Shown here in pieces: positions 1-64,000 of a stretch of DNA of 64,000 bases. Source of the DNA: Cellulomonas cellasea (lineage in GTDB: Bacteria > Actinomycetota > Actinomycetes > Actinomycetales > Cellulomonadaceae). The notes below the pieces were generated by a model that was given only the letters and a program-made list of their open reading frames with translations, was not told the origin of the DNA and ran no database searches. Location: assembly GCF_006538745.1 (NCBI RefSeq), contig NZ_BJLR01000041.1, forward strand, positions 1 through 64,000, read 5' to 3'. Made by a program: the position numbers and the translations under genes. The first letter of the stretch is position 1, and every line of letters begins with the position of its first letter.

Positions 1-12
1 TTCTACGGACAT
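1..12 (-). CDS. Possible 5' end of a leftward gene cut by the window edge
   Basis: An ATG read on the minus strand from position 12 gives M-S-V-E before the edge. A good Shine-Dalgarno sequence (AAGGAG, 23-28) lies 10 nt upstream. In many actinobacteria the gene divergent from DUF3000 is hemE (uroporphyrinogen decarboxylase), so this could be its start, but four codons cannot identify it. Confidence 0.35.
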
Positions 13-161
13 ACGCGCGGTACTCCTTCGTCGGGGGACGCCCGGGCCGGGAGCTGCACTCCGAACGGGCGGGCCGGTTTGTGCTGATGCGCCGGTCAGC
101 CTAGTGGCGCAGCGACACGCGCGACGCGGCGTGCCGCAGGGCAAGACCGGACCCCCGCACG

Positions 162-167
162 TAGTCT
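162..167 (+). promoter_or_regulatory. -10 element of a leaderless promoter (DUF3000 gene)
   Basis: TAGTCT followed by 7 nt and then the GTG start at 175. There is no Shine-Dalgarno sequence. This is the spacing expected when transcription starts at the first base of the start codon. Confidence 0.6.
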
Positions 168-174
168 CGCTCGC

Positions 175-759
175 GTGACACCAGCCGGTTCAGGGCCCGC
201 TCCACCGGAGTTCCTGCGCGCACTGCGATCGCTCCGTGACGTGCAGCTGCGCCCCGAGATCCGCCTCGAGGAGGTGCCCGGTCCGGCGCGCATCGCGCCC
301 TGGACGGCGGCCCTCACGGCCGAGGTGCGCGCGAGCCGGCGCGACCCCGACGCGGTGGAGCTGGCCTCCGGGCGCTTCGTGGTGCTGCACGACCCCGAGG
401 GCCAGGAGGCGTGGCACGGGACGTTCCGCCTCGTGACCCTCGTGCGCGCGACGCTCGAGCCCGAGGTCGGCGCCGACCCGATGCTCGCGGAGGTCGCCTG
501 GAGCTGGTTCGCGGACGCGCTCGCGAGCGCCGGGCTCGACGCCCACGCCGCCGGCGGGACCGTGACCCGCGTGCTGTCGCAGAGTTTCGGGGCGCTCGAC
601 GAGCGGCCCGAGCAGGTCGAGCTCGAGGTGCGCGCGAGCTGGACGGCCCGGGACGAGGACCTCGGTCCGCACCTGCGCGCATGGGGCACGCTGCTGTGCA
701 CGACCGCGGGTCTCCCGCCACTCCCTGCGGGCGTCGTCCCGCTCCCGAGGCGTCGATGA
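175..759 (+). CDS. DUF3000 domain-containing protein
   Basis: This 194-residue protein matches the DUF3000 family, which is found almost only in actinobacteria and has no assigned biochemical function. It is soluble, with no signal peptide or membrane segment, and is acidic and rich in Leu/Val/Glu. The family core includes the stretch around VLHDPEGQEAWHGTFRLV (about residues 63-80). The GTG start at 175 is supported by a TAGTCT -10 element 7 nt upstream and the absence of an SD, implying a leaderless mRNA. Upstream of the HRDC/RNase D gene is the usual position of this family in the conserved actinobacterial order; here a LuxR-type gene intervenes. Confidence 0.85.
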   Translation: MTPAGSGPAPPEFLRALRSLRDVQLRPEIRLEEVPGPARIAPWTAALTAEVRASRRDPDAVELASGRFVVLHDPEGQEAWHGTFRLVTLVRATLEPEVGADPMLAEVAWSWFADALASAGLDAHAAGGTVTRVLSQSFGALDERPEQVELEVRASWTARDEDLGPHLRAWGTLLCTTAGLPPLPAGVVPLPRRR

Positions 760-858
760 CGCCGCGCCGGAACAAGTAGCCCCGCAGAACCGCTCAAGGT
801 CGGGGATGGTGCGGCCGATGGTCTTGTACGTGCCGGAAACATCCCCGGGGAGACCTAC

Positions 859-1404
859 GTGAGCATCGAGCCGTTGCGCCGCACCGCGCCCACCCTGCGG
901 GGTGTGCAGCCGCGTGCCGGAGAGCGCGCACCCCTCGTCAGCGCCGACCGCGCTGCCGGCGCGCCCGCCCAGCGGCGCGCCATCGGCCAGATGTGCGTGG
1001 TCGTGTCCGACCTCGCCGACGGGGACGGGCAGGTGCTCGTGCGCAACCTGCGCCGGCGCGGGTCCGGCCGGGTCATCCTGCTGGCGCGGCGAGCGAGCAG
1101 GCGTGAGCTCGTCGGCCTCCTCGCGGGAGGCCTGCGCGGCGCCGTCGCGTCCGAGGCGCACACGACGCTGAGCCAGGTCCCGCCGCCCTCGACCTTCGTG
1201 CGCGACCGCCCCGAGCTGACCGCGCGCGAGCTCGGCGTGCTCAAGCTCGTCGCGGACGGGTGCAGCAACCGGCGGATCGGCGAGCTGCTCGGCCTGTCGG
1301 CCCTGACGGTCAAGAGCCACCTCGCGCGCATCTCCCGCAAGCTCGGCACGGGCGACCGTGCCGCGCTCGTCGCGATCTCAATCCGCACGGGCCTGCTCGA
1401 CTGA
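859..1404 (+). CDS. Orphan LuxR/NarL-type HTH regulator
   Basis: This is a DNA-binding transcriptional regulator of 181 residues. The C-terminal 65 residues form a clear LuxR helix-turn-helix: ELTARELGVLKLVADGCSN, then RRIGELLGLSALTVKSHL, then the ISRKLGTGDRAALV helix. The N-terminal part (about residues 45-100, VVVSDLADGDGQVL and GRVILLARRASRRELVGLL) resembles the end of a response-regulator receiver domain but is too short and lacks the usual phospho-acceptor surroundings, so it is probably not a normal phosphorylated receiver. No histidine kinase is nearby. The GTG start at 859 is preceded by a GGGGAG-type SD. Its target is unknown. Confidence 0.85.
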   Translation: MSIEPLRRTAPTLRGVQPRAGERAPLVSADRAAGAPAQRRAIGQMCVVVSDLADGDGQVLVRNLRRRGSGRVILLARRASRRELVGLLAGGLRGAVASEAHTTLSQVPPPSTFVRDRPELTARELGVLKLVADGCSNRRIGELLGLSALTVKSHLARISRKLGTGDRAALVAISIRTGLLD

Positions 1405-1512
1405 GAGCACGCCCGCACGCGCCCGCCCCCGCGGCGGTGCCGTGAGCGACCCCACACCACCTCGGCCCCGTCCGGCTGCGCGCGCCAGCGCGGCGGCGGG
1501 CCGCCGAACCCC

Positions 1513-1518
1513 TACGGT
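1513..1518 (+). promoter_or_regulatory. -10 element of a leaderless promoter (HRDC gene)
   Basis: TACGGT, then 7 nt, then the ATG at 1526. The intervening GGAGGTC could also act as an SD but sits only 2 nt from the ATG, which is too close, so leaderless initiation is favoured. Confidence 0.55.
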
Positions 1519-1525
1519 GGAGGTC

Positions 1526-2812
1526 ATGCTTCCCGATCGACCGTCCGGCGACCCTGTGGTTCAGGTCCCCGCCGACGACGCCGTCGACGTGGCCGTGCCC
1601 GAGGCACCGGTCGTCGTCGCACTCACCGAACCCCGCGAGGGCGTCCCCCCGGTCGTCGAGACCCCGGAGGAGCTCGCGCGCGTCGTGGCGCTCTTCGAGG
1701 CCGGCACCGGGCCGGTCGCGGTCGACGCCGAGCGGGCCTCCGGGTACCGCTACGGCCAGCGGACGTACCTCGTGCAGGTGCGCCGCGAGGGTGCGGGCAC
1801 CGCGCTCATCGACCCGATCGCGCTGCCGGACCTGTCGTCGCTGTCCCGCGCGCTCGTCGGCGTCGAGTGGGTGCTGCACGCCGCCTCGCAGGACCTGCCG
1901 GGGCTCGCCGAGCAGGGCATGACCCCGACCCGCAACTTCGACACCGAGCTCGGTGCCCGCCTGCTCGGCCTCGAGCGCGTCGGCCTGGCGGCCGTCGTGG
2001 CGGAGCTGCTCGGGCTGGGCCTGGCGAAGGAGCACTCGGCGGTCGACTGGTCGACGCGCCCGCTGCCGGGCGAGTGGCTGAGGTACGCGGCGCTCGACGT
2101 CGAGGTGCTCGTCGAGCTGCGGGCGGTCCTCGCCGAGCGGCTGGCCGTCGCGGGCAAGGCCGAGTGGGCCGCGCAGGAGTTCGAGGCCGTGCGCCTCGCT
2201 CCCCCGCCGCCGCCGCGCGTCGAGCCGTGGCGCCGCGTCTCGGGCCTGCACGCGGTGCGCGACGCCCGGCGGCTGGCCGTCGTCCGCTCGCTGTGGACCA
2301 CCCGCGACGACAACGCGCGCCAGCGCGACATCTCCCCCGGCCGGGTGCTGCCCGACCACGCGATCGTCGCAGCAGCGCAGGCGCTCCCCCGGTCGGTCCC
2401 GCAGCTCGTCGCGCTGCCGTCGTTCTCGGGCAAGGGCACCCGGCGGCGCGCCGCGCTGTGGCAGCACGCGATCGACGAGGCCCTGGCGCTGCCGGAGTCC
2501 GAGCTGCCCTCGGTGCGCGGTCCCAAGAGCGACGCACCCCCGCCGCCGCGCGCGTGGGCCGACCGGGACCCCGCGGCCGCCGCCCGCCTCACCGCGGCGC
2601 GCGACGTGATGACGGCGCTCTCGGCCGAGGTCGACGTCCCCGCGGAGAACCTGCTGCAGCCGGACCTGCTGCGCCGCCTGTGCTGGTCGCCGCCCCCGAC
2701 GCTCGACGCGGCGGCGGTCGCCGACGCCCTGCGCTCCGGCGGCGCGCGCGAGTGGCAGGTCGACCTCGCGGTCCCGCGGCTCGCGGCGGCGTTCGCGACA
2801 GCCACCGCCTGA
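1526..2812 (+). CDS. HRDC domain-containing RNase D-type 3'-5' exonuclease
   Basis: A 428-residue protein of the RNase D/DEDD exonuclease family. The N-terminal exonuclease domain (about residues 50-220) shows DEDD-type motifs: AVDAERASGYRY (residue D of DxE), VLHAASQDLPGL, NFDTELGARLLG and LRYAALDVEVLVEL (final D-Y-like motif). An HRDC helical nucleic-acid-binding domain follows (about 235-320: VSGLHAVRDARRLAVVRSLW, then DDNARQRDISPGRVLPD). The family trims structured RNA 3' ends. The ATG at 1526 was chosen over longer upstream GTG options because of the TACGGT element 7 nt before it and because the conserved domain begins well inside. The gene is the expected neighbour of DUF3000 and dxs in actinobacteria. 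Confidence 0.9.
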   Translation: MLPDRPSGDPVVQVPADDAVDVAVPEAPVVVALTEPREGVPPVVETPEELARVVALFEAGTGPVAVDAERASGYRYGQRTYLVQVRREGAGTALIDPIALPDLSSLSRALVGVEWVLHAASQDLPGLAEQGMTPTRNFDTELGARLLGLERVGLAAVVAELLGLGLAKEHSAVDWSTRPLPGEWLRYAALDVEVLVELRAVLAERLAVAGKAEWAAQEFEAVRLAPPPPPRVEPWRRVSGLHAVRDARRLAVVRSLWTTRDDNARQRDISPGRVLPDHAIVAAAQALPRSVPQLVALPSFSGKGTRRRAALWQHAIDEALALPESELPSVRGPKSDAPPPPRAWADRDPAAAARLTAARDVMTALSAEVDVPAENLLQPDLLRRLCWSPPPTLDAAAVADALRSGGAREWQVDLAVPRLAAAFATATA

Positions 2813-2834
2813 CCTCCCGCGGCGGGGACGCGAT

Positions 2835-2850
2835 GTTACTGTTCGGTAAC
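2835..2850. promoter_or_regulatory. Inverted repeat GTTAC-N6-GTAAC upstream of the beta-oxidation operon
   Basis: GTTACTGTTCGGTAAC is a 5-bp dyad spaced by 6 nt, 90 nt upstream of the thiolase start. The TTAC-N6-GTAA core is a shape typical of TetR-family operators of fatty-acid degradation (FadR-like) in actinobacteria. No tetR gene lies beside it. The same core recurs at 43314-43331. Confidence 0.5.
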
Positions 2851-2860
2851 TTGGCTGACG

Positions 2861-2876
2861 CGGGACGGACGTCCCG
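2861..2876. promoter_or_regulatory. Perfect dyad CGGGAC-N4-GTCCCG
   Basis: CGGGACGGACGTCCCG has 6-bp arms around 4 nt, immediately after the TTAC-N6-GTAA dyad and 64 nt before the thiolase start. The GGGAC/GTCCC half-sites resemble NarL/DevR-type sites, but the centre is not the usual one. It could equally be a small hairpin in the 5' leader. Confidence 0.35.
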
Positions 2877-2940
2877 GTAACGTCGGCCCTCGCCGGCCCG
2901 CCTGGGTCGGCAGGACACCGTCGTCCCGCCTGGAGGTCCG

Positions 2941-4197
2941 ATGCCGCGCGCATCCGCCCGGTCCGTCCGTCCCGTCGTCTTCGTCGAGGGTGTGCGCACG
3001 CCGTTCGGCCGCGCCCGCCCCGACGGCCTCTACGCGCACACCCGCGCCGACGACCTCGCCGTCAAGACGGTCCGGGAGCTCCTGCGCCGCCACCCCGAGC
3101 TGCCGCCCGAGCGCATCGACGAGGTCGCCGTCGCGGCCACGACGCAGAGCGGCGACCAGGGCCTGACGCTCGGCCGCACGGTCGGGGTGCTGTCCGGGCT
3201 CCCGGAGACCGTCCCCGGCTACGCGATCGACCGCATGTGCGCCGGCGCGATGACCGCCGTCACGACCGTCGCGTCGGGCATCGGCGTCGGCGGGCTCGAC
3301 GTCGCGCTCGCCGGGGGCGTCGAGCACATGGGCCGGCACCCGATGGGCTTCGACGCCGACCCCAACCCGCGCTTCGTCGCCGAGCGGCTCGTCGCCGCCG
3401 ACGCGCTCAACATGGGCAACACCGCCGAGAACCTGCACGACCGCTTCCCCGAGCTGACCCGCGAGCGCGCCGACGCGTACGGCGTCGCGAGCCAGGAGAA
3501 GTACGCCGCTGCGCTCGCCGCGGGCCAGATCGACCCGGACCTCGTCTACGTGGCGACGCGGGACCCCGAGCGCGGCTGGGGCCTCGCCACGGCCGACGAG
3601 CCGCCCCGTCCCGGGACCCGGCTCGAGGACGTCCGCGACCTCAAGACCCCGTTCCGCGCCGGTGGACGGGTGACCGCGGCGACGTCCGCACCGCTGACCG
3701 ACGGCGCCGCCTCGTGCCTGCTCGCAGCCGAGGACACCGCCGAGGAGCTCGGGCTCGCGGCCCGCATGCGGATGGTCTCGTTCGCCTACGCGGGCGTCGA
3801 CCCGGCGGTCATGGGCATCGGCCCGGTCCCCGCGACGCAGCGCGCGCTCGCCCGGGCCGGCCTGACGATCGACGACATCGGGCTGTTCGAGGTCAACGAG
3901 GCCTTCGCGGTCCAGGTGCTCGCGTTCCTCGACGCGTTCGGGATCGCCGACGACGACCCGCGCGTCAACCCGTACGGCGGCGCGATCGCCGTCGGCCACC
4001 CGCTCGCGTCGTCGGGCGTGCGCCTCATGACCCAGCTCGCCCGCCAGTTCGCCGAGCAGCCCGACGTCCGCTACGGCCTCACGACGATGTGCGTCGGCCT
4101 CGGCCAGGGCGGCACCGTGATCTGGGAGAACCCGCACCACCCCGAGTACGACGGGGTGCGTCCCGCCGCCACGACGACCTCCGGGAGCGCCCGATGA
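2941..4197 (+). CDS. fadA: Acetyl-CoA acyltransferase (thiolase), beta-oxidation
   Basis: A 418-residue degradative thiolase that cleaves 3-ketoacyl-CoA with CoA to acetyl-CoA and a shortened acyl-CoA. The active-site residues are visible: nucleophilic Cys100 in DRMCAGAMTAV, His353 in AIAVGHPLASSG and Cys384 in TTMCVGLGQGG. Length is normal for the family. The ATG at 2941 follows a TGGAGG SD. Its stop overlaps the start of the next gene (ATGA), so the pair forms a translationally coupled FadA/FadB-type operon. Two dyads at 2835-2876 are likely operators. The symbol is by functional analogy; FadI-like assignment is also possible. Confidence 0.92.
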   Translation: MPRASARSVRPVVFVEGVRTPFGRARPDGLYAHTRADDLAVKTVRELLRRHPELPPERIDEVAVAATTQSGDQGLTLGRTVGVLSGLPETVPGYAIDRMCAGAMTAVTTVASGIGVGGLDVALAGGVEHMGRHPMGFDADPNPRFVAERLVAADALNMGNTAENLHDRFPELTRERADAYGVASQEKYAAALAAGQIDPDLVYVATRDPERGWGLATADEPPRPGTRLEDVRDLKTPFRAGGRVTAATSAPLTDGAASCLLAAEDTAEELGLAARMRMVSFAYAGVDPAVMGIGPVPATQRALARAGLTIDDIGLFEVNEAFAVQVLAFLDAFGIADDDPRVNPYGGAIAVGHPLASSGVRLMTQLARQFAEQPDVRYGLTTMCVGLGQGGTVIWENPHHPEYDGVRPAATTTSGSAR

Positions 4198-6335
4198 GCA
4201 CCCCCACGACCGAGAACGCCCTCCGCTCCGAGCGCGTGACGCACGCGCTCGTCCGCGACGTGACGCTCCCCCGCGGTGCCGGCACGCTCGCGCTCGTCAC
4301 GCTCGACAACGGCTTCGACCACACGAAGCCGACGACGCTCGGCCCGGGCGGGCTCACCGAGCTCCAGGCCGCGCTGCGCACCCAGCAGGCGCGCGCCGCG
4401 GCGGGCGACATCGTCGCGGTGGCCGTGACCGGCGAGCCGTACTACCTCGCCGCCGGCGCCGACCTCACGCTCGTCTCGACGCTGAGCGACCCCGCCGACG
4501 CGCGGATGATCGCCGAGCTCGGTCACGCGACGTACCGGCTGCTCGGCGAGATGGGCGTGCCGACGTTCGCCTACGTCAACGGCGCGGCGCTCGGCGGCGG
4601 GCTCGAGGTCGCGCTCGCGTGCACCTACCGGACCGTCGCGTCCGACGTGACGGCGCTCGCGCTGCCCGAGGTGTTCCTCGGGCTGGTCCCCGGCTGGGGC
4701 GGCTGCTACCACCTGCCGCACCTCGTCGGGGTCCGGCGTGCGCTCGAGCTCATCGTCACGCGCCCGCTCGCGAACAACCGCATGACGAAGGCGGCGGAGG
4801 CGCTCGAGCTGGGCGTGGCCGACGCGCTGTTCGACGCGGCCGACTTCCTCGAGCAGTCGCTGTCCTGGACCGCCGACGTGCTCGCGGGCCGCGTCGTGCC
4901 GGAGCGGCGCGAGATCGAGAGCCAGGAGGAGTGGGACGCGGTCGTGGCCGGCGCCCGCGCCCAGCTCGACGCGCGCCTGCACGGCGCCAAGCAGTCCCCG
5001 TACCGCGCGCTCGACCTCGTCGCGGCAGCCCGCACCGCCGATCGGGACCAGGCGTTCACGGCCGAGGACGACGCGCTCGCCGAGCTCATCATGTCCGACG
5101 AGCTCCGCGCCGGTCTCTACGCGTTCGACCTGACGACCCGGCGCGCCCGCAAGCCCGAGGGTGCCCCGGCGCCCGAGCTCGCACGCCCCGTGCGGTCGGT
5201 CGGCATCGTCGGCGCCGGGCTCATGGCCGGGCAGCTCGCGGTGCTCGTGGCGCGCCGCCTGCGTGTGCCCGTGGTCATGCGCGAGGTGTCCGACGAGCGC
5301 GTCGAGGCCGGGCTCGCGGGGATCCGCCGGCTCGTCGAGGGCCAGGCCGCCAAGGGCCGCATCACGGCCGACGAGGCCAACCGGGTGCTCGCGTCGATCT
5401 CGGTCAGCACGGACCTGGCGACGCTCGCCGGCGCCGACCTCGTGATCGAGGCGGTCACCGAGGTGATGAGCCTGAAGCAGCGCGTGTTCGCCGAGCTCGA
5501 GGACATCATCGCGGACGACGCGGTGCTCGCGACGAACACCTCGGCGCTGTCAGTGACCGAGATGTCGGCGCACCTGCGCCACCCCGAGCGGGTCGTGGGG
5601 ATCCACTTCTTCAACCCCGTCGCGCAGATGCCGCTCATCGAGGTCGTCCGGACGGGCGCCTCGACCGACCAGGCGGTGGCGACCGCGTTCGCGCTGGCCA
5701 AGGGCCTCGGCAAGACCGCCGTCGGCGTCGCGGACCGTCCGGGCTTCGTGGTCAACCGGCTGCTGCTACGGATGCTCGCGGAGGTCGCCGGGGCGGTCGA
5801 GGGCGGCACGCCGGTGCAGGTCGCCGACGTCGCGCTGCGTCCGCTCGGGCTGCCCATGGGGCCGTTCGCGCTCATCCAGCTCGTCGGGCTGCCCGTCGCG
5901 CTGCACGTGCTCGAGTCGCTGCACGCCGACCTGGGCGACCGCTACCCGCTGTCCCCCGGGCTCTCGCGGCTCGCCGAGGCCGGGCGCCGTGTGGTGCCCG
6001 AGCCCGACGGCCGCGGGAGCGAGCACGCGGTCGACCCCGCGATCCAGGACGCCTTCCCGGCCGTCGGCGCCGCGGGTGCGCTCGACGAGCAGGGCGTGCG
6101 CGACGCGGTGCTCGCGGGCCTCGCCCAGGAGATCGGGCTCATGCTCGACGAGGGCGTCGTGGCCACGCCCGAGCAGATCGACCTGTGCATGGTGCTCGGT
6201 GCGGGCTGGCCGTTCCACCTCGGCGGCATCACGCCCTACCTCGACCGCACGGGCTGGTCCGAGCGGGCCGCAGGGCGCCGGTTCCTGCCGCCCGGCCGCG
6301 CGGACGTGCCCGCGCAGGTGGCGGCGCAGGTCTGA
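4194..6335 (+). CDS. fadB: Fatty-acid oxidation multifunctional protein (enoyl-CoA hydratase / 3-hydroxyacyl-CoA dehydrogenase)
   Basis: A 713-residue fusion that hydrates enoyl-CoA and oxidises the 3-hydroxyacyl-CoA with NAD+. Residues about 25-230 are the crotonase domain (oxyanion motif VNGAALGGGLEVALACTYR; ALPEVFLGLVPGWGG). From about 334 the NAD-binding Rossmann domain starts (VGIVGAGLMAGQLAVL), followed by the catalytic-His motif GIHFFNPVAQMPLIEV and the C-terminal dehydrogenase domains (VNRLLLRMLAEV; GAGWPFHLGG). The ATG at 4194 overlaps the thiolase stop by 4 nt; longer upstream readings in this frame are shadows of the thiolase gene. A strong hairpin at 6344-6384 ends the operon. Confidence 0.93.
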   Translation: MSTPTTENALRSERVTHALVRDVTLPRGAGTLALVTLDNGFDHTKPTTLGPGGLTELQAALRTQQARAAAGDIVAVAVTGEPYYLAAGADLTLVSTLSDPADARMIAELGHATYRLLGEMGVPTFAYVNGAALGGGLEVALACTYRTVASDVTALALPEVFLGLVPGWGGCYHLPHLVGVRRALELIVTRPLANNRMTKAAEALELGVADALFDAADFLEQSLSWTADVLAGRVVPERREIESQEEWDAVVAGARAQLDARLHGAKQSPYRALDLVAAARTADRDQAFTAEDDALAELIMSDELRAGLYAFDLTTRRARKPEGAPAPELARPVRSVGIVGAGLMAGQLAVLVARRLRVPVVMREVSDERVEAGLAGIRRLVEGQAAKGRITADEANRVLASISVSTDLATLAGADLVIEAVTEVMSLKQRVFAELEDIIADDAVLATNTSALSVTEMSAHLRHPERVVGIHFFNPVAQMPLIEVVRTGASTDQAVATAFALAKGLGKTAVGVADRPGFVVNRLLLRMLAEVAGAVEGGTPVQVADVALRPLGLPMGPFALIQLVGLPVALHVLESLHADLGDRYPLSPGLSRLAEAGRRVVPEPDGRGSEHAVDPAIQDAFPAVGAAGALDEQGVRDAVLAGLAQEIGLMLDEGVVATPEQIDLCMVLGAGWPFHLGGITPYLDRTGWSERAAGRRFLPPGRADVPAQVAAQV

Positions 6336-6343
6336 CGCCCGAC

Positions 6344-6384
6344 GTGCGGGGGTGGGTGGCGTGCCCCGCCACCCACCCCCGCAC
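6344..6384. terminator. Bidirectional terminator hairpin between fadB and the aldo/keto reductase
   Basis: A perfect 18-bp stem (6344-6361 with 6367-6384) and a 5-nt loop, starting 8 nt after the fadB stop and ending 7 nt before the end of the convergent gene. There is no T tract, as is usual in actinobacteria. Confidence 0.85.
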
Positions 6385-6391
6385 CGTCCGG

Positions 6392-7402
6392 TCAGGGCTG
6401 CGCGTCGAGCCGCTCGAGCACGTCGGCGGGCAGCTCGACGTCCGCGGCGCGGATGTTCTGCTCGTACTGCTCCCACGTCCGCACGCCCGTGATCGCCGAC
6501 ATCCGCGGCGCGCGCTGCGCGAGGATCCACGCGAGCACGAGCTGGTTCGGCGTGCAGCCGACCTCCGCGGCGAGCTCGTGCACGAGCGCCCGGCGGGCGG
6601 CGTTCGCGGGCGCGTCGAAGAACCGGTGCTGCCAGTTCGTCGCCCACTTCGCGTCGTCGTCGTACGAGCCGCGCAGCGTCGGGGTGTACGCGAACAGGGT
6701 CACGTCGTCGTTCGCGCGCAGGTAGTCGAGCTGCTCGTCGTCGACGATCGACGCGTGGTCCAGGCCCGCGGTCCGGTGCAGGTAGGTGTGCTGCTGCTGC
6801 AGCGCGACCGGGACCGTCCAGCCGTTCGCGGCGGCGGTCGCCCGGACCCGCTCGAGCCGCCACGCGCGCACGTTGGACCAGCCGAGGTGGCGGACCTTGC
6901 CCTCGACGACGAAGGAGTGCAGGACCTCGAGGGTCTCCTCGAGCGGGGTCGAGCGGTCGTCGACGTGCACGTAGTACAGCTCGACGTGGTCGGTCTGCAG
7001 CCGGCGCAGGCTGCCCTCGAGCGCGTCCCGCAGCGTCTGCGCGCCGGCGCCCTCGTAGCGCGACTGCGCGAGCGCGCTGTCGGGCTCGTCGCTCCCGTCG
7101 CGCCACACGCCGTCGAGGTCGCGGATGCGGGCGCTCCCCTTCGTGGCGAGGAACACGTCGTCGCGGCGGCCGGTGCGGGCGAACCAGCGCCCGAGCACCT
7201 CCTCGCTCTCGTCGCCGGTGTACTGCGGCCCGCTCCACCACGAGTAGCAGTTGGCGGTGTCGACGTGCGTGCCGCCGGCGGCCAGGAAGTGGTCGAGCAT
7301 GCGCTGCGCGGTGGCCTCGTCGGTCGTGGTGCCGAACAGCATCGCGCCGAGCGCCAGCTCGCTGACCTTCTCGCCGGTGCGGCCGATCTCCAGGGTCCTC
7401 AT
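6392..7402 (-). CDS. Aldo/keto reductase
   Basis: A 336-residue NADPH-dependent aldo/keto reductase with a TIM-barrel fold. The catalytic tetrad is visible: Asp in THVDTANCY with the following Tyr, Lys in VFLATKGSARI, and His in VELYYVHVDDRS. The motifs VRHLGWSNVRAWRL and VGCTPNQLVLAWIL are typical of the AKR11/AKR12-like bacterial groups. Substrate cannot be told from sequence. Its start (ATG at 7402) overlaps the stop of the upstream merR gene by 4 nt, so both are made from one transcript and the MerR protein probably controls it. Confidence 0.9.
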   Translation of the reverse strand: MRTLEIGRTGEKVSELALGAMLFGTTTDEATAQRMLDHFLAAGGTHVDTANCYSWWSGPQYTGDESEEVLGRWFARTGRRDDVFLATKGSARIRDLDGVWRDGSDEPDSALAQSRYEGAGAQTLRDALEGSLRRLQTDHVELYYVHVDDRSTPLEETLEVLHSFVVEGKVRHLGWSNVRAWRLERVRATAAANGWTVPVALQQQHTYLHRTAGLDHASIVDDEQLDYLRANDDVTLFAYTPTLRGSYDDDAKWATNWQHRFFDAPANAARRALVHELAAEVGCTPNQLVLAWILAQRAPRMSAITGVRTWEQYEQNIRAADVELPADVLERLDAQP

Positions 7403-7788
7403 GAGCGGGTCCTCTCGGGCGCGGCGCCGGTGACGCCGCGGTAGTAGGTGAGCTTGTTGTCGATGAGCTGCAGGTGCTCGGTGTGGCGGCGCAGGAGCGC
7501 GTCGAGCACGTCGCGGTGCCGCTGGAGCACCTCGATGCGGTCGGGGATGGTGTGCTCGCCCGCGCGGGTGAGCTCGGCGAACGCGAGCATGTCGCGGATG
7601 CCCATGCCGGTGGCGCGCAGCAGCGTGAGCAGCTGCACCCAGCCGACGTCCCCGTCGTCGTAGGCGCGCCGCCCGCCCGCCGAGCGCGCGACGGGCGCCA
7701 GCAGGCCGATGCGCTCGTAGTAGCGGAGCGTGTGCGTCGTGACCCCGGTCTTCTCGGCCACCTCGCCGATCGCGAGTCGGTTCGTCAT
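7399..7788 (-). CDS. MerR-family transcriptional regulator
   Basis: A 129-residue MerR-type regulator. The N-terminal winged helix is clear (LAIGEVAEKTGVTTHTLRYYERIGLL, about residues 5-30), followed by RAYDDGDVGWVQLLTLLRATGMGI and a C-terminal coiled coil (EVLQRHRDVLDALLRRHTEHLQ). There is no Cys cluster for metal sensing, so a small-molecule or drug-type sensor is more likely. The start at 7788 (ATG) is set by a TAGCGT element 7 nt upstream. It is the first gene of a two-gene unit with the aldo/keto reductase. Confidence 0.9.
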   Translation of the reverse strand: MTNRLAIGEVAEKTGVTTHTLRYYERIGLLAPVARSAGGRRAYDDGDVGWVQLLTLLRATGMGIRDMLAFAELTRAGEHTIPDRIEVLQRHRDVLDALLRRHTEHLQLIDNKLTYYRGVTGAAPERTRS

Positions 7789-7795
7789 GGCCGTC

Positions 7796-7801
7796 ACGCT
7801 A
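7796..7801 (-). promoter_or_regulatory. -10 element of a leaderless promoter (merR)
   Basis: On the minus strand TAGCGT, then 7 nt (GACGGCC), then the ATG at 7788. No SD is present. Confidence 0.6.
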
Positions 7802-7889
7802 GGAGTTCGAGCGCACTCGAAGTCAAGGAACTCGTACGCAGCCGCTCCCGCCGGCCCGGATGGTGCGCGCAGCACCCGGCCTGCGGGGC

Positions 7890-8633
7890 TCAGTACCGCT
7901 GGGCGTACCGCGTCGGGCTCTCGCCGAACATCGCGCGGAAGTCCCGGGTCAGGTGCGCCTGGTCCGCGTACCCGAGCTCGTCGGCGAGCGCGGCCCACCG
8001 CACCTGCGCGCCGGCGTCGAGGCGCTCGGTGACCTCGCGGAGCCGGTGCAGGCGGATGACCCACTTGGGCCCGGCGCCGACGTACTCGGCGAACAGGCGC
8101 TGCACGTGCCGCGTGCTGAGCGACAGGTGCGCGGCGAGGTCGCGGACGGTCGTCAGCCCGGGATCGGTCGCGACGGCCGCCACCGCGTCGGCGGCGAGGG
8201 CCGAGCGCGGGTCGGGCGCCGGCAGGACCGACCGCAGGAACCCCGCCAGCGCGTCGGCGTGCCGCACGTCGGGGACGTCCCGGTGCAGGACGTCGGCCGC
8301 GTCGACCGTGGTGTCCGTGAGGGTCGAGACCGCGCGGCCGAGCAGCGGCCGGAACCAGCCGGGCCGGAACGCGACGCCGAGCACCGAGCCGCGGCCCTCC
8401 AGGGTCCGGTGCTGGTGCGTGGTCGCGATGCCCGTGACGGTCGCTCGCCCGGACCGGAACGTGAGGTGCACGTTCGGGGTGGGGACCACGAGCTGCCGGT
8501 ACGGCTCGGCGTAGTCCCAGGTGACGGCCCAGAAGCGCTCGACCCACGGCGCGAGGTCCGCCGGCACGGGCGGGAGCTCGTGCCGCTGGTGCGTCCGCCA
8601 CGCACCGCCGACCTCGCGCGCGTCCCTGGTCAC
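7890..8633 (-). CDS. AraC-family transcriptional regulator
   Basis: A 247-residue regulator. The C-terminal 100 residues hold the double helix-turn-helix of AraC proteins (TTVRDLAAHLSLSTRHVQRL and WAALADELGYADQAHLTRDF, then SPTRYAQRY). The N-terminal half (about residues 15-130) has the DUF6597/AraC-associated pattern (PYRQLVVPTPNVHLTF; GVAFRPGWFRPLLG), a sensory domain of unknown ligand. I prefer the GTG at 8633 because a TACGCT element lies 7 nt upstream; the ATG at 8654, 7 codons longer, has no SD. Divergent from the TIGR03086 gene, which may be its target. Confidence 0.88.
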   Translation of the reverse strand: MTRDAREVGGAWRTHQRHELPPVPADLAPWVERFWAVTWDYAEPYRQLVVPTPNVHLTFRSGRATVTGIATTHQHRTLEGRGSVLGVAFRPGWFRPLLGRAVSTLTDTTVDAADVLHRDVPDVRHADALAGFLRSVLPAPDPRSALAADAVAAVATDPGLTTVRDLAAHLSLSTRHVQRLFAEYVGAGPKWVIRLHRLREVTERLDAGAQVRWAALADELGYADQAHLTRDFRAMFGESPTRYAQRY

Positions 8634-8640
8634 GGCGTCG

Positions 8641-8646
8641 AGCGTA
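8641..8646 (-). promoter_or_regulatory. -10 element of a leaderless promoter (araC-type gene)
   Basis: Minus-strand TACGCT, 7 nt, then GTG at 8633. This element decides the start against the upstream ATG at 8654. Confidence 0.5.
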
Positions 8647-8696
8647 GGTCGCATTCGTTCAAGACGGCACGGCACGCGACCTGGTGGGCTGGGGTC

Positions 8697-9287
8697 ATGT
8701 CGAACCCCGATCTCCTCGCCCGCGCCGCGGAGCCGCTGCTGCGGCTCGTCCCGACCGTCCCAGCCGACCGGCTCGGCGCTCCGACGCCGTGCAGCGCGTG
8801 GGACGTGCGCGCCCTCGTCGAGCACCTGCTGCTCTGGGCGCCGGCCCTGGAGGCGGCCGGGCGCAAGGCGGCCGCACCGGCCGCGTCCGCGACCGTGGCC
8901 GACCTGCCGCCGGGCGGCTGGGCGGACGAGCTCGTTGCGCGCGTCCGCCGGGCCGTCGACGCGTGGAGCCGCCCGGACGCGTGGGAGGGCGACACCGCGC
9001 TCGACGGCTACACGCTCCCGGCGGGCGTCGTGGGCGGGATGCTCGTGGGTGAGCTCGTCGTGCACGGGTGGGACCTCGCGCGCGCGACCGGGCACCGGGT
9101 GGACTGGGACGACGACGTCCTGACGTACCTGCACGGCGAGGTGGCCTACAGCGCGCAGACCGGGCGCGAGATGGGCGTGTACGGCCCCGAGCGGACCGTC
9201 CCGGCATCGGCCTCGGTCCTCGACCGCACGCTCGCCCTCACCGGTCGCGACCCGGCGTGGATCCCCGCGGCGGTCAGTACGTCGTGA
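8697..9287 (+). CDS. TIGR03086 family metal-binding protein (DinB/maleylpyruvate isomerase-like fold)
   Basis: A 196-residue protein of the actinobacterial TIGR03086 group, four-helix DinB-like proteins thought to bind a metal and in some relatives use mycothiol. Visible family motifs are PTPCSAWDVRALVEHLLLW (residues about 26-44, with the helix His), VVGGMLVGELVVHGWDLARATG (about 104-125) and the C-terminal YGPERTVPASASVLDRTLAL segment. No specific reaction can be assigned. The ATG at 8697 is preceded by only a weak GGTGGG-like SD. Its 3' end overlaps the convergent pflA gene by 14 bp. Confidence 0.82.
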   Translation: MSNPDLLARAAEPLLRLVPTVPADRLGAPTPCSAWDVRALVEHLLLWAPALEAAGRKAAAPAASATVADLPPGGWADELVARVRRAVDAWSRPDAWEGDTALDGYTLPAGVVGGMLVGELVVHGWDLARATGHRVDWDDDVLTYLHGEVAYSAQTGREMGVYGPERTVPASASVLDRTLALTGRDPAWIPAAVSTS

Positions 9288-10167
9288 GGCCCTGGGCGCG
9301 GAACTGCTCGCGCACGCGGGCGACCAGCTCGGGCGACGGCGCCGGGGTCTCGTCGAGCTCGTAGCGCATCCCCAGGGCGTCCCACTTGTCGCGGCCCATC
9401 TGGTGGAAGGGCAGGACCTCGACGCGGGTGACCGTCGAGAGGCTCGCGACGTACGCGGCGACCCTCTCGACGTTCTCGACGTCGTCGGTCAGACCGGGAA
9501 CGAGCACGAACCGGACCCAGATCTCGGTGCCGCGGGCGGCCAGGCGGCAGCCGAAGTCGAGCGTCGGGGCCAGCTCGCGGCCCGTGACCCGCTTGTACGT
9601 CTCCTCGTCGCCCGACTTCACGTCGAGCAGCACGAGGTCGAGGTCGTCGAGCATCGCGTCGGTGCAGTGGGCCCCGAGGTACCCGGACGTGTCGATCGCC
9701 GTGTGGATGCCGAGCTCCTTCGCGCCGCGCAGGACGCGGGCGACGAACGCCGGCTGCATGAGCGGCTCGCCGCCGGAGATCGTCAGCCCGCCGCCCGTGA
9801 CCTCGAAGATCGGGCGGTAGCGGCGGATCCGGCCCAGGAGCTCGTCGGCGGTGATCGGCTCGCCGCGGCGCATCTCCATGGTGTCGGGGTTGTGGCAGTA
9901 GAGGCACCGCAGCGGGCAGCCCGACAGGAACGTGGTCAGCCGCGTCCCCGGGCCGTCGACCGCGGTGACGAGCTCCCACGAGTGCAGCGAGCCGAGCTCC
10001 CCGGCCCGCATCTGCGCGAACCGCTCGACGCGGTCCGCCTCGCTCACGTCGAGCCCCGCGGTCCCGGCGGTCGACCGGTGGTTCGAGCCGCCCACGAGCG
10101 GCACGCCGAGCTCGACGACCGGGGCACCGACCTCGTCGGCCTCACGCTGTGCGGCTGTCGCGTTCAT
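9274..10167 (-). CDS. pflA: Pyruvate formate-lyase activating enzyme (radical SAM)
   Basis: A 297-residue radical SAM enzyme that uses a [4Fe-4S] cluster and S-adenosylmethionine to place the glycyl radical on PflB under anoxic conditions. The cluster motif CxxxCxxC is seen in SGCPLRCLYCHNPD, followed by GGGLTISGGEPLMQP and LLDVKSGDEETYKRVTG, all typical of PflA. About 55 residues precede the core, somewhat longer than E. coli PflA. The ATG at 10167 has a GGAGCC-type SD; longer upstream readings are non-conserved. It lies 133 nt downstream of pflB on the same strand; the gap contains a hairpin at 10247-10277. Confidence 0.95.
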   Translation of the reverse strand: MNATAAQREADEVGAPVVELGVPLVGGSNHRSTAGTAGLDVSEADRVERFAQMRAGELGSLHSWELVTAVDGPGTRLTTFLSGCPLRCLYCHNPDTMEMRRGEPITADELLGRIRRYRPIFEVTGGGLTISGGEPLMQPAFVARVLRGAKELGIHTAIDTSGYLGAHCTDAMLDDLDLVLLDVKSGDEETYKRVTGRELAPTLDFGCRLAARGTEIWVRFVLVPGLTDDVENVERVAAYVASLSTVTRVEVLPFHQMGRDKWDALGMRYELDETPAPSPELVARVREQFRAQGLTTY

Positions 10168-10210
10168 GGCCGGCTCCTGTCGGTGTCGCGGGGGTGTCGT
10201 GCGGGGTCCT

Positions 10211-10234
10211 GCCGTGCTGCCGTGCTGCCGTGTG
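10211..10234. repeat. Short tandem 8-mer repeat in the pflB-pflA gap
   Basis: GCCGTGCT occurs twice in a row followed by GCCGTGTG. It lies between pflB and pflA, outside coding sequence. A slippage-prone stretch; no function is evident. Confidence 0.6.
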
Positions 10235-10246
10235 CCCCCGGCGGAC

Positions 10247-10277
10247 CGTGCCGAGCGCCGCACGGGCGCCCGGCACG
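10247..10277 (-). terminator. Intercistronic hairpin between pflB and pflA
   Basis: Arms 10247-10259 and 10265-10277 pair over 13 positions with one mismatch (7 + 5 bp). It begins 24 nt after the pflB stop on the transcribed strand. It may partly terminate transcription or protect the pflB mRNA end, giving more PflB than activase. Confidence 0.5.
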
Positions 10278-10300
10278 GCCGTTCCCCGGGGGTACGGGGG

Positions 10301-12580
10301 TCAGAGTCCGCCGTGGAAGGTCCGCGAGAGCACGTCGAGCTGCTGCTCCCGGGTCAGGCGGACGAAGTTCACGGCGTAGCCGGAGACCCGGATGGTCAGC
10401 TGCGGGTACTTCTCCGGGTGCTCCATGGCGTCCTCGAGCGTGTCGCGGTTGAGGACGTTGATGTTGACGTGGAACCCGGCCGAGACCGTGTACCCGTCGA
10501 GCAGGCCGACCAGGTTCGCGACCTGCTCGTCCTTGGTCCGGCCGAGGCCCGAGGGCACGACCGTCGAGGTCAGGGAGATGCCGTCCATCGCCTCGGAGTA
10601 CGGCAGCTTGGCGACCGAGAGCGCCGAGGCGAGCATCCCGTGCGAGTCGCGACCGTTCATCGGGTTGGCCCCGGGGGCGAACGGCTCGCCCAGGCGGCGG
10701 CCGTCCGGGGTGTTGCCCGTCGACTTGCCGTAGACGACGTTCGAGGTGATGGTCAGCACCGACTGCGTGTGCAGCGAGCTCCGGTAGGTCTTCTGCGCGC
10801 GGATCTTCTCCATGAAGTCGCGCACGATCTCGACCGCGATGTCGTCGGCACGGTCGTCGTCGTTGCCGTACGTCGGGAAGTCGCCCTCCGTGACGTAGTC
10901 GACGACCAGGCCGGTCTCGTCGCGCACCGGGCGCACCGTGGCGTACTTGATCGCCGACAGCGAGTCCGCCACGACCGACAGGCCCGCGATGCCGCACGCC
11001 ATGGTCCGCAGGATCGACCGGTCGTGCAGCGCCATCTCCAGGCGCTCGTAGGCGTACTTGTCGTGCATGTAGTGCACGCAGTTGAGCGCGTCGACGTACG
11101 TCTCGGCGAGCCAGTCCATCAGGCTGTCGAAGCGCGCCCGGACGTCGTCGTAGTCGAGCACGTCGCCGTCGACCGGCGCGGTGACCGGGGCGACCTGCTT
11201 GCCGCTGACCTCGTCGCGCCCGCCGTTGATCGAGTAGAGCAGCGACTTCGCGACGTTCACGCGGGCGCCGAAGAACTGCATCTGCTTGCCGACCCGCATC
11301 GCGGAGACGCAGCAGGCGATCGCGGAGTCGTCGCCCCACGCGCCGCGGATGAGCTCGTCGGACTCGTACTGGATCGCGGACGTGTCGATCGAGACCTGCG
11401 CGCAGAACGCCTTGAACCCGGCCGGCAGGCGGTTGCTCCACAGCACCGTGAGGTTCGGCTCGGGGGCCGGGCCCAGGTTGTAGAGGGTCTGCAGGAACCG
11501 GAACGAGTTCTTCGTGACGAGCGGGCGCCCGTCCTCGCCGATGCCGCCGATCGACTCGGTGACCCACGTCGGGTCGCCCGAGAACAGCGCGTCGTACTCC
11601 GGCGTGCGCAGGAAGCGCACGATGCGGAGCTTGATGACGAGGTCGTCGATCAGCTCCTGCGCCTCGGACTCGGTGATGCGGCCGGCCTCGAGGTCGCGCT
11701 GGAGGTACACGTCGAGGAACGTCGAGGTGCGGCCCAGCGACATCGCGGCGCCGTTCTGCTCCTTGACCGCGCCGAGGTAGGCGAAGTAGAGCCACTGCAC
11801 GGCCTCGCGGGCGGTGGCGGCGGGGCGCGAGATGTCGTAGCCGTAGGAGGCGGCCATGACCTTGAGCTCGGTGAGCGCGCGGATCTGCTCCGCGTTCTCC
11901 TCGCGGTCGCGGATGACGTCCTCGACCGAGCGCTCCATGTCGAGCTCGTGACGCTCGATCTTCTTCGCGGCGATCAGGCCGTCGACCCCGTAGAGCGCGA
12001 CGCGGCGGTAGTCGCCGATGATGCGGCCGCGGCCGTACGCGTCGGGCAGGCCCGTGATGATGTGGCTCGAGCGCGCGGCCCGGACGTTCGGCGGGTACAC
12101 GTCGAAGACGCCGGCGTTGTGCGTCTTGCGGTACTCGGTGAAGATCCGCTTGATGTCCTGCGGGATGTCGAAGCCGTACGTCGTCAGCGACGTCTCGACC
12201 ATGCGCCAGCCGCCGTTGGGGATCATCGCGCGCTTGAGCGGTGCGTCCGTCTGCAGGCCGACGACGAGCTCGTTGTCCTGGTCGATGTAGCCGGCCGGGT
12301 GCGACGTGATCGAGCCGGGCGTCGTGTTGTCGATGTCGTAGACGCCGCGCTCGCGCTCGGCGGGGAACATCTCGCTCAGGCGGGCCCAGATCCCGGTGGT
12401 GCGCTCGGTCGGTCCGGCGAGGAACGACGCGTCGCCCGTGTACGGGGTGTAGTTGCGCTGAATGAAGTCCCGGACGTCGACGCCGTCCGTCCAGGGGCCG
12501 GTGACGAAGCCCTGCCAGGGGCCGGTCTCGTTCTCCGGTCCGTCGATGGTGGAGGGTCCTGGTACGGCGGTGGTGGTCAT
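10301..12580 (-). CDS. pflB: Formate C-acetyltransferase (pyruvate formate-lyase)
   Basis: A 759-residue glycyl-radical enzyme converting pyruvate and CoA to acetyl-CoA and formate in anaerobic fermentation. The adjacent catalytic cysteines Cys423-Cys424 are in [23 protein letters not shown] (given here as its parts AIACCVSAM and [10 protein letters not shown]), and the radical Gly734 is in [10 protein letters not shown]. Length and Gly position equal those of the E. coli enzyme. The ATG at 12580 has a clean SD (AAGGAG) 7-8 nt upstream, so this gene is translated from a leader, unlike many neighbours. A DevR-like dyad lies at 12645-12658. Downstream is pflA. Confidence 0.97.
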
Positions 12581-12644
12581 CTCGGCACTCCTTGGTGTGC
12601 GTCTCGTTACCTGCGACGCTACGCACGAAGTGATGGGATGACTC

Positions 12645-12658
12645 GGGACCTTCGGCCC
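12645..12658. promoter_or_regulatory. DevR/NarL-like dyad upstream of pflB
   Basis: GGGACCTTCGGCCC, 65 nt upstream of the pflB ATG. It matches 11 of 14 positions of the known mycobacterial DosR/DevR core GGGACTWWAGTCCC, and a similar site occurs upstream of nirB. A hypoxia-responsive activator site is the likely reading; no devR gene is in the window. Confidence 0.55.
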
Positions 12659-12729
12659 CACCTCCGTGTGTCCCAGGTCACCGCGCCGGTCGGCCCCCGC
12701 CCGGGTCCCCGCGCCACGGAGGCGGACGG

Positions 12730-12770
12730 ACGACGGCCCCGACCGCGTCGTGGCAGGTCGGGGCCGTCGT
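12730..12770 (-). terminator. Strong 15-bp hairpin downstream of the dxs region
   Basis: Perfect 15-bp stem (12730-12744 with 12756-12770), 11-nt loop, no T tract. It lies 392 nt after the dxs stop, so if it is a terminator it suggests that transcription continues well past dxs, through the unexplained 12771-13161 stretch. Confidence 0.7.
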
Positions 12771-12833
12771 CTCGTGACCAGAGGTCTGTCCAGCAGCGTT
12801 CTCGTCCTCGCCCACCGCGCCCGCTTGTCCTCT

Positions 12834-13046
12834 TCACGCGCGGCCTGAACCGCCCCCGGCCTGTTGGGGGCTGTCGATGACGTGCCACCTGGTCGGCGTC
12901 CGGACACCCCTCACGAGGGGCGCGTGCTCCACCACCAGGACGGTCCGCGCGCCGGGAGTGCTGGTACCCCGGCGTGGACCGCTGAACTGCGGCGCTGCGG
13001 CTCTCGCCGCGCGCACCCCCTCCATCGACGAGCCGGGGTCGCTCAT
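12834..13046 (-). CDS. Doubtful 70-residue hypothetical protein
   Basis: An open frame on the strand of dxs, between dxs and the 12730-12770 hairpin. The product is basic and rich in Arg/Gly/Pro, with a hydrophobic patch ([16 protein letters not shown]) and no recognisable domain. No good SD is seen before the ATG at 13046. It is listed because the transcript from dxs appears to extend this far and nothing else explains the region; it may be non-coding. Confidence 0.2.
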
Positions 13047-13120
13047 GAGGGAAACGACGGGCGTGTTCTCCCGGGAGCCGTCGTGGGCCCAGCGGCGGCG
13101 TCAGCAGCGCGCCGCGGCCC

Positions 13121-13173
13121 CGGTCAGGCGTCCGCGGCGTCACCAGCCGCCGCGGCTGCGGTCAGGCGTCCGC
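13121..13173. repeat. 15-bp direct repeat at the dxs 3' end
   Basis: CGGTCAGGCGTCCGC occurs at 13121-13135 and again at 13159-13173, where it contains the dxs stop codon (13162-13164). The 38-bp period looks like a small local duplication of the gene end. Confidence 0.7.
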
Positions 13174-15048
13174 CGCGGCGAGCGCGCCGAGCACGTCGGC
13201 CGCGAGGTCCTCGGGCCGCAGGCGCACGGCCTCGACGAGCTGGGCGATGCTCGCGTGCTCGAGGAACTGCGCAGGGATCCCCCGCGCGAGCACCGGGGTC
13301 CGGATGCCGGCCTCCGTGACCCGCTGCGCGAGCGTCGCCCCGACGCCGCCCTCGACGACGCCGTCCTCGACGCACAGCGTGAGGTCGTGCTCGCCCACGA
13401 CCTTGACGAGCGCGCTCGGCACCGGCAGGACCCAGCGCGGGTCCACGATGGTGACCTGCAGGCCCGTCGCGGCGAGCTGCTCGCCGACCTGGACGGCGGT
13501 CGTGGCCATCGAGCCGATGCCGACGACGAGGACCCGGGCGCCCGGGCCGGCGTGGCGCGCGAGCACGTCGACGCCCTCGACGGCGTCGATCGCCGGGATG
13601 TCGTCGCCCAGGGGGGTCTTCGGGTAGCGCACGACCGTCGGGGCGTCGTCGACGTCGACCGCCGCGCGCAGGGCGGAGCGCAGCGTCGCCTCGTCGCGCG
13701 GGGCCGCCAGGCGCAGGCCCGGCACGACGCGCAGCATCGCCATGTCCCACATGCCGTTGTGGCTCGCGCCGTCCTCGCCCGTGAGCCCGGCGCGGTCCAG
13801 CACGAACGTCACGCCCGCGCGGTGCAGCGCGACGTCCATGAGCACCTGGTCGAACGCCCGGTTGAGGAACGTCGCGTAGACCGCGACGACGGGGTGCAGG
13901 CCCGCGAACGCCATGCCGGCGGCCGACGTCGCGGCGTGCTGCTCGGCGATCCCGACGTCGAACGTGCGCTCGGGGAACTCCGCCTCGAACGGCGCCAGGC
14001 CGACGGGGGCGAGCATCGCCGCGGTGATCGCGACGACGTCGGGCCGGCGCCGGCCGATGCGGACCATCTCGTCGGCGAAGACCTTGGTCCAGCTGAACCG
14101 GGACGGCGCCACGGGCAGGCCGGTCTCGGGGTGGATGCGCCCGACGGCGTGGAAGCGGTCGGCGACGTCCTGCTCGGCCGGGCTGTAGCCGCGGCCCTTC
14201 TCCGTGATGACGTGCACGATGACGGGCCCGCCGAACGCCTTGGCCCGCGCGAGCGCGCGCTCGACCGCGGCGACGTCGTGCCCGTCGACCGGGCCGACGT
14301 ACTTCAGGCCGAGGTCCTCGAACATGCCCTGGGGCGCGACGACGTCCTTGATGCCCTTCTTCAGCCCGTGCAGCGCGTCGTACGCCAGCCGCCCGGGCGC
14401 GCCCGACCGGCGCAGCGTGCGCTTGCCCCACGAGAGGACCGCTTCGTAGCCGTTGGTGACGCGCAGCGTGTCGAGGTGGTGCGCGAGGCCGCCGATCGTC
14501 GGCGCGTACGAGCGCCCGTTGTCGTTGACCACGATCACGAGGCGGCGGTCGCGGCCGGCCGCGATGTTGTTCAGGGCCTCCCACGCCATGCCGCCGGTGA
14601 GCGCGCCGTCGCCGATGACCGCGACGACGTGCCGGTCGCTGCGCCCGCGCAGCTCGTGCGCCTTCGCGATGCCGTCGGCCCAGCTCAGCGCGGTCGACGC
14701 GTGGGAGTTCTCGACGACGTCGTGCGGGGACTCGGCGCGGCTCGGGTAGCCGGACATCCCGCCGCGCGTGCGCAGGTCGGAGAAGTCCTGGCGGCCCGTC
14801 AGCAGCTTGTGCACGTACGCCTGGTGGCCCGTGTCGAAGACGACCGAGTCGCGCGGGGAGTCGAAGACCCGGTGCAGCGCGATCGACAGCTCGACGACGC
14901 CGAGGTTGGGCCCCAAATGTCCGCCCGTCCGGGACACCGACGCGACGAGGAAGTCGCGGATCTCGGCCGCCAGCGCGACGAGCTCCCGCTCGCTCAGCCG
15001 GCGCAGGTCCGACGGCGAGCTGATCCGGTCCAGCAGGGCCACAGGCAC
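13162..15048 (-). CDS. dxs: 1-deoxy-D-xylulose-5-phosphate synthase
   Basis: A 628-residue thiamine-diphosphate enzyme that condenses pyruvate and glyceraldehyde 3-phosphate, the first step of the MEP isoprenoid pathway. Seen: [14 protein letters not shown] near the N terminus, the ThDP/Mg motif [18 protein letters not shown] with VVNDNGRSY, the transketolase pyrimidine domain ([18 protein letters not shown]) and a C-terminal transketolase domain ([15 protein letters not shown]). Two GTG starts are possible, 15048 and 15042; the GAGGGG SD is only 1-2 nt from the first and about 7 nt from the second, so 15042 may be the true start. Position after HRDC/DUF3000 fits the conserved order, with four metabolic genes and the pfl cluster inserted. 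Confidence 0.95.
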
Positions 15049-15066
15049 TCCCCTCGTGCGGCGTGA

Positions 15067-16662
<1,596 letters not shown>

Positions 16663-16742
16663 CGCGCGGGCGCACCGGGGCCAGGAGCGTCGGCCCGCCG
16701 CCGTCGGCGGCACCGTCCTCGTCCGCGGCACCGGCGGGGTCG

Positions 16743-17183
16743 TCAGACGCGCCGGTACACCGTGATCAGGGTGTGGTCCTTGGTGGGGCCGGAGACGTCC
16801 CAGCGCACGCGCCACTCGTCGGGCGACACCACCGTGAAGGTGCCGGCGTAGTCGTCCGCAGCGCACGGGTGGTGCGCCGACCAGCGTCCGGGCCGCAGGT
16901 CGAGGTCGTGGAACTCCCGGCCGTCCGCGAACGTCACGCGCGCCGAGCCGTCGGCTGCGGGGTGCAGGTGCAGCGTGCGCCCCGCGGGCCCGACGACCCC
17001 GCCCCACGCGAGCTCGCCCTGCTCGGCGTGCTCGACGACCCGCGCACCGCCGGGGGCGTCGCCGGGCAGGTCCCGGAACACCGCGGTCCCGCGGAACGTG
17101 CCCGCGACGCCGGCCCGGTGGTCGACGAGCTCGCGGTCCACGTGCCAGGTCCCGAGCAGGTAGGCGACGGTGTCGTGCAGCAT
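16743..17183 (-). CDS. DUF6314 family protein
   Basis: A 146-residue soluble protein matching DUF6314 (TWHVDRELVDHRAGVAGTF near the N terminus; ELAWGGVVGPAGRTLHL; ends GPTKDHTLITVYRRV). The family has a lipocalin-like, all-beta pattern and no known function. The ATG at 17183 (M-L-H-D-T) is preferred over the GTG at 17201 because a CACGAT element lies 6 nt before it. Divergent from the NUDIX gene and convergent with guaB1. Confidence 0.75.
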   Translation of the reverse strand: MLHDTVAYLLGTWHVDRELVDHRAGVAGTFRGTAVFRDLPGDAPGGARVVEHAEQGELAWGGVVGPAGRTLHLHPAADGSARVTFADGREFHDLDLRPGRWSAHHPCAADDYAGTFTVVSPDEWRVRWDVSGPTKDHTLITVYRRV

Positions 17184-17206
17184 CGGGCCATCGTGCCGCA
17201 CCGGGC

Positions 17207-17212
17207 TAGGGT
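17207..17212 (+). promoter_or_regulatory. -10 element of a leaderless promoter (NUDIX gene)
   Basis: TAGGGT, 6 nt, then GTG at 17219. No SD is present. Confidence 0.6.
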
Positions 17213-17218
17213 CGAGCG

Positions 17219-17923
17219 GTGAGCACCTCCCGCGTCGACGAGCCGGACGGCGCCCCGCGCAGCGTCCGGGACGAGCTCGCCGCGCTGTGCACCCGCACGG
17301 ACACCTGGCCCCGCGTGCCCTGGCACCGCACGCTCGATCCCGCGACGGCGCGCCGCTCGGCCGTCCTGGTGCTGTTCGGGGTGCTCGACAGCGTCCCCGC
17401 GCACGCGCGCGCGGCGGCGGTCCCGCGGGACGTCGACGTGCTGCTCACGCGGCGCTCGGACACCGTGGGCCACCACCCCGGGCAGGTCTCCTTCCCGGGC
17501 GGCGGCATCGACCCCGGCGACGACGGCCCGGTCGGCGCGGCGTTGCGGGAGGCCCGCGAGGAGACCGGGCTCGACCCGTCCGGCGTCGAGGTGCTGGGGT
17601 CGCTCCCCGCGCTGCCCGTCGCGGTCAGCAACAACCTCGTCACCCCGGTGCTCGCGTGGTGGGCACGCCCATCCGCGGTCGCCGCCGCGGACCCCGCCGA
17701 GACGGTGCACGTGTTCCGCGTGCCCGTCGCCGACCTGCTCGACCCCGCGCTGCGCCGCACGTCGACCCTCACGCGCGGCGGGACGACGTACCGCGGACCG
17801 GCGTTCCTCGTCGACGGGCACGTCGTGTGGGGCTTCACCGCGCACGTGCTCGACGGGCTGTTCGACGCCCTGGGCTGGACGCAGCCCTGGGACGCCGCCC
17901 GGACCGTCGCGATCGCCACCTGA
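17219..17923 (+). CDS. NUDIX hydrolase, probable CoA diphosphatase
   Basis: A 234-residue NUDIX protein. The box G-x5-E-x7-REUXEEXGU is seen as GGGIDPGDDGPVGAALREAR then EETGLD (about residues 95-120). Just before it is LLTRRSDTVGHHPGQVSFPG, the UPF0035 signature of the NudL/YeaB subgroup that cleaves coenzyme A to 3',5'-ADP and phosphopantetheine. The activity is inferred from the subgroup. The GTG at 17219 follows a TAGGGT element. The next gene starts 7 nt after the stop, so both are probably co-transcribed. Confidence 0.88.
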   Translation: MSTSRVDEPDGAPRSVRDELAALCTRTDTWPRVPWHRTLDPATARRSAVLVLFGVLDSVPAHARAAAVPRDVDVLLTRRSDTVGHHPGQVSFPGGGIDPGDDGPVGAALREAREETGLDPSGVEVLGSLPALPVAVSNNLVTPVLAWWARPSAVAAADPAETVHVFRVPVADLLDPALRRTSTLTRGGTTYRGPAFLVDGHVVWGFTAHVLDGLFDALGWTQPWDAARTVAIAT

Positions 17924-17930
17924 GCCGGCC

Positions 17931-18824
17931 GTGGCCGACCGCCCGGCAGCGGACGTCGACGTCTCGGTCGACCTCGTGCGCGCCCTCCTGCGCGACCAGC
18001 ACCCCGACCTCGCGGACCTTCCGCTGCGGGTCGTGGCGAGCGGCTGGGACAACGTCGTCCTGCGGCTGGGCGACCGCCTCGCCGTCCGGGTCCCGCGGCG
18101 GCCCGAGGCCGTCCCGCTGGTGCTGCACGAGCAGCGGTGGCTCCCCGAGCTCGCGCGCCGGCTCGACGTCGCGACACCTGTCCCGGTCCGGGTCGGCGTC
18201 CCGTCGGACCTGCTCGGGCGGCCGTGGAGCGTCGTGCCGTGGTTCCCCGGGGTGCTCGCCTCGGGGGTGCCGCCCGAGCGGCGCGGGCCGGTGGTCGCGC
18301 CGCTCGCCCGGTTCCTCGCCGCGCTGCACCTGCCCGCGCCGGCGGGCGCTCCGGCCAACCCCGTGCGGGGCGTCCCGCTGCGCACCCGGGACACCGCGGT
18401 CCGCGAACGCCTCGCGACGGGGCTCGTGCCGCGGGCCGACGAGGTGACGCCGCTGTGGGCCGCAGCGGTCGCGGCGCCGCCGTGGGCCCGGCCCGCGAGC
18501 TGGGTGCACGGCGACCTGCACCCGGCCAACCTCCTGGTCACGGCGCAGCACGACCTCGCGGCGGTGCTCGACTTCGGCGACCTCACCGCGGGTGACCCCG
18601 CGACCGACCTGGCGACCGCGTGGCTCACCTTCACCGGCCCGGCCCGGGCGGAGCTGCGCGCGCTCCTCGACGCGACGGGCCGCTACGACGACGCGACATG
18701 GGTCCGCGCGCGCGGCTGGGCGCTGTGCATGGCGACGGCGCTGCTCGTCACGTCCGACGACGACGCGCACCTCGCCGCGATCGGCGCGCACGCGCTGCAC
18801 GGGGCGCTCGACGACCCTGCCTGA
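17931..18824 (+). CDS. Aminoglycoside phosphotransferase (APH)-family kinase
   Basis: A 297-residue small-molecule kinase of the APH family. Seen: the nucleotide-loop region SGWDNVVLRLGDRLAVRVPR (about residues 38-57), the catalytic loop WVHGDLHPANLLV with Asp195, and the metal-binding Asp214 in AVLDFGDLTAGDPATDLA. The family includes antibiotic-resistance, choline and sugar kinases; the substrate cannot be deduced, and the chromosomal housekeeping context gives no reason to call it a resistance gene. GTG start at 17931, 7 nt after the NUDIX stop. Confidence 0.85.
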   Translation: MADRPAADVDVSVDLVRALLRDQHPDLADLPLRVVASGWDNVVLRLGDRLAVRVPRRPEAVPLVLHEQRWLPELARRLDVATPVPVRVGVPSDLLGRPWSVVPWFPGVLASGVPPERRGPVVAPLARFLAALHLPAPAGAPANPVRGVPLRTRDTAVRERLATGLVPRADEVTPLWAAAVAAPPWARPASWVHGDLHPANLLVTAQHDLAAVLDFGDLTAGDPATDLATAWLTFTGPARAELRALLDATGRYDDATWVRARGWALCMATALLVTSDDDAHLAAIGAHALHGALDDPA

Positions 18825-18852
18825 GCCCGGACCCGGCGTCGGACCCGCATCC

Positions 18853-18858
18853 TAGGGT
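18853..18858 (+). promoter_or_regulatory. -10 element of a leaderless promoter (arginase-like gene)
   Basis: TAGGGT, 6 nt, then GTG at 18865. It is the same hexamer and spacing as the NUDIX promoter at 17207. Confidence 0.6.
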
Positions 18859-18864
18859 GCCGGG

Positions 18865-19812
18865 GTGAGCACCGACATGCCCGGCAGCGACCCGACCCCG
18901 TCGACCCCCACCGCCGCGACCGCCCGCCGGTGGGGGCTCCTCGGGGTCCCGACCAGCGCGGCGGCGCACGGGCCAGGGCTCGAGAAGGCGCCCGCGGCGC
19001 TCCGGGAGGCCGGTCTCGTCGAGGCGCTGACGGACGCCGGGCTCGCGGTGTCCGACCACGGCGACCGCCCGACGGCCCGGTGGCGCAGCGCCCGGGCACC
19101 CGGGCGTCCGAACGACGTGGACGGCGCCGTCGCGGTCCTGCGGGACGCCGTCCCCGCGATCGAGGCCGTCCTGGCGTCCGGGGAGCTGCCGCTCGTGGTC
19201 GGCGGGGACTGCACGCTGGCCGTCGCCCTCGTGGACGCCGCCGTGCGCACGTTCGGCGACGTCGGGCTCGTCTACGTCGACGGCGGGCAGGACCTCATGG
19301 TCCCGACCGAGCACCCGGACGAGCCGATCCTCGACGGCATGGGGGTCGCGCACCTGCTCGACCTGCCGGGCACCGTCGACGAGCTCGCGGGCCTGGGGGT
19401 GCGCCGCCCGCTGCTGACCGCCGAGCACGTGTGCTTCTACGGCTACGCCGACGCGGAGGAGGACACCCACGGCCGCGTGCCGAGCCTGCGGCTGCCCGCG
19501 GACGTCGTGACCGCGGACCCGGTCGGGAGCGCACGCGGGGCGGCCCGGGCGGTGCTGGGCGGGCGGGAGCGCTTCGTCGTGCACGTCGACGTGGACGTCC
19601 TCGACTTCTTCCTGCTGCCCGCAGCCGACGTCCCGTCGTTCGGGCGCGGCCTGACGCCGGCCACGCTCGCCGCAGCGCTCGCGGTGCTCGTCGCCGAGCC
19701 GGGCTTCGCGGGGCTGACGTTCGTCGAGCACAACCCCGACCACGGCGCGGCGGACGGCTCCACGACACGCGCGCTCGTCGAGCTGCTCAGGCAGGCTCTG
19801 GCGCCGCGCTGA
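18865..19812 (+). CDS. Arginase/ureohydrolase-fold protein with altered metal site
   Basis: A 315-residue protein with the ureohydrolase pattern. In arginases two Mn ions are held by H-(GGDH), D-x-H-x-D and D-x-D. Here the segments read GGDCTLA (Cys116 in place of His), VDGGQD (Asp139, Gly141 in place of His, Asp143) and HVDVDVLDF (Asp242, Asp244). The four Asp are kept and both His are lost. The Glu of the substrate loop (TFVEHNPD) is present. The substrate is unknown, and classical guanidine hydrolysis is doubtful. GTG start after a TAGGGT element. Its 3' end overlaps the convergent DUF1801 gene by 26 bp. Confidence 0.82.
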   Translation: MSTDMPGSDPTPSTPTAATARRWGLLGVPTSAAAHGPGLEKAPAALREAGLVEALTDAGLAVSDHGDRPTARWRSARAPGRPNDVDGAVAVLRDAVPAIEAVLASGELPLVVGGDCTLAVALVDAAVRTFGDVGLVYVDGGQDLMVPTEHPDEPILDGMGVAHLLDLPGTVDELAGLGVRRPLLTAEHVCFYGYADAEEDTHGRVPSLRLPADVVTADPVGSARGAARAVLGGRERFVVHVDVDVLDFFLLPAADVPSFGRGLTPATLAAALAVLVAEPGFAGLTFVEHNPDHGAADGSTTRALVELLRQALAPR

Positions 19813-20233
19813 CGTCCTGCGTCCCGTCCTGCCAGCACCGCCCGAGCAGGACCGTGAGGACCTCCTCGTCGACGTCCGCGACGCGCTTGAGGTAGAGGCA
19901 GCCCTTGCCGGTGCTGTGCGGGCCGAGCCGGTCCAGCAGGTCCGCGTAGTCCTCGAAGCCGTTCCACAGGTAGATCGTCAGCGCGGTCTTCCGCGCGGCG
20001 GCCGCGAGCACGGGCATGTCGCCCTCGCGCCCGGTCGCGTAGCGGTAGTGCCGGGTGCCGAACCCGACGATCGAGCTGCCCCACATCACGGGCGGCTCCC
20101 CCGTGATCTGGTGCATGAGACCGAGGACCGTGCGCAGGTCCGCGCGCCTGGTCTCGTCCTCGACGCCGGTGACGAACGCCTCCACGTCCGCGTCGGTCGC
20201 GACGGTCTTGTTGCTGCTGTCAGAGCTGGCCAT
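19787..20233 (-). CDS. DUF1801 domain-containing protein
   Basis: A 148-residue protein of the DUF1801 (YdhG/YobT-like) family: DVEAFVTGVEDETRRADLRT, then EPPVMWGSSIVGFGTRHYRY, then TIYLWNGFEDYADLLDRLG and KGCLYLKRVADVDEEVL. The fold is small alpha/beta; the function is not established. The ATG at 20233 has no strong SD. The first codons of the opposite arginase-like C terminus are antisense to its last eight codons. Confidence 0.85.
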   Translation of the reverse strand: MASSDSSNKTVATDADVEAFVTGVEDETRRADLRTVLGLMHQITGEPPVMWGSSIVGFGTRHYRYATGREGDMPVLAAAARKTALTIYLWNGFEDYADLLDRLGPHSTGKGCLYLKRVADVDEEVLTVLLGRCWQDGTQDVSAAPEPA

Positions 20234-20400
20234 GCCCCGAGTGTGCCGCGCCCGCCCCTCCCCGGCCAGGGTCCGCGCCGCGGAGCGGCGCGGCGAGCCC
20301 GCCGGGCCTGTGGCGCGTGTTTCCGTTATCGCACTTCACGACCGTGCGCATGTCCGGAGGGACCGGTCCGGCACCGACCGCCGCCGCCGACCGGGAGACG

Positions 20401-20439
20401 CCGGAGGGCGCCCGCACACGTGGTGCGAGCGCCCTCCGG
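20401..20439 (-). terminator. Terminator hairpin of aconitase
   Basis: 11-bp perfect stem (20401-20411 with 20429-20439) with a 17-nt loop, 41 nt after the acnA stop on the minus strand. Confidence 0.75.
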
Positions 20440-20480
20440 GGCGTGCGTCGTGCGACCCGCGGGGCCGCTCCGTCAGACGG

Positions 20481-23303
<2,823 letters not shown>

Positions 23304-23409
23304 TGTGGCTCCTTCGCTCGCACGTCTGCCCGGCGGTGACGGTGCCGGACGGTGGATCGGGGCGCTCACCCGTCAGGTGCTCGGGGAGCCGCCGTGCATC
23401 TCGACGCAA

Positions 23410-23427
23410 TATCTCGATGTCGAGATA
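23410..23427. promoter_or_regulatory. 18-bp palindrome upstream of acnA
   Basis: TATCTCGA-TG-TCGAGATA has perfect 8-bp arms with a 2-nt centre, 107 nt upstream of the acnA start. It is A/T-rich for this genome and stands out. The shape fits a MarR- or GntR-type dimer site; I cannot name the protein. Confidence 0.65.
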
Positions 23428-23491
23428 CATCGTAGCGCGTCTGCCCCGATCCGTCGTCGCACCCGGGGGTCCGGCGCGTGGTCGGGTGCGG

Positions 23492-23671
23492 TCAGCTCGT
23501 GCCCTGACGCTGCGCCCGGAGCGCGTCGGCGGCCTTGCGCTCGAACTCGACGGCCCGCTCGTGGGCGCGGGGGTCGTAGTCGGGCGTGCCCTGCTTGTCC
23601 AGCTCCGCCCGGGCGACCCGGCTGGCCTCGGCCAGCCTCGTCGCCGCCTCGCTCTCGTGCCCGCTGGTCAT
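23492..23671 (-). CDS. Small hypothetical protein (59 residues)
   Basis: A short, charged, largely helical protein (core ATRLAEASRVARAELDKQGT, then AHERAVEFERKAADALRAQR). It has no domain I recognise. The ATG at 23671 has a very good SD (GGAGGGAG) about 6 nt upstream, and codon use matches neighbours, so it is likely real. It sits between the aconitase promoter region and the methyltransferase gene, on the same strand as both. Confidence 0.65.
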   Translation of the reverse strand: MTSGHESEAATRLAEASRVARAELDKQGTPDYDPRAHERAVEFERKAADALRAQRQGTS

Positions 23672-23817
23672 CGCCGGCTCCCTCCTGGCGGGCCCCGGTG
23701 GCCCGGCCCGGTCCCACGCTATGCCGGGCCGCCCGACCGCGCGAGGAGGGACGCGGGCCGTCGCGCACCGGCGCGGCGCACCCGCGGCACGCATGCCCAG
23801 AGGGTCCGGCCGGTGGG

Positions 23818-25086
23818 TCAGCTGCGGGTCAGCACCGCGACGGCCTCGACGTGGTGGGTCATCGGGAACAGGTCGAACGCCCGGACGTCCGCGAGCGCAT
23901 AGCCGCCCGCCGCGAGGTAGGCGACGTCGCGGGCGAGCGCCGCCGGGTCGCACGCGACGTAGACGACGAGCTCGGGGCGCAGGGCCGCGATCGACGCGGT
24001 GACGGCGCGCCCGGCGCCGGCGCGCGGCGGGTCGAGGACCACGACGTCGGCGTGCACCACGTCGGAGTCCGGGTCGTCGCTGCCCGCGAGCGCGCGTGCG
24101 ACGTCGGCGTGGTGGAGCTCGACGTTCGTGCGGTCGTGCACGCCGCGCCGGGCGTCGCGGACCGCGCGCGCGTCGCCCTCGACCGCCACGACCTCGCCCG
24201 TGGGCCCGACGGCGTCGGCGAGCGGCAGCGTGAACAGGCCGGCGCCGGAGTACAGGTCGAGCACCGTGGCGCCGTCGACGTCGCCGACCGCGTCGAGCAC
24301 CGCGCCTGTGAGCAGGCCGGGCGCCTCGCGGTGCACCTGCCAGAACCCCTCGGCCGCGACCCGGTGGGTGTAGTCGCGCCCGCCGGCGTGCACCTGCTCG
24401 CGCACGGTCGAGCGCGCGTTGGGGCGGGGGTCGACGCGTCCCTTGCGCAGGTCGAACGGCTGGCCGTCGACGAGCACCACCGGGGTGTCGCCGCCCGCGG
24501 GTGCGACGACGTCGATCACCTGGCCGGGACGCCACCGGCGGGCGAAGAGCCCGAGCTCCTCGATCGCGGGCGAGGCGAGCGGCATCCGGTCGAGCGGGTG
24601 CACGTCGTGGGAGCGGTGGGCGCGCATGCCCGCACGCCCGTTCGCGTCGGCGACGAGCTCGATGCGGGTGCGCCACCCGAGACCGCCGCGCTCGTCGTCC
24701 CCGGGCGCGGCCTCGACGACGACGTCGCGCTCGACCTTCGCGAGGCGGCTCAGCTGCTCGGCGAGGACGGTGGCCTTCCAGGCCCGCTGCGCGGGCAGCG
24801 CGACGTGCGCGAGCTCGCCGCCGCCGACCCCGTCGGGGCCGGCCTCGGGCCACGCGGAGGGCACCCGGTCCGGGGAGGCGTCCAGGATCTCGACGGCGTC
24901 GGCGCGCCAGAACGTCGCGCTCTCCCCCGCGTCGGTCAGGCGCGCGAGCACCCGCTCGCCGGGCAGCGTGTGCCGGACGAACACGACGCGACCGCCGCGG
25001 CCGTCCGGGTCGGCGTCGAGCCGTGCGACGCAGTGCCCACCGTGCGCGACGGGGCCGATGCGGAGCTCGAGGAGGTCAGAGGTCAC
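23818..25086 (-). CDS. Class I SAM-dependent RNA methyltransferase (TrmA/RlmCD type)
   Basis: A 422-residue RNA uracil-C5 methyltransferase. An N-terminal TRAM-like beta domain (ELRIGPVAHGGHCVAR; VRHTLPGERVLARLTDAG) is followed by a Rossmann domain (TVLDLYSGAGLFTLPLADAV). The catalytic Cys379 is in VVYVACDPAALARDVAYL, after the VVLDPPRAGAG motif. Whether it acts on tRNA U54 or on rRNA cannot be told. The N-terminal [4Fe-4S] cysteine set of E. coli RlmD is not evident. The GTG at 25086 overlaps the stop of the upstream transporter by 11 bp. Confidence 0.9.
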   Translation of the reverse strand: MTSDLLELRIGPVAHGGHCVARLDADPDGRGGRVVFVRHTLPGERVLARLTDAGESATFWRADAVEILDASPDRVPSAWPEAGPDGVGGGELAHVALPAQRAWKATVLAEQLSRLAKVERDVVVEAAPGDDERGGLGWRTRIELVADANGRAGMRAHRSHDVHPLDRMPLASPAIEELGLFARRWRPGQVIDVVAPAGGDTPVVLVDGQPFDLRKGRVDPRPNARSTVREQVHAGGRDYTHRVAAEGFWQVHREAPGLLTGAVLDAVGDVDGATVLDLYSGAGLFTLPLADAVGPTGEVVAVEGDARAVRDARRGVHDRTNVELHHADVARALAGSDDPDSDVVHADVVVLDPPRAGAGRAVTASIAALRPELVVYVACDPAALARDVAYLAAGGYALADVRAFDLFPMTHHVEAVAVLTRS

Positions 25087-27079
25087 GCGGAACCGTACCC
25101 CGGACCCTGTCCTCGAGACCGGTCTGCCCCTCGGACGACGCGAGCTGCCACGGCACCGACGCGACCACGACACCGGGCGTGAACAGCAGCCGCCCCTTGA
25201 GCCGCAGCGCGCTCTGGTTGTGCAGCAGCTGCTCCCACCAGTGCCCGACGACGTACTCGGGGATGTAGACCACGACGATGTCGCGCGGGCTCTCGCGGCG
25301 GACGGAGCGGACGTAGGTGAGGATCGGCCGGGTGATCTCGCGGAACGGCGAGTCGAGCACCCGGAGCGGCACCGGGAGGTCGAGCGCCTCCCACTCGGCC
25401 TTGAGGCGCGCGACGTCGTCGGCGTCGACCCCGACCGTGACGGCCTCGAGGACCTGCGGGCGCGACGCGCGCGCGTAGGCGATCGCGCGCATCGTCGGGC
25501 GGTGCAGGTGCGAGACGAGCACGAGCGCGTGCACCCGGCTGGGCAGCGCGCGCGCCGCCTCGGCGTCGGGCCCGAGCGCGAGCTCGGCGCGCACCGAGTC
25601 GTAGTGCCCGCGGATGGCGCGCATGAGGACGAAGACCCCCGCCATCGCCAGGATTGCGATCCACGCGCCGAGCATGAACTTCGTGAGGAGCACGACGACG
25701 AGGACGACCGACGTCATGCCGAAGCCGATCGTGTTGATCACGCGCGAGCGCGTCATCTGGGCGCGGCGGCGCGGGTCGGGCTCGGTGCGCAGCTCGCGCG
25801 TCCAGTGCCGGATCATCCCGAGCTGGCTCAGCGTGAACGAGACGAACACCCCGACGATGTACAGCTGGATGAGCCGGGTCACCTCCGCGTCGAAGGCGAC
25901 GATGAGCGCGATCGCCGCCGCGGCGAGCGTGAGGATGCCGTTCGAGAAGGCGAGCCGGTCGCCGCGTGTGTGCAGCTGGCGGGGCAGGTAGCCGTCCTTG
26001 GCGAGGATCGAGCCGAGCAGCGGGAAGCCGTTGAACGCGGTGTTCGCCGCGAGCACGAGGATCAGCCCGGTCACGATCGCGACGGACACGAACGCCACCG
26101 GGAAGCCGGCGAACACGGTCTCGGCGAGCTGCCCGATCACCGGGTGCTGGACGTACTCCTCGCCGACCGGGACGCCGTCGCGCAGCAGCTGCTCCGTGGG
26201 CTCCTCGACGTAGTGGATGCCCGTGACGCGCGCGAGCACGAGGATCGAGGTGATGAACGTCGCGGAGAGGATCCCGAGGAACGCGAGCGTCGTCGCCGCG
26301 TTGCGGGACTTCGGCTTCTTGAACGCGGGCACGCCGTTGCTGATCGCCTCGACGCCGGTGAGGGCGGCCGAGCCGGACGCGAACGCGCGCAGCACGAGGA
26401 ACGCCCCCGCGAGCCCGACGAGCCCCTGGTCGAACGCCGAGACCGGCACGATCTCGAGCTCGGAGCTCTCGGCCATCGGCAGGTCGCCCGCGAGGTAGCG
26501 CACGAAACCGATGACGACGGTCGCGCCGATCGCGACCATGTACAGGTAGACGGGGATCGCGAACGCCTTGCCCGACTCGCGCACGCCGCGCAGGTTCGCG
26601 AGCGTGAGCAGCACGACGAGCGCGACCGCGAAGCTCGTCTCGTGCCCGCGCAGCGACGGGATCGCCGACGCCGCGTACTGCGCGCCCGAGGAGATCGACA
26701 CCGCGACCGTGAGCACGTAGTCGACGAGCAGCGCGCTCGCGACCGTGACCCCGGCCTTGGGCCCGAGGTTGACCGTCGCGACCTCGTAGTCCCCGCCGCC
26801 CGAGGGGTAGGCGTGCACGTTCTGCCGGTAGGAGGCGATCACCGTCATCATCACCACGACGACCGCGAGGCCGACCCACGGCGAGATGACGGTCGCGGTC
26901 AGCCCGGCGAGCGCGAGGGTGAGCAGCACCTCGTCGGGGGCGTAGGCGACCGACGAGAGGGCGTCCGAGGCGAAGATCGGCAGCGCGATCCGCTTCGGCA
27001 GGAGCGTGTGGCCGAGGCGGTCGCTGCGGACGGGACGTCCGAGGAGCAAGCGCTTGGCGGCATCCGCGATGTCCGACAC
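25076..27079 (-). CDS. APC-superfamily transporter, probable KimA-like potassium importer
   Basis: A 667-residue membrane protein with about 12 transmembrane segments (residues about 30-490) and a C-terminal cytoplasmic region of about 170 residues (VHALVLVSHLHRPTMRAIAY; IVVVYIPEYVVGHWWEQLLH) resembling a universal-stress-type domain. The motif FASDALSSVAYAPDEVLL and this domain plan match the KimA/YdaO group, proton-coupled K+ importers in Bacillus. Divergent from two TrkA/RCK genes, which supports a role in potassium; an amino-acid substrate remains possible. The GTG at 27079 has TAGCAT 8 nt upstream and no SD. Confidence 0.85.
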   Translation of the reverse strand: MSDIADAAKRLLLGRPVRSDRLGHTLLPKRIALPIFASDALSSVAYAPDEVLLTLALAGLTATVISPWVGLAVVVVMMTVIASYRQNVHAYPSGGGDYEVATVNLGPKAGVTVASALLVDYVLTVAVSISSGAQYAASAIPSLRGHETSFAVALVVLLTLANLRGVRESGKAFAIPVYLYMVAIGATVVIGFVRYLAGDLPMAESSELEIVPVSAFDQGLVGLAGAFLVLRAFASGSAALTGVEAISNGVPAFKKPKSRNAATTLAFLGILSATFITSILVLARVTGIHYVEEPTEQLLRDGVPVGEEYVQHPVIGQLAETVFAGFPVAFVSVAIVTGLILVLAANTAFNGFPLLGSILAKDGYLPRQLHTRGDRLAFSNGILTLAAAAIALIVAFDAEVTRLIQLYIVGVFVSFTLSQLGMIRHWTRELRTEPDPRRRAQMTRSRVINTIGFGMTSVVLVVVLLTKFMLGAWIAILAMAGVFVLMRAIRGHYDSVRAELALGPDAEAARALPSRVHALVLVSHLHRPTMRAIAYARASRPQVLEAVTVGVDADDVARLKAEWEALDLPVPLRVLDSPFREITRPILTYVRSVRRESPRDIVVVYIPEYVVGHWWEQLLHNQSALRLKGRLLFTPGVVVASVPWQLASSEGQTGLEDRVRGTVPRDL

Positions 27080-27087
27080 GAGGGACC

Positions 27088-27093
27088 ATGCTA
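27088..27093 (-). promoter_or_regulatory. -10 element of a leaderless promoter (KimA-like gene)
   Basis: Minus-strand TAGCAT, 8 nt, then GTG at 27079. Confidence 0.5.
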
Positions 27094-27175
27094 TGCCCGC
27101 GTCGCAGCGCCGCCGTCCGTGCGACGTGGGGCCCGGTGTCGGGCCCGGCGTGCGGCGGGGCCCACCCGCGAGGTA

Positions 27176-27181
27176 TAGCGT
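27176..27181 (+). promoter_or_regulatory. -10 element of a leaderless promoter (first trkA)
   Basis: TAGCGT, 8 nt, then GTG at 27190. It is divergent from the KimA-like promoter, with under 90 bp between the two -10 elements, enough for shared control. Confidence 0.5.
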
Positions 27182-27189
27182 GACCGGCT

Positions 27190-27855
27190 GTGCACTTCGT
27201 CATCATGGGCTGCGGCCGGGTCGGCGCGACGCTCGCCCAGTCCCTCGAGGGCCACGGCCACTCGGTCGCCGTCATCGACCAGAACCCCGACTCGTTCCGC
27301 CGGCTCGACGCCGAGTTCTCCGGGAGCAAGGTGACGGGTCTCGGCTTCGACCGCGACACCCTCGCCCAGGCCGGCATCGACGACGCCTACGGGTTCGCCG
27401 CCGTCTCCGACGGCGACAACTCCAACATCCTGGCGGCGCGCGTCGTGCGCGAGACGTACGGGGTCGGGAACGTGGTCGCCCGCATCTACGACCCGCACCG
27501 CGCGGAGATCTACCAGCGCCTCGGCATCCCGACGGTCGCGACCGTGCGGTGGACCGCCGACCAGGTGCTGCGCCGGCTGCTGCCCATGGGTGCGACCGCC
27601 GAGCACCGGGACGCGTCCGGCCAGATCGTGCTCGCCCAGGTCGACGTGCACCCGGGCTGGGTCGGGCACCCGCTGAGCCACGTCGAGGAGGCGAGCGGCT
27701 CGCGCGTCGCCTACGTCACGCGGTACGGCGACGGCCTCCTGCCGACCGCCTCGACCGTGCTGCAGGAGAACGACACCCTGCACGTCCTCATGCGGGCCGA
27801 CGAGAGCTCGTTCGTCGAACGCACGCTCACCCGTGCCCCGGAGGTGTCCGCATGA
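27190..27855 (+). CDS. trkA: TrkA/RCK potassium regulatory protein (first copy)
   Basis: A 221-residue cytoplasmic RCK protein that binds NAD(H)/nucleotide and gates or regulates K+ uptake. The Rossmann motif is FVIMGCGRVGATLAQSLEG near the N terminus, with the acidic end of strand 2 at VIDQNPDSF. RCK_N covers about residues 1-120 and RCK_C about 140-215 (VLAQVDVHPGWVGHPLSHVE). In Mycobacterium the matching genes are ceoB/ceoC. GTG start by the leaderless pattern. Coupled (ATGA) to the second copy. Confidence 0.92.
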   Translation: MHFVIMGCGRVGATLAQSLEGHGHSVAVIDQNPDSFRRLDAEFSGSKVTGLGFDRDTLAQAGIDDAYGFAAVSDGDNSNILAARVVRETYGVGNVVARIYDPHRAEIYQRLGIPTVATVRWTADQVLRRLLPMGATAEHRDASGQIVLAQVDVHPGWVGHPLSHVEEASGSRVAYVTRYGDGLLPTASTVLQENDTLHVLMRADESSFVERTLTRAPEVSA

Positions 27856-28526
27856 GGGTCGTCATCGCCGGAGCCGGCTCGGTCGGCCGGTCCATCGCCC
27901 GCGAGCTCCTCGGGCACGGGCACGAGGTCACGCTGATCGACCGTCAGCCGTCCGCCATGCGCGTCTCGCAGGTCGCCGACGCGGACTGGCTGCTCGCCGA
28001 CGCCTGCGAGCTGCCGACGCTGACGCAGGCCAAGGTCGACGAGTGCGACGTCGTCGTGGCGGCCACCGGCGACGACAAGGCCAACCTCGTCATCTCGCTG
28101 CTCGCGAAGACCGAGTACGGGGTCCCCCGCACGGTCGCGCGTGTCAACAACCCGAAGAACGAGTGGATGTTCGACGAGGCGTGGGGCGTCGACGTCGCCG
28201 TCTCGACCCCGCGCATCATGACCGCGATGGTCGAGGAGGCCGTCGCCGTCGGGGACCTCGTGCGGATCTTCACGTTCCACCAGTCGAAGGCGGACATCCT
28301 CGAGCTCACGCTGCCCGAGGGCTCACCCCTCGCCGGGCTGCGCGTCGGTCAGGTCGCGTGGCCCGAGGACACCGTGCTCGCGTGCATCGTGCGCGGCACC
28401 CGCCCGATCGCGCCGAGCGTCGACGACACCCTCGAGGAGCGCGACGAGCTGCTGTTCGTCACGGGTCGAGAGGCGGACGAGAAGGCTCTCGAGGAGATCC
28501 TGACCCACGGACCAGGAGCCAGGTGA
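27852..28526 (+). CDS. TrkA/RCK potassium regulatory protein (second copy)
   Basis: A 224-residue RCK protein, paralogous to its upstream neighbour. Rossmann motif VVIAGAGSVGRSIARELLGH, then VTLIDRQPSAMR; RCK_C with LELTLPEGSPLAGLRVGQVA. The ATG at 27852 overlaps the first copy's stop by 4 nt, so the two are made in equal amounts and probably form a hetero-oligomer. The last 68 bp run antisense to the 3' end of the DUF3159 gene. Confidence 0.92.
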   Translation: MRVVIAGAGSVGRSIARELLGHGHEVTLIDRQPSAMRVSQVADADWLLADACELPTLTQAKVDECDVVVAATGDDKANLVISLLAKTEYGVPRTVARVNNPKNEWMFDEAWGVDVAVSTPRIMTAMVEEAVAVGDLVRIFTFHQSKADILELTLPEGSPLAGLRVGQVAWPEDTVLACIVRGTRPIAPSVDDTLEERDELLFVTGREADEKALEEILTHGPGAR

Positions 28527-29259
28527 CGTAGAGGCCGGCCGCGAACAGCGGCACGCCCATCACGAGCTTCGCGGTGCCGAGCCAGCCGACGGCGTCCTCG
28601 CCCTGCAGGTAGAGCGGGACCTGGACGGCGAGGCGCGCGCCGAACACGCCGACCCACAGCAGCGTCGCCCCCACGTACCGGCGGCGCAGGCGCCGGGCAG
28701 CGGGCCGCGTGTCGAGCCGCCACGACATGTCCTCGCCGCGCACGAACGAGACGATGACGCCCACGGCGGGCCAGCGCACGAGCACCGAGAGCAGCGCGCC
28801 GGCGCACCACGCGACGTTGACCCACAGGCCGTAGGCGAAGAAGTCCTGCGCCTCGCCCGTGCGCCACGCCCACAGCACGCCGATCCCGATGCCGAGGATC
28901 CCGGAGAAGGCCTGGGTGACGGGCGTGCGCTGCACGAGGCGCACGAGCACCGCGAGCGCGGCCACCGCGATCGAGGCGATCAGCGCGGGCTGCAGCTCCC
29001 GGACGGCGACGTAGACGACGACGAAGACGAGCCCGGGCAGCGCCGACTCGACGACGCCGCGCCAGCCGCCGATGGCCTCTGCGAGGGAGAAGTCCTCGCC
29101 CGCGAGCTGGTAGACGCCCCGGGCGGGCCTCGCCGGGGTGCCGGCGTCGTCCGCCGTGCCGGGTTCCGTCGCGCCGGCGGGGCCGGTCGGGGCGCCGGGC
29201 GCCGCGGGGTCGCCGGGCGCGGGCTCGGTGAGCGGCCGGGCGTGCTCGGAGTCACTCAC
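28459..29259 (-). CDS. DUF3159 membrane protein
   Basis: A 266-residue membrane protein of the actinobacterial DUF3159 family. A disordered Pro/Gly/Thr-rich tail (about residues 1-50) precedes the family start (YQLAGEDFSLAEAIGGWRGV) and about six hydrophobic segments, grouped as two or three helix pairs. It resembles intracellular septation protein A-type membrane proteins. No function is assigned. The GTG at 29259 overlaps the OB-fold gene stop by 8 bp. The C-terminal 22 codons overlap the convergent trkA copy. Confidence 0.85.
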   Translation of the reverse strand: MSDSEHARPLTEPAPGDPAAPGAPTGPAGATEPGTADDAGTPARPARGVYQLAGEDFSLAEAIGGWRGVVESALPGLVFVVVYVAVRELQPALIASIAVAALAVLVRLVQRTPVTQAFSGILGIGIGVLWAWRTGEAQDFFAYGLWVNVAWCAGALLSVLVRWPAVGVIVSFVRGEDMSWRLDTRPAARRLRRRYVGATLLWVGVFGARLAVQVPLYLQGEDAVGWLGTAKLVMGVPLFAAGLYVTWLLVRGSGSPREPSRPPLDP

Positions 29260-29620
29260 CCGGACGCGGCCGCAGCTCGTAGCGCGGGTTGAACATCGTG
29301 CGGCGACCGTCGATCGCGCACGCGAGGCCCTCGACCTGCAGGCGCCGGCCCGGCTCGATGCCGGCGATCTCGCGCCGGCCGAGCCAGACGAGGTCGATCG
29401 TGCCGCTCCCGTCGTACAGCTCGGCCTCGAGGGCGGGCACGCCCTCACGCGGGCGCAACGTCACCGAGCGCAGGATGCCGGAGACCTTGGCCCGGTGCCG
29501 GTCGGGCAGCTCGTCGACGGGCACGCAGCCGGCGACCGAGTGCGCGTCCGCGCGCTCCTCGTCGGCCTCGATCTCCGCCTGCGACGCGACCGCGCGCCGC
29601 AGCGCCTCGCGCAGCGTCAT
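29252..29620 (-). CDS. OB-fold nucleic-acid-binding domain protein
   Basis: A 122-residue single OB-fold protein (KVSGILRSVTLRPREGVPAL, then EAELYDGSGTIDLVWLGRRE, then RRLQVEGLACAIDGRRTMFN). It resembles the RecG/aspartyl-tRNA synthetase OB type. It is conserved at this place in actinobacteria, between DUF3159 and DUF3710, role unknown. The start at 29620 overlaps the DUF3710 stop by 4 nt. Confidence 0.88.
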   Translation of the reverse strand: MTLREALRRAVASQAEIEADEERADAHSVAGCVPVDELPDRHRAKVSGILRSVTLRPREGVPALEAELYDGSGTIDLVWLGRREIAGIEPGRRLQVEGLACAIDGRRTMFNPRYELRPRPGE

Positions 29621-30348
29621 CGGATCTCCGTGATCTCGGGGCCCCGGGTCATGGGGTCGAACGTCGGCGCGGCGGGCTCCTCGGACTCGGGCTGTGCCGG
29701 GCCGCCGTTCTGCGCCGGGAGGCGCAGCGTGAGCAGGTCACGGGGCGCACGCGCCTCGGTCCCCCGCACCACGACGATGTCCGCGAACACGGCCTCGAGC
29801 TCGACGGCCGCCTCGGGGTCCACCGCGGCCTTGCCGGTGACGACACCGCGCAGGAACCACCGCGGGCCGTCGGCGCCGATGAAGCGCGCGGGACGGTGAC
29901 CCGTGCGGCCCTCGGGCGTGCGCACGGGCAGCCGTGCCAGGAGCTCGCGCCCGAACGGGCCGGGCAGGTCGTCCGCGGAGCCGCCTTGCTTGGTGACGGA
30001 CTCCGCGATCTCCTCGCGGATCTCGTCCCAGATGCCCTCGGTCCGCGGGGCGGCGAACGCCTGCAGCTGCAGCGTCGAGCCGCCGAGGCTGACCGCGGCG
30101 GCGGACACCGCACCGGAGGCCTTGTCGATCTCCATGCGCAGCTCCATGCCGGGCCGGCCGGGCACGAGGATCGCCCCGAGGTCGAGGCGACCACCCGCTG
30201 CGTCGACGTCCGTCACGTCCCACGGGCCGCGCCCGGGGTTCTCGCGCGTCCCGCCGTCCTGGGGCGCCTCGGCAGCCACCTCGGGCGTGGCACCGGTCGC
30301 CGTCTCGTCGGCCGCGTTCTCGCGCGCGCCGCGCCGGAAAAGACCCAC
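29617..30348 (-). CDS. DUF3710 domain-containing protein
   Basis: A 243-residue soluble protein. The N-terminal 45 residues are low-complexity (Ala/Thr/Glu); the family domain follows (NPGRGPWDVTDVD, RLDLGAILVPGRPGMELRME, GADGPRWFLRGVVTGKAAVD). No function is known. I prefer the GTG at 30348 (V-G-L-F-R-R) over an upstream one at 30375 because an AAGGGG SD lies about 9 nt before it and family members begin with GLFRR/GIFRR. First gene of the DUF3710 - OB - DUF3159 operon; each junction overlaps. Confidence 0.85.
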   Translation of the reverse strand: MGLFRRGARENAADETATGATPEVAAEAPQDGGTRENPGRGPWDVTDVDAAGGRLDLGAILVPGRPGMELRMEIDKASGAVSAAAVSLGGSTLQLQAFAAPRTEGIWDEIREEIAESVTKQGGSADDLPGPFGRELLARLPVRTPEGRTGHRPARFIGADGPRWFLRGVVTGKAAVDPEAAVELEAVFADIVVVRGTEARAPRDLLTLRLPAQNGGPAQPESEEPAAPTFDPMTRGPEITEIR

Positions 30349-30446
30349 TTCGATCGACCCCTTCTCACCTGTCACCCGCCGTGGGGCACCCCCACGACAG
30401 TAATCCGCGTGCGGCGCGAGACCTAGCCGGAGGCCGGTCGCCGCGC

Positions 30447-30923
30447 TCAGGACCGAGGCGCCTGCGCGTCCGCCCAGCCGCCGCTCGACCCGAACCCGCC
30501 CTCACCGCGGTGCGAGCCGGGCAGCCGCTCGGCCTCGACGAACCGGGCGCGCTCGACCCGCTGGATCACGAGCTGGGCGATCCGGTCGCCGCGCGCGAGC
30601 ACGACGGGCGTCTCGACGTCGGTGTTGAGGAGCGTCACCGAGATCTCGCCGCGGTAGCCGGCGTCGACCGTGCCCGGCGCGTTGACGATCGTCAGCCCGT
30701 GCTTCGAGGCGAGGCCCGAGCGCGGGTGCACGAACGCCGCGAAGCCGTCGGGCAGCGCGATCGCGACACCGGTCGGGACGGTGACCCGGCCCTGCGGCGG
30801 GACCACCACGTCCACGCGCGTCACGAGGTCGGCGCCCGCGTCCCCGGGGTGGGCGTACGCGGGCACGGGGACCGCGTCGTCGAGCCGGAGCAGGAGCACC
30901 TCGAGCGTCGTGTCGGCCGTCAC
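30447..30923 (-). CDS. dut: dUTP diphosphatase
   Basis: A 158-residue trimeric dUTPase that hydrolyses dUTP to dUMP, keeping uracil out of DNA and feeding dTMP synthesis. All five motifs are seen: AGADLVTRVD, HPRSGLASKHG, GTVDAGYRGEISV, RGDRIAQLVI and the C-terminal P-loop-like RGEGGFGSSGG that closes over the active site. GTG at 30923, with TAGGGT 8 nt upstream and no SD. Confidence 0.96.
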   Translation of the reverse strand: MTADTTLEVLLLRLDDAVPVPAYAHPGDAGADLVTRVDVVVPPQGRVTVPTGVAIALPDGFAAFVHPRSGLASKHGLTIVNAPGTVDAGYRGEISVTLLNTDVETPVVLARGDRIAQLVIQRVERARFVEAERLPGSHRGEGGFGSSGGWADAQAPRS

Positions 30924-30931
30924 GGGGAGCG

Positions 30932-30937
30932 ACCCTA
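30932..30937 (-). promoter_or_regulatory. -10 element of a leaderless promoter (dut)
   Basis: Minus-strand TAGGGT, 8 nt, then GTG at 30923. Confidence 0.5.
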
Positions 30938-30976
30938 CCCCGCCGTGCGCGTGCGCGGGTCTGGGATGCTGGGGGC

Positions 30977-31498
30977 ATGCCCCCGCACGCCGCCGAGCCC
31001 CCGCACGCGACCCCCGCAGGCCCCCCGACGGGCCGCGCGCCCGGCGCCGCCGCGCACGACGAGCGGCTCTGGCCCGGCCCGTTCGGGTGGTTCCTCGCGG
31101 TCGCCGCGGCCGGGCTCCTGACGATCGCCCTGGTGCCGGTGCACCCGGGGCTCGCGGCCGCCGTCGGGGCGGTCGCCCTCGTCGGTGCGCTCGTGTTCGC
31201 GGTCGTCACCTCCCCGCGCGTGCGCGTGCACGACGGCGAGCTCGCCGCCGGCCGCGCCCGGATCCCGCTCGACCTCCTCGGCGACGCCCGCGCGCTCGAC
31301 CGCGAGGAGACCCGCGCGGCGCTCGGCCCGGGGCTCGACGCACGCGCCTACGTCTGCCTGCGCGCGTGGGCCGGGACCGCGGTGCGCGTCGAGGTGCGCG
31401 ACCCGCACGACCCGACGCCGTACTGGCTCGTGTCGACGCGGCGCCCGGCCGAGCTGGCCGCCGCGCTGCACCCGGCCGGGACCGCGCGGGACCGCTGA
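30977..31498 (+). CDS. DUF3093 membrane protein
   Basis: A 173-residue protein with two adjacent transmembrane helices (about residues 36-75, FGWFLAVAAAGLLTIALVPV and AAVGAVALVGALVFAVVTS) and a C-terminal soluble domain (RAYVCLRAWAGTAVRVEVRD, TPYWLVSTRRPAELAAAL) typical of DUF3093. The role is unknown; it is conserved divergently from dut in actinobacteria. ATG at 30977; GATGCT 6 nt upstream is a weak leaderless match. Two hairpins follow (31519-31625). Confidence 0.87.
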   Translation: MPPHAAEPPHATPAGPPTGRAPGAAAHDERLWPGPFGWFLAVAAAGLLTIALVPVHPGLAAAVGAVALVGALVFAVVTSPRVRVHDGELAAGRARIPLDLLGDARALDREETRAALGPGLDARAYVCLRAWAGTAVRVEVRDPHDPTPYWLVSTRRPAELAAALHPAGTARDR

Positions 31499-31518
31499 CT
31501 CGCCCGCGACCGCTGACC

Positions 31519-31550
31519 CGGCTTCGCCCGGCGGCCGTCGGGCGAAGCCG
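31519..31550. terminator. Hairpin terminator after DUF3093
   Basis: Perfect 12-bp stem (31519-31530 with 31539-31550), 8-nt loop, 20 nt after the DUF3093 stop. Confidence 0.8.
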
Positions 31551-31583
31551 ACGACCTCGCGCGCGGGCAGGTGACCCCATGCG

Positions 31584-31625
31584 CGAGGCCGGTGACCCGG
31601 GGCGTTCCCCAGGTCACCGGCCTCG
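31584..31625. terminator. Hairpin terminator after DUF4193
   Basis: Perfect 14-bp stem (31584-31597 with 31612-31625), 14-nt loop, 21 nt after the DUF4193 stop on the minus strand. With the 31519 hairpin it makes a double barrier between two convergent genes. Confidence 0.8.
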
Positions 31626-31646
31626 TGGTGGTCGTCGGTGCCGAGC

Positions 31647-31946
31647 TCAGGCAGCGCACTCCGAGCAGACGGGGCGGCCGTCCTTCTCGTAGGCGAGCTG
31701 GCTGCGGTGGTGGACGAGGTAACAGCTCGTGCACGTGAACTCGTCCGCCTGACGCGGGAGGACACGCACCGACAGCTCCTCGCCCGACAGGTCGGCGCCG
31801 GGGAGCTCGAAGCCTTCCGCGGCTTCGGTCTCGTCCTCGTCGACCACGCCCGAGTTCTTGTCGGAGCGCCGAGCCTGGAGCTCCTGCAGCGAGTCCTCGC
31901 TGAGGTCCTCCTCGGTCTTGCGCGGGGCGTCGTAGTCGGTTGCCAT
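31647..31946 (-). CDS. DUF4193 protein, probable zinc ribbon
   Basis: A 99-residue protein. The acidic N-terminal part (EEDLSEDSLQELQARR) precedes a C-terminal four-cysteine knuckle: FTCTSCYLVHHRSQLAYE then PVCSECAA, consistent with a zinc ribbon. The family is restricted to actinobacteria and of unknown function; an RNA polymerase or ribosome partner has been a general guess, not shown here. The ATG at 31946 is preceded by 160 bp of unusually A/T-containing leader (31947-32106), so unlike its neighbours it probably has a real 5' UTR. Confidence 0.9.
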   Translation of the reverse strand: MATDYDAPRKTEEDLSEDSLQELQARRSDKNSGVVDEDETEAAEGFELPGADLSGEELSVRVLPRQADEFTCTSCYLVHHRSQLAYEKDGRPVCSECAA

Positions 31947-32106
31947 CAGCGGGGTCACACTCCGGTCGTGTCGGCGGTTCGTCGTATGCGGGATCAATGC
32001 TTCGGCACCGTCGATTGTTCCCGCGGCGCTGGGATTGTGCACTATTTCAGGGCCGGACGCACACACGGACAAATGCCCGGGATCGGATGTCCCGAAATCT
32101 GCCCTT

Positions 32107-33024
32107 TCAGGCGCCCGTGCCCGCCCCGAGACCGCTGAGGACCGACGCGAGCTGCGCCACCGTACCCGCCGGACCTGCGACCGTCATGGCCTCGCCCGCC
32201 GGGTTCCCGTCGAGGCCCGTGACGACCGCGCCGGCCTCCTGCGCGACGAGCGCGCCCGCCGCGAGGTCCCACGGCTTGAGCCCCCGCTCGTAGTAGAGGT
32301 CGAGCCCGCCCGAGGCGAGCGCGCACAGGTCGAGCGACGCCGAGCCGATGCGCCGGATGTCGCGGACCTGGGGCAGCAGCTCGGCGACCACGCGGGCCTG
32401 CGCGCGGCGGCGCTCGACGGTGTACCCGAAGCCGGTCCCGAGCAGCGAGCCCGCGAGCGTGTCGGCCGCGCGCAGGGCCAGGAGGCGGCCGTCGAGGTGC
32501 GCGCCGAGCCCGCGCCCCGCGGTGTAGGTGCGCCCGTCCGCGACGGAGTGCACGCAGCCCGCGACGGCCGTCCACGTCGCGGGGTCGGGCGGGCCGGCGA
32601 CGACCGCGACGGAGATCGCGTACGCGGGGATGCCGTAGAGGTAGTTCACGGTGCCGTCGATCGGGTCGATCACCCACGTGAGCCCGCTCGTGCCGGCGAC
32701 GGGCGCCTCCTCCTCGCCGAGGATCCCGTCGTGCGGGCGGTGCTCGGCGATCAGCGAGCGCAGCAGCGCCTCCGACGCGAGGTCCATCTGCGTCACGACG
32801 TCCATCGGGCTGGTCTTGGTCGCGGCGACGTCGACCCGGTCGGGACGACCCTCGCGCACGAGCCGGCCCGCGGCGCGCGCGAGGGTCTCGGCGAGCGCGA
32901 CGAGCTCGCGGGTCTCGTCGGGGCCGGGCAGCGCGGGCGCGGCCGGTGCGCCGGGGGCGGCGGAGGCGGGGCCGGGACGCGCGGGGTCGTCGGCGGACGG
33001 TGCGGGCAGGGCGTCGGAGGTCAC
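32107..33024 (-). CDS. suhB: Inositol monophosphatase family protein
   Basis: A 305-residue Mg-dependent phosphatase. Motifs: GEEEAPVAG (first metal Glu), WVIDPIDGTVNYLYGIP (metal Asp pair and Asp-Gly-Thr), and LKPWDLAAGALVAQEAGAVV near the C terminus. Relatives hydrolyse inositol-1-phosphate or fructose-1,6-bisphosphate. About 30 Pro/Ala-rich residues precede the fold. The GTG at 33024 has a CAGGAT element 6 nt upstream, a weaker version of the leaderless pattern. Its position next to DUF4193 matches suhB in Mycobacterium, hence the symbol. Confidence 0.88.
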   Translation of the reverse strand: MTSDALPAPSADDPARPGPASAAPGAPAAPALPGPDETRELVALAETLARAAGRLVREGRPDRVDVAATKTSPMDVVTQMDLASEALLRSLIAEHRPHDGILGEEEAPVAGTSGLTWVIDPIDGTVNYLYGIPAYAISVAVVAGPPDPATWTAVAGCVHSVADGRTYTAGRGLGAHLDGRLLALRAADTLAGSLLGTGFGYTVERRRAQARVVAELLPQVRDIRRIGSASLDLCALASGGLDLYYERGLKPWDLAAGALVAQEAGAVVTGLDGNPAGEAMTVAGPAGTVAQLASVLSGLGAGTGA

Positions 33025-33115
33025 GCGCCCATCCTGCCCGAGCCGCTGCGGGGCCCTCGCGGCCGGTGCGCACGCCACGCGGACGTCCGCGGGGTCGCCC
33101 TGCGCGGGCGGGCGG

Positions 33116-33745
33116 TCAGTGGCCGCCGCGCCACGGGCCGGGCGCCGACAGGTGCAGGCGCATCGCGACGACCCGCAGGACGAACACCACGGCGACCGCG
33201 AGCAGCTCGGTGAGCAGCGTGAGCGTCCCGGTCGACCACAGCACCGCGGTGAGCGACGCCCCCACGACCGCGGGGATCGCGTAGAGCTGGCGGTGGTGCA
33301 GCACGACCGGCACCTCGCCGGTGAGCAGGTCCCGCAGCACGCCGCCGCCGACGCCCGTGATCACGCCGACGCACACCGAGGCGGTCGCGCCCGCGCCGAG
33401 CTCGAGGCCCTTGAGCGTGCCGACGACGCTGAACAGCGCGAGCGCCCCCGCGTCGAGGACCGCGATGACGCGGCGCGCCCGCTCGAGCCGGGGGTGGAAG
33501 AAGTACATCGCGATGCCGGCGGCGAACGCGGTGACGATGAACTCCCACCGCGCGACCCCCACGGGCGGGACGGCGCCGACGAGCACGTCGCGGATCAGGC
33601 CGCCGCCGAGGCCGGCCGCCCATGCGAGGACCACGATCCCGAAGATGTCGAACTGCTTGCGCACCGCGGCCAGCCCGCCGGACAGCCCGCCGACGAACAC
33701 GCCGACGAGCTCGGTCAGCGGCTGGAGCGGGAGGTCGGGCGCCAC
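33116..33745 (-). CDS. TRIC-type cation channel (UPF0126)
   Basis: A 209-residue integral membrane protein with seven hydrophobic segments arranged as two repeats of three plus one. The repeat signatures are visible: VRKQFDIFGIVVLAWAAGLG then GGLIRDVLVG in the first and GAGATASVCVGVITGVGGGV then LRDLLTGEVP in the second. Bacterial TRIC homologues are trimeric monovalent-cation channels. GTG start at 33745. Nothing in the neighbourhood identifies the ion, though the potassium genes lie 5 kb away. Confidence 0.9.
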   Translation of the reverse strand: MAPDLPLQPLTELVGVFVGGLSGGLAAVRKQFDIFGIVVLAWAAGLGGGLIRDVLVGAVPPVGVARWEFIVTAFAAGIAMYFFHPRLERARRVIAVLDAGALALFSVVGTLKGLELGAGATASVCVGVITGVGGGVLRDLLTGEVPVVLHHRQLYAIPAVVGASLTAVLWSTGTLTLLTELLAVAVVFVLRVVAMRLHLSAPGPWRGGH

Positions 33746-33863
33746 CAGCGCATACTCTCAGGCGCGCCGCTGCGCGACGTCCTCCGTCGCGGCGCACCGG
33801 GCGGGTTCCCCCCGGACGGCCCCATTCGGTGGCACGCTCGTCCCTGAGCTACGAGGAGGTCGT

Positions 33864-34961
33864 ATGGGTGAGCTCGAGCTGGTGGGTCTCCACGACGACG
33901 GGGAGCACCTCGTGCTCGTGGGTCCGGACGGGCAGCGGTTCCGTCTGCGCATCGACGAGCCGCTGCGCGCTGCCGTGCGCCGGGACCGCCCGAAGCTCGA
34001 GCAGCTGCGCGCGGAGCACTCGGGCGTCCTGAGCCCGCGCGAGATCCAGTCGCGCATCCGCGCCGGCGCGACCGCTCAGGAGGTGGCGGACTCCGCGGAC
34101 CTCGCGGTCGAGCAGGTCCGCCGCTACGAGGGTCCGGTGCTCGCGGAGCGCTCCTTCATCGCCGACCAGGCCCGGGCCACGCGCGTCGGGCGGGACCCGG
34201 GAGCGCCGGTGCTCGGCGACCTCGTGACGGACCGGCTCGCGACCCGCGGCGTGGCGCTGCAGTCGCTCGCGTGGGACGCCCACCGCCAGCAGGCCGGCCC
34301 GTGGGTCGTCGTCGCACGCTTCGACGTGGGCGGCGAGACGCGGGAGGCGCGCTGGACCTACGACGCCGCCAAGCGCGTCGTGCAGGCCGACGAGGACGAG
34401 GCTCGGTGGCTCTCCGAGACCGAGCTCGCCGACGAGCCGATCCCCCGCCGCCACCTCGCGGCGGTCCGGGACGTGGTCTTCGACCTCGAGGCGGACGGCA
34501 GCGTGCGCGCGGTCGAGGGCTTCGAGGACGTGCCCGCCGAGGCGGAGCCGGACCCGCGCGAGCGCACGCACGCGCTGCTCGACGACCTGAACACCCGGCG
34601 CGGGGTGCGCCAGCAGCTCGACCTGGACGACGACGACGAGTTCGAGGGCTTCGGCCCGCAGCACGCGTTCGACTTCGTGGGCGTCGAGGCCCAGGTGCCC
34701 GGCGCCCACCCGGTCGACGCAGACCCGCTCGCGGAGGCGCAGGTGCTCGTGCCGGCCCGCCGCGAGCCCGTCGTCCGCGGTGACGAGGCCCCCGGGCACG
34801 GCTCCCCCGCGCCGCCCGCCGTCCCGGAGCCGCACGCCGAGGCCGGTGAGGTGGCCGACGAGTCCGCCGCCGCCCCGGCCGAGCGTCCGCGCGCGGCGCG
34901 CAAGGGCCGCGCGAAGGTGCCCAGCTGGGACGAGATCGTCTTCGGCGCGAAGCCCGAGTAG
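33864..34961 (+). CDS. sepH: Septation protein SepH
   Basis: A 365-residue cytoplasmic cell-division protein. The N-terminal DUF3071 domain (about residues 1-170) includes LELVGLHDDGEHLVLVGPDG, SPREIQSRIRAGATAQEVA (a helix-turn-helix-like element) and VRRYEGPVLAERSFIADQAR; the C-terminal half is acidic, Pro/Ala-rich and disordered and ends with a conserved short motif (KVPSWDEIVFGAKPE). In Streptomyces and Mycobacterium SepH binds FtsZ and promotes filament assembly. The ATG at 33864 has an excellent SD (GAGGAGG). A convergent terminator lies at 35100-35136. Confidence 0.93.
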   Translation: MGELELVGLHDDGEHLVLVGPDGQRFRLRIDEPLRAAVRRDRPKLEQLRAEHSGVLSPREIQSRIRAGATAQEVADSADLAVEQVRRYEGPVLAERSFIADQARATRVGRDPGAPVLGDLVTDRLATRGVALQSLAWDAHRQQAGPWVVVARFDVGGETREARWTYDAAKRVVQADEDEARWLSETELADEPIPRRHLAAVRDVVFDLEADGSVRAVEGFEDVPAEAEPDPRERTHALLDDLNTRRGVRQQLDLDDDDEFEGFGPQHAFDFVGVEAQVPGAHPVDADPLAEAQVLVPARREPVVRGDEAPGHGSPAPPAVPEPHAEAGEVADESAAAPAERPRAARKGRAKVPSWDEIVFGAKPE

Positions 34962-34985
34962 GCCGGGACCCGCGTCGGGCTGCTG

Positions 34986-35075
34986 GGTCGGGAACCGCCC
35001 CGCGGGGGCACGACGGGCGTCGGCATGCCGCCAGGTCAGGAACCGCCCTGCGGGGGCAGGACCGGCGTCGGCATG
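34986..35075. repeat. Tandem imperfect repeat, two 42-bp copies 48 bp apart
   Basis: 34986-35027 and 35034-35075 share 37-38 of 42 positions, starting GGTCGGGAACCGCC and GGTCAGGAACCGCC and both ending GGCGTCGGCATG. It lies just after the sepH stop, before the terminator hairpin. No coding role is evident. Confidence 0.75.
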
Positions 35076-35099
35076 GCGGACGACCGGTCCCGACATGAC

Positions 35100-35136
35100 G
35101 AGCGCCCCGGCGACCGTGACGGTCCCCGGGGCGCTC
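35100..35136. terminator. Bidirectional terminator between sepH and the 44-residue gene
   Basis: 11-bp perfect stem (35100-35110 with 35126-35136) with a 15-nt loop that can itself pair. It ends 11 nt before the end of the convergent small gene. Confidence 0.8.
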
Positions 35137-35147
35137 ATGCGGGTGCG

Positions 35148-35282
35148 TCAGCGGCCGCGGCGCGTCGCCTTGCTCAGCAGCTCCTTGGCCTTGCGCTGGT
35201 TCTCGGGCTTGCTCATCTCACGCTGGACCACCTTCGCGACCTTGATCGCGGCGCCGGTCTTCAGCATCTTGCCGATGTTCAT
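35148..35282 (-). CDS. Small basic protein (44 residues)
   Basis: Very short and strongly basic: KMLKTGAAIKVAKVVQREM, then PENQRKAKELLSKATRRGR. Predicted to be one or two amphipathic helices. The Lys content is much higher than in other proteins here, in which Arg dominates, a sign of real selection on sequence. ATG at 35282 with a GAGGA SD. It sits alone between a terminator and a divergent promoter. The function is unknown; nucleic-acid or membrane binding would fit. Confidence 0.6.
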   Translation of the reverse strand: MNIGKMLKTGAAIKVAKVVQREMSKPENQRKAKELLSKATRRGR

Positions 35283-35488
35283 GCGCGTGTCCTCACGTCC
35301 GGGCAGCGCCTCCGTGCGGCGCCGCGCCCTGACCCGACCGTACGTCGCCTCGACGGCCACGGCGAGCGGGCCACGGCGACGCGGCGGTCCACGCCGGCCC
35401 GGTGAGCCGGTCACGGGGCGGGCGCCTGCCGAGGGGCGGGCCGGTCCCCCGGCACCCGGCTCGACCTGCGCGCACGCACCGGCCCTCC

Positions 35489-35494
35489 TACGGT
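35489..35494 (+). promoter_or_regulatory. -10 element of a leaderless promoter (histidine phosphatase gene)
   Basis: TACGGT, 6 nt, then ATG at 35501. Confidence 0.6.
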
Positions 35495-35500
35495 CGGGGG

Positions 35501-36235
35501 ATGATCACGACACTCCACCTGGTCCGGCACGGCGAGAGCGAGGGGAACGTCGCCGCCGCGGCCGCGCACCGCGCCGGGGCGCAGGTCATCGACGTGCCGG
35601 CGCGCGACGCGGACGTCGAGCTGTCCCCGCTCGGGGTCGCGCAGGCACGCGGCCTCGGCACGTGGCTCACGGAGCTGCCGGCGGACGAGCGACCGCAGGC
35701 GGTGTGGGCGTCGCCGTACGTGCGGGCGCACCGGACGGCGCTGCTCGGGCTCGAGGCGGCCGGTCTCGACGTCCCGGTGCGGCGCGACGAGCGGCTGCGC
35801 GACCGCGAGCTCGGGATCCTCGACATGCTCACGGCGCGCGGCGTGGACGAGCGCGTCCCGCTCGAGGCCGAGCGGCGCCGGTGGCTCGGGAAGTTCTACT
35901 ACCGCCCGCCCGGCGGGGAGTCGTGGGCGGACCTCGCGCTGCGCGTGCGCAGCCTGCTCGCCGACCTGGACCGCCCGCAGCTGCCCGACCGCGCGCTCGT
36001 GGTGTGCCACGACGCCGTCATCATGGTGATCCGCTACGTGTGCGAGCAGCTCACCGAGGCCGAGGTGCTCGAGGAGGGCCGGCGGCGCTCGGTGCGCAAC
36101 GCGTCGGTCACGACCCTCGTGCGGGAGCCGGGCGCAGACCTGTGGGCGCTGCGCGAGTTCGACGCCGCCGACCACCTCGCGGACGTCGGCGTGCCCGCGA
36201 CCGAGCACCCCGGGAACGCCGATGTCCACCACTGA
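35501..36235 (+). CDS. Histidine phosphatase family protein
   Basis: A 244-residue phosphoglycerate-mutase-like phosphatase. The phospho-accepting motif is LHLVRHGESEGN (Arg9, His10); the second His is in ALVVCHDAVIMVIRYVCEQL, and the acid/base region is RDRELGILDM. The substrate is unknown. The ATG at 35501 was chosen by the TACGGT element; the frame upstream is not conserved. The next gene begins inside its last codons (14-bp overlap), so NnrD is co-translated with it. Confidence 0.9.
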   Translation: MITTLHLVRHGESEGNVAAAAAHRAGAQVIDVPARDADVELSPLGVAQARGLGTWLTELPADERPQAVWASPYVRAHRTALLGLEAAGLDVPVRRDERLRDRELGILDMLTARGVDERVPLEAERRRWLGKFYYRPPGGESWADLALRVRSLLADLDRPQLPDRALVVCHDAVIMVIRYVCEQLTEAEVLEEGRRRSVRNASVTTLVREPGADLWALREFDAADHLADVGVPATEHPGNADVHH

Positions 36236-37109
36236 GCGCACGGTCGTCACCCCGGCGCTGCTGCGCGGCTGGCCGCTGCCCGGCGACGCGGACTCGAAGG
36301 ACGCGCGCGGCGCCGTGCTCGTCGTGGGCGGGGCGCGCCAGACCCCCGGCGCCGCGATGCTCGCCGGGCTGGCGTGCCTGCGGGTCGGCGCCGGCCGGCT
36401 CACGCTCGCCGTCGGCGGGTCCGTCGCGGTGGCTGTGGGGGTCGCCGTGCCCGAGTCCGCGGCGATCGGGATGCCCGAGACGGCGCACGGGCGCATCGGG
36501 GCAAGCGGCGTGGACGCGCTCGACGACGAGCTCGGTCGCGCCACGGTCGTGCTCGTCGGCCCGGGCCTCGACGGCGCGGACGAGACGGCCGAGCTGCTCG
36601 GCGAGCTGCTCCCCCGGCTCGGCGAGGACACCGCCGTCGTGCTCGACGCGTTCGCGCTCGGCGTGCTGATCGACGTCGACCCCGACGTGGTCGCCGCGTT
36701 CGACGGCCGCCTCGTGCTCACGCCCAACGCCGGCGAGGGTGCGCGCCTGCTCGGGCTCGACCCGGACAGCCCCGAGCTCGACGACCTCGCGGACGTCGCG
36801 GCGCGCATCGCGGCGCGCTACGGCGCGGTGGTGAGCTGCCGCGGGGCACTGGCCTCGCCGGACGGCCGGGCGTGGGAGTCCTCGACCGGCTCGGGCGGGC
36901 TCGCGACGTCGGGCAGCGGCGACGTCCTCGCCGGGGCGGTCGCGGGCGTGCTCGCGCGCGGCGCCGACCCCGCGCAGGCGGCGTGCTGGGGGACGCACCT
37001 GCACGGCGCGGCCGGCGACCGGCTCGCCGCACGCGTCGGGCAGCGCAGCTTCCTCGCCCGGGAGCTCCTCGAAGAGCTGCCCGCGGTGCTCACCGAGCTC
37101 GAGGCCTGA
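36222..37109 (+). CDS. nnrD: ADP-dependent NAD(P)H-hydrate dehydratase
   Basis: A 295-residue ribokinase-fold enzyme that repairs hydrated NADH/NADPH using ADP. Seen: AVLVVGGARQTPGAAMLAGL near the N terminus, VVLDAFALGVL, the TPNAGEGARLLG motif, and the catalytic GSGDVLAGAVAGVLARGADP with Asp234. This is the stand-alone C-terminal (dehydratase) half; no NnrE epimerase domain is fused. ATG at 36222 inside the preceding phosphatase gene. Confidence 0.94.
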   Translation: MSTTERTVVTPALLRGWPLPGDADSKDARGAVLVVGGARQTPGAAMLAGLACLRVGAGRLTLAVGGSVAVAVGVAVPESAAIGMPETAHGRIGASGVDALDDELGRATVVLVGPGLDGADETAELLGELLPRLGEDTAVVLDAFALGVLIDVDPDVVAAFDGRLVLTPNAGEGARLLGLDPDSPELDDLADVAARIAARYGAVVSCRGALASPDGRAWESSTGSGGLATSGSGDVLAGAVAGVLARGADPAQAACWGTHLHGAAGDRLAARVGQRSFLARELLEELPAVLTELEA

Positions 37110-37211
37110 GCCCGCCGTCATCCACCCGGGGTCGTCCGGGTCCGCCGGCGTCCGCTCGGCTACGCCGGACCCCGCGCAGGGGTGGTGCGCGGGCCGATGT
37201 CGGCGCACAGT

Positions 37212-37241
37212 GGACCGTGAGGCGCAGGCGCCTCACGGTCC
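37212..37241. promoter_or_regulatory. 30-nt near-perfect inverted repeat before the conserved unknown gene
   Basis: GGACCGTGAGGCGC and its complement flank a 2-nt centre (AG). It ends 19 nt before the ATG at 37261 and starts 102 nt after the nnrD stop. As an RNA it is a stable hairpin at the edge of the ribosome site; as DNA it could be an operator; it may also end nnrD transcripts. Confidence 0.6.
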
Positions 37242-37260
37242 GCCGTCCTGGGGGTGTCCC

Positions 37261-37983
37261 ATGCGTCAGAACCTGCCGCCCGACTGGGTACCGATGCTCT
37301 CGCGCGGTCGCCACCGGCGACCCACGAAGGGCGCGTGCTTCATGGAGCTCGCCTCGTTCCTGGCGGGCGAGCGCTGGAGCGACCACCCGGCGTGCACGCA
37401 CCCGTTGCTCGCGACCCTCGCCCGCACGGTCAACGACCAGATGAGCGACGGGGGCCGCCAGCGGCTGCTGCCGCTCGTCCCGTCGGTCATCGGCCTCACG
37501 TGCGAGGACCGCGAGGTCGACGTGCGGCTCGCGCTGTGGTGCGCGACGAGCGCGCTGCCCGTCGTGGCCGAGGAGACCCAGCGCGTCCTCGCGGTCGGCA
37601 TCCTCGCGGCCGAGCGGCGCCTCGCCGAGATCGAGGGCCGCACCGACGGCGTGCTGACCGAGCGCAGCGCCCGCGCGCTCGCCGACGTCCCGCTCGCCGC
37701 CGAGTGGGCGCGCCGGTTCAGCCTCGGCCTGACGACGTCGGCCGCCGGGTTCCACGAGACCGGTGCCCCGAGCATCGTGTGCTGCGCGGTGCTGGGCGTC
37801 GCGGACGCGTGCGTGCCCGACACCGAGGACCGCATGCTCGCGATGCTCGCCGCGGGGATCGAGATCGTCCGGGTCGGCGCGGCGCGCGAGCAGCGCCGGG
37901 CCGAGGTCGGCGAGGTCACCCGGGCCCTCCCGCGGGCCGCGGCCGGCGCGCACGTCCGCGAGCGCGTGGGCGCGGGCGCCTGA
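37261..37983 (+). CDS. Conserved hypothetical protein
   Basis: A 240-residue soluble protein. It has a striking N-terminal pattern (SRGRHRRPTKGACFMELASF, then LAGERWSDHPACTHPLLATL, then ARTVNDQMSD, about residues 14-62) with conserved-looking Cys and His, followed by a helical, Ala/Arg-rich region. Proteins with the G-x-H...G-x-C-x-M-E...WSDxPxC pattern occur in several actinobacteria, but no function is known to me. ATG at 37261 with a GGGGGTG SD. Preceded by a long inverted repeat and followed by a strong terminator, so it is a single-gene unit. Confidence 0.75.
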   Translation: MRQNLPPDWVPMLSRGRHRRPTKGACFMELASFLAGERWSDHPACTHPLLATLARTVNDQMSDGGRQRLLPLVPSVIGLTCEDREVDVRLALWCATSALPVVAEETQRVLAVGILAAERRLAEIEGRTDGVLTERSARALADVPLAAEWARRFSLGLTTSAAGFHETGAPSIVCCAVLGVADACVPDTEDRMLAMLAAGIEIVRVGAAREQRRAEVGEVTRALPRAAAGAHVRERVGAGA

Positions 37984-37993
37984 GTCCGACGGC

Positions 37994-38026
37994 CGGCCCG
38001 GGGGACGCAGGTCGTCCCCCGGGCCG
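37994..38026. terminator. Bidirectional terminator between the conserved unknown and the large GH3 gene
   Basis: Perfect 14-bp stem (37994-38007 with 38013-38026), 5-nt loop, 10 nt after the upstream stop. Confidence 0.85.
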
Positions 38027-38094
38027 TGCCGCCTCGGACGGCGGTGCGCGCGGTGCCGTGCCCGCCGGGCGCGCCGTGCCCGTCGTGCGGGCGG

Positions 38095-41000
38095 TCAGCG
38101 CACGACGAGCGCCCGGGGCCACGCCATCGACGCCGTGTGGCTCGTGTCGCCCCGGTAGGCGACGGTGACGAGCGAGGTCCGCGTCGAGACGGGCAGCGTG
38201 ACCAGCGCACGGCCGTCGGCGCCGAGCGTCCCGCGGGCCGCCAGGCGTCCGTTGACGTGCACCTCGACGGTCCCGGTCGGGGTGAGCCCCGCGTCACCGG
38301 TGACCGCGACGTGCACGACCTTGGCGTCGGCCCGGCGCACGTCCCAGTCCGTCCCCGCCGTGCTGACCGTCGGGGTCGCCCGCCGCACGCGGTAGCGCGC
38401 GGCGTCGGACACCGAGCCCGCGACCGCCGCGTCACCGAGGTACGCCGCCGTGACCTCGTGCGTGCCGACGGCGACCCCGGCGGGCAGCGGGACCCGGACG
38501 CGCGCGTCGTCCGACCCGGCCCGGGCGGGCAGCTCGGCGGTCGCGACGGCGGTCCCGTCGATGCGCACCTCGACGGTCCCGGACGCGCGCCCCGCCTCCG
38601 CCGCGACCGTCACGGTCGCGGTCCCCGGGCGGCCGAGGACCGCGGTCGACGGCGCGAGGCGCACCTGGGTCGTGGACGCCGCCCGCTCCGAGAGCCCGAT
38701 GCCCAGCACCTCCGCGAGCAGCACCACGGAGTCCCCGGCGCGACCGGACATGAGCGCGTGCTCGGCGTCCGCGGTCGACGCCACCGCGTCGGCCGGGAGC
38801 CCCGGCCCGCCCGCGGCGACCGCGGCCTGCGCGAGGTCCCGGACCAGCGAGACGACGAGCCCGGCGTCCGTGAACCGGTCGCCCCCGCCGTCGAACGCCG
38901 CCGCGGCGGTCGCGAGCAGCCGCACCGCGCGCTCGACGTCGCCGCGCTCGGTCGAGAGCGCGTCGCCGGCCCAGACGTCGGCGTCGAGCACGGCCTGCAC
39001 CGCCGTCCGGGCCGGCCCGGAGGCGAGCCCGTCCCGCACCTGCTCGAGGCGGGCCCGCGGGGCGTCGGTCCGCACGCCCCAGCCGTACGCGTAGAGCGGC
39101 GCGTAGGTCGCGTCGCCGACGTTGACCGGGACCTGGTCGGCGCTCGCCGGCCACGAGACGGGCAGGCGCCCGGTGAACGGACGGGCACCGAACAGCGTGT
39201 CGGCGACGCCCGCGCCCTCGGTCCCCGGGAGCCATGACGCGACGAGCCCGTCGATCGCGTCCAGGTGGTCCGTGACGAGCTGCGGGCGGCCTGCGACGAC
39301 GAGCACGACGCACGGCATCGCGCCGCACACGGTGTCGATCGCGGCGCGGTCCGCGGCGGGCAGCGTGAGGCTGCGGCCGTTGTTGCCGACGTCCCCGATG
39401 CCCTCGGCGTACGGCGGCTCCCCGACGACGACCACGCCCACGTCGGAGCCCTCGGTCGGTGCCGACGCGTCCGTGGACCACGTGACCTGCGCGCCCGGCG
39501 CGACCTCGCGGATGCCCTCGAGGATCGTCGTGCCCGTCGTGGTGTCGCCCGAGCCGCCCTGCCACGAGATGGACCAGCCGCCCATCTGGTGGCCGAGGTC
39601 GTCGGAGTTCGACCCGGCGACGTAGACGCGAGCGTCGGGCGCGAGCGGCAGCACGTCGCCCGCGTTCTTCAGCAGCACCTGCGACGCCGCCGCGGCCTCC
39701 CGCGCGACCGCCCGGTTCTCGGCCGAGCCGAGGTCGCCGGTGTGCGTGCGGTCCGCGAGGGGCTGCTCGAACAGCCCGAGCGCGACCTTCTGCGTGAGGA
39801 TCCGCCGCACGGCGTCGTCGACGCGGGACTGCGCGACCGTGCCGTCGACGACCTTCTCGGTCAGCGCCGTGATGAACGCCCCGTAGTTGTACGGCGCCAT
39901 CGCCATGTCGAGCCCCGCGTTCACGGACCGCGCCACCTTGTCGGCGTACGTGCCGCCGGGCAGCTTGTCGATGCCCTCCCAGTCGCTGATGAGGAACCCG
40001 TCGAAGCCGAGCTCGCCCTTGAGCAGATCGGTGTTGAGCGCGCGGTGCTCGTGCATGCGCAGCGGGCCGTCGCCGGAGTCGACCGCCGAGTACGACGGCA
40101 TGATCGAGCCCACCCCGGCCTCGAGCGCGGGGACGTACGGGTCGACGTGCAGGCGCCGGAGCTCCGCGTCCGACCCGACGTGCGTGACGCCCTGGTCGAT
40201 CGGGTACCCGCTGCCCGCGAGCGACGGCTCGTAGCGCGTGCCACCGTCGCCGACCCAGTGCTTCGCGGTCGCGAGCACCTCCGTGGGACCCGACATGTCC
40301 GCGGCGTCGGCGCCCTGGAGCCCGACGACGGCCGCGCGGGCCATCGCCGTCACGAGCGCCGGGTCCTCGCCGAACGACTCGTAGCTGCGCCCCCACCGCT
40401 CGTCGCGCGTCACGCACAGGCACGGCGAGAACGTCCACGGCACGCCGGTCCCCCGGACCTCGAGCGCCGTGACCTCGCCGGCCCGGCGGACGAGCTCGGG
40501 GTCGCGCGCGGCGCCGAGCCCGGAGTTGTGCGGCAGGATCGTCGCGCCGACCACGTTGCTGTGCCCGTGCACGGCGTCCACGCCGTAGACGAGCGGGATC
40601 TGCAGGCGGGTCGAGAGCGCCTCGCGCTGGAAGCCGTCGACCATGTCGGCCCAGCCGGACGGGGTGTTGTCGGCCGGGACGGAGCCGCCGCCCGAGAGCA
40701 GGGACCCGAGCCCGAGGCTCGCGATCTCGCTGTCGGAGCGCAGCCCGAGCCGCTCGGCCTGCGCCATCTGGCCGACATTCTCCGCGAGCGTCATGCGCCC
40801 GAGCAGGTCCTCGACGCGCTCGGCGGCCGGCCGCGACGCGTCGAGGTACGGCGCGCCGGTCGCGTTGAGCACGACGCGCGGCGAGGCCTCGACGTCGGCG
40901 CCCTCGGCGGTCAGCGTGACCTCGACGGACCGCGAGTCGTCCTGCCCGGTCGTCGCGAGCGTGCGGACCTCGACCGTGCGCTCGGTGCCCGAGGGTGTCC

Positions 41001-43269
41001 CGGCGTCGAGGGTGAGCGTCCCGGAGAAGGGCTCGTAGTGCGTGCCGGCCTCGGCGGTGTCGGCCGTCCCCGCGTTCGCGTAGGCGACGGTGACGGGCTC
41101 GGGCAGCGGCTCGCCGTCGGTCGTCGTCAGGCGCACCGTGACCTGCCCGACCTCGCCGCGGTCGACGAGCACGACGTCCTGCGTCGCGGCGACCGTCGCG
41201 GTCGGCACGGGCGCGGGCGAGCCGTAGAGCTCGACGTCGTCGACGGCCCACGCGACGGGCTCCGCGGTGCCGGGCGCCATCGTGAGCGCGTAGCCCCACG
41301 CGGACGTCAGGTCGAGCGTGCCGTTGCGGGTCGCCTCGTCGCCCGGCTGGTAGCCGCCGAGCCGCAGGTCGGTGAACGGGATCTCGACGAGCTTCCAGCG
41401 GCTGCCGTCGGGCGACCAGTTGTCCTTGAACGTCGCGGCCCACAGCTCGGCGTGCTCGCCGTCGGGCCCGCCGTCCTTGACCTCGACCTTGATGTCCGCG
41501 CCCGCGGTGGGCGAGGCCGGGCGGTTGTCCTGCGAGGCGTACCAGAGGAACCGCAGGCCGCGGAAGCTGCTCCAGTCCTGCGCGGCGGCGAGGTTGTGGC
41601 TGTAGCCGCCCCAGCCGCCCGAGGGGATGAGGTACTCGCCCGAGAGCACGTGGTTGCCCGCCGGGGCGCCGTCGCGGTCGCGCTCGGTGACCGCGAGGCT
41701 CACCTCCGCACCGTCGGAGCCCCACGTGAAGTGACCGACGGTCCCTCCGGGCTCGGCGACGGGGACGTCGCCCTCGAAGTCCTGGATCGTCGTGACGCGC
41801 TGGTAGACCGCGACGTCGTCGAACAGCCAGCTGCCCTCGCCGAGGTCGGTGAGCGTGACCGCGAAGCCCGTCGAGGCAGCGGGGTCGAAGCGCTCGTCGG
41901 AGGCCGGGTCGCCCTTGACCCGGAGCTGCGCGAACGGCACGGTCACGCGCCGCCACCCCGCGGCGTCGTCGACGACGGACCGCTCGAACATGCGCCCGCC
42001 GCTCTTGAGCTCGTACCGCAGCGTCCCGCCGCCGCCCGTGCCGAGGAACCAGAAGCTGAAGCCGTCGTAGGCGGACCAGTCCGCGGCGGGGCTGAGGTCG
42101 TGCGTGAAGCCGAACCAGTCGCCCGGCGCCGGCGTCGCGCCGACGGTGGCGGCGAGCGCGTCGTTGCCCTCGCCCGCCCCCTCGCGCGCCGACTCGACGG
42201 TCGTGAGCACCGGGGTGACCGGGGCGCTGATCCCCCACGTCGTGTACCCGGCGGGCACGCCGTCCTCGAAGTCGTCGAGCACCTCGCTCGGGCCGACGTC
42301 CGGCAGGTCGCCGTGCGGCGCGATCGTCACCGTGGTGGTCGTCCGGGCGCCGAGCACGAGGCCTGTCGGGTCGCTCAGCGTGAGGTGGAACGTCGTGACG
42401 GGCGCGAGCGGGCCGTGGTCGACCGTCGCGACGGTGACCTCCTGCGTCGTCTCGCCCGGGGCGAACGTGAGGACCTCGTCGACGGCCGTGTAGTCGGTCC
42501 CGGCGACGGCGGTCCCGCCCCCGGAGGTCACGCGGACGCGCGTCTCGTCGGCGGCGGGGGCGTTCAGCACGACGGGGACGGTCGCGGAGGCGCCGGCGGC
42601 GACCGTGGCGGTGGCCCGGCCGACCACGACCGCGGGCTGCTCGGGCGTGCCGTGCACCTCGACCGCGAAGAGCGAGTACCCGTACCAGTGCGGCCCGGCG
42701 GGGTCCCAGGTGAACGGCACGCGCTCGAGCATCTGCACGCGCAGGTGCCGCGCGTCGACGGGCGCGGCGAGCGCGATCTCGTCGACGCCGCCGTCGCTCG
42801 CGGGCTCGGTGTGCACGGTCGACCAGCTCGCGGGGTCCGCGGGGTCGCCCGTGGCGGCCTGGATCTCGTACGACGCCGCGTGCGCCGCCTCCCAGCGCAG
42901 CGTCAGGCCGTCCACCGCGGCCGGGGCGCCGAGGTCGACCGCGAGCCACGCGGTGAAGGGCACGTCCTCGTCGGGCCCGTTGCCGCTCGCCCACCGGGTC
43001 GCCGGGTCGCCGTCGACCGCGTTCGAGGCCGGGAACGAGCCGTCGGCGTCGTCCTGCGACTGCGAGGCCGTCGCCGTCCCCGCGATCGCGAGGTCGTCGC
43101 CGGCGGCGTGCGCGGGCCCGGCGGTCGCGAGCAGGACCAGCGGGGCGACGAGCGCGAGGGCGGCCGCCGCGGCGGTCGTGCGGCCGACGGACCGTCCGCC
43201 GCCGGGCCGCAGGATCGGGCCGGGACGTCGGCGTCGGGGCGGGACGAGGGCAAGGGTCGGACGCGTCAC
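38095..43269 (-). CDS. Secreted multidomain GH3 glycoside hydrolase (beta-glucosidase type)
   Basis: A 1724-residue exported enzyme. Signal peptide 1-55 (long, Arg-rich n-region, AHA cleavage site). Then F5/8C-type carbohydrate-binding domain (57-210), Calx-beta (213-320), two jelly-roll binding domains starting VLDDFEDG and IQDFEGD (330-490, 495-685), a second Calx-beta (693-801), GH3 N-domain (805-1160) with catalytic nucleophile Asp1096 in GFLISDWEGIDKL, GH3 C-domain (1195-1395), a helical segment (1405-1530), and two Ig-like domains (1533-1724). Catalysis is in the middle with binding modules on both sides. No LPXTG or SLH anchor is seen. GTG start with a GAAGGAG SD. A palindrome at 43314-43331 is the likely control site. 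Exact glycan unknown. Confidence 0.92.
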   Translation of the reverse strand: MTRPTLALVPPRRRRPGPILRPGGGRSVGRTTAAAAALALVAPLVLLATAGPAHAAGDDLAIAGTATASQSQDDADGSFPASNAVDGDPATRWASGNGPDEDVPFTAWLAVDLGAPAAVDGLTLRWEAAHAASYEIQAATGDPADPASWSTVHTEPASDGGVDEIALAAPVDARHLRVQMLERVPFTWDPAGPHWYGYSLFAVEVHGTPEQPAVVVGRATATVAAGASATVPVVLNAPAADETRVRVTSGGGTAVAGTDYTAVDEVLTFAPGETTQEVTVATVDHGPLAPVTTFHLTLSDPTGLVLGARTTTTVTIAPHGDLPDVGPSEVLDDFEDGVPAGYTTWGISAPVTPVLTTVESAREGAGEGNDALAATVGATPAPGDWFGFTHDLSPAADWSAYDGFSFWFLGTGGGGTLRYELKSGGRMFERSVVDDAAGWRRVTVPFAQLRVKGDPASDERFDPAASTGFAVTLTDLGEGSWLFDDVAVYQRVTTIQDFEGDVPVAEPGGTVGHFTWGSDGAEVSLAVTERDRDGAPAGNHVLSGEYLIPSGGWGGYSHNLAAAQDWSSFRGLRFLWYASQDNRPASPTAGADIKVEVKDGGPDGEHAELWAATFKDNWSPDGSRWKLVEIPFTDLRLGGYQPGDEATRNGTLDLTSAWGYALTMAPGTAEPVAWAVDDVELYGSPAPVPTATVAATQDVVLVDRGEVGQVTVRLTTTDGEPLPEPVTVAYANAGTADTAEAGTHYEPFSGTLTLDAGTPSGTERTVEVRTLATTGQDDSRSVEVTLTAEGADVEASPRVVLNATGAPYLDASRPAAERVEDLLGRMTLAENVGQMAQAERLGLRSDSEIASLGLGSLLSGGGSVPADNTPSGWADMVDGFQREALSTRLQIPLVYGVDAVHGHSNVVGATILPHNSGLGAARDPELVRRAGEVTALEVRGTGVPWTFSPCLCVTRDERWGRSYESFGEDPALVTAMARAAVVGLQGADAADMSGPTEVLATAKHWVGDGGTRYEPSLAGSGYPIDQGVTHVGSDAELRRLHVDPYVPALEAGVGSIMPSYSAVDSGDGPLRMHEHRALNTDLLKGELGFDGFLISDWEGIDKLPGGTYADKVARSVNAGLDMAMAPYNYGAFITALTEKVVDGTVAQSRVDDAVRRILTQKVALGLFEQPLADRTHTGDLGSAENRAVAREAAAASQVLLKNAGDVLPLAPDARVYVAGSNSDDLGHQMGGWSISWQGGSGDTTTGTTILEGIREVAPGAQVTWSTDASAPTEGSDVGVVVVGEPPYAEGIGDVGNNGRSLTLPAADRAAIDTVCGAMPCVVLVVAGRPQLVTDHLDAIDGLVASWLPGTEGAGVADTLFGARPFTGRLPVSWPASADQVPVNVGDATYAPLYAYGWGVRTDAPRARLEQVRDGLASGPARTAVQAVLDADVWAGDALSTERGDVERAVRLLATAAAAFDGGGDRFTDAGLVVSLVRDLAQAAVAAGGPGLPADAVASTADAEHALMSGRAGDSVVLLAEVLGIGLSERAASTTQVRLAPSTAVLGRPGTATVTVAAEAGRASGTVEVRIDGTAVATAELPARAGSDDARVRVPLPAGVAVGTHEVTAAYLGDAAVAGSVSDAARYRVRRATPTVSTAGTDWDVRRADAKVVHVAVTGDAGLTPTGTVEVHVNGRLAARGTLGADGRALVTLPVSTRTSLVTVAYRGDTSHTASMAWPRALVVR

Positions 43270-43313
43270 CTGTCACTCCTTCGTGAGGTCGGCCTGCTCA
43301 GGGAACCATCGGT

Positions 43314-43331
43314 ACTTACCGGCTGGTAAGT
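43314..43331. promoter_or_regulatory. Palindrome ACTTACC-GGCT-GGTAAGT in the GH3/SDR divergent region
   Basis: Perfect 7-bp arms around 4 nt, 45 nt upstream of the GH3 start and 142 nt upstream of the SDR start. It contains TTAC-N6-GTAA, the same core as the dyad before the thiolase gene. TetR-type operator shape. Confidence 0.6.
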
Positions 43332-43472
43332 GAAGAACAGGTCACGATTGGGTCACGATGCCCTGGTCGTCCGTCCAGCTGGCCGGCCCCCGTGGAGCGC
43401 GCTCGACATGCCGTGCGCGGTCGTCCGACCTAGCCTCGAAGGCACCGACCAGCCCCTCCCGGAGGTCATCCC

Positions 43473-44273
43473 ATGGACGTCACACCCCTGCCCCTCGCCG
43501 TCGTGACCGGCGGGTCGAGCGGCATCGGCCTCGAGCTCGTGCGCGAGTTCGCGGAGAACGGCTTCGAGGTGCTCAGCTGCGCCGAGGACGAGACCGGCCT
43601 GCAGATCGCCACCCAGATGCTCGTCGCCGACGGGCACCCCGTGCGCTCGGTGACCGCCGACCTCGCGACGCCCGAGGGCGTCGAGCGCCTCCTCGCGGAG
43701 ATCGGCGGCCGGCCCGTCGACGCGCTCGCGCTCAACGCCGGAGTCGCCAACGGCGGCCCCTTCCTCGAGACCCCGCTCGAGGACGACCTGCGCGTCATCG
43801 CGCTCGACGTCGTCTCCGTGGTGCACCTCGCGAAGCGCCTGCTGCCGCGGATGGTCACGCGCGGGGCGGGCCGGGTGCTCGTCACGTCGTCGGTCGCCGC
43901 GCGCATGCCGGGGCCGTACTACGCGACCTACGCGGCGTCGAAGGCGTTCGTGCAGAGCTTCACCGAGGCGGTCCGCTACGAGCTCAAGGACACCGGCGTG
44001 ACGATCACGGCGCTGCTGCCCGGGCCGACGGACACCGACTTCTTCGAGGCCTCGCACATGGAGGACACGCGCGTCGCCGAGCAGAAGAAGGACGACCCGG
44101 CCAAGGTCGCGCACGAGGGCTTCGAGGCGCTCATGGCCGGCAAGGACCAGGTCGCGACGAAGTCGCTCAAGACCAAGATGCAGACCGCGATGGGCGCGGT
44201 CCTGCCCGACACCGCGAAGTCCGCGGTGCACGCGAAGATGACCGAGCCCCGCCACAGCGACCAGGAGGCCTGA
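43473..44273 (+). CDS. SDR-family NAD(P)-dependent oxidoreductase
   Basis: A 266-residue short-chain dehydrogenase. Cofactor motif TGGSSGIGLELVREF; NAG motif LALNAGVANGG; catalytic Ser in VLVTSSVAARMPG and the YxxxK pair in YATYAASKAFVQ. The C-terminal 60 residues are Lys-rich, unusual in this genome. Substrate unknown. ATG at 43473 with a GGAGG SD (8 nt). A TAGCCT element lies about 40 nt upstream. Two nucleotides separate it from the DUF3072 gene, so they form an operon. Confidence 0.9.
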   Translation: MDVTPLPLAVVTGGSSGIGLELVREFAENGFEVLSCAEDETGLQIATQMLVADGHPVRSVTADLATPEGVERLLAEIGGRPVDALALNAGVANGGPFLETPLEDDLRVIALDVVSVVHLAKRLLPRMVTRGAGRVLVTSSVAARMPGPYYATYAASKAFVQSFTEAVRYELKDTGVTITALLPGPTDTDFFEASHMEDTRVAEQKKDDPAKVAHEGFEALMAGKDQVATKSLKTKMQTAMGAVLPDTAKSAVHAKMTEPRHSDQEA

Positions 44274-44275
44274 GC

Positions 44276-44572
44276 ATGGCGAACGACGACACGACGAGCC
44301 CCGCGGACGAGACCGCGACGACCGGCACCGCGGGCGCACAGGGCTCGGGCACGGCCGCCGACGACGCACCCGGCGTCGGCAGCCCCGAGAAGGACCCGCA
44401 GGACTGGGTCACCGGTGACGAGCCGATGACCGGACCGCAGGGCAGCTACCTGTCGACCCTCGCGCGCGAGGCCGGCGAGGAGGTCCCCGACGACCTCACG
44501 AAGGCGCAGGCCTCGGAGCTCATCGAGGAGCTGCAGTCGCGCACCGGTCGCGGGCCCGGTCAGGGCGCCTGA
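44276..44572 (+). CDS. DUF3072 domain-containing protein
   Basis: A 98-residue protein with a disordered N terminus (Thr/Ala/Asp) and the DUF3072 core at the C terminus: EPMTGPQGSYLSTLAREAGE, then EVPDDLTKAQASELIEELQ. It is short, helical and acidic, function unknown; proteins of this kind often accompany stress genes in actinobacteria. ATG at 44276, 2 nt after the SDR stop, with an AGGAGG SD inside that gene's end. Confidence 0.85.
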   Translation: MANDDTTSPADETATTGTAGAQGSGTAADDAPGVGSPEKDPQDWVTGDEPMTGPQGSYLSTLAREAGEEVPDDLTKAQASELIEELQSRTGRGPGQGA

Positions 44573-44628
44573 CCCGCCCCACTCCGCCGACGGGCCGCAT
44601 CACGGCGACCGGTCGGCGAGCACGGCTC

Positions 44629-44670
44629 TCGGGCTCGTGCGTCACGCGGAGTCGCGACGCACGAGCCCGA
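44629..44670. terminator. Terminator whose right arm lies inside the lacI 3' end
   Basis: Perfect 15-bp inverted repeat (44629-44643 with 44656-44670), 12-nt loop. It starts 56 nt after the DUF3072 stop, and its right arm and loop cover the last nine codons of the convergent lacI gene. Confidence 0.75.
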
Positions 44671-45655
44671 CGACGTCCGAGCCGGGACGCAGCGGCGCCT
44701 CCCGGCCCTCGAGGCCGTGCACGATCATCTGCGCGATGTGCTCCGCGATCGCCCGGTGGTCGGTCGTGACCGTCGTGAGCGGCGGGTCGGCCACCGCCGC
44801 ACCGGGGATGTCGTCGAACCCGATGACCGCGAGATCGCCCGGGACCGCGAGACCCGAGCGCCGCACCCCCGTGAGGAGCGCGAGCGCGACGTCGTCGTTG
44901 TAGGCGCACACCGCCGTGACGCCCGCGTCCCGCCAGGTCGCGACGGCACCCTTTGCCGCCTCGATGTCGAGCGGCACCGTCAGGACGACCGGGTCGTCGA
45001 GCCCGAGGTCGGCGCACGCCGCGCGCACGCCCGCGAGCCGCGGCTCCGCGAAGCCGGCGACGCGGGGGTCGGCCGGGAACGCGTAGCCGAGCCGGCGGTG
45101 GCCCGCGGCCGCGAGGTGCTCGGCCTGGAGCCGTCCCGCGCGCTGCTGCGGGATCTCGAGCGCGCCACGCCGGGCGCCCGCTCCCCCGCCGCCCCCCGCG
45201 AGCAGCGCGACCGTGACCTGGATGCCCTCGGCCCGCATCGCGGCGAGGTCCTCCTCGTCGGCGTCCTCGAACAGCACGACGGCCGCGGGGCTGACGGAGC
45301 GCCAGGCGCCCGCGAGCGCGCGCGACGACCCCGCGCTCGGGTGCGCCAAGAGCGTGAGGCCCTGCTCGGTGAGCGCCGCGGAGAGGTGCTCGAGCGAGGC
45401 GCCGACGGCCGGTCCGATGGGCCAGTCCGGCAGCAGGCACAGCACCGTGTCGGAGCGTCCGCGCTGGAGCGTGCGGGCCGCGGCGGACGGTGCGTACTCG
45501 AGGCGCGCGACGGCGTCGAGCACCCGCCGGCGGGTCTCCTCGGGGATCTTCTGGTGCGGGGTGTCGTTGAGCACGTAGCTCACGGTCGTGCGTGAGACGC
45601 CGGCCTCGCGCGCGACGTCGGCGCTCGTGACCCGGCGGGTCCGGACGGTGGCCAT
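44642..45655 (-). CDS. LacI-family transcriptional repressor (beta-glucoside operon)
   Basis: A 337-residue LacI/GalR repressor. The N-terminal HTH and hinge helix are seen in TSADVAREAGVSRTTVSYVL and RRVLDAVARLEYAPSAAART; the sugar-binding periplasmic-like domain follows (FPADPRVAGFAEPRLAGV; AVCAYNDDVALALLTGVR; AVIGFDDIPGAAVADPPLTT). The ATG at 45655 has a GAGGAGG SD. Divergent from the importer/GH3 operon, with three tandem 13-bp sites between them, which it most likely binds. An oligosaccharide or glucoside from that pathway is the expected inducer (inference). Confidence 0.93.
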   Translation of the reverse strand: MATVRTRRVTSADVAREAGVSRTTVSYVLNDTPHQKIPEETRRRVLDAVARLEYAPSAAARTLQRGRSDTVLCLLPDWPIGPAVGASLEHLSAALTEQGLTLLAHPSAGSSRALAGAWRSVSPAAVVLFEDADEEDLAAMRAEGIQVTVALLAGGGGGAGARRGALEIPQQRAGRLQAEHLAAAGHRRLGYAFPADPRVAGFAEPRLAGVRAACADLGLDDPVVLTVPLDIEAAKGAVATWRDAGVTAVCAYNDDVALALLTGVRRSGLAVPGDLAVIGFDDIPGAAVADPPLTTVTTDHRAIAEHIAQMIVHGLEGREAPLRPGSDVVGLVRRDSA

Positions 45656-45731
45656 GGCGCCTCCTCGGTGCTCTGCGACGGTCCGGAGCAGGTGCTCACG
45701 GGTCCCGGGAACGTGCCCCTGAACTGGCCTG

Positions 45732-45761
45732 TTGCCAAACCGACATTCCACACCCTACCGT
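45732..45761 (+). promoter_or_regulatory. Promoter of the importer/GH3 operon
   Basis: -35 TTGCCA (45732-45737), 18-nt spacer, -10 TACCGT (45756-45761). The three operator repeats begin 2 nt after the -10, so a bound repressor would cover the transcription start. Confidence 0.7.
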
Positions 45762-45763
45762 AC

Positions 45764-45802
45764 TGACACGCGCAAGTGACACGTGTCAGTGACACGCATC
45801 AG
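45764..45802. promoter_or_regulatory. Three tandem 13-bp operator repeats
   Basis: TGACACGCGCAAG, TGACACGTGTCAG and TGACACGCATCAG follow each other without a gap (at 45764, 45777 and 45790). The middle copy contains the perfect palindrome TGACACGTGTCA (45777-45788). They lie immediately downstream of the operon -10 and 109 bp from the lacI start, fitting control by the LacI protein. Confidence 0.75.
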
Positions 45803-45835
45803 CCCGTTTTTCCGCCATCGCCAGCCGGAGCAGAC

Positions 45836-47185
45836 ATGAGCAGCGGAACGCCCCTCCACCCCCTCAGCCCTCCGACGCCCGACAGCCCCGGGCTGTCCGC
45901 GTCGGTCGTGACGTCCGGGATCCCGGGCCACGAGAGGCCCGTCCCCACGTCGGAGCACGCGCCACCGACCGAGCCCGTCCGGGCGCCGTTCATGGTGGGC
46001 TTCGCGTTCGCGCAGCTCGCCCTGTTCATCGCCCTGCTCGGTCCGGTCATGGTGAGCATGGCCATCAAGGTCATCCGCGTCGTCGGCCCCGAGAACGCCA
46101 CGACCGCGCAGGGCCTCATCCTCGGCGTGGGCGCGTTCGCCGCACTCCTCGCCAACCCGATCTTCGGGCGGCTGTCCGACCGCACGATGTCGCGGTTCGG
46201 CCGACGCCGCCCCTGGATGGTCGGCGGCAGCCTCGCGCTCGCCGCGTGCCTCCTGCTGATCGCGCTGGCCGACAACGTGCCGACGCTCGTCGTCGGCTGG
46301 TTCCTCGCTCAGCTCGCCGCCAACGCGTGCTTCGCCGCCTACCTCGCGACCATCGCGGACCAGGTCCCGAAGTCGCAGACCGCGCGCATCAGCGCCCTCG
46401 CCGGCGTGATGCAGAACGTCGGCATCCTGGCCTCGATCTGGGTCGCCGGGCTCTTCACCACCGCGATGGTCCCGCTGTTCATGGTGCCCGCCGCGATCGG
46501 CGTGCTCGGGATGCTCGTGTTCTCCCTCGTGCTCAAGGACACGCCGCTGACGCACCGCCCCGGTCCGCTCAACCTGCGGGCGTGGGCGAACACCTTCTGG
46601 ATCGACCCGCGGCAGCACCCCGACTTCGCGTGGGCCTGGTGGTCCCGGTTCCTGCTGACGCTCGGCAGCTTCCTGTTCTCGACGTTCCGGTTCTTCTGGA
46701 TGAAGGACAACCTGGGCCTGAGCGACAAGCAGGCGACCGACACCATCTTCACCGGCGTGCTCATCTACACCGTCGTGCTCGTGGTCGTCGGGCAGCTCGC
46801 CGGGATCGTGTCCGACCGGCTCGCGCGCCGCAAGGTGTTCGTCTTCGCCTCGACGGCCCTGTTCGCCGTCGGGCTCGGCCTGCTCACGCAGGTCACGACC
46901 GTCGGCGGGTTCTACCTCGTCGAGGTCCTGCTGGGCGCAGCGTTCGGCATCTACATGGGCGTCGACCTCGCCCTCGTCATCGAGGTGCTGCCGAACCCGG
47001 ACGACGCCGCCAAGGACCTGGGCGTCTTCAACATCGCCAACGCCGGCCCGCAGTCGGTTGCGCCGTTCCTCGGCGCGCTGCTCATCGCCGGTCCCGCGCT
47101 CGACTACGACCGGCTCTACATCGTCGCGGCGCTGCTGGTGTTCGTCGGCGCGCTCGCCATCATCCCCGTCAAGAAGGTGAAGTGA
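45836..47185 (+). CDS. MFS sugar transporter (SLC45/GPH-like)
   Basis: A 449-residue major-facilitator transporter with about 12 transmembrane helices and a 45-residue Pro/Ser-rich cytoplasmic tail in front. The loop 2-3 signature GRLSDRTMSRFGRRRPWMVG is typical of the SLC45/sucrose-type and GPH groups that import di- and oligosaccharides with protons. The ATG at 45836 has a GGAG SD. Its stop shares one base with the start of the GH3 gene (TGATG), so the sugar importer and the cytoplasmic glucosidase are translationally coupled. Substrate inferred to be a beta-glucoside. Confidence 0.88.
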   Translation: MSSGTPLHPLSPPTPDSPGLSASVVTSGIPGHERPVPTSEHAPPTEPVRAPFMVGFAFAQLALFIALLGPVMVSMAIKVIRVVGPENATTAQGLILGVGAFAALLANPIFGRLSDRTMSRFGRRRPWMVGGSLALAACLLLIALADNVPTLVVGWFLAQLAANACFAAYLATIADQVPKSQTARISALAGVMQNVGILASIWVAGLFTTAMVPLFMVPAAIGVLGMLVFSLVLKDTPLTHRPGPLNLRAWANTFWIDPRQHPDFAWAWWSRFLLTLGSFLFSTFRFFWMKDNLGLSDKQATDTIFTGVLIYTVVLVVVGQLAGIVSDRLARRKVFVFASTALFAVGLGLLTQVTTVGGFYLVEVLLGAAFGIYMGVDLALVIEVLPNPDDAAKDLGVFNIANAGPQSVAPFLGALLIAGPALDYDRLYIVAALLVFVGALAIIPVKKVK

Positions 47186-49674
47186 TGACCATGTCCCCCG
47201 TCTCCACGCAGACCGACGTGCAGGCCCTCGTCCGCACGCTCGACCTGCCCACGAAGGTCCGCCTCCTCACCGGGGCCACGGCGTTCACGCTCGCCCCCGA
47301 CGAGTCGATCGGGCTCGGCGAGGTCCGGCTGTCCGACGGGCCGACCGGCGTGCGCGGCCTGAAGTTCACGGGCGGCCGCAAAGTCGCCCTGTTCCCGAAC
47401 GCCACGCTGCTCGCCTCGGCGTGGGACCCGGAGACGACCCGCGAGGTCGGCCGGATGCTCGCCGAGGAGGCGCTCGCGCAGGAGATCCACGTCGTGCTCG
47501 GCCCGACGATCAACCTGCACCGCTCGGTCCTCAACGGCCGCGTCTTCGAGGCCTACTCCGAGGACCCGCTGCTCACCGGGCGGCTCGCGGCGTCCTACGT
47601 CGACGGCCTGCAGTCCCTGCGCGTCGGCGCGTGCCTCAAGCACCTCGTCGCCAACGAGTCGGAGACGCAGCGCAACACGATGAACAGCGTGGTCGACGAG
47701 GCGACGCTGCGGGAGCTGTACCTGCTCCCCTTCGAGATCGCCACGCAGGAGTCCGACCCCTGGTCGATGATGGCCGCCTACAACGACGTCAACGGCGTCG
47801 CGGCGACGGAGCAGGACCACGTCATCAACGAGGTCGTCAAGGGCGAGTGGGGCTACACCGGGCTCGTCATGTCCGACTGGTTCGCGACGAAGACCGCCGG
47901 CCCCGCGGCCAACGGCGGGCTCGACCTCGTGATGCCGGGACCGGACGGCCCGTGGGGCGACGCGCTCGTCGCCGCGGTGCGCTCGGGCGAGGTCGACGAG
48001 GCCGTGGTCGACGGCCACCTCACGCGTCTACTCGTGCTCGCGGACCGCGTCGGGGCGCTCGGCGGGCTGCGCGCGTACCCCGACGAGCTCCCGGCGCTGG
48101 ACAGCGCGGTGCGCCGCGAGCAGCTCACGCGCCTCGCCGCCCGCGGCATGACGGTCCTGACCAACCGCGACGCCGCGCTCCCGCTCGGCCGCGGGACGTC
48201 GGTCGCGCTGATCGGGCGCCACGCGCTCGAGACGATCGACATGGGCGGCGGCTCCGCGCAGGTCAACCCGCCGTACCAGGTCAGCGTCGCGGAGGGCCTC
48301 ACGGCGCTGCTCGGCGACGCGGTCACCGTGGTCGACGGCGTCGAGGTGCGCGAGCGCTCGGTCGCCGCCCGCCCGGAGTTCGTCACCGACCCGGTCTCGG
48401 GCGAGCCGGGCGTGCACATCACGCTCCTCGCGGAGGACGGCACGGTGCTCGACGAGCGCCACTCCGACACCGCGACGACGATGGTCGGCTTCGACGACGA
48501 CCTGCCGGAGGCCGTGCACACCGTGCGCTTCCAGGCCCGCGTCGCCCAGGCGGGCGCCGCCGAGATCGGCGTCATGGGCGTCGGCAGCTGGGTGCTCACG
48601 GTCGGCGACCGGACGCTGCGGCACGTGCTGCGTGCCGGCGGCGGCTTCGCCGAGGAGATGCTGGCGCCCCCAGCCGCGACCGAGGTGCTCGACGTGGACA
48701 CCGACGCAGTGATCGACGGCGAGGTGATGCTGCGCCCGCCGGCCGCGACGGACGTGCTCGACGTCGTCGCCGGTGTGACCGTCGAGGCGGACGCCGAGCC
48801 GATGGCCGGGGTTGGCCTGTTCGGGCTCGTCGCACGCCCGGCGCCGCGGCCCGAGGCCGACGTGATCGCCGACGCGGTGGCCGCCGCACGCACCGCCGAC
48901 GTGGCGGTCGTCGTCGTGGGCCTGACCGAGGAGCGCGAGACCGAGTCGGTCGACAAGACGACGCTCGCGCTGCCGGGCGCGCAGGACGCGATGGTCAGCG
49001 CGGTCGCCGCCGCGGCGCGCCGCACGGTCGTCGTGGTGAACGCCGCGACGCCGGTGCTCATGCCGTGGCTCGACGAGGTCGACGCGGTGCTCTGGGCCGG
49101 GCTGCCCGGCCAGGAGGGTGGCCACGCCGTCGCCGCGGCGCTGCTGGGCGACATCGAGCCCGCGGGCCGCCTCGTCACGACGTTCCCGGTAGCGGACGGC
49201 GCTGCGCCGGCGTGGTCGGTCACGCCCGTCGACGGCGACCTCCAGTACAGCGAGGGCACCTTCATCGGCTACCGCGGGCACCACGCGGGCCTCGCGCCGG
49301 AGCCGGCATTCTGGCTCGGGCACGGTCTCGGGTACGCGACGTGGGACTACGCCGACGTGACGGTCGACGAGACCGGGGCCTCGCCGCGGGTCCACGTGAC
49401 GGTGACCAACACGGGCACGCGGCCGAGCCGCGAGGTCGTGCAGGTCTACCTCGACCCGCAGACCGCCGACCAGCCCGTGCGGCTCGTCGGCTGGGCGTCC
49501 GCGAGCGCCGAGCCGCGCGAGGCGGTGCGCGTCGAGGTCGCGACCGACGCACGGCTGTGGCGGCGCTGGGACACCGCGTCGGGCACGTGGGGCCGGCTCG
49601 CCGGGGGCGGGCGCCTGCTCGTCGCCCGCGGACTCGGCGACGTCCGCGCGGAGGTCGCGCTGACCGAGGTCTGA
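47185..49674 (+). CDS. bglX: Cytoplasmic GH3 beta-glucosidase
   Basis: An 829-residue GH3 enzyme without signal peptide, expected to hydrolyse imported beta-glucosides in the cell. N-terminal barrel domain (about 15-290) with nucleophile Asp231 in GLVMSDWFATKTAG and the RVFEAYSEDPLLTGRLA motif; C-terminal domain (about 310-650; GLPGQEGGHAVAAALLGDIE) interrupted by a beta-sandwich insert like PA14 (about 395-545); fibronectin-III-like domain near the end (about 725-790). This plan matches bacterial Bgl3B-type beta-glucosidases; the symbol is only indicative. Last gene of the LacI-controlled operon; an 18-bp hairpin follows. Confidence 0.92.
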   Translation: MTMSPVSTQTDVQALVRTLDLPTKVRLLTGATAFTLAPDESIGLGEVRLSDGPTGVRGLKFTGGRKVALFPNATLLASAWDPETTREVGRMLAEEALAQEIHVVLGPTINLHRSVLNGRVFEAYSEDPLLTGRLAASYVDGLQSLRVGACLKHLVANESETQRNTMNSVVDEATLRELYLLPFEIATQESDPWSMMAAYNDVNGVAATEQDHVINEVVKGEWGYTGLVMSDWFATKTAGPAANGGLDLVMPGPDGPWGDALVAAVRSGEVDEAVVDGHLTRLLVLADRVGALGGLRAYPDELPALDSAVRREQLTRLAARGMTVLTNRDAALPLGRGTSVALIGRHALETIDMGGGSAQVNPPYQVSVAEGLTALLGDAVTVVDGVEVRERSVAARPEFVTDPVSGEPGVHITLLAEDGTVLDERHSDTATTMVGFDDDLPEAVHTVRFQARVAQAGAAEIGVMGVGSWVLTVGDRTLRHVLRAGGGFAEEMLAPPAATEVLDVDTDAVIDGEVMLRPPAATDVLDVVAGVTVEADAEPMAGVGLFGLVARPAPRPEADVIADAVAAARTADVAVVVVGLTEERETESVDKTTLALPGAQDAMVSAVAAAARRTVVVVNAATPVLMPWLDEVDAVLWAGLPGQEGGHAVAAALLGDIEPAGRLVTTFPVADGAAPAWSVTPVDGDLQYSEGTFIGYRGHHAGLAPEPAFWLGHGLGYATWDYADVTVDETGASPRVHVTVTNTGTRPSREVVQVYLDPQTADQPVRLVGWASASAEPREAVRVEVATDARLWRRWDTASGTWGRLAGGGRLLVARGLGDVRAEVALTEV

Positions 49675-49702
49675 GCCCACCGCCGCCCCTCCGCGGCACC
49701 CA

Positions 49703-49742
49703 CGGCGCAGCGTCACCGGGCTCCCCCGGTGGCGCTGCGCCG
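49703..49742 (+). terminator. Terminator of the importer/GH3 operon
   Basis: 18-position stem with one G-T pair (49703-49720 with 49725-49742), 4-nt loop, 28 nt after the GH3 stop. Confidence 0.85.
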
Positions 49743-49795
49743 TCGCGCGGGCCGACCTACAGTCGAAGGACCGACGCCGACGACGAGGAGGCACG

Positions 49796-50149
49796 ATGAG
49801 TGACCAGACGTCCGTGGAGCGCGACGCGCTGCCCATCCCGGACTACGACCACCTGCCCGTGACGGGCCTCGGCCACCGCATCCGCTCGCTGAGCGCCGAG
49901 CAGCTCGGGACGCTGCTGACGTACGAGCAAACGCACGGCAACCGCCTGCCCGTCGTGCAGGTCTTCCAGGCGCGGCTCACCGAGCTCGAGGACGGCGCCG
50001 AGCCGTCGGACGGCGACGCGTCCGGCCTGGCACCCGAGCTCGCCTCCGGTGGCGCGGAGGGTGGCAGCGTCGTGAGCCCGCAGACGCAGGGGCCGAAGAT
50101 CAACCCGCCGTCGCACGGCGACCCGACCAACCCGGCGCAACCGCGCTGA
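49796..50149 (+). CDS. DUF8129-type small protein
   Basis: A 117-residue protein with the conserved block LPIPDYDHLPVTGLGHRIRS then LSAEQLGTLLTYEQTHGNRL then PVVQVFQARLTELEDG (about residues 12-66), a pattern found in lipid-droplet-associated or DUF8129 actinobacterial proteins; the C-terminal 50 residues are disordered. No function is established. ATG at 49796 with a perfect SD (GAGGAGG), and a TACAGT element about 32 nt upstream suggests a short normal leader. Terminator at 50213. Confidence 0.8.
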   Translation: MSDQTSVERDALPIPDYDHLPVTGLGHRIRSLSAEQLGTLLTYEQTHGNRLPVVQVFQARLTELEDGAEPSDGDASGLAPELASGGAEGGSVVSPQTQGPKINPPSHGDPTNPAQPR

Positions 50150-50212
50150 ACCCTCCGCGGGTCGAGCGGCTCGGCGCCACCGGCACCGCACGGACCGCTC
50201 ACCCGGGACGCA

Positions 50213-50252
50213 CGGCAGGGCCACCACGCACCCCCGCGTGGTGGCCCTGCCG
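50213..50252. terminator. Bidirectional terminator between the DUF8129 gene and nirD
   Basis: Perfect 17-bp stem (50213-50229 with 50236-50252), 6-nt loop. Confidence 0.85.
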
Positions 50253-50301
50253 GCTCGGGCCTCGCACACCCCCTGCGCGACGCCCCCCGTGCCGCCGGCG
50301 G

Positions 50302-50637
50302 TCAGCCGGCGACCCGCACGCGGCCGTCGGCGTCCACCACGACGCCGAACGTCCGCAGGTCCTGCGGCTCCTTGCCTGCGGGGTCCAGGCACGCACCGGT
50401 GCGCAGGTCCCAGACCTGCTTGTACATCGGCGAGGCGAGCGTCGCCGCGTCGCCCGCCGAGCCGACGATCCCGCGCGAGAGCACGTTGGCGCCGGAGAAC
50501 GGGTCGCGCTGCTGCACCGCGACGACCTCGTCGCCCTGCAGCCGGAACACCGCGACCTGGTGCTCGCCGACGAGCGCGGCCGCACCGCGCTCCGGGAGCA
50601 GGTCCTCGACGTGGCAGACGGTCGTCCAGGCGCTCAT
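50302..50637 (-). CDS. nirD: Nitrite reductase (NADH) small subunit
   Basis: A 111-residue Rieske-fold protein, partner of NirB. Sequence: WTTVCHVEDLLPERGAAALV, QVAVFRLQGDEVVAVQQRDP, then GIVGSAGDAATLASPMYKQV. The two Cys-His pairs of true Rieske proteins are absent, as is normal for NirD, so it carries no [2Fe-2S] cluster. The ATG at 50637 overlaps the nirB stop by 4 nt. The pair reduces nitrite to ammonia in the cytoplasm. Confidence 0.94.
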   Translation of the reverse strand: MSAWTTVCHVEDLLPERGAAALVGEHQVAVFRLQGDEVVAVQQRDPFSGANVLSRGIVGSAGDAATLASPMYKQVWDLRTGACLDPAGKEPQDLRTFGVVVDADGRVRVAG

Positions 50638-53210
50638 GAGCGCACCTCCAGCGTGCGGGCGATGACGGGGTTGCGGTCGGCGACGTCGTCGCCGGCGCGG
50701 GCGGGGCGGACCTGGCCGCGCACCGGGGCGTAGACGAGGTCCGGGTCCGGGGTGTCCGGGGCGTTCACGAAGGACACGAACTGCCGCAGCTTCGCCGGGT
50801 CGTCGAGCGTCGCGCGCCACTCGTCGGTGTACTGCGCGACGTGCTCGGCCATCACGGCGTCGAGCTCGGCGCCGATGCCACGGGAGTCCTCCACGACGAC
50901 CCGGCGCAGCTCGGCGAGCCCGCCCGGGTACTCCGCGACCCACGGCGCGGTGCGCTGCACCCGGTCCGCGGACTGGATGTAGTGCGCCAGGAACCGGTCG
51001 ATCACCTGCACGAGCCGGTCGTCGTCCAGGTCCTCGGCGAGCAGCTCGGCGTGGCGGGGCGTGAAGCCGCCGTTGCCGCCGACGTACACGTTCCAGCCCT
51101 TCTCGGTCGCGATGACGCCGACGTCCTTGCCGCGCGCCTCGGCGCACTCGCGCGCGCAGCCCGAGACGCCGACCTTGAACTTGTGCGGCGAGCGCAGCCC
51201 CCGGTACCGGAGCTCGAGGCGCACGGCCATGCTCGCGGAGTCCTGCACGCCGAACCGGCACCACGCCTGCCCGACGCAGGACTTCACCGCACGCAGCGAC
51301 TTGCCGTACGCCTGGCCCGACTCGAAGCCGGCGTCGACGAGCCGGCGCCAGATCGCGGGCAGCTGGTCGATGCGTGCGCCGAACATCGCGATGCGCTGTG
51401 CGCCCGTGATGCGGGTCGCGAGCCCGAACTCGGCGGCGACCTGGCCGAGCACGACGAGCTTCTCGGGGGTGATCTCCCCGCCCGGCACGCGCGGGACCAC
51501 CGAGTACGTGCCGTCCTTCTGCATGTTCGCGAGCACGTGGTCGTTGGTGTCCTGCAGCGCCGCGTGCTCGCGCTCGAGCACGTGCCCCGCGTTGGTCGAG
51601 GAGAGCATCGACGCAACGGCGGGCTTGCAGACCGCGCAGCCGCGGCCGGTGCCGTGCGCCTCGACGACCTGCGTGAACGTGCGCAGCCCGTCGCGGCGGA
51701 CGAGCGCGAACAGCTCGGCGCGCGGCATCGCGAAGTGCTCGCACATCGCGTTCGAGACGGTGACGCCCGCGCTCTCGAGCGTCGAGTTCACGATCTTGGT
51801 GAGCAGCGGGACGCACGAGCCGCAGACGGTGCCGGCGCGCGTGCACTTCTTGACCTCGCCGACGCTCGTGCAGCCGTGCTCGGTGACCGCGGCGCGCACG
51901 GTGCCCGCCGAGACGTTGGAGCAGGAGCAGACGACGACGTCGTCCGGCAGGTCCGGGCCGGGCGCCGGCGCGCCGCCCTCGGGTGCGAGGAACGCGGACG
52001 GGTCGGCGCCGAGCGGGCGGCCGAGCATCGGGCGCAGCGAGGAGTACAGCGACGTGTCGCCGACGAACACCCCGCCGAGCAGCGTGCGCGCGTCGTCCGA
52101 CACGACGAGCTTGCGGTACGTCTGGGCGACCGGGTCGGCGAACATGACCTCGAGCGCGCCCGGGGTCAGCGCGAACACGTCGCCGAAGCTCGCGGCGTCG
52201 ACCCCGACGCCCTTGAGCTTCGTGCCGTCCGCCGCGGGCCGGTACGTCGCGGACCCGCCGAGCAGCTGGTCGACGACCACGTCGGCCATCGCGTTGCCCG
52301 GCGCGACGAGGCCGGTGCACTCGCCCTCGAACGACGCGCACTCCCCCACGGCCCAGATCGACGGGTCGGACGTGCGGCACGTGGGGCCGACGACGACGCC
52401 GCCGCGCTCGCCGATCGCGAGCCCGGACTCGCGGGCCACCCGGTCGCGCGGGCGCACGCCGGTCGAGAACACGACGACGTCGGCGGGGACCGACGAGCCG
52501 TCGGACAGGTCCATCGTCGCGACCGCGCCGTCGGCCGCGGCACCGAGCCGCGTCGCGCCGGTCGAGGTCCGCACGTCCATGCCGAGCCCGGTGACCAGGA
52601 CGCGCAGCGCTTCGCCGCCGCCATCGTCGAGCTGGACGTTCATCAGGCGGTCCGCGAACTCGACGACCGTCGCGCTCGTGCCCAGCTTCTGGAGGGCCGC
52701 CGCGGCCTCGAGCCCGAGCACCCCGCCGCCGACGACCGCACCCGCGAGCGGCCGGCCGAGCTCCTCGGTGCGCCGGGCGACCCAGTCGCGCAGCGCCTCG
52801 ACGTCGGCGAGCGTGCGGTACGTGAACACGCCGGGCAGGTCGGTGCCCTCGGTGCGCGGCGTCCAGGCCCACGAGCCGGTCGCGAGCACGAGCTGGTCGT
52901 ACGCCTCGACGCGGCCCGAGCGGGTCGTGACGGTGCGCGCGTCCCGGTCGACGCTGCGCACCGGGTCGCCCGTGCGCAGCTGCACGCGCGGGTCGAGCCA
53001 CGGCGTCCCGGGCAGGGTCAGCGCACGCGCGTCGCTCCCGCTGAAGAAGTCGGACAGGTGCACGCGGTCGTACGGCGCGGCGTCCTCCTCGCCGAGCACG
53101 GTCAGCTGCCACGCGCCCTCGGGCGAGCGGGTGACGAGCTGCTCGGCGAGGTGGTGGGCGACCATGCCGGCGCCGACGACGAGGACTCGGCCGGGGGATG
53201 TCAGGCTCAT
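50634..53210 (-). CDS. nirB: Nitrite reductase (NADH) large subunit
   Basis: An 858-residue cytoplasmic enzyme using NADH to reduce nitrite to ammonia. Order: FAD/NAD domain (about 5-330; VLVVGAGMVAHHLAEQL and AVVGGGVLGLEAAAAL), BFD-type [2Fe-2S] motifs from about residue 426 (VVCSCSNVSAGTVRAAV ... VCGSCVPLL; later GCAVCKPAVASML), ferredoxin-like half domain (about 540-620), and the siroheme/[4Fe-4S] domain with SCVGQAWCRFG (about 640) and GVSGCARECAEARG (about 680). Length is typical. ATG at 53210; SD weak (GAAAGA). A DevR-like dyad at 53287-53300 suggests oxygen-limited induction. Confidence 0.96.
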   Translation of the reverse strand: MSLTSPGRVLVVGAGMVAHHLAEQLVTRSPEGAWQLTVLGEEDAAPYDRVHLSDFFSGSDARALTLPGTPWLDPRVQLRTGDPVRSVDRDARTVTTRSGRVEAYDQLVLATGSWAWTPRTEGTDLPGVFTYRTLADVEALRDWVARRTEELGRPLAGAVVGGGVLGLEAAAALQKLGTSATVVEFADRLMNVQLDDGGGEALRVLVTGLGMDVRTSTGATRLGAAADGAVATMDLSDGSSVPADVVVFSTGVRPRDRVARESGLAIGERGGVVVGPTCRTSDPSIWAVGECASFEGECTGLVAPGNAMADVVVDQLLGGSATYRPAADGTKLKGVGVDAASFGDVFALTPGALEVMFADPVAQTYRKLVVSDDARTLLGGVFVGDTSLYSSLRPMLGRPLGADPSAFLAPEGGAPAPGPDLPDDVVVCSCSNVSAGTVRAAVTEHGCTSVGEVKKCTRAGTVCGSCVPLLTKIVNSTLESAGVTVSNAMCEHFAMPRAELFALVRRDGLRTFTQVVEAHGTGRGCAVCKPAVASMLSSTNAGHVLEREHAALQDTNDHVLANMQKDGTYSVVPRVPGGEITPEKLVVLGQVAAEFGLATRITGAQRIAMFGARIDQLPAIWRRLVDAGFESGQAYGKSLRAVKSCVGQAWCRFGVQDSASMAVRLELRYRGLRSPHKFKVGVSGCARECAEARGKDVGVIATEKGWNVYVGGNGGFTPRHAELLAEDLDDDRLVQVIDRFLAHYIQSADRVQRTAPWVAEYPGGLAELRRVVVEDSRGIGAELDAVMAEHVAQYTDEWRATLDDPAKLRQFVSFVNAPDTPDPDLVYAPVRGQVRPARAGDDVADRNPVIARTLEVRS

Positions 53211-53286
53211 GGTGGGTCTTTCGCTCGGGTTGCGGGTGTGGTGGTCCCGCACGAGCCATACTCCCGGCCGGCTCCGGGCCAGGTCC

Positions 53287-53300
53287 GGGCCCTTGGACCC
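53287..53300. promoter_or_regulatory. DevR/NarL-like dyad upstream of nirB
   Basis: GGGCCCTTGGACCC, 77 nt upstream of the nirB start. Shares GGG-N-CCTT-N-G-N-CCC with the pflB site (12645-12658) and 10 of 14 positions with the DosR/DevR core. Confidence 0.5.
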
Positions 53301-53360
53301 AGAGGACCTCACAACGCGCGGCGCTGACCTGTGAGAACGCGGTCTGCGGGCGGCGACGCC

Positions 53361-54089
53361 TCAGGCGGCGAGGAAGCGTCGCAGGGTCTCGGCGTTGCGG
53401 ACGGCGTGCGCGTGGCCGTCGTTGTTGAAGTACGCGAAGACCTCGGTCCCCGCCGACTCCCACTCCCGGATCCGGTCGGCCCACCAGCGCAGGTCGTCGT
53501 CGGAGTACGAGCCCGCGTACAGGTGCTCGTGGTCGGGTCCGTGCAGGCGCACGTACGCGAACGGTGCGGTCACGCGCAGCCGGCACGGGAGGTTTGCGCC
53601 GCTCAGCACGCAGTAGGCGGCGCCGTGCCGCTCGAGGAGGCGCAGCACGTCCTCGTGCTCCCACGAGGGGTGCCGGAGCTCGACGCACACCCGGATCCAC
53701 GGCGGCACCTGGGCGAGGAACCAGTCGAGCCGGGCGTCGTCGTGTGCGTGCAGCGGCGAGGTCTGCACGAGCAGCACCGCCCGCTTGTCCCCGAGCTCGT
53801 GCCAGCCCGCCGCGATGCGCTCGATCCACACCTCGGGGTCGTACAGCTTCTTCGCGTGCGTGAGCCCGCGCGGGGCCTTGACCGTCATGAGGAAGCCGGG
53901 CGGGAGCCGCTCGCGCCACCCCGCGAACGTCGCGGTGCGCGGCCAGCGGTAGAAGCTCGCGTTGAGCTCGACGGTCGAGAACCGCCGCACGTAGTGCCCG
54001 AGGCGGTCGCGGCTCGGGGTCCCCGGCGGGTACACCTCGCCCTCCCAGTGGTCGTAGCTCCACCCCGAGGTGCCGACGTGCACGGTCAT
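53361..54089 (-). CDS. DUF72 domain-containing protein
   Basis: A 242-residue TIM-barrel-like protein of the DUF72 (YecE) family. Family landmarks: HVGTSGWSYDHWEGEVYPPG at the N terminus, FSTVELNASFYRWPR, FLMTVKAPRGLTHAKKL, VCVELRHPSWEHEDVLRLL, FAYVRLHGPDHEHLYAG and VFAYFNNDGHAHAVRNAETL near the end. Function not established; links to DNA repair or nuclease-like activity have been suggested for the fold. ATG at 54089, 10 nt downstream of the NADH dehydrogenase stop, so it is the last gene of that operon. Confidence 0.9.
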   Translation of the reverse strand: MTVHVGTSGWSYDHWEGEVYPPGTPSRDRLGHYVRRFSTVELNASFYRWPRTATFAGWRERLPPGFLMTVKAPRGLTHAKKLYDPEVWIERIAAGWHELGDKRAVLLVQTSPLHAHDDARLDWFLAQVPPWIRVCVELRHPSWEHEDVLRLLERHGAAYCVLSGANLPCRLRVTAPFAYVRLHGPDHEHLYAGSYSDDDLRWWADRIREWESAGTEVFAYFNNDGHAHAVRNAETLRRFLAA

Positions 54090-54099
54090 CGGGGCCCGC

Positions 54100-55482
54100 T
54101 CACGACGCCGCCGCCGTGGCCGGCCCCGGGTCGGGTCGCGGCTGCGTCGCGGGCTGCTGGTCCCCGAGCGCCCGCTCGTGCTCGTCGAGCGCCCGCCGCG
54201 CGAGCACCTGCTGCAGCGTCGCCGTGCGCTCGGACCGCCCCCGCCCGACGAAGCTCACCGTCCAGTGCAGCAGCGTCGTGAGCCGGTTCTTGAACCCGAC
54301 GAGGTAGACGAGGTGCACCGCGAGCCACAAGACCCACGCGACGAGGCCGGCCGTCTGGAACGACCCGACCTGGGCGACCGCGTGGAACCGCGAGACGGTC
54401 GCCATGCTGCCCTTGTCCCGGTACGCGAACGCCTGGCCGGTCGGCTCACCCGCCAGGCGCCGGCGGATCTGCCCCGCCGCGTGCTGCCCGCTCTGCATCG
54501 CGACCTGCGCGACGCCGGGCAGGTCGAGCGCCATGAGGTCGCCCACCACGAACACCTCGGGGTGCCCGGGCAGCGAGCAGTCGGGCTCGACGCGCACGCG
54601 CCCCACCCGGTCGGTCTCGGCACCGCTCTGCTCCGCGAGCAGGGCACCGAGGGGCGACGCGGCGACGCCGGCCGCCCAGACCTTGCAGCGCGCCTCGACC
54701 CGGCTGCGGGACCCGTCGGGGGCCTCGAAGTCGACACCCGTCTCGTCGAGCCCCACGACCTTCGCGTCGAGCATCACCTCGACGCCCAGCTCCTCGAGCC
54801 GCCGTGCCGCGGCGCGCCCGAGCCTCTCGGCGAACGTCGGCAGGACGGCGGGCGCCGCGTCGGCGAGCACGATGCGCGCGTGCGCGGGGTCGATGTGCCG
54901 GAAGTTGCCAGCGAGCGCCCGGTGCGCCAGCTCGGCGATCTGGCCGGCCATCTCGACGCCGGTCGGTCCCGCGCCCACGACGACGAACGTCAGCAGGCGG
55001 CGGACCTCCGCGGGGTCGCGGCTCAGCTCCGCGAGCTCGAACGCGCCGAAGATCCGCCCGCGCAGCTCGAGGGCGTCGTCGACGCTCTTGAGCCCGGGCG
55101 CGTGCTCCGCGAACCCGTCGTTCCCGAAGTAGGACTGCCCGGCGCCGGCGGCCACGACGAGGCTGTCGTAGGACGTCGTCGCGGTGCCGCCCGGTGAGCG
55201 CGAGGTCACGACCCGGGCCTGCAGGTCGATGTCGGTGACGGTGCCGAGGAGCACCCGTGCGTTGCGCTGCCGGCGCAGGACGTCCCGCGTCGCCGGGGCG
55301 ATCTCGCCCTCCGAGAGCACCCCGGTCGCGACCTGGTAGAGCAGCGGCTGGAAGAGGTGGTGGCCCGTGCTGGCGAGCACGGTGACCCGCACCGGGTCGC
55401 GCGCGAGGGCCTTCGTCGCGAACAGCCCGCCGAAGCCCGAGCCGATCACCACGACGTGGTGCGGGGCGGGCGCGTCCGTCAC
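54100..55482 (-). CDS. ndh: NAD(P)/FAD oxidoreductase, type II NADH dehydrogenase
   Basis: A 460-residue monotopic respiratory NADH:quinone dehydrogenase that does not pump protons. FAD-binding VVVIGSGFGGLFATKAL, then HLFQPLLYQVATGVLSEGEI, NAD-binding TFVVVGAGPTGVEMAGQIAE, and the second FAD motif VFVVGDLMALDLPGVAQVAM. A hydrophobic C-terminal segment (GLVAWVLWLAVHLVYLVGF, about 375-400) is the membrane anchor, followed by a 55-residue charged tail. The GTG at 55482 overlaps the upstream ChaB-family stop (GTGA). Quinone reduction is inferred from the family. Confidence 0.9.
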   Translation of the reverse strand: MTDAPAPHHVVVIGSGFGGLFATKALARDPVRVTVLASTGHHLFQPLLYQVATGVLSEGEIAPATRDVLRRQRNARVLLGTVTDIDLQARVVTSRSPGGTATTSYDSLVVAAGAGQSYFGNDGFAEHAPGLKSVDDALELRGRIFGAFELAELSRDPAEVRRLLTFVVVGAGPTGVEMAGQIAELAHRALAGNFRHIDPAHARIVLADAAPAVLPTFAERLGRAAARRLEELGVEVMLDAKVVGLDETGVDFEAPDGSRSRVEARCKVWAAGVAASPLGALLAEQSGAETDRVGRVRVEPDCSLPGHPEVFVVGDLMALDLPGVAQVAMQSGQHAAGQIRRRLAGEPTGQAFAYRDKGSMATVSRFHAVAQVGSFQTAGLVAWVLWLAVHLVYLVGFKNRLTTLLHWTVSFVGRGRSERTATLQQVLARRALDEHERALGDQQPATQPRPDPGPATAAAS

Positions 55483-55907
55483 GAGCCCTCGCGGGCCCGG
55501 CGGGACGCGCGGTCGTTCGCCCTCTGGATCGCCTCGACGAGCTCGGCCTTCGTCATCGACGAGCGCCCGGGCACGTCGAGGCGCTTCGCGACGTCGTAGA
55601 GGTGCTGCTTGCTCGCGTTCGCGTCGACGCCGCCCGCGGTGGGCCGGTCCGTGCCGGCGCCGCCCTCGGCCTGCGGGTCGGACGGCCCGTACTCGTCCTT
55701 GGGCTCCCAGTGGTCGCCGACCTTCTCGTACGTGTGCTTGAGCGCGGCGTACGCGACGCGGTGCGCTCGCTCCTCGTCGCCGTCGTACTCCTCGGCCGCC
55801 GAGTCGTAGGTCTTGGTGAACGTGCGCTGCGCCTTCGCGTCGGAGCGCTTGAGCGTCTCGGGGAGCTCGCTCTGCTTGGGCTTGCCGGCGCGGGTCGTCT
55901 TCGGTAT
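55479..55907 (-). CDS. ChaB domain - Rho_N domain protein with apparent AUA start
   Basis: A 142-residue protein. The family N-terminal region begins PKTTRAGKPKQSELPETLKR, followed by the ChaB domain (about residues 18-62, SDAKAQRTFTKTYDSAAEEY then EERAHRVAYAALKHTYEKVG) and a C-terminal Rho_N/SAP-like helix pair (LYDVAKRLDVPGRSSMTKAE then LVEAIQRANDR). ChaB was first named for cation transport regulation, but the fold suggests nucleic-acid binding. The codon just before PKTT, where homologues have ATG, is ATA (55907-55905), with an AGGAG SD 6 nt upstream; no ATG or GTG near it keeps the conserved start. Start choice is therefore unusual. Confidence 0.8.
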   Translation of the reverse strand: MPKTTRAGKPKQSELPETLKRSDAKAQRTFTKTYDSAAEEYDGDEERAHRVAYAALKHTYEKVGDHWEPKDEYGPSDPQAEGGAGTDRPTAGGVDANASKQHLYDVAKRLDVPGRSSMTKAELVEAIQRANDRASRRAREGS

Positions 55908-56059
55908 CCCGGTCTCCTCTCGTCGGGGTCCCCGTCGTCGGGACCGCGTCGCGTGCGTCCGTCTCGTCCCAGCGTGCCGCGCGCGCCGTCGATCCGCGCG
56001 GCGGGACCCCGCGGAACGCTGCCGCAGGCCGCGTGGGTGGCGGGTGTGACGATGGGTCG

Positions 56060-56461
56060 ATGACCGACGACGCGGCACGGACCGGTGAACGCGGCGCGGC
56101 GGCCGACGCCCCGGCACCGGCGGAGCCGTTCGACGCCCGCGCGGTGCTCACGGACCTGCGCGCCGAGCTCGACGGGCGGCTGCGCGAGCTGACGGGCTCG
56201 TTCGACGAGCTCGTCGCCGCGTCGGCGGACTCCAACGCGGACGACGAGCACGACCCCGAGGGCGCGACCATCGCGTTCGAGCGCTCGCAGCTCGACACGA
56301 TCGTCCGGCACGTGCGGCACCAGCTCGCGGAGACCGACGCCGCGCTCGGACGCGTCGAGGCGGGGACCTACGGCGTGTGCGAGGTGTGCGGGCGGCCGGT
56401 CCCGGTGGCCCGGCTCGAGGCGCGCCCGGTCGCGCGGACGTGCGTGGGGTGCGCGGCCTGA
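56060..56461 (+). CDS. TraR/DksA-family zinc-finger protein
   Basis: A 133-residue protein with an acidic coiled-coil region (about 25-100, ADSNADDEHDPEGATIAFER carrying the acidic tip typical of DksA-like proteins) and a C-terminal zinc finger, CEVCGRPVPVARLEARPVAR then TCVGC, with four Cys. Such proteins enter the RNA polymerase secondary channel and change promoter choice. The ATG at 56060 has a GACGAT element 6 nt upstream (a weak leaderless match). Divergent from the ChaB-family gene. Confidence 0.9.
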   Translation: MTDDAARTGERGAAADAPAPAEPFDARAVLTDLRAELDGRLRELTGSFDELVAASADSNADDEHDPEGATIAFERSQLDTIVRHVRHQLAETDAALGRVEAGTYGVCEVCGRPVPVARLEARPVARTCVGCAA

Positions 56462-56515
56462 GCGGGTGGCCGAGCGTCGACGTCCGGCTGCAGCCGGTGC
56501 GTCGGGGGCGAACCG

Positions 56516-57421
56516 TCAGGTGTCGTGCGCGCGCCGGGGCGGGAGCGGGACTCGGTCGAGGTCGTCGGCGGCGGTGATCTGCGCCCCGGGCGCCGCCGCC
56601 CGGGCCTCCTCCAGCAGCGGCGCGACGTCCACGTAGCGCGACGAGAAGTGCGTGAGCACCGTCGTCCGCGCGCCGGACCGCGCCGCGAGCGCGCCCGCCT
56701 GCGCCGCGGTCAGATGCAGGTACGTCTCGGCGAGCTCCGCGGTGTCCGCCCCGAACGTGCTCTCGACGAGCAGCAGGTCGACGCCGTCCGCGAGCTGCTC
56801 CGCGCCCGCGCACTCCGCGGTGTCCATCACCACCGCGACGCTCTGCCCGCGCCGCGCGACGCTCACGTCCGCGAGGCGCACGCCGCGCAGCTCGCCCTCG
56901 CGCTGCAGCCGGCCGACGTCCGGACCGCTGATCCCCGCGGCGGCGAGCCGCTCCGGCACGAGCGACCGGCCGTCGGGCTCGATCAGCCGGTACCCGTAGG
57001 TCTCGATCCGGTGCCGCAGCGCGACGACCTCGAGCCCCTCGGCGATCTCCCCCGGTCCGCCGTGCGGGCGCAGCCGCAGCTCGAGCCCGGGGGTCGCGAG
57101 GCCCACGAGCGCGCGCACGACGTCCTCGCCCGACGCCGGGTAGTGCAGCTCGACGGGACGCTGCACGCCGTCGAGGACCATCCGCGAGAGCACGCCCGGC
57201 AGGCCGTAGCAGTGGTCGCCGTGCATGTGTGTGAGGCAGATGCGCGTGATGGCGGTGGCCGGGACGCCCGCGTGCGTGAGCTGGCGCTGGGTCCCCTCGC
57301 CCGGGTCGAACAGGATGCCGTCCTGGTGCGGCGCGCCGTCCCAGCGCAGCAGGTAGCCGTTGTGGTTGCGGGTCCGGGTCGGCACGTTCGACGACGTGCC
57401 CAGGACGACGAGCTCACGCAC
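56516..57421 (-). CDS. rnz: Ribonuclease Z
   Basis: A 301-residue metallo-beta-lactamase-fold tRNA 3'-endonuclease, which matures tRNA precursors lacking an encoded CCA. The zinc motif HxHxDH is LTHMHGDHCYGLPG (His65, His67, Asp69, His70); further ligands are in VVMDTAECAG and TVLTHFSSRY. N terminus ELVVLGTSSNVPTRTRNHNG is typical of RNase Z. The GTG at 57421 has a GGAGGA SD 6 nt upstream. Confidence 0.93.
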   Translation of the reverse strand: MRELVVLGTSSNVPTRTRNHNGYLLRWDGAPHQDGILFDPGEGTQRQLTHAGVPATAITRICLTHMHGDHCYGLPGVLSRMVLDGVQRPVELHYPASGEDVVRALVGLATPGLELRLRPHGGPGEIAEGLEVVALRHRIETYGYRLIEPDGRSLVPERLAAAGISGPDVGRLQREGELRGVRLADVSVARRGQSVAVVMDTAECAGAEQLADGVDLLLVESTFGADTAELAETYLHLTAAQAGALAARSGARTTVLTHFSSRYVDVAPLLEEARAAAPGAQITAADDLDRVPLPPRRAHDT

Positions 57422-57521
57422 GGGTTCCTCCGGGGTGCGGCCGGACGGGACCGGCACGGGGTGGGTCGAGGTGTGATCGGGCGGCGGTGCGGTGCGGGCG
57501 CCGCTCGGCCGGGACGGGCGA

Positions 57522-57555
57522 GGGGCCCGGCGCACCTGTGTGCGCGCCGGGCCCC
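57522..57555 (-). terminator. Terminator of rtcB
   Basis: Perfect 12-bp stem (57522-57533 with 57544-57555), 10-nt loop, starting 21 nt after the rtcB stop on the minus strand. Confidence 0.85.
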
Positions 57556-57576
57556 CTCATGATGCTGCGTGCCGGT

Positions 57577-59748
57577 TCAGCCCTTGACGCAGACGATCGT
57601 CCGCAGCCGCGCCACGACCTCGACGAGGTCGGTCTGCGCCGCGATGACGGACTCGAGGTCCTTGTAGGCCCCCGGGATCTCGTCGACGACCCCGGCGTCC
57701 TTGCGGCACTCGACGCCCGCCGTCTGCGCCGCGAGGTCCTCGACCGTGAACCGCTTCTTCGCCGCGGTCCGCGACATCCGCCGCCCGGCCCCGTGCGACG
57801 CCGACTGGAACGACGCCGGGTTGCCGAGGCCGCGCACCACGTACGAGCCCGTCCCCATCGACCCGGGGATGAGCCCCATCTCGCCGGAGCCGGCGCGGAT
57901 CGCACCCTTGCGGGTGACGATCAGCTCCGCGCCGTCGATCTGCTCGGTCTTGACGTAGTTGTGGTGGCAGTTCCGAGTCAGGATGTTGTCCTCCAGCGTG
58001 AAGGCCTCGGTCTCCGGCACAACGGCGCAGTACACCTCCTCGACGTCATCCGTGATCTCCACGCTTCGGACGGTCCACCCCTTGCGCTCGACCGCGCCGC
58101 GACCCGTGGCGAAGCGCGCTCGATGCTCGTCCTGGACGAAGAAGTCGAGGTCGAGGTCGCTCCGCATGAACCCCATGACGTGCAGCTCCGAGTCGCGCCC
58201 GTCGATACCGCGACGAACCCGTGTGCGGATGCCGTAGGTGCCGACACCGATCGAGGTAGCCAGCGCTTTCACCGCCTCCAGGTGGTCACGTCGCGACGAG
58301 GACAGCGACGGGCGGCCGCTCTTGTCTACGTCACCGTCTGCTGCGAAGTAGCCCGCCAACCAGCCGTAGACGATGTCGGGGTGTGAACTCGTCGCGACCG
58401 GCGCAGTCTTCCACTCCGCGGGGAAGCCGTTGAGCACCTTCACCGAGCCGTAGTCCCGCACGCAGTTCGTCGTCAGACCCTCGAAGTACGGCAGGAGGGA
58501 CTCGTCCTTGTCACCGCAGAAGATGGCTCGGGCGCGGGTCTGCTTGCCGCAGAGCGAGCCGTCGCCGAACACGAAGCCGCGAGCTACCGAAGCTCTGTCG
58601 ACCTTCATCCCGGAGACCCGCGCCGGAAATGCGTAGGCGAGCCGGTCGCCAACACGAAGGTCCTGAGTCGTCGCCTCATCACGCGCATGGGCGACCTTCG
58701 CTCGCAGGAGCCACCGGTGGTTCCCCGTGGCACGGATCACCTTCTCCTCGCCGTAGCGCCCCACCGTCACCTCGTAGACCCGCTGCTTGCCGAAGGACAT
58801 GATCGGCGCCTTGACCCATCGGCCGCCTGTGGTGAGGAGTTCGTGAATGCCGCCCGCGAGCTCGGCGATAGGGAAGATCCCGGCTCCTGTCAGCACACGC
58901 GTCTCGCCCGCGAAGCAGTTCACACCCTCGTCGAACGTGATCTCCCGCTCCGGGAACGAGTCCCGCACGGCCTGCACGACGAGCGCCATCATCACCGCAC
59001 GCGAGCGCGCGGCGTACTCCTGCGCCCACCACAGGTCGTTCAGGTACGCGTCCATCTGCGGCGTCCCGGCCAGGAACACCGCGAGCTCGCGGTCGACGAT
59101 CCGCTGGTTGTGCTCGAGCGTCTTGGCGATCGCGACGTGCCGCTCCGCGAGCTCCTTGCCGATGTTGCGCGAGCCGCTGTGCAGCTGCAGCCACACCTGG
59201 TCGGACTCGTCGAGGCAGAGCTCGATGAAGTGGTTGCCGCCGCCGAGCGTCCCGAGCTGCTTGCGCGCCCGGGCCTCGAGCTGCTGGACCGTGCGGTGCA
59301 GGCCGCCGAAGCGGTCCCAGAACGCGTCGGCACCCTTGAGCCGCTCCCGCCCCGCCGAACCGTTCACCGGCCGGAGCCGGCGCAGGTCGACGGGCTCGTC
59401 GTGCGCGTGGAAGCCCACCGGGACGGCCTGCTCGATGCGCGTGCGGATCGCGTGCAGGTCGTCGGGCAGGTCCGCGGCCGTCAGGCTCGTGCGGACACCG
59501 ATCATCCCGCAGCCGATGTCGACGCCGACGGCGTTGGGGCTGACCGCGTCGCGCATCGCGATGACGCTGCCGACGGTAGCCCCCTTGCCGAGGTGCACGT
59601 CGGGCATCACGCGCAGGCCCTCGACCCACGGCAGCGACGCGATGTTGCGCAGCTGCTGGAGAGCCTGCGGCTCGACCTCGTGCTCGTGGGCCCACATCAG
59701 GGTGGGCGCGGCGGTTCCGGCCAGGGCGACCGGGAACGGGCTGGACAT
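57577..59748 (-). CDS. rtcB: RNA 3'-phosphate ligase RtcB, interrupted by an intein
   Basis: The precursor is 723 residues; removal of the 316-residue intein leaves a 407-residue RtcB, the GTP/Mn-dependent ligase joining RNA 2',3'-cyclic phosphate or 3'-phosphate ends to 5'-OH ends. Extein motifs: VGVDIGCGMIG, GTLGGGNHFIELCLD, LQLHSGSRNIGKEL, VN|CHHNYV (| marks the splice point), and the guanylylated His in SASHGAGRRMSR. All metal and nucleotide ligands appear present. Two ATGs lie in tandem (59751 and 59748); the AAGGAGG SD is 5 nt from the second and 2 nt from the first, so 59748 is chosen. No RtcA or RtcR gene is adjacent. A terminator follows. Confidence 0.96.
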   Translation of the reverse strand: MSSPFPVALAGTAAPTLMWAHEHEVEPQALQQLRNIASLPWVEGLRVMPDVHLGKGATVGSVIAMRDAVSPNAVGVDIGCGMIGVRTSLTAADLPDDLHAIRTRIEQAVPVGFHAHDEPVDLRRLRPVNGSAGRERLKGADAFWDRFGGLHRTVQQLEARARKQLGTLGGGNHFIELCLDESDQVWLQLHSGSRNIGKELAERHVAIAKTLEHNQRIVDRELAVFLAGTPQMDAYLNDLWWAQEYAARSRAVMMALVVQAVRDSFPEREITFDEGVNCFAGETRVLTGAGIFPIAELAGGIHELLTTGGRWVKAPIMSFGKQRVYEVTVGRYGEEKVIRATGNHRWLLRAKVAHARDEATTQDLRVGDRLAYAFPARVSGMKVDRASVARGFVFGDGSLCGKQTRARAIFCGDKDESLLPYFEGLTTNCVRDYGSVKVLNGFPAEWKTAPVATSSHPDIVYGWLAGYFAADGDVDKSGRPSLSSSRRDHLEAVKALATSIGVGTYGIRTRVRRGIDGRDSELHVMGFMRSDLDLDFFVQDEHRARFATGRGAVERKGWTVRSVEITDDVEEVYCAVVPETEAFTLEDNILTRNCHHNYVKTEQIDGAELIVTRKGAIRAGSGEMGLIPGSMGTGSYVVRGLGNPASFQSASHGAGRRMSRTAAKKRFTVEDLAAQTAGVECRKDAGVVDEIPGAYKDLESVIAAQTDLVEVVARLRTIVCVKG
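57970..58917 (-). other. Intein with LAGLIDADG homing endonuclease domain, in RtcB
   Basis: 316 residues, from Cys1 (CFAGETRVLTGAGI) to the final Asn (ILTRN) followed by extein Cys (CHHNY). Splicing block B is ATGNHRWLL with His at intein position 67. Two endonuclease motifs are seen: VARGFVFGDGSL (Asp at intein position 119) and GWLAGYFAADGDVD (Asp at 194), 75 residues apart, so the endonuclease is probably intact. Block F is VEEVYCAVVPETEAFTLED. The residue before the terminal Asn is Arg, not the usual His. GC is lower than in the flanks (63% against 72% on single 60-base lines I counted), a sign of transfer. Confidence 0.95.
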
Positions 59749-59837
59749 CATGACCTCCTTGGGAGAGGCCGACAGTAGGGCGCGGCGCCCACGGGGTCGA
59801 CGTCAATATCGTCCGTCGGCGGCCCGCTGCCCGCGCG

Positions 59838-60206
59838 TCACCCGGTCGGCTCCAGCGGGGTGAGCACCACGATCTGCCAGGCGTCCGCGGCGCGCAGCAG
59901 CTGGTAGCAGAAGCGCTCGCGCGGCTCGCCGCCGTAGGTCCACGTGACGTCCGCCCAGACGCTTGCGGGTCCGCGGGCGAGGAGCGCGATGCGGGGCTCC
60001 GCGGTGTCGACGCCCGCGTACTGCTCCCACGCGGACGCGAAGAACTGCTCGGTCTGCCGCGCGTCCGTCACCGGGATCGTCGTCCCCGGGAACACGATCA
60101 GGGCGGGCACCGCGTACAGCCGCGCGACGGCGGCCTCGTCGCGGGCCAGCAGGGCGGCCGCGTAGCGGTCGAAGAACTCGTGCACCTCGTCGTCGATGGT
60201 CGTCAT
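59838..60206 (-). CDS. SgcJ/NTF2-like domain protein
   Basis: A 122-residue protein with the cone-shaped NTF2/SnoaL-like fold: DEVHEFFDRYAAALLARDEA, ALIVFPGTTIPVTDARQTEQ, then VWADVTWTYGGEPRERFCYQ and WQIVVLTPLEP. Related proteins bind or isomerise small hydrophobic ligands; most remain unassigned. ATG at 60206, with TACCGT 6 nt upstream. Divergent from the HTH gene; the two promoters share 31 bp between -10 elements. Confidence 0.82.
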   Translation of the reverse strand: MTTIDDEVHEFFDRYAAALLARDEAAVARLYAVPALIVFPGTTIPVTDARQTEQFFASAWEQYAGVDTAEPRIALLARGPASVWADVTWTYGGEPRERFCYQLLRAADAWQIVVLTPLEPTG

Positions 60207-60212
60207 GGCTCG

Positions 60213-60218
60213 ACGGTA
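60213..60218 (-). promoter_or_regulatory. -10 element of a leaderless promoter (SgcJ-like gene)
   Basis: Minus-strand TACCGT, 6 nt, then ATG at 60206. Confidence 0.6.
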
Positions 60219-60249
60219 GGAGCGCAAGCGGACACGCCCGTGTCGTGAT

Positions 60250-60255
60250 TACCGT
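60250..60255 (+). promoter_or_regulatory. -10 element of a leaderless promoter (HTH gene)
   Basis: TACCGT, 6 nt, then GTG at 60262; same hexamer and spacing as the divergent SgcJ-like promoter. Confidence 0.6.
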
Positions 60256-60261
60256 GGTCGC

Positions 60262-60684
60262 GTGGACCGACGGGAACGGCTCGCCGCGGCCTCGCGTGAC
60301 GGGCACCTCGCGCTGCGCCGCGTCGAGCGCCAGCAGGCGATCGTCGAGCGGCTGCACGCCACCCGGGGCCTCCCGGTGCGGCTGGGGCTGCTCGCCGAGG
60401 AGCTCGACGTGTCGACGCGCACGGTCGCGCGCGACCTCGAGCGCCTGCGCACGAGCGGCGTCCCGCTCGAGGTGCGGCGCGGGCGGTCCGGCGGTGTCCG
60501 GCTCCCGCTGGTGCGCTCCCCCGTGCAGGTCGAGCTCGACGTCGCCGAGGTCGCGGCGGTGCTGGCGAGCCTCGCCGCCGTCGGGCCGAACGCGAGCCTC
60601 AGCGCCGCGTCGGTGCTGCGCAAGCTCGCCGACGCCGTCCGGCCCCCGTCGGACGGCTCGTCGCGCCCCCGGCCGCGGACCTGA
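60262..60684 (+). CDS. HTH-only transcriptional regulator (YafY/WYL-type without WYL domain)
   Basis: A 140-residue protein. An HTH_11-type winged helix is seen at about residues 22-75 (RQQAIVERLHATRGLPVRLG then LLAEELDVSTRTVARDLERL then RTSGVPLEVRRGRSGGVRLP). The following helix (LDVAEVAAVLASLAAVGPN) is the linker that normally leads to the WYL sensor, but the protein ends shortly after in a basic tail. It is either a naturally short regulator or a truncated WYL protein. It may control the divergent SgcJ-like gene. GTG start by the leaderless pattern. Confidence 0.8.
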   Translation: MDRRERLAAASRDGHLALRRVERQQAIVERLHATRGLPVRLGLLAEELDVSTRTVARDLERLRTSGVPLEVRRGRSGGVRLPLVRSPVQVELDVAEVAAVLASLAAVGPNASLSAASVLRKLADAVRPPSDGSSRPRPRT

Positions 60685-60741
60685 CCCCGGACGCGACGGC
60701 GGAGCCGACGCCCGGCGCGCGCGGGGCGTCGCCAGGCCCGC

Positions 60742-61761
60742 TCAGGCGGACGCCCGCCACACCACCTCGGTGTCGAGCAGCGCGCCGCCGGGCTCGACCT
60801 CGGCGCCCTGGATCTGCCCGAGCACGATCTCCGCGGCCCGGCGTCCCATGAGCCGCGCCGGCTGGCGCACCGTGGACAGTGCGGGGACGCAGCGCACCGC
60901 CCACGCGCTGTCGTCGAAGCCGACCACGCCGACGTCGCCCGGGACGGACCGCCCCGCCTGGCGCAGCGCCTCGAGCACGCCCGCCGCGACCGCGTCCGAC
61001 GCCGCGAAGATGCCGTCGATCGCGGGGTCGCGGCGCAGCAGCTCGCGCGCGCCGTCGAGCCCGCTCGCGTAGGAGTACAGCGGGTGGTCGACCACGAGGC
61101 GGGGGTCGAAGCGGTCGCCGAGCGCGTCGCGGAACCCGGCGAGCCGGTCCGAGCCCGAGTCCCGGTCGAGCGCGCTCGCGACCATCGCGACCCGCCGCCG
61201 CCCGGTCCGCAGCAGCTCCTCGGTGACGGAGCGCGCCGCCGAGCGGTTGTCGATGCCGACGTACGGGATCGTGGGGTGGCCGGGCGGGTGGCCGATGAAC
61301 ACCGCGGGCAGGCCGAGCCGCTCGACCGCGCCGGCGATGGTGTCGTGCTGGCGCGCGGACACGAGCACGGCCCCGTCGACGAAGCCGCCCTGGAGGTAGT
61401 CCGCGACACGCTGGCTGTCGCGCTCGGAGTCGAGCACGAGCACGACGAGCTGGAAGTCGGCCTCCGAGACGACCTCGTTGGCGCCGAGCAGGATCGCGCC
61501 GATGTTGGGGTCGTCGAGGAATAGCTCGTGCGGCTCGTGCACCACGAACCCGACCGCCCGCGAGCGCCGCGTCACGAGGTTGCGTGCCGCGGTGTTCTGC
61601 ACGTACCCGACCTTGGCGATGGCCTTCTCGATGGCCTCGCGCGCGTCCGACGAGACGTACGACGTGCCGTTGAGCAGCCGCGACACCGTGCCGCGCGAGA
61701 CGCCCGCCTCGGCCGCGACGTCGTGGATCGTGGCGCGGCGACGGCCCGGAGGAGGAGTCAT
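60742..61761 (-). CDS. LacI-family transcriptional regulator (alpha-galactoside operon)
   Basis: A 339-residue LacI/GalR repressor: HTH ATIHDVAAEAGVSRGTVSRL (residues about 10-29), hinge region VGYVQNTAARNLVTRRS, then the ligand-binding domain (FVDGAVLVSARQHDTIAGAV; GIFAASDAVAAGVLEALRQ; VGVVGFDDSAWAVRCVPAL). The ATG at 61761 overlaps the GH36 stop by 4 nt, so the repressor is the last gene of the operon it probably controls, giving feedback. Its operators would lie upstream of the operon, beyond the window edge. Confidence 0.92.
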   Translation of the reverse strand: MTPPPGRRRATIHDVAAEAGVSRGTVSRLLNGTSYVSSDAREAIEKAIAKVGYVQNTAARNLVTRRSRAVGFVVHEPHELFLDDPNIGAILLGANEVVSEADFQLVVLVLDSERDSQRVADYLQGGFVDGAVLVSARQHDTIAGAVERLGLPAVFIGHPPGHPTIPYVGIDNRSAARSVTEELLRTGRRRVAMVASALDRDSGSDRLAGFRDALGDRFDPRLVVDHPLYSYASGLDGARELLRRDPAIDGIFAASDAVAAGVLEALRQAGRSVPGDVGVVGFDDSAWAVRCVPALSTVRQPARLMGRRAAEIVLGQIQGAEVEPGGALLDTEVVWRASA

Positions 61762-63917
61762 GCGCCGAATGTAGCCGCGGGGGCCGGCCGGGCCGCCTCG
61801 GCCGCCTCGGCCGCACCGTGCGGCGCGACGGCCTCGACCGCGAGCAGCACGGCGTTCTCGGGAGCGAGCAGCGGCGCCGCGAGCCCCACCTCGACCAGCA
61901 GGCGCCCGGGGAGCGTGACCTCACCGCGCGCGAACCACGGCGCCGGCGCGGCCTGGACCTGCAGCGGCGCTGGGGCGACCGTCCGCACGCGGTACGTCCG
62001 GTCCGGGTCGAGGCCCGGGAGCCGCACCGGGGCGGGCAACGCGGCCTCGGCCGACGCGAGCGCGACGACCGCGAACAGCGCCTCGCCGCGGTCCTGGGCG
62101 ACGACGCCGTGCACGAGCACGCCGGGGTCGGCGGTGTCCGCACGAACCACACGCCCCGAGTGCAGCAGCGCGCGCCGTGCCACGTGCTCGGCGACCCACT
62201 CGCGGACCTCGGCGAGCTCGTCGGCACGGGCGGAGGTGAGGTCCCACTCGATGCCCGCGCTGCCGAACATCGCGGTCGCGCACCGGAAGCCCGTGCTCGC
62301 GGTGCGCCCGGTGGTGTGGGCGCGCGGTGCGCCGAGGTGTCCGCCGAGGTACTCGGGCGGCACGAGGACCCCGGTCCAGCGCTGGATGTGCTGGCGCTCG
62401 AGCGGGTCGTTGGTGTCGGACGTCCAGACGCGGTCGACGCGCTCGAGGATCCCGAGGTCGATGCGGGCACCGCCCGAGGCGCACGACTCGATCTCGACGC
62501 CCGGGAACCGGGCGCGGAGCTCGTCGAGCAGCCGGTACAGCGCGGTCGTCTGCCGGTGCGCCGAGCCGTGCAGCAGGTCCCGGTTGTGGTCCCACTTGAG
62601 GTACGCGATCGGGTACTCCTCGAGCAGGGCCGCGAGCGCGTCCCGCACGTGCGCGTAGGCTCCCGGGTCACCGAGGTCGAGCGTGCGCTGGTCGCGCCAG
62701 GTCGGCAGCCCGTCCCCGCCGACGACCCACTCGGGGTGCGCGCGCGCGAGGTGGGAGTCGGGGCTGACCATCTCGGGCTCGACCCACAGCCCGAGCTCCA
62801 TGCCGCGGGCGTGCACGCGCCGGGCCAGCGGGTGCAGGCCGTCGGGCCACGTGACGGGGTCGACCGTCCAGTCCCCGAGCGCGCGCGTCGCGTCGGTGCG
62901 CCCCCGGAACCAGCCGTCGTCGAGCACGAAGCGCTCGACGCCCACGTCGGCGGCGAGGTCGACGAGCCGGTCGAGCGTCGCCGCGTCGTGGTCGAAGTAG
63001 ACGGCCTCCCACGTGTTGAGCACGACGGGCCGCGCGCGCCGGATCGTCGACCAGGAGCGCACCCAGGGGTGGAACCGGTCGGACAGCCCGTCGAGGCCCA
63101 CGTCGGACCAGGCCGCGACGAGCCACGGCGCGACGTACCGCTCCCCTGGTGCGAGGCGCACCTCGCCGGGCGTGAGGAGCTCGCCGCCGCCGAGCACCGC
63201 GGGCCCGAGCGCCTGGCGCTCGACCCACTGGCGCTTGTCGCCGCTCCACGCCACGTGCGTCGCCCACACCTCGCCGGACCGGAAGCCGAAGCCAGGGGTG
63301 CCGGCGACCACGAGGTACGGGTCGTCGTGCCCGGGCCGGCCGTGCCGGGTCTCGCGGGTCCAGGCGCCGTGGCCGAGCGTCGTGCGCTGCGGGCGCCGCT
63401 CGTGGGCCCACAGCCCGGTGAAGTCGAGGACCTCCCGCGCCCGGTCAGGCACAGGCAGCGTCGCGTCGAGCGACGCGACGACGAATGTGTCTCCCCCGCG
63501 GTTCTCGACCGCGTGGCGGACGCGCAGGACACCGTGCTCGGACAGCTCGACGTCCGTGACGACGGCGAGCCGGCCGCCGGCACCCACGAGGTGCAGCCGC
63601 ACCGCCCGGTCGCCGACGCGCTCGACCTCCCCGAGCGCGAACCCCGCGGCCGGCTCCCCCGAGCCGGGCCAGAAGCCCTCGACCCCGGGCCGCCCGGTCC
63701 AGCCCTGCTCGCGCGTCGGGAGGACCGACAGGCGCAGCGGGGTGTCGATCGCGCTCGGCGGGACTCCCGGTACGAGCGCCCCGGCCAGCGCCGCGAGCAC
63801 GTCGTCGTCGAGCGGCCCGAGGTCACGCCCCCAGTGCAGGACGGCGGGCAGTCCGCCGTCCTGCACCGGGGTGTCGAGCAGCAGGCTGGTTCCCGCCGCG
63901 CGCAGGTGGACGATCAC
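61758..63917 (-). CDS. GH36 alpha-galactosidase
   Basis: A 719-residue cytoplasmic retaining glycosidase releasing terminal alpha-galactose from raffinose-type oligosaccharides. An N-terminal beta-supersandwich (about 1-300) is followed by the barrel with nucleophile Asp443 in YLKWDHNRDLLHGS and acid/base Asp501 in VWTSDTNDPLERQH; GVEIESCASGGARIDLG lies between them. A C-terminal beta domain follows. The barrel motif WEAVYFDHDAATLDRLVDLA is typical. No signal peptide. GTG at 63917, 4 nt after the stop of an upstream gene, indicating an operon (probably a sugar-uptake system; inferred). Confidence 0.94.
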   Translation of the reverse strand: MIVHLRAAGTSLLLDTPVQDGGLPAVLHWGRDLGPLDDDVLAALAGALVPGVPPSAIDTPLRLSVLPTREQGWTGRPGVEGFWPGSGEPAAGFALGEVERVGDRAVRLHLVGAGGRLAVVTDVELSEHGVLRVRHAVENRGGDTFVVASLDATLPVPDRAREVLDFTGLWAHERRPQRTTLGHGAWTRETRHGRPGHDDPYLVVAGTPGFGFRSGEVWATHVAWSGDKRQWVERQALGPAVLGGGELLTPGEVRLAPGERYVAPWLVAAWSDVGLDGLSDRFHPWVRSWSTIRRARPVVLNTWEAVYFDHDAATLDRLVDLAADVGVERFVLDDGWFRGRTDATRALGDWTVDPVTWPDGLHPLARRVHARGMELGLWVEPEMVSPDSHLARAHPEWVVGGDGLPTWRDQRTLDLGDPGAYAHVRDALAALLEEYPIAYLKWDHNRDLLHGSAHRQTTALYRLLDELRARFPGVEIESCASGGARIDLGILERVDRVWTSDTNDPLERQHIQRWTGVLVPPEYLGGHLGAPRAHTTGRTASTGFRCATAMFGSAGIEWDLTSARADELAEVREWVAEHVARRALLHSGRVVRADTADPGVLVHGVVAQDRGEALFAVVALASAEAALPAPVRLPGLDPDRTYRVRTVAPAPLQVQAAPAPWFARGEVTLPGRLLVEVGLAAPLLAPENAVLLAVEAVAPHGAAEAAEAARPAPAATFGA

Positions 63918-63921
63918 CGGC

Positions 63922-64000
63922 TCACTCGGCGACCGGGATCGACTGCGACTCGAGCGTCGAGATCGTCGACCCCTGCGCGGACTCGAGCGCCTCGAGCAGC
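63922..64000 (-). CDS. 3' end of a gene cut by the right edge
   Basis: The last 25 codons (LLEALESAQGSTISTLESQS then IPVAE) and a TGA stop at 63924-63922. It is on the strand of GH36 and ends 4 nt before it, so it is in the same operon. GH36 operons often begin with carbohydrate ABC transporter genes, but this fragment is too short to identify. Confidence 0.7.
   Translation of the reverse strand, partial: LLEALESAQGSTISTLESQSIPVAE

Follow-up and report, generated by a model that had tools for sequence, protein, structure and literature searches.

A LAGLIDADG intein at the active site of RtcB in Cellulomonas cellasea combines the class 1 residue set with the class 3 triplet

The rtcB gene of Cellulomonas cellasea, as found in a 64,000-nucleotide stretch of contig NZ_BJLR01000041.1 (the window), is split by what appears from its residues to be a complete intein with an intact-looking endonuclease, placed at the active site of the enzyme. 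Inteins of RtcB are by themselves ordinary, being of a kind already known; this one carries Cys1, TxxH and Cys+1 as in class 1 together with the complete Trp-Cys-Thr triplet of class 3, and belongs to a large family in which the same combination is the rule. It is probably a constitutively splicing, class-1-type mobile intein with a LAGLIDADG endonuclease, inserted between Asn278 and Cys279 of RtcB.

Anatomy and insertion site

The features of the precursor gene, all on the minus strand as is its downstream neighbour, are as follows.

57577..59751, minus: rtcB precursor ORF, 724 aa, ATG start (ORF reading and Pfam)
58918..59751, minus: N-extein, residues 1-278, ending ...FDEGVN (alignment to the empty relative L004)
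57970..58917, minus: intein, 316 aa, ORF residues 279-594 (alignment, predicted structure)
58915..58917, minus: Cys1, putative class 1 nucleophile (Cys in 150/151 family members)
58711..58728, minus: block B TGNHRW, giving Thr B:7, His B:10 and Trp B:12, the W of the triplet (alignment)
58069..58590, minus: LAGLIDADG homing endonuclease domain, limits approximate, an estimate (Pfam, structure matches)
58555..58578, minus: first LAGLIDADG motif GFVFGDGS, with Asp119 (Asp in 147/151)
58330..58365, minus: second LAGLIDADG motif GWLAGYFAADGD, with Asp194 (Asp in 149/151)
58027..58029, minus: Cys297, the block F:4 Cys, C of the triplet and the nucleophile of class 3 inteins (Cys in 151/151)
58006..58008, minus: Glu304 at the usual block F His position (His in 109/151)
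57970..57978, minus: block G Thr314-Arg315-Asn316, comprising Thr G:5 (T of the triplet), Arg replacing the penultimate His, and the terminal Asn (alignment)
57577..57969, minus: C-extein, 130 aa and stop, starting with Cys+1 of CHHNYV (alignment)
56516..57535, minus: metallo-beta-lactamase fold gene, RNase Z-like, next downstream, a neighbour outside the intein (Pfam)

A sequence-only reading had already placed a complete intein at 57970-58917, and these coordinates proved exact: 316 residues, Cys first and Asn last, followed by CHHNY. The two LAGLIDADG motifs it described were both found, each with its Asp, and alignment confirmed the block B His, Cys1 and the terminal Asn-Cys; the precursor length of 723 residues that it gave has to be corrected to 724. 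The lower GC content it had remarked on was borne out as well, at 66.4% for the intein against 71.7% for the extein (window, 74.8%), and at third codon positions 84.5% against 97.8%.

The host protein is an RtcB RNA ligase: the Pfam RtcB model (PF01139) matches the precursor as two stretches, one on each extein, flanking the intein (1.2e-120), and the protein aligns with solved RtcB. Within the intein LAGLIDADG_3 matches above its cut-off (1.1e-7); the Intein_splicing match in the precursor lies under its own. An AlphaFold2 model from 66 alignment rows (intein pLDDT 94.5, pTM 0.90) is predicted to consist of a splicing domain and a LAGLIDADG endonuclease, with two motifs bearing acidic residues in the right fold. 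Its best solved matches are full-length inteins with an endonuclease, 7qsu (E 1.2e-14) and PI-SceI, 1lws (E 2.0e-12); the endonuclease dominates the matching, and no class 3 structure is among the 50 structure matches listed. Searching the PDB with the window intein as a single sequence gave no match, and a profile search gave weak ones, the best (E 0.004) to an endonuclease stretch.

Alignment of the empty copy L004 as query with solved RtcBs, 1uc2 among them, locates the insertion with respect to the catalytic metals: the His of YDLAHN in the Thermus protein (2epg) and of YDVSHN in human RtcB fall on the third C-extein residue, which is the second His of CHHN. In P. horikoshii RtcB one Mn is bound by Cys98, His234 and His329 (PMC10630183); the second His of CHHN is probably the counterpart of His329, and it is a sound deduction from the insertion site that unspliced RtcB would be inactive (PMC10630183).

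Residue sets across the intein family

Relatives of the window intein had to be sought with an alignment. Used alone as query, it matched in 2 of 396 genomes at the level of its order (own included) and in 7 of 396 at that of its phylum, full length in its own genome, G802 and G551, as well as in one plasmid and in 23 phage records, 6 of them over 80% of its length; in the scans of genome and viral contigs it found no relative, and the six-row alignment A1 was needed there. The best 80 of 126 loci were kept from the A1 scan of genomes, and 79 distinct ones of 140 loci from that of viral contigs. A class-level draw of 394 genomes contained nine (own included) with matches at E < 1e-40 and a tenth with fragments only. 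The resulting set of 165 sequences including the window's, with the incomplete L204 left out and identical ones merged, comprises 151 distinct inteins, referred to below as the clan.

In an alignment with class 3 inteins the complete class 3 triplet of Trp, Cys and Thr stands in the window intein at B:12, F:4 and G:5 (numbering of PMC3196547 and PMC5222942). It equally has the class 1 residues Cys1, Thr B:7 with His B:10, terminal Asn and Cys+1, and the presence of Cys1 sets it apart from class 3, in which position 1 holds no Cys, Ser or Thr nucleophile. The plain class 1 anatomy of the sequence-only reading is thus right as to the class 1 residues and incomplete in having missed the triplet and Glu304.

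This double endowment is general. Among the 151 members, window included, His B:10, Trp B:12 and Cys F:4 are invariant, Cys1 and Thr B:7 are each present in 150, Cys+1 in 149 and Thr G:5 in 141; Cys1, the His and the full triplet occur together in 141 (77/79 members from genomes, 59/66 viral, 5/6 other). The terminal residue is Asn in 147 and Gln in 3, and the endonuclease Asp is kept in 147 (first motif) and 149 (second). Ascertainment bears on these counts, in that all seeds of the family had Cys1, Trp and Cys F:4; of the search patterns, one for genomes fixed Cys F:4, one for viral contigs fixed Cys1 and none fixed Trp, so that two of the three scans yielding loci did not impose Cys F:4. 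The third scan required neither Cys1 nor Trp nor Cys F:4, although one of its patterns fixes Thr G:5, and provided 27 further distinct inteins, some nearly alike: all 27 have Cys1, HxW and Cys F:4, and 22 have Thr G:5. In the combined 178 distinct sequences, window included, Trp and Cys F:4 are found in 178, Cys1 in 177, and Cys1 with the complete class 3 triplet in 163.

Each element of the triplet has precedents in class 1. At F:4 Asp is most common and Cys second commonest (PMC4031507), and the class 1 inteins with Cys there are polyphyletic (PMC3196547); Trp is among the residues known at B:12 (PMC7891396), and Thr at G:5 is sporadic (PMC12245125). The invariance of Cys F:4 in the clan, where class 1 most commonly has Asp, suggests that the residue takes part in catalysis and is not a relic.

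The assisting histidines are far more variable. The penultimate residue of the 151 inteins, window included, is Gly in 121, Arg in 10 and His in 7, with Arg also in 4 of the 14 other RtcB inteins listed; the block F His is kept in all of those 14, where the window copy has Glu304, and 37 of the 151, window included, lack both histidines. Replacement of the penultimate His by Arg had been taken to imply slow splicing. That does not follow: His is rare at this position in the clan, and a phage intein whose penultimate residue is Gly spliced far more slowly once this was replaced by His, other inteins responding otherwise (PMC5050341). Since most of the clan lacks the penultimate His its absence carries no signal, and the idea of Arg315 as a special defect was dropped. 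With neither the penultimate nor the block F His, C-terminal cleavage of the window intein could possibly be slow.

Hosts, empty sites and genome context

The clan occupies several kinds of site: 69 of the 151 lie before a C-F/H-G/S-C motif of DnaG-type zinc fingers, 15 before CHHN and 67 elsewhere, 64 of these last being viral. Pfam recognises DnaG in the C-exteins of 4/4 members tested, all split at the same zinc-ribbon place, and RtcB in 3/3 tested; the zinc finger of C. cellasea's own DnaG is uninterrupted. The CHHN group consists of the window intein and L065-L078, so that a related intein, with 50-57% amino acid identity, occupies this site in at least 14 more RtcB genes. From their genus names we take 12 of the 14 listed hosts to be actinobacteria; the other two are a Frankiales MAG and, by contig label, a Candidatus Contendobacter MAG (L075), presumably a gammaproteobacterium. 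Identity between inteins exceeds that between N-exteins in 93 of the 105 pairs among the 15 listed RtcB hosts; this, and a gammaproteobacterial host, are what lateral movement is expected to give. With the five hosts that have the most window-like RtcB the order is reversed, intein identity being below N-extein identity, a pattern that fits common descent as well.

Certain relatives have departed from the usual arrangement. A 358-aa ORF of Rhodococcus sp. Leaf247 (L080) encodes a stand-alone protein related to the RtcB inteins. Its position 1 is Gly, its terminal residue is Asp and a +1 nucleophile is missing, yet both endonuclease motifs are kept; it is apparently a decayed or emancipated intein. 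In the viral ORF L174 (IMGVR_UViG_3300045256_000188, residues 233-925), presumably a ribonucleotide reductase, two full-length clan inteins, 49% identical, abut with no extein residue between them, such that Cys1 of the second is the +1 residue of the first; more intein-like segments are present in the same ORF. On Skermanella rosea plasmid pSR-4 (L035) a clan intein splits a DnaG-like zinc-finger stretch (PF01807 under cut-off) in a protein annotated as a MobF relaxase, and in L030 one splits a cytidine/deoxycytidylate deaminase (PF00383 on the N-extein).

Phages often carry RtcB, and the precursor has matches in 639 phage records. In none of these does a single place cover 80% of the precursor, so no phage RtcB with a recognisable copy of the window intein was seen among them; a phage origin of the window RtcB was discarded.

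The comparison of rtcB in relatives proposed in the sequence-only reading turned up empty sites throughout. A search of 59 relatives' genomes, own included, found RtcB in 25: its own, 23 with a full-length gene and one with a fragment; all 23 full-length genes are uninterrupted at the site. Within the genus 4 of 6 other genomes have an RtcB, and the true counterpart is in only one of them, G003; this gene (L004) is 97.8% identical in amino acids over 408 aa to the window RtcB and has an intact ATN-CHHNYVKKE site without intein, whereas the other three, about 45% identical, are of another type. Over 1227 positions the window gene and L004 show 53 differences, 20 of them in the densest 136-base stretch, from -31 to +104 around the insertion site; a uniform shuffle reaches such a density in 5e-5 of trials, for a stretch length picked after seeing the differences. 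The 200 bases lying within 100 of the site hold 20 differences and the remaining 1027 hold 33 (Fisher 9.6e-5). Nine hand-picked outgroup RtcBs of the same type served to polarise the differences: of the 20 close to the site, 10 are derived in L004, 1 in the window and 9 are unclear; for the 33 elsewhere the figures are 9, 9 and 15. We therefore read a short diverged patch at the site in the empty copy, which could have come from intein loss through exchange with a diverged copy or could represent an allele escaping the endonuclease.

Residue +1 may itself restrict the range of hosts. It is Cys in both the window RtcB and L004, and in all 11 RtcBs of the other type (42-46% identity), while the 11 other RtcBs of the window's type (63-83% identity) have Val in 10 cases and Cys in one (L003); if, as is likely, the intein needs Cys+1, it would be shut out of most RtcBs of that type.

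The earlier observation that no RtcA or RtcR gene lies nearby holds for RtcA, which like Archease was not found in the whole C. cellasea genome (PF01137 and PF01951). The protein encoded downstream of rtcB matches Lactamase_B_2 over its cut-off and the tRNase Z model PF13691 under it; we read it as RNase Z. An RNase Z-like gene also lies about 1 kb from rtcB in L004, where the intervening region (L004:2632-3800) holds an extra gene and a degenerate second rtcB 3' end.

Splicing routes, origin and comparison with known inteins

On the reading we prefer, the intein would excise itself from the translated protein, ...EGVN being ligated to CHHNYV and the metal-site region so restored, and active RtcB would then form without another factor. 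Cys1 would attack the N-terminal junction, with block B Thr and His assisting; the acyl group would move to Cys+1, and Asn316 would cyclise. Homing by the endonuclease and horizontal spread would sustain the element, host benefit not being required. Retention of Cys1, TxxH and Cys+1 makes class 1 chemistry the most likely, and we infer that splicing occurs, that Cys1 is the first nucleophile and that the predicted endonuclease cuts. Conservation of the nucleophiles and of the endonuclease Asp is as expected from selection on splicing and homing; together with the empty relatives and the signs of lateral spread, the kept endonuclease residues fit an ordinary mobile element.

What counts against plain class 1 splicing is that Trp B:12 and Cys F:4, unneeded for its chemistry, are invariant in the clan. 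They would be accounted for if the acyl group reached Cys F:4, either directly by the class 3 route, Cys1 being dispensable, or by a relay from Cys1 through Cys F:4 to Cys+1. Such a two-nucleophile route draws on the presence of Cys F:4 and Trp B:12 in 151/151 and 27/27 inteins (Thr G:5 in 141/151 and 22/27), Cys F:4 having been fixed by a pattern in one scan of the three and Trp in none, and on Asp being the most common class 1 residue at F:4 (PMC4031507). We nonetheless judge it unlikely: the TxxH block B and Cys+1 are as in class 1, the +1 residue of class 3 being mostly Ser or Thr (PMC5222942); the triplet residues are each known singly in class 1 (PMC4031507, PMC7891396, PMC12245125); Cys1, almost never lost (177/178), seems needed; and grafting the triplet onto gp41-1 while removing its Cys1 gave no splicing (PMC7664689). 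It is accordingly a tentative suggestion that in a large clan borne by phages and actinobacteria Cys1 and Cys F:4 work in one active site, the N-extein being passed through three cysteines.

The sequence-only reading had instead proposed that RNA repair is gated by splicing, redox, metal or temperature change slowing it and thereby switching RtcB on or off. The F:4 Cys lends this some plausibility, since the M. smegmatis DnaB intein, of class 3, is inhibited by H2O2 acting on its catalytic F:4 Cys (PMC6195587). Nothing indicates retention for regulation, however: 23 relatives have rtcB without the intein, its endonuclease motifs are kept, and the missing penultimate His, being missing from most of the clan, says nothing. 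The proposal is unsupported and gating very improbable; empty relatives, a kept endonuclease and signs of lateral spread fit an ordinary mobile element. Scarcely to be expected, too, is an impaired or decaying intein that splices poorly for loss of both assisting histidines and leaves little active RtcB. The window copy is indeed the only one without the block F His among the 15 listed RtcB-hosted inteins, and L080 is an example of a decayed relative; but 37/151 members do without both histidines, the ORF is open, and all nucleophiles and the endonuclease Asp residues are in place.

For the relation to class 3 we built a tree on 143 splicing-domain columns, with the signature columns and position 1 removed, from 135 taxa, made up of 98 clan members out of the 151, 23 inteins of class 3 and 14 others, these last a thin sample. 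Class 3 forms a clade at 100/100 with the window intein outside, and the notion of the clan as class 3 inteins with a stray Cys1 was rejected on that ground. The clan groups at 91.1/98 with five ribonucleotide reductase inteins, four of them of phages (two of the five we take to be such on our own reading); two, L281 and L282, likewise have Cys1 and the triplet, and two others have Phe or Tyr for Trp. The RtcB inteins cluster at 97.8/96, a cluster that takes in L080. Trees constrained to unite the clan with class 3 pass the AU test (p 0.43 and 0.50), such that a sister relation is neither supported nor rejected, and the triplet may be shared by common origin or by convergence.

The triplet is stated in PMC7664689 to occur only in class 3, and failure of the gp41-1 graft is argued there to mean that class 1 could not give rise to class 3; gp41-1 has also been proposed as a transition form (PMC12245125), and PMC3196547 recounts an earlier proposal of an ancestor in phages whose first nucleophile had been lost. 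Neither this clan nor inteins of RtcB turned up as the subject of a paper in the open-licence literature searched; part of the clan may have been noticed, since class 1 inteins with Cys F:4 were known to the authors of PMC3196547. Natural inteins with both residue sets are the right material for testing the step from class 1 to class 3: removing Cys1 from a clan intein asks directly whether it is possible. They also warn against assigning class 3 by the triplet alone.

Among known systems, the NCBIfam models NF052663 (RtcB_rel_intein2) and NF038162 (RtcB_rel_intein) likewise describe inteins of RtcB-family proteins, at other sites by the coordinates of their best stretches on L004: that of NF052663 starts at Cys81 of DIGCGM, placing its insert before Cys81 (DIG|CGM), and that of NF038162 places it before residue 157, whereas the window intein precedes Cys279; the precursor scores 419.6 bits against an NF052663 cut-off of 1050. 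The DnaG inteins of actinobacteria and sphingomonads and the phage inteins of the clan (L028, L029, L079-L144, L145-L223) share the signature residues and about 29-48% identity over full length with the window intein, in different host proteins and sites. With class 1 LAGLIDADG inteins such as PI-SceI and TliVMA it has in common Cys1, the TxxH block B, terminal Asn, Cys+1 and the nested two-motif endonuclease; unlike them it has Cys F:4, Trp B:12, Thr G:5, and Arg and Glu at two usual His positions. Class 3 is represented by the mycobacterial DnaB1 intein (6bs8, 6rix), which the class 3 reference L226 matches, and in C. cellasea itself by the intein (L248) of its Pfam-identified DnaB (G000:C13:145795-146823; Ala1, HEW, Cys F:4, PTHN before Ser), by which both kinds of intein occur in one cell. 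These share Trp B:12, Cys F:4 and Thr G:5 at alignable positions; unlike them the window intein has Cys1, a position filled by Ala, Gly or Asp in the 23 references of class 3, has Cys+1 and lacks the penultimate His. Like the window intein, gp41-1 is a class 1 intein with the class 3 feature Thr G:5, but its block F has Asp, whereas in the window intein the whole triplet is natural.
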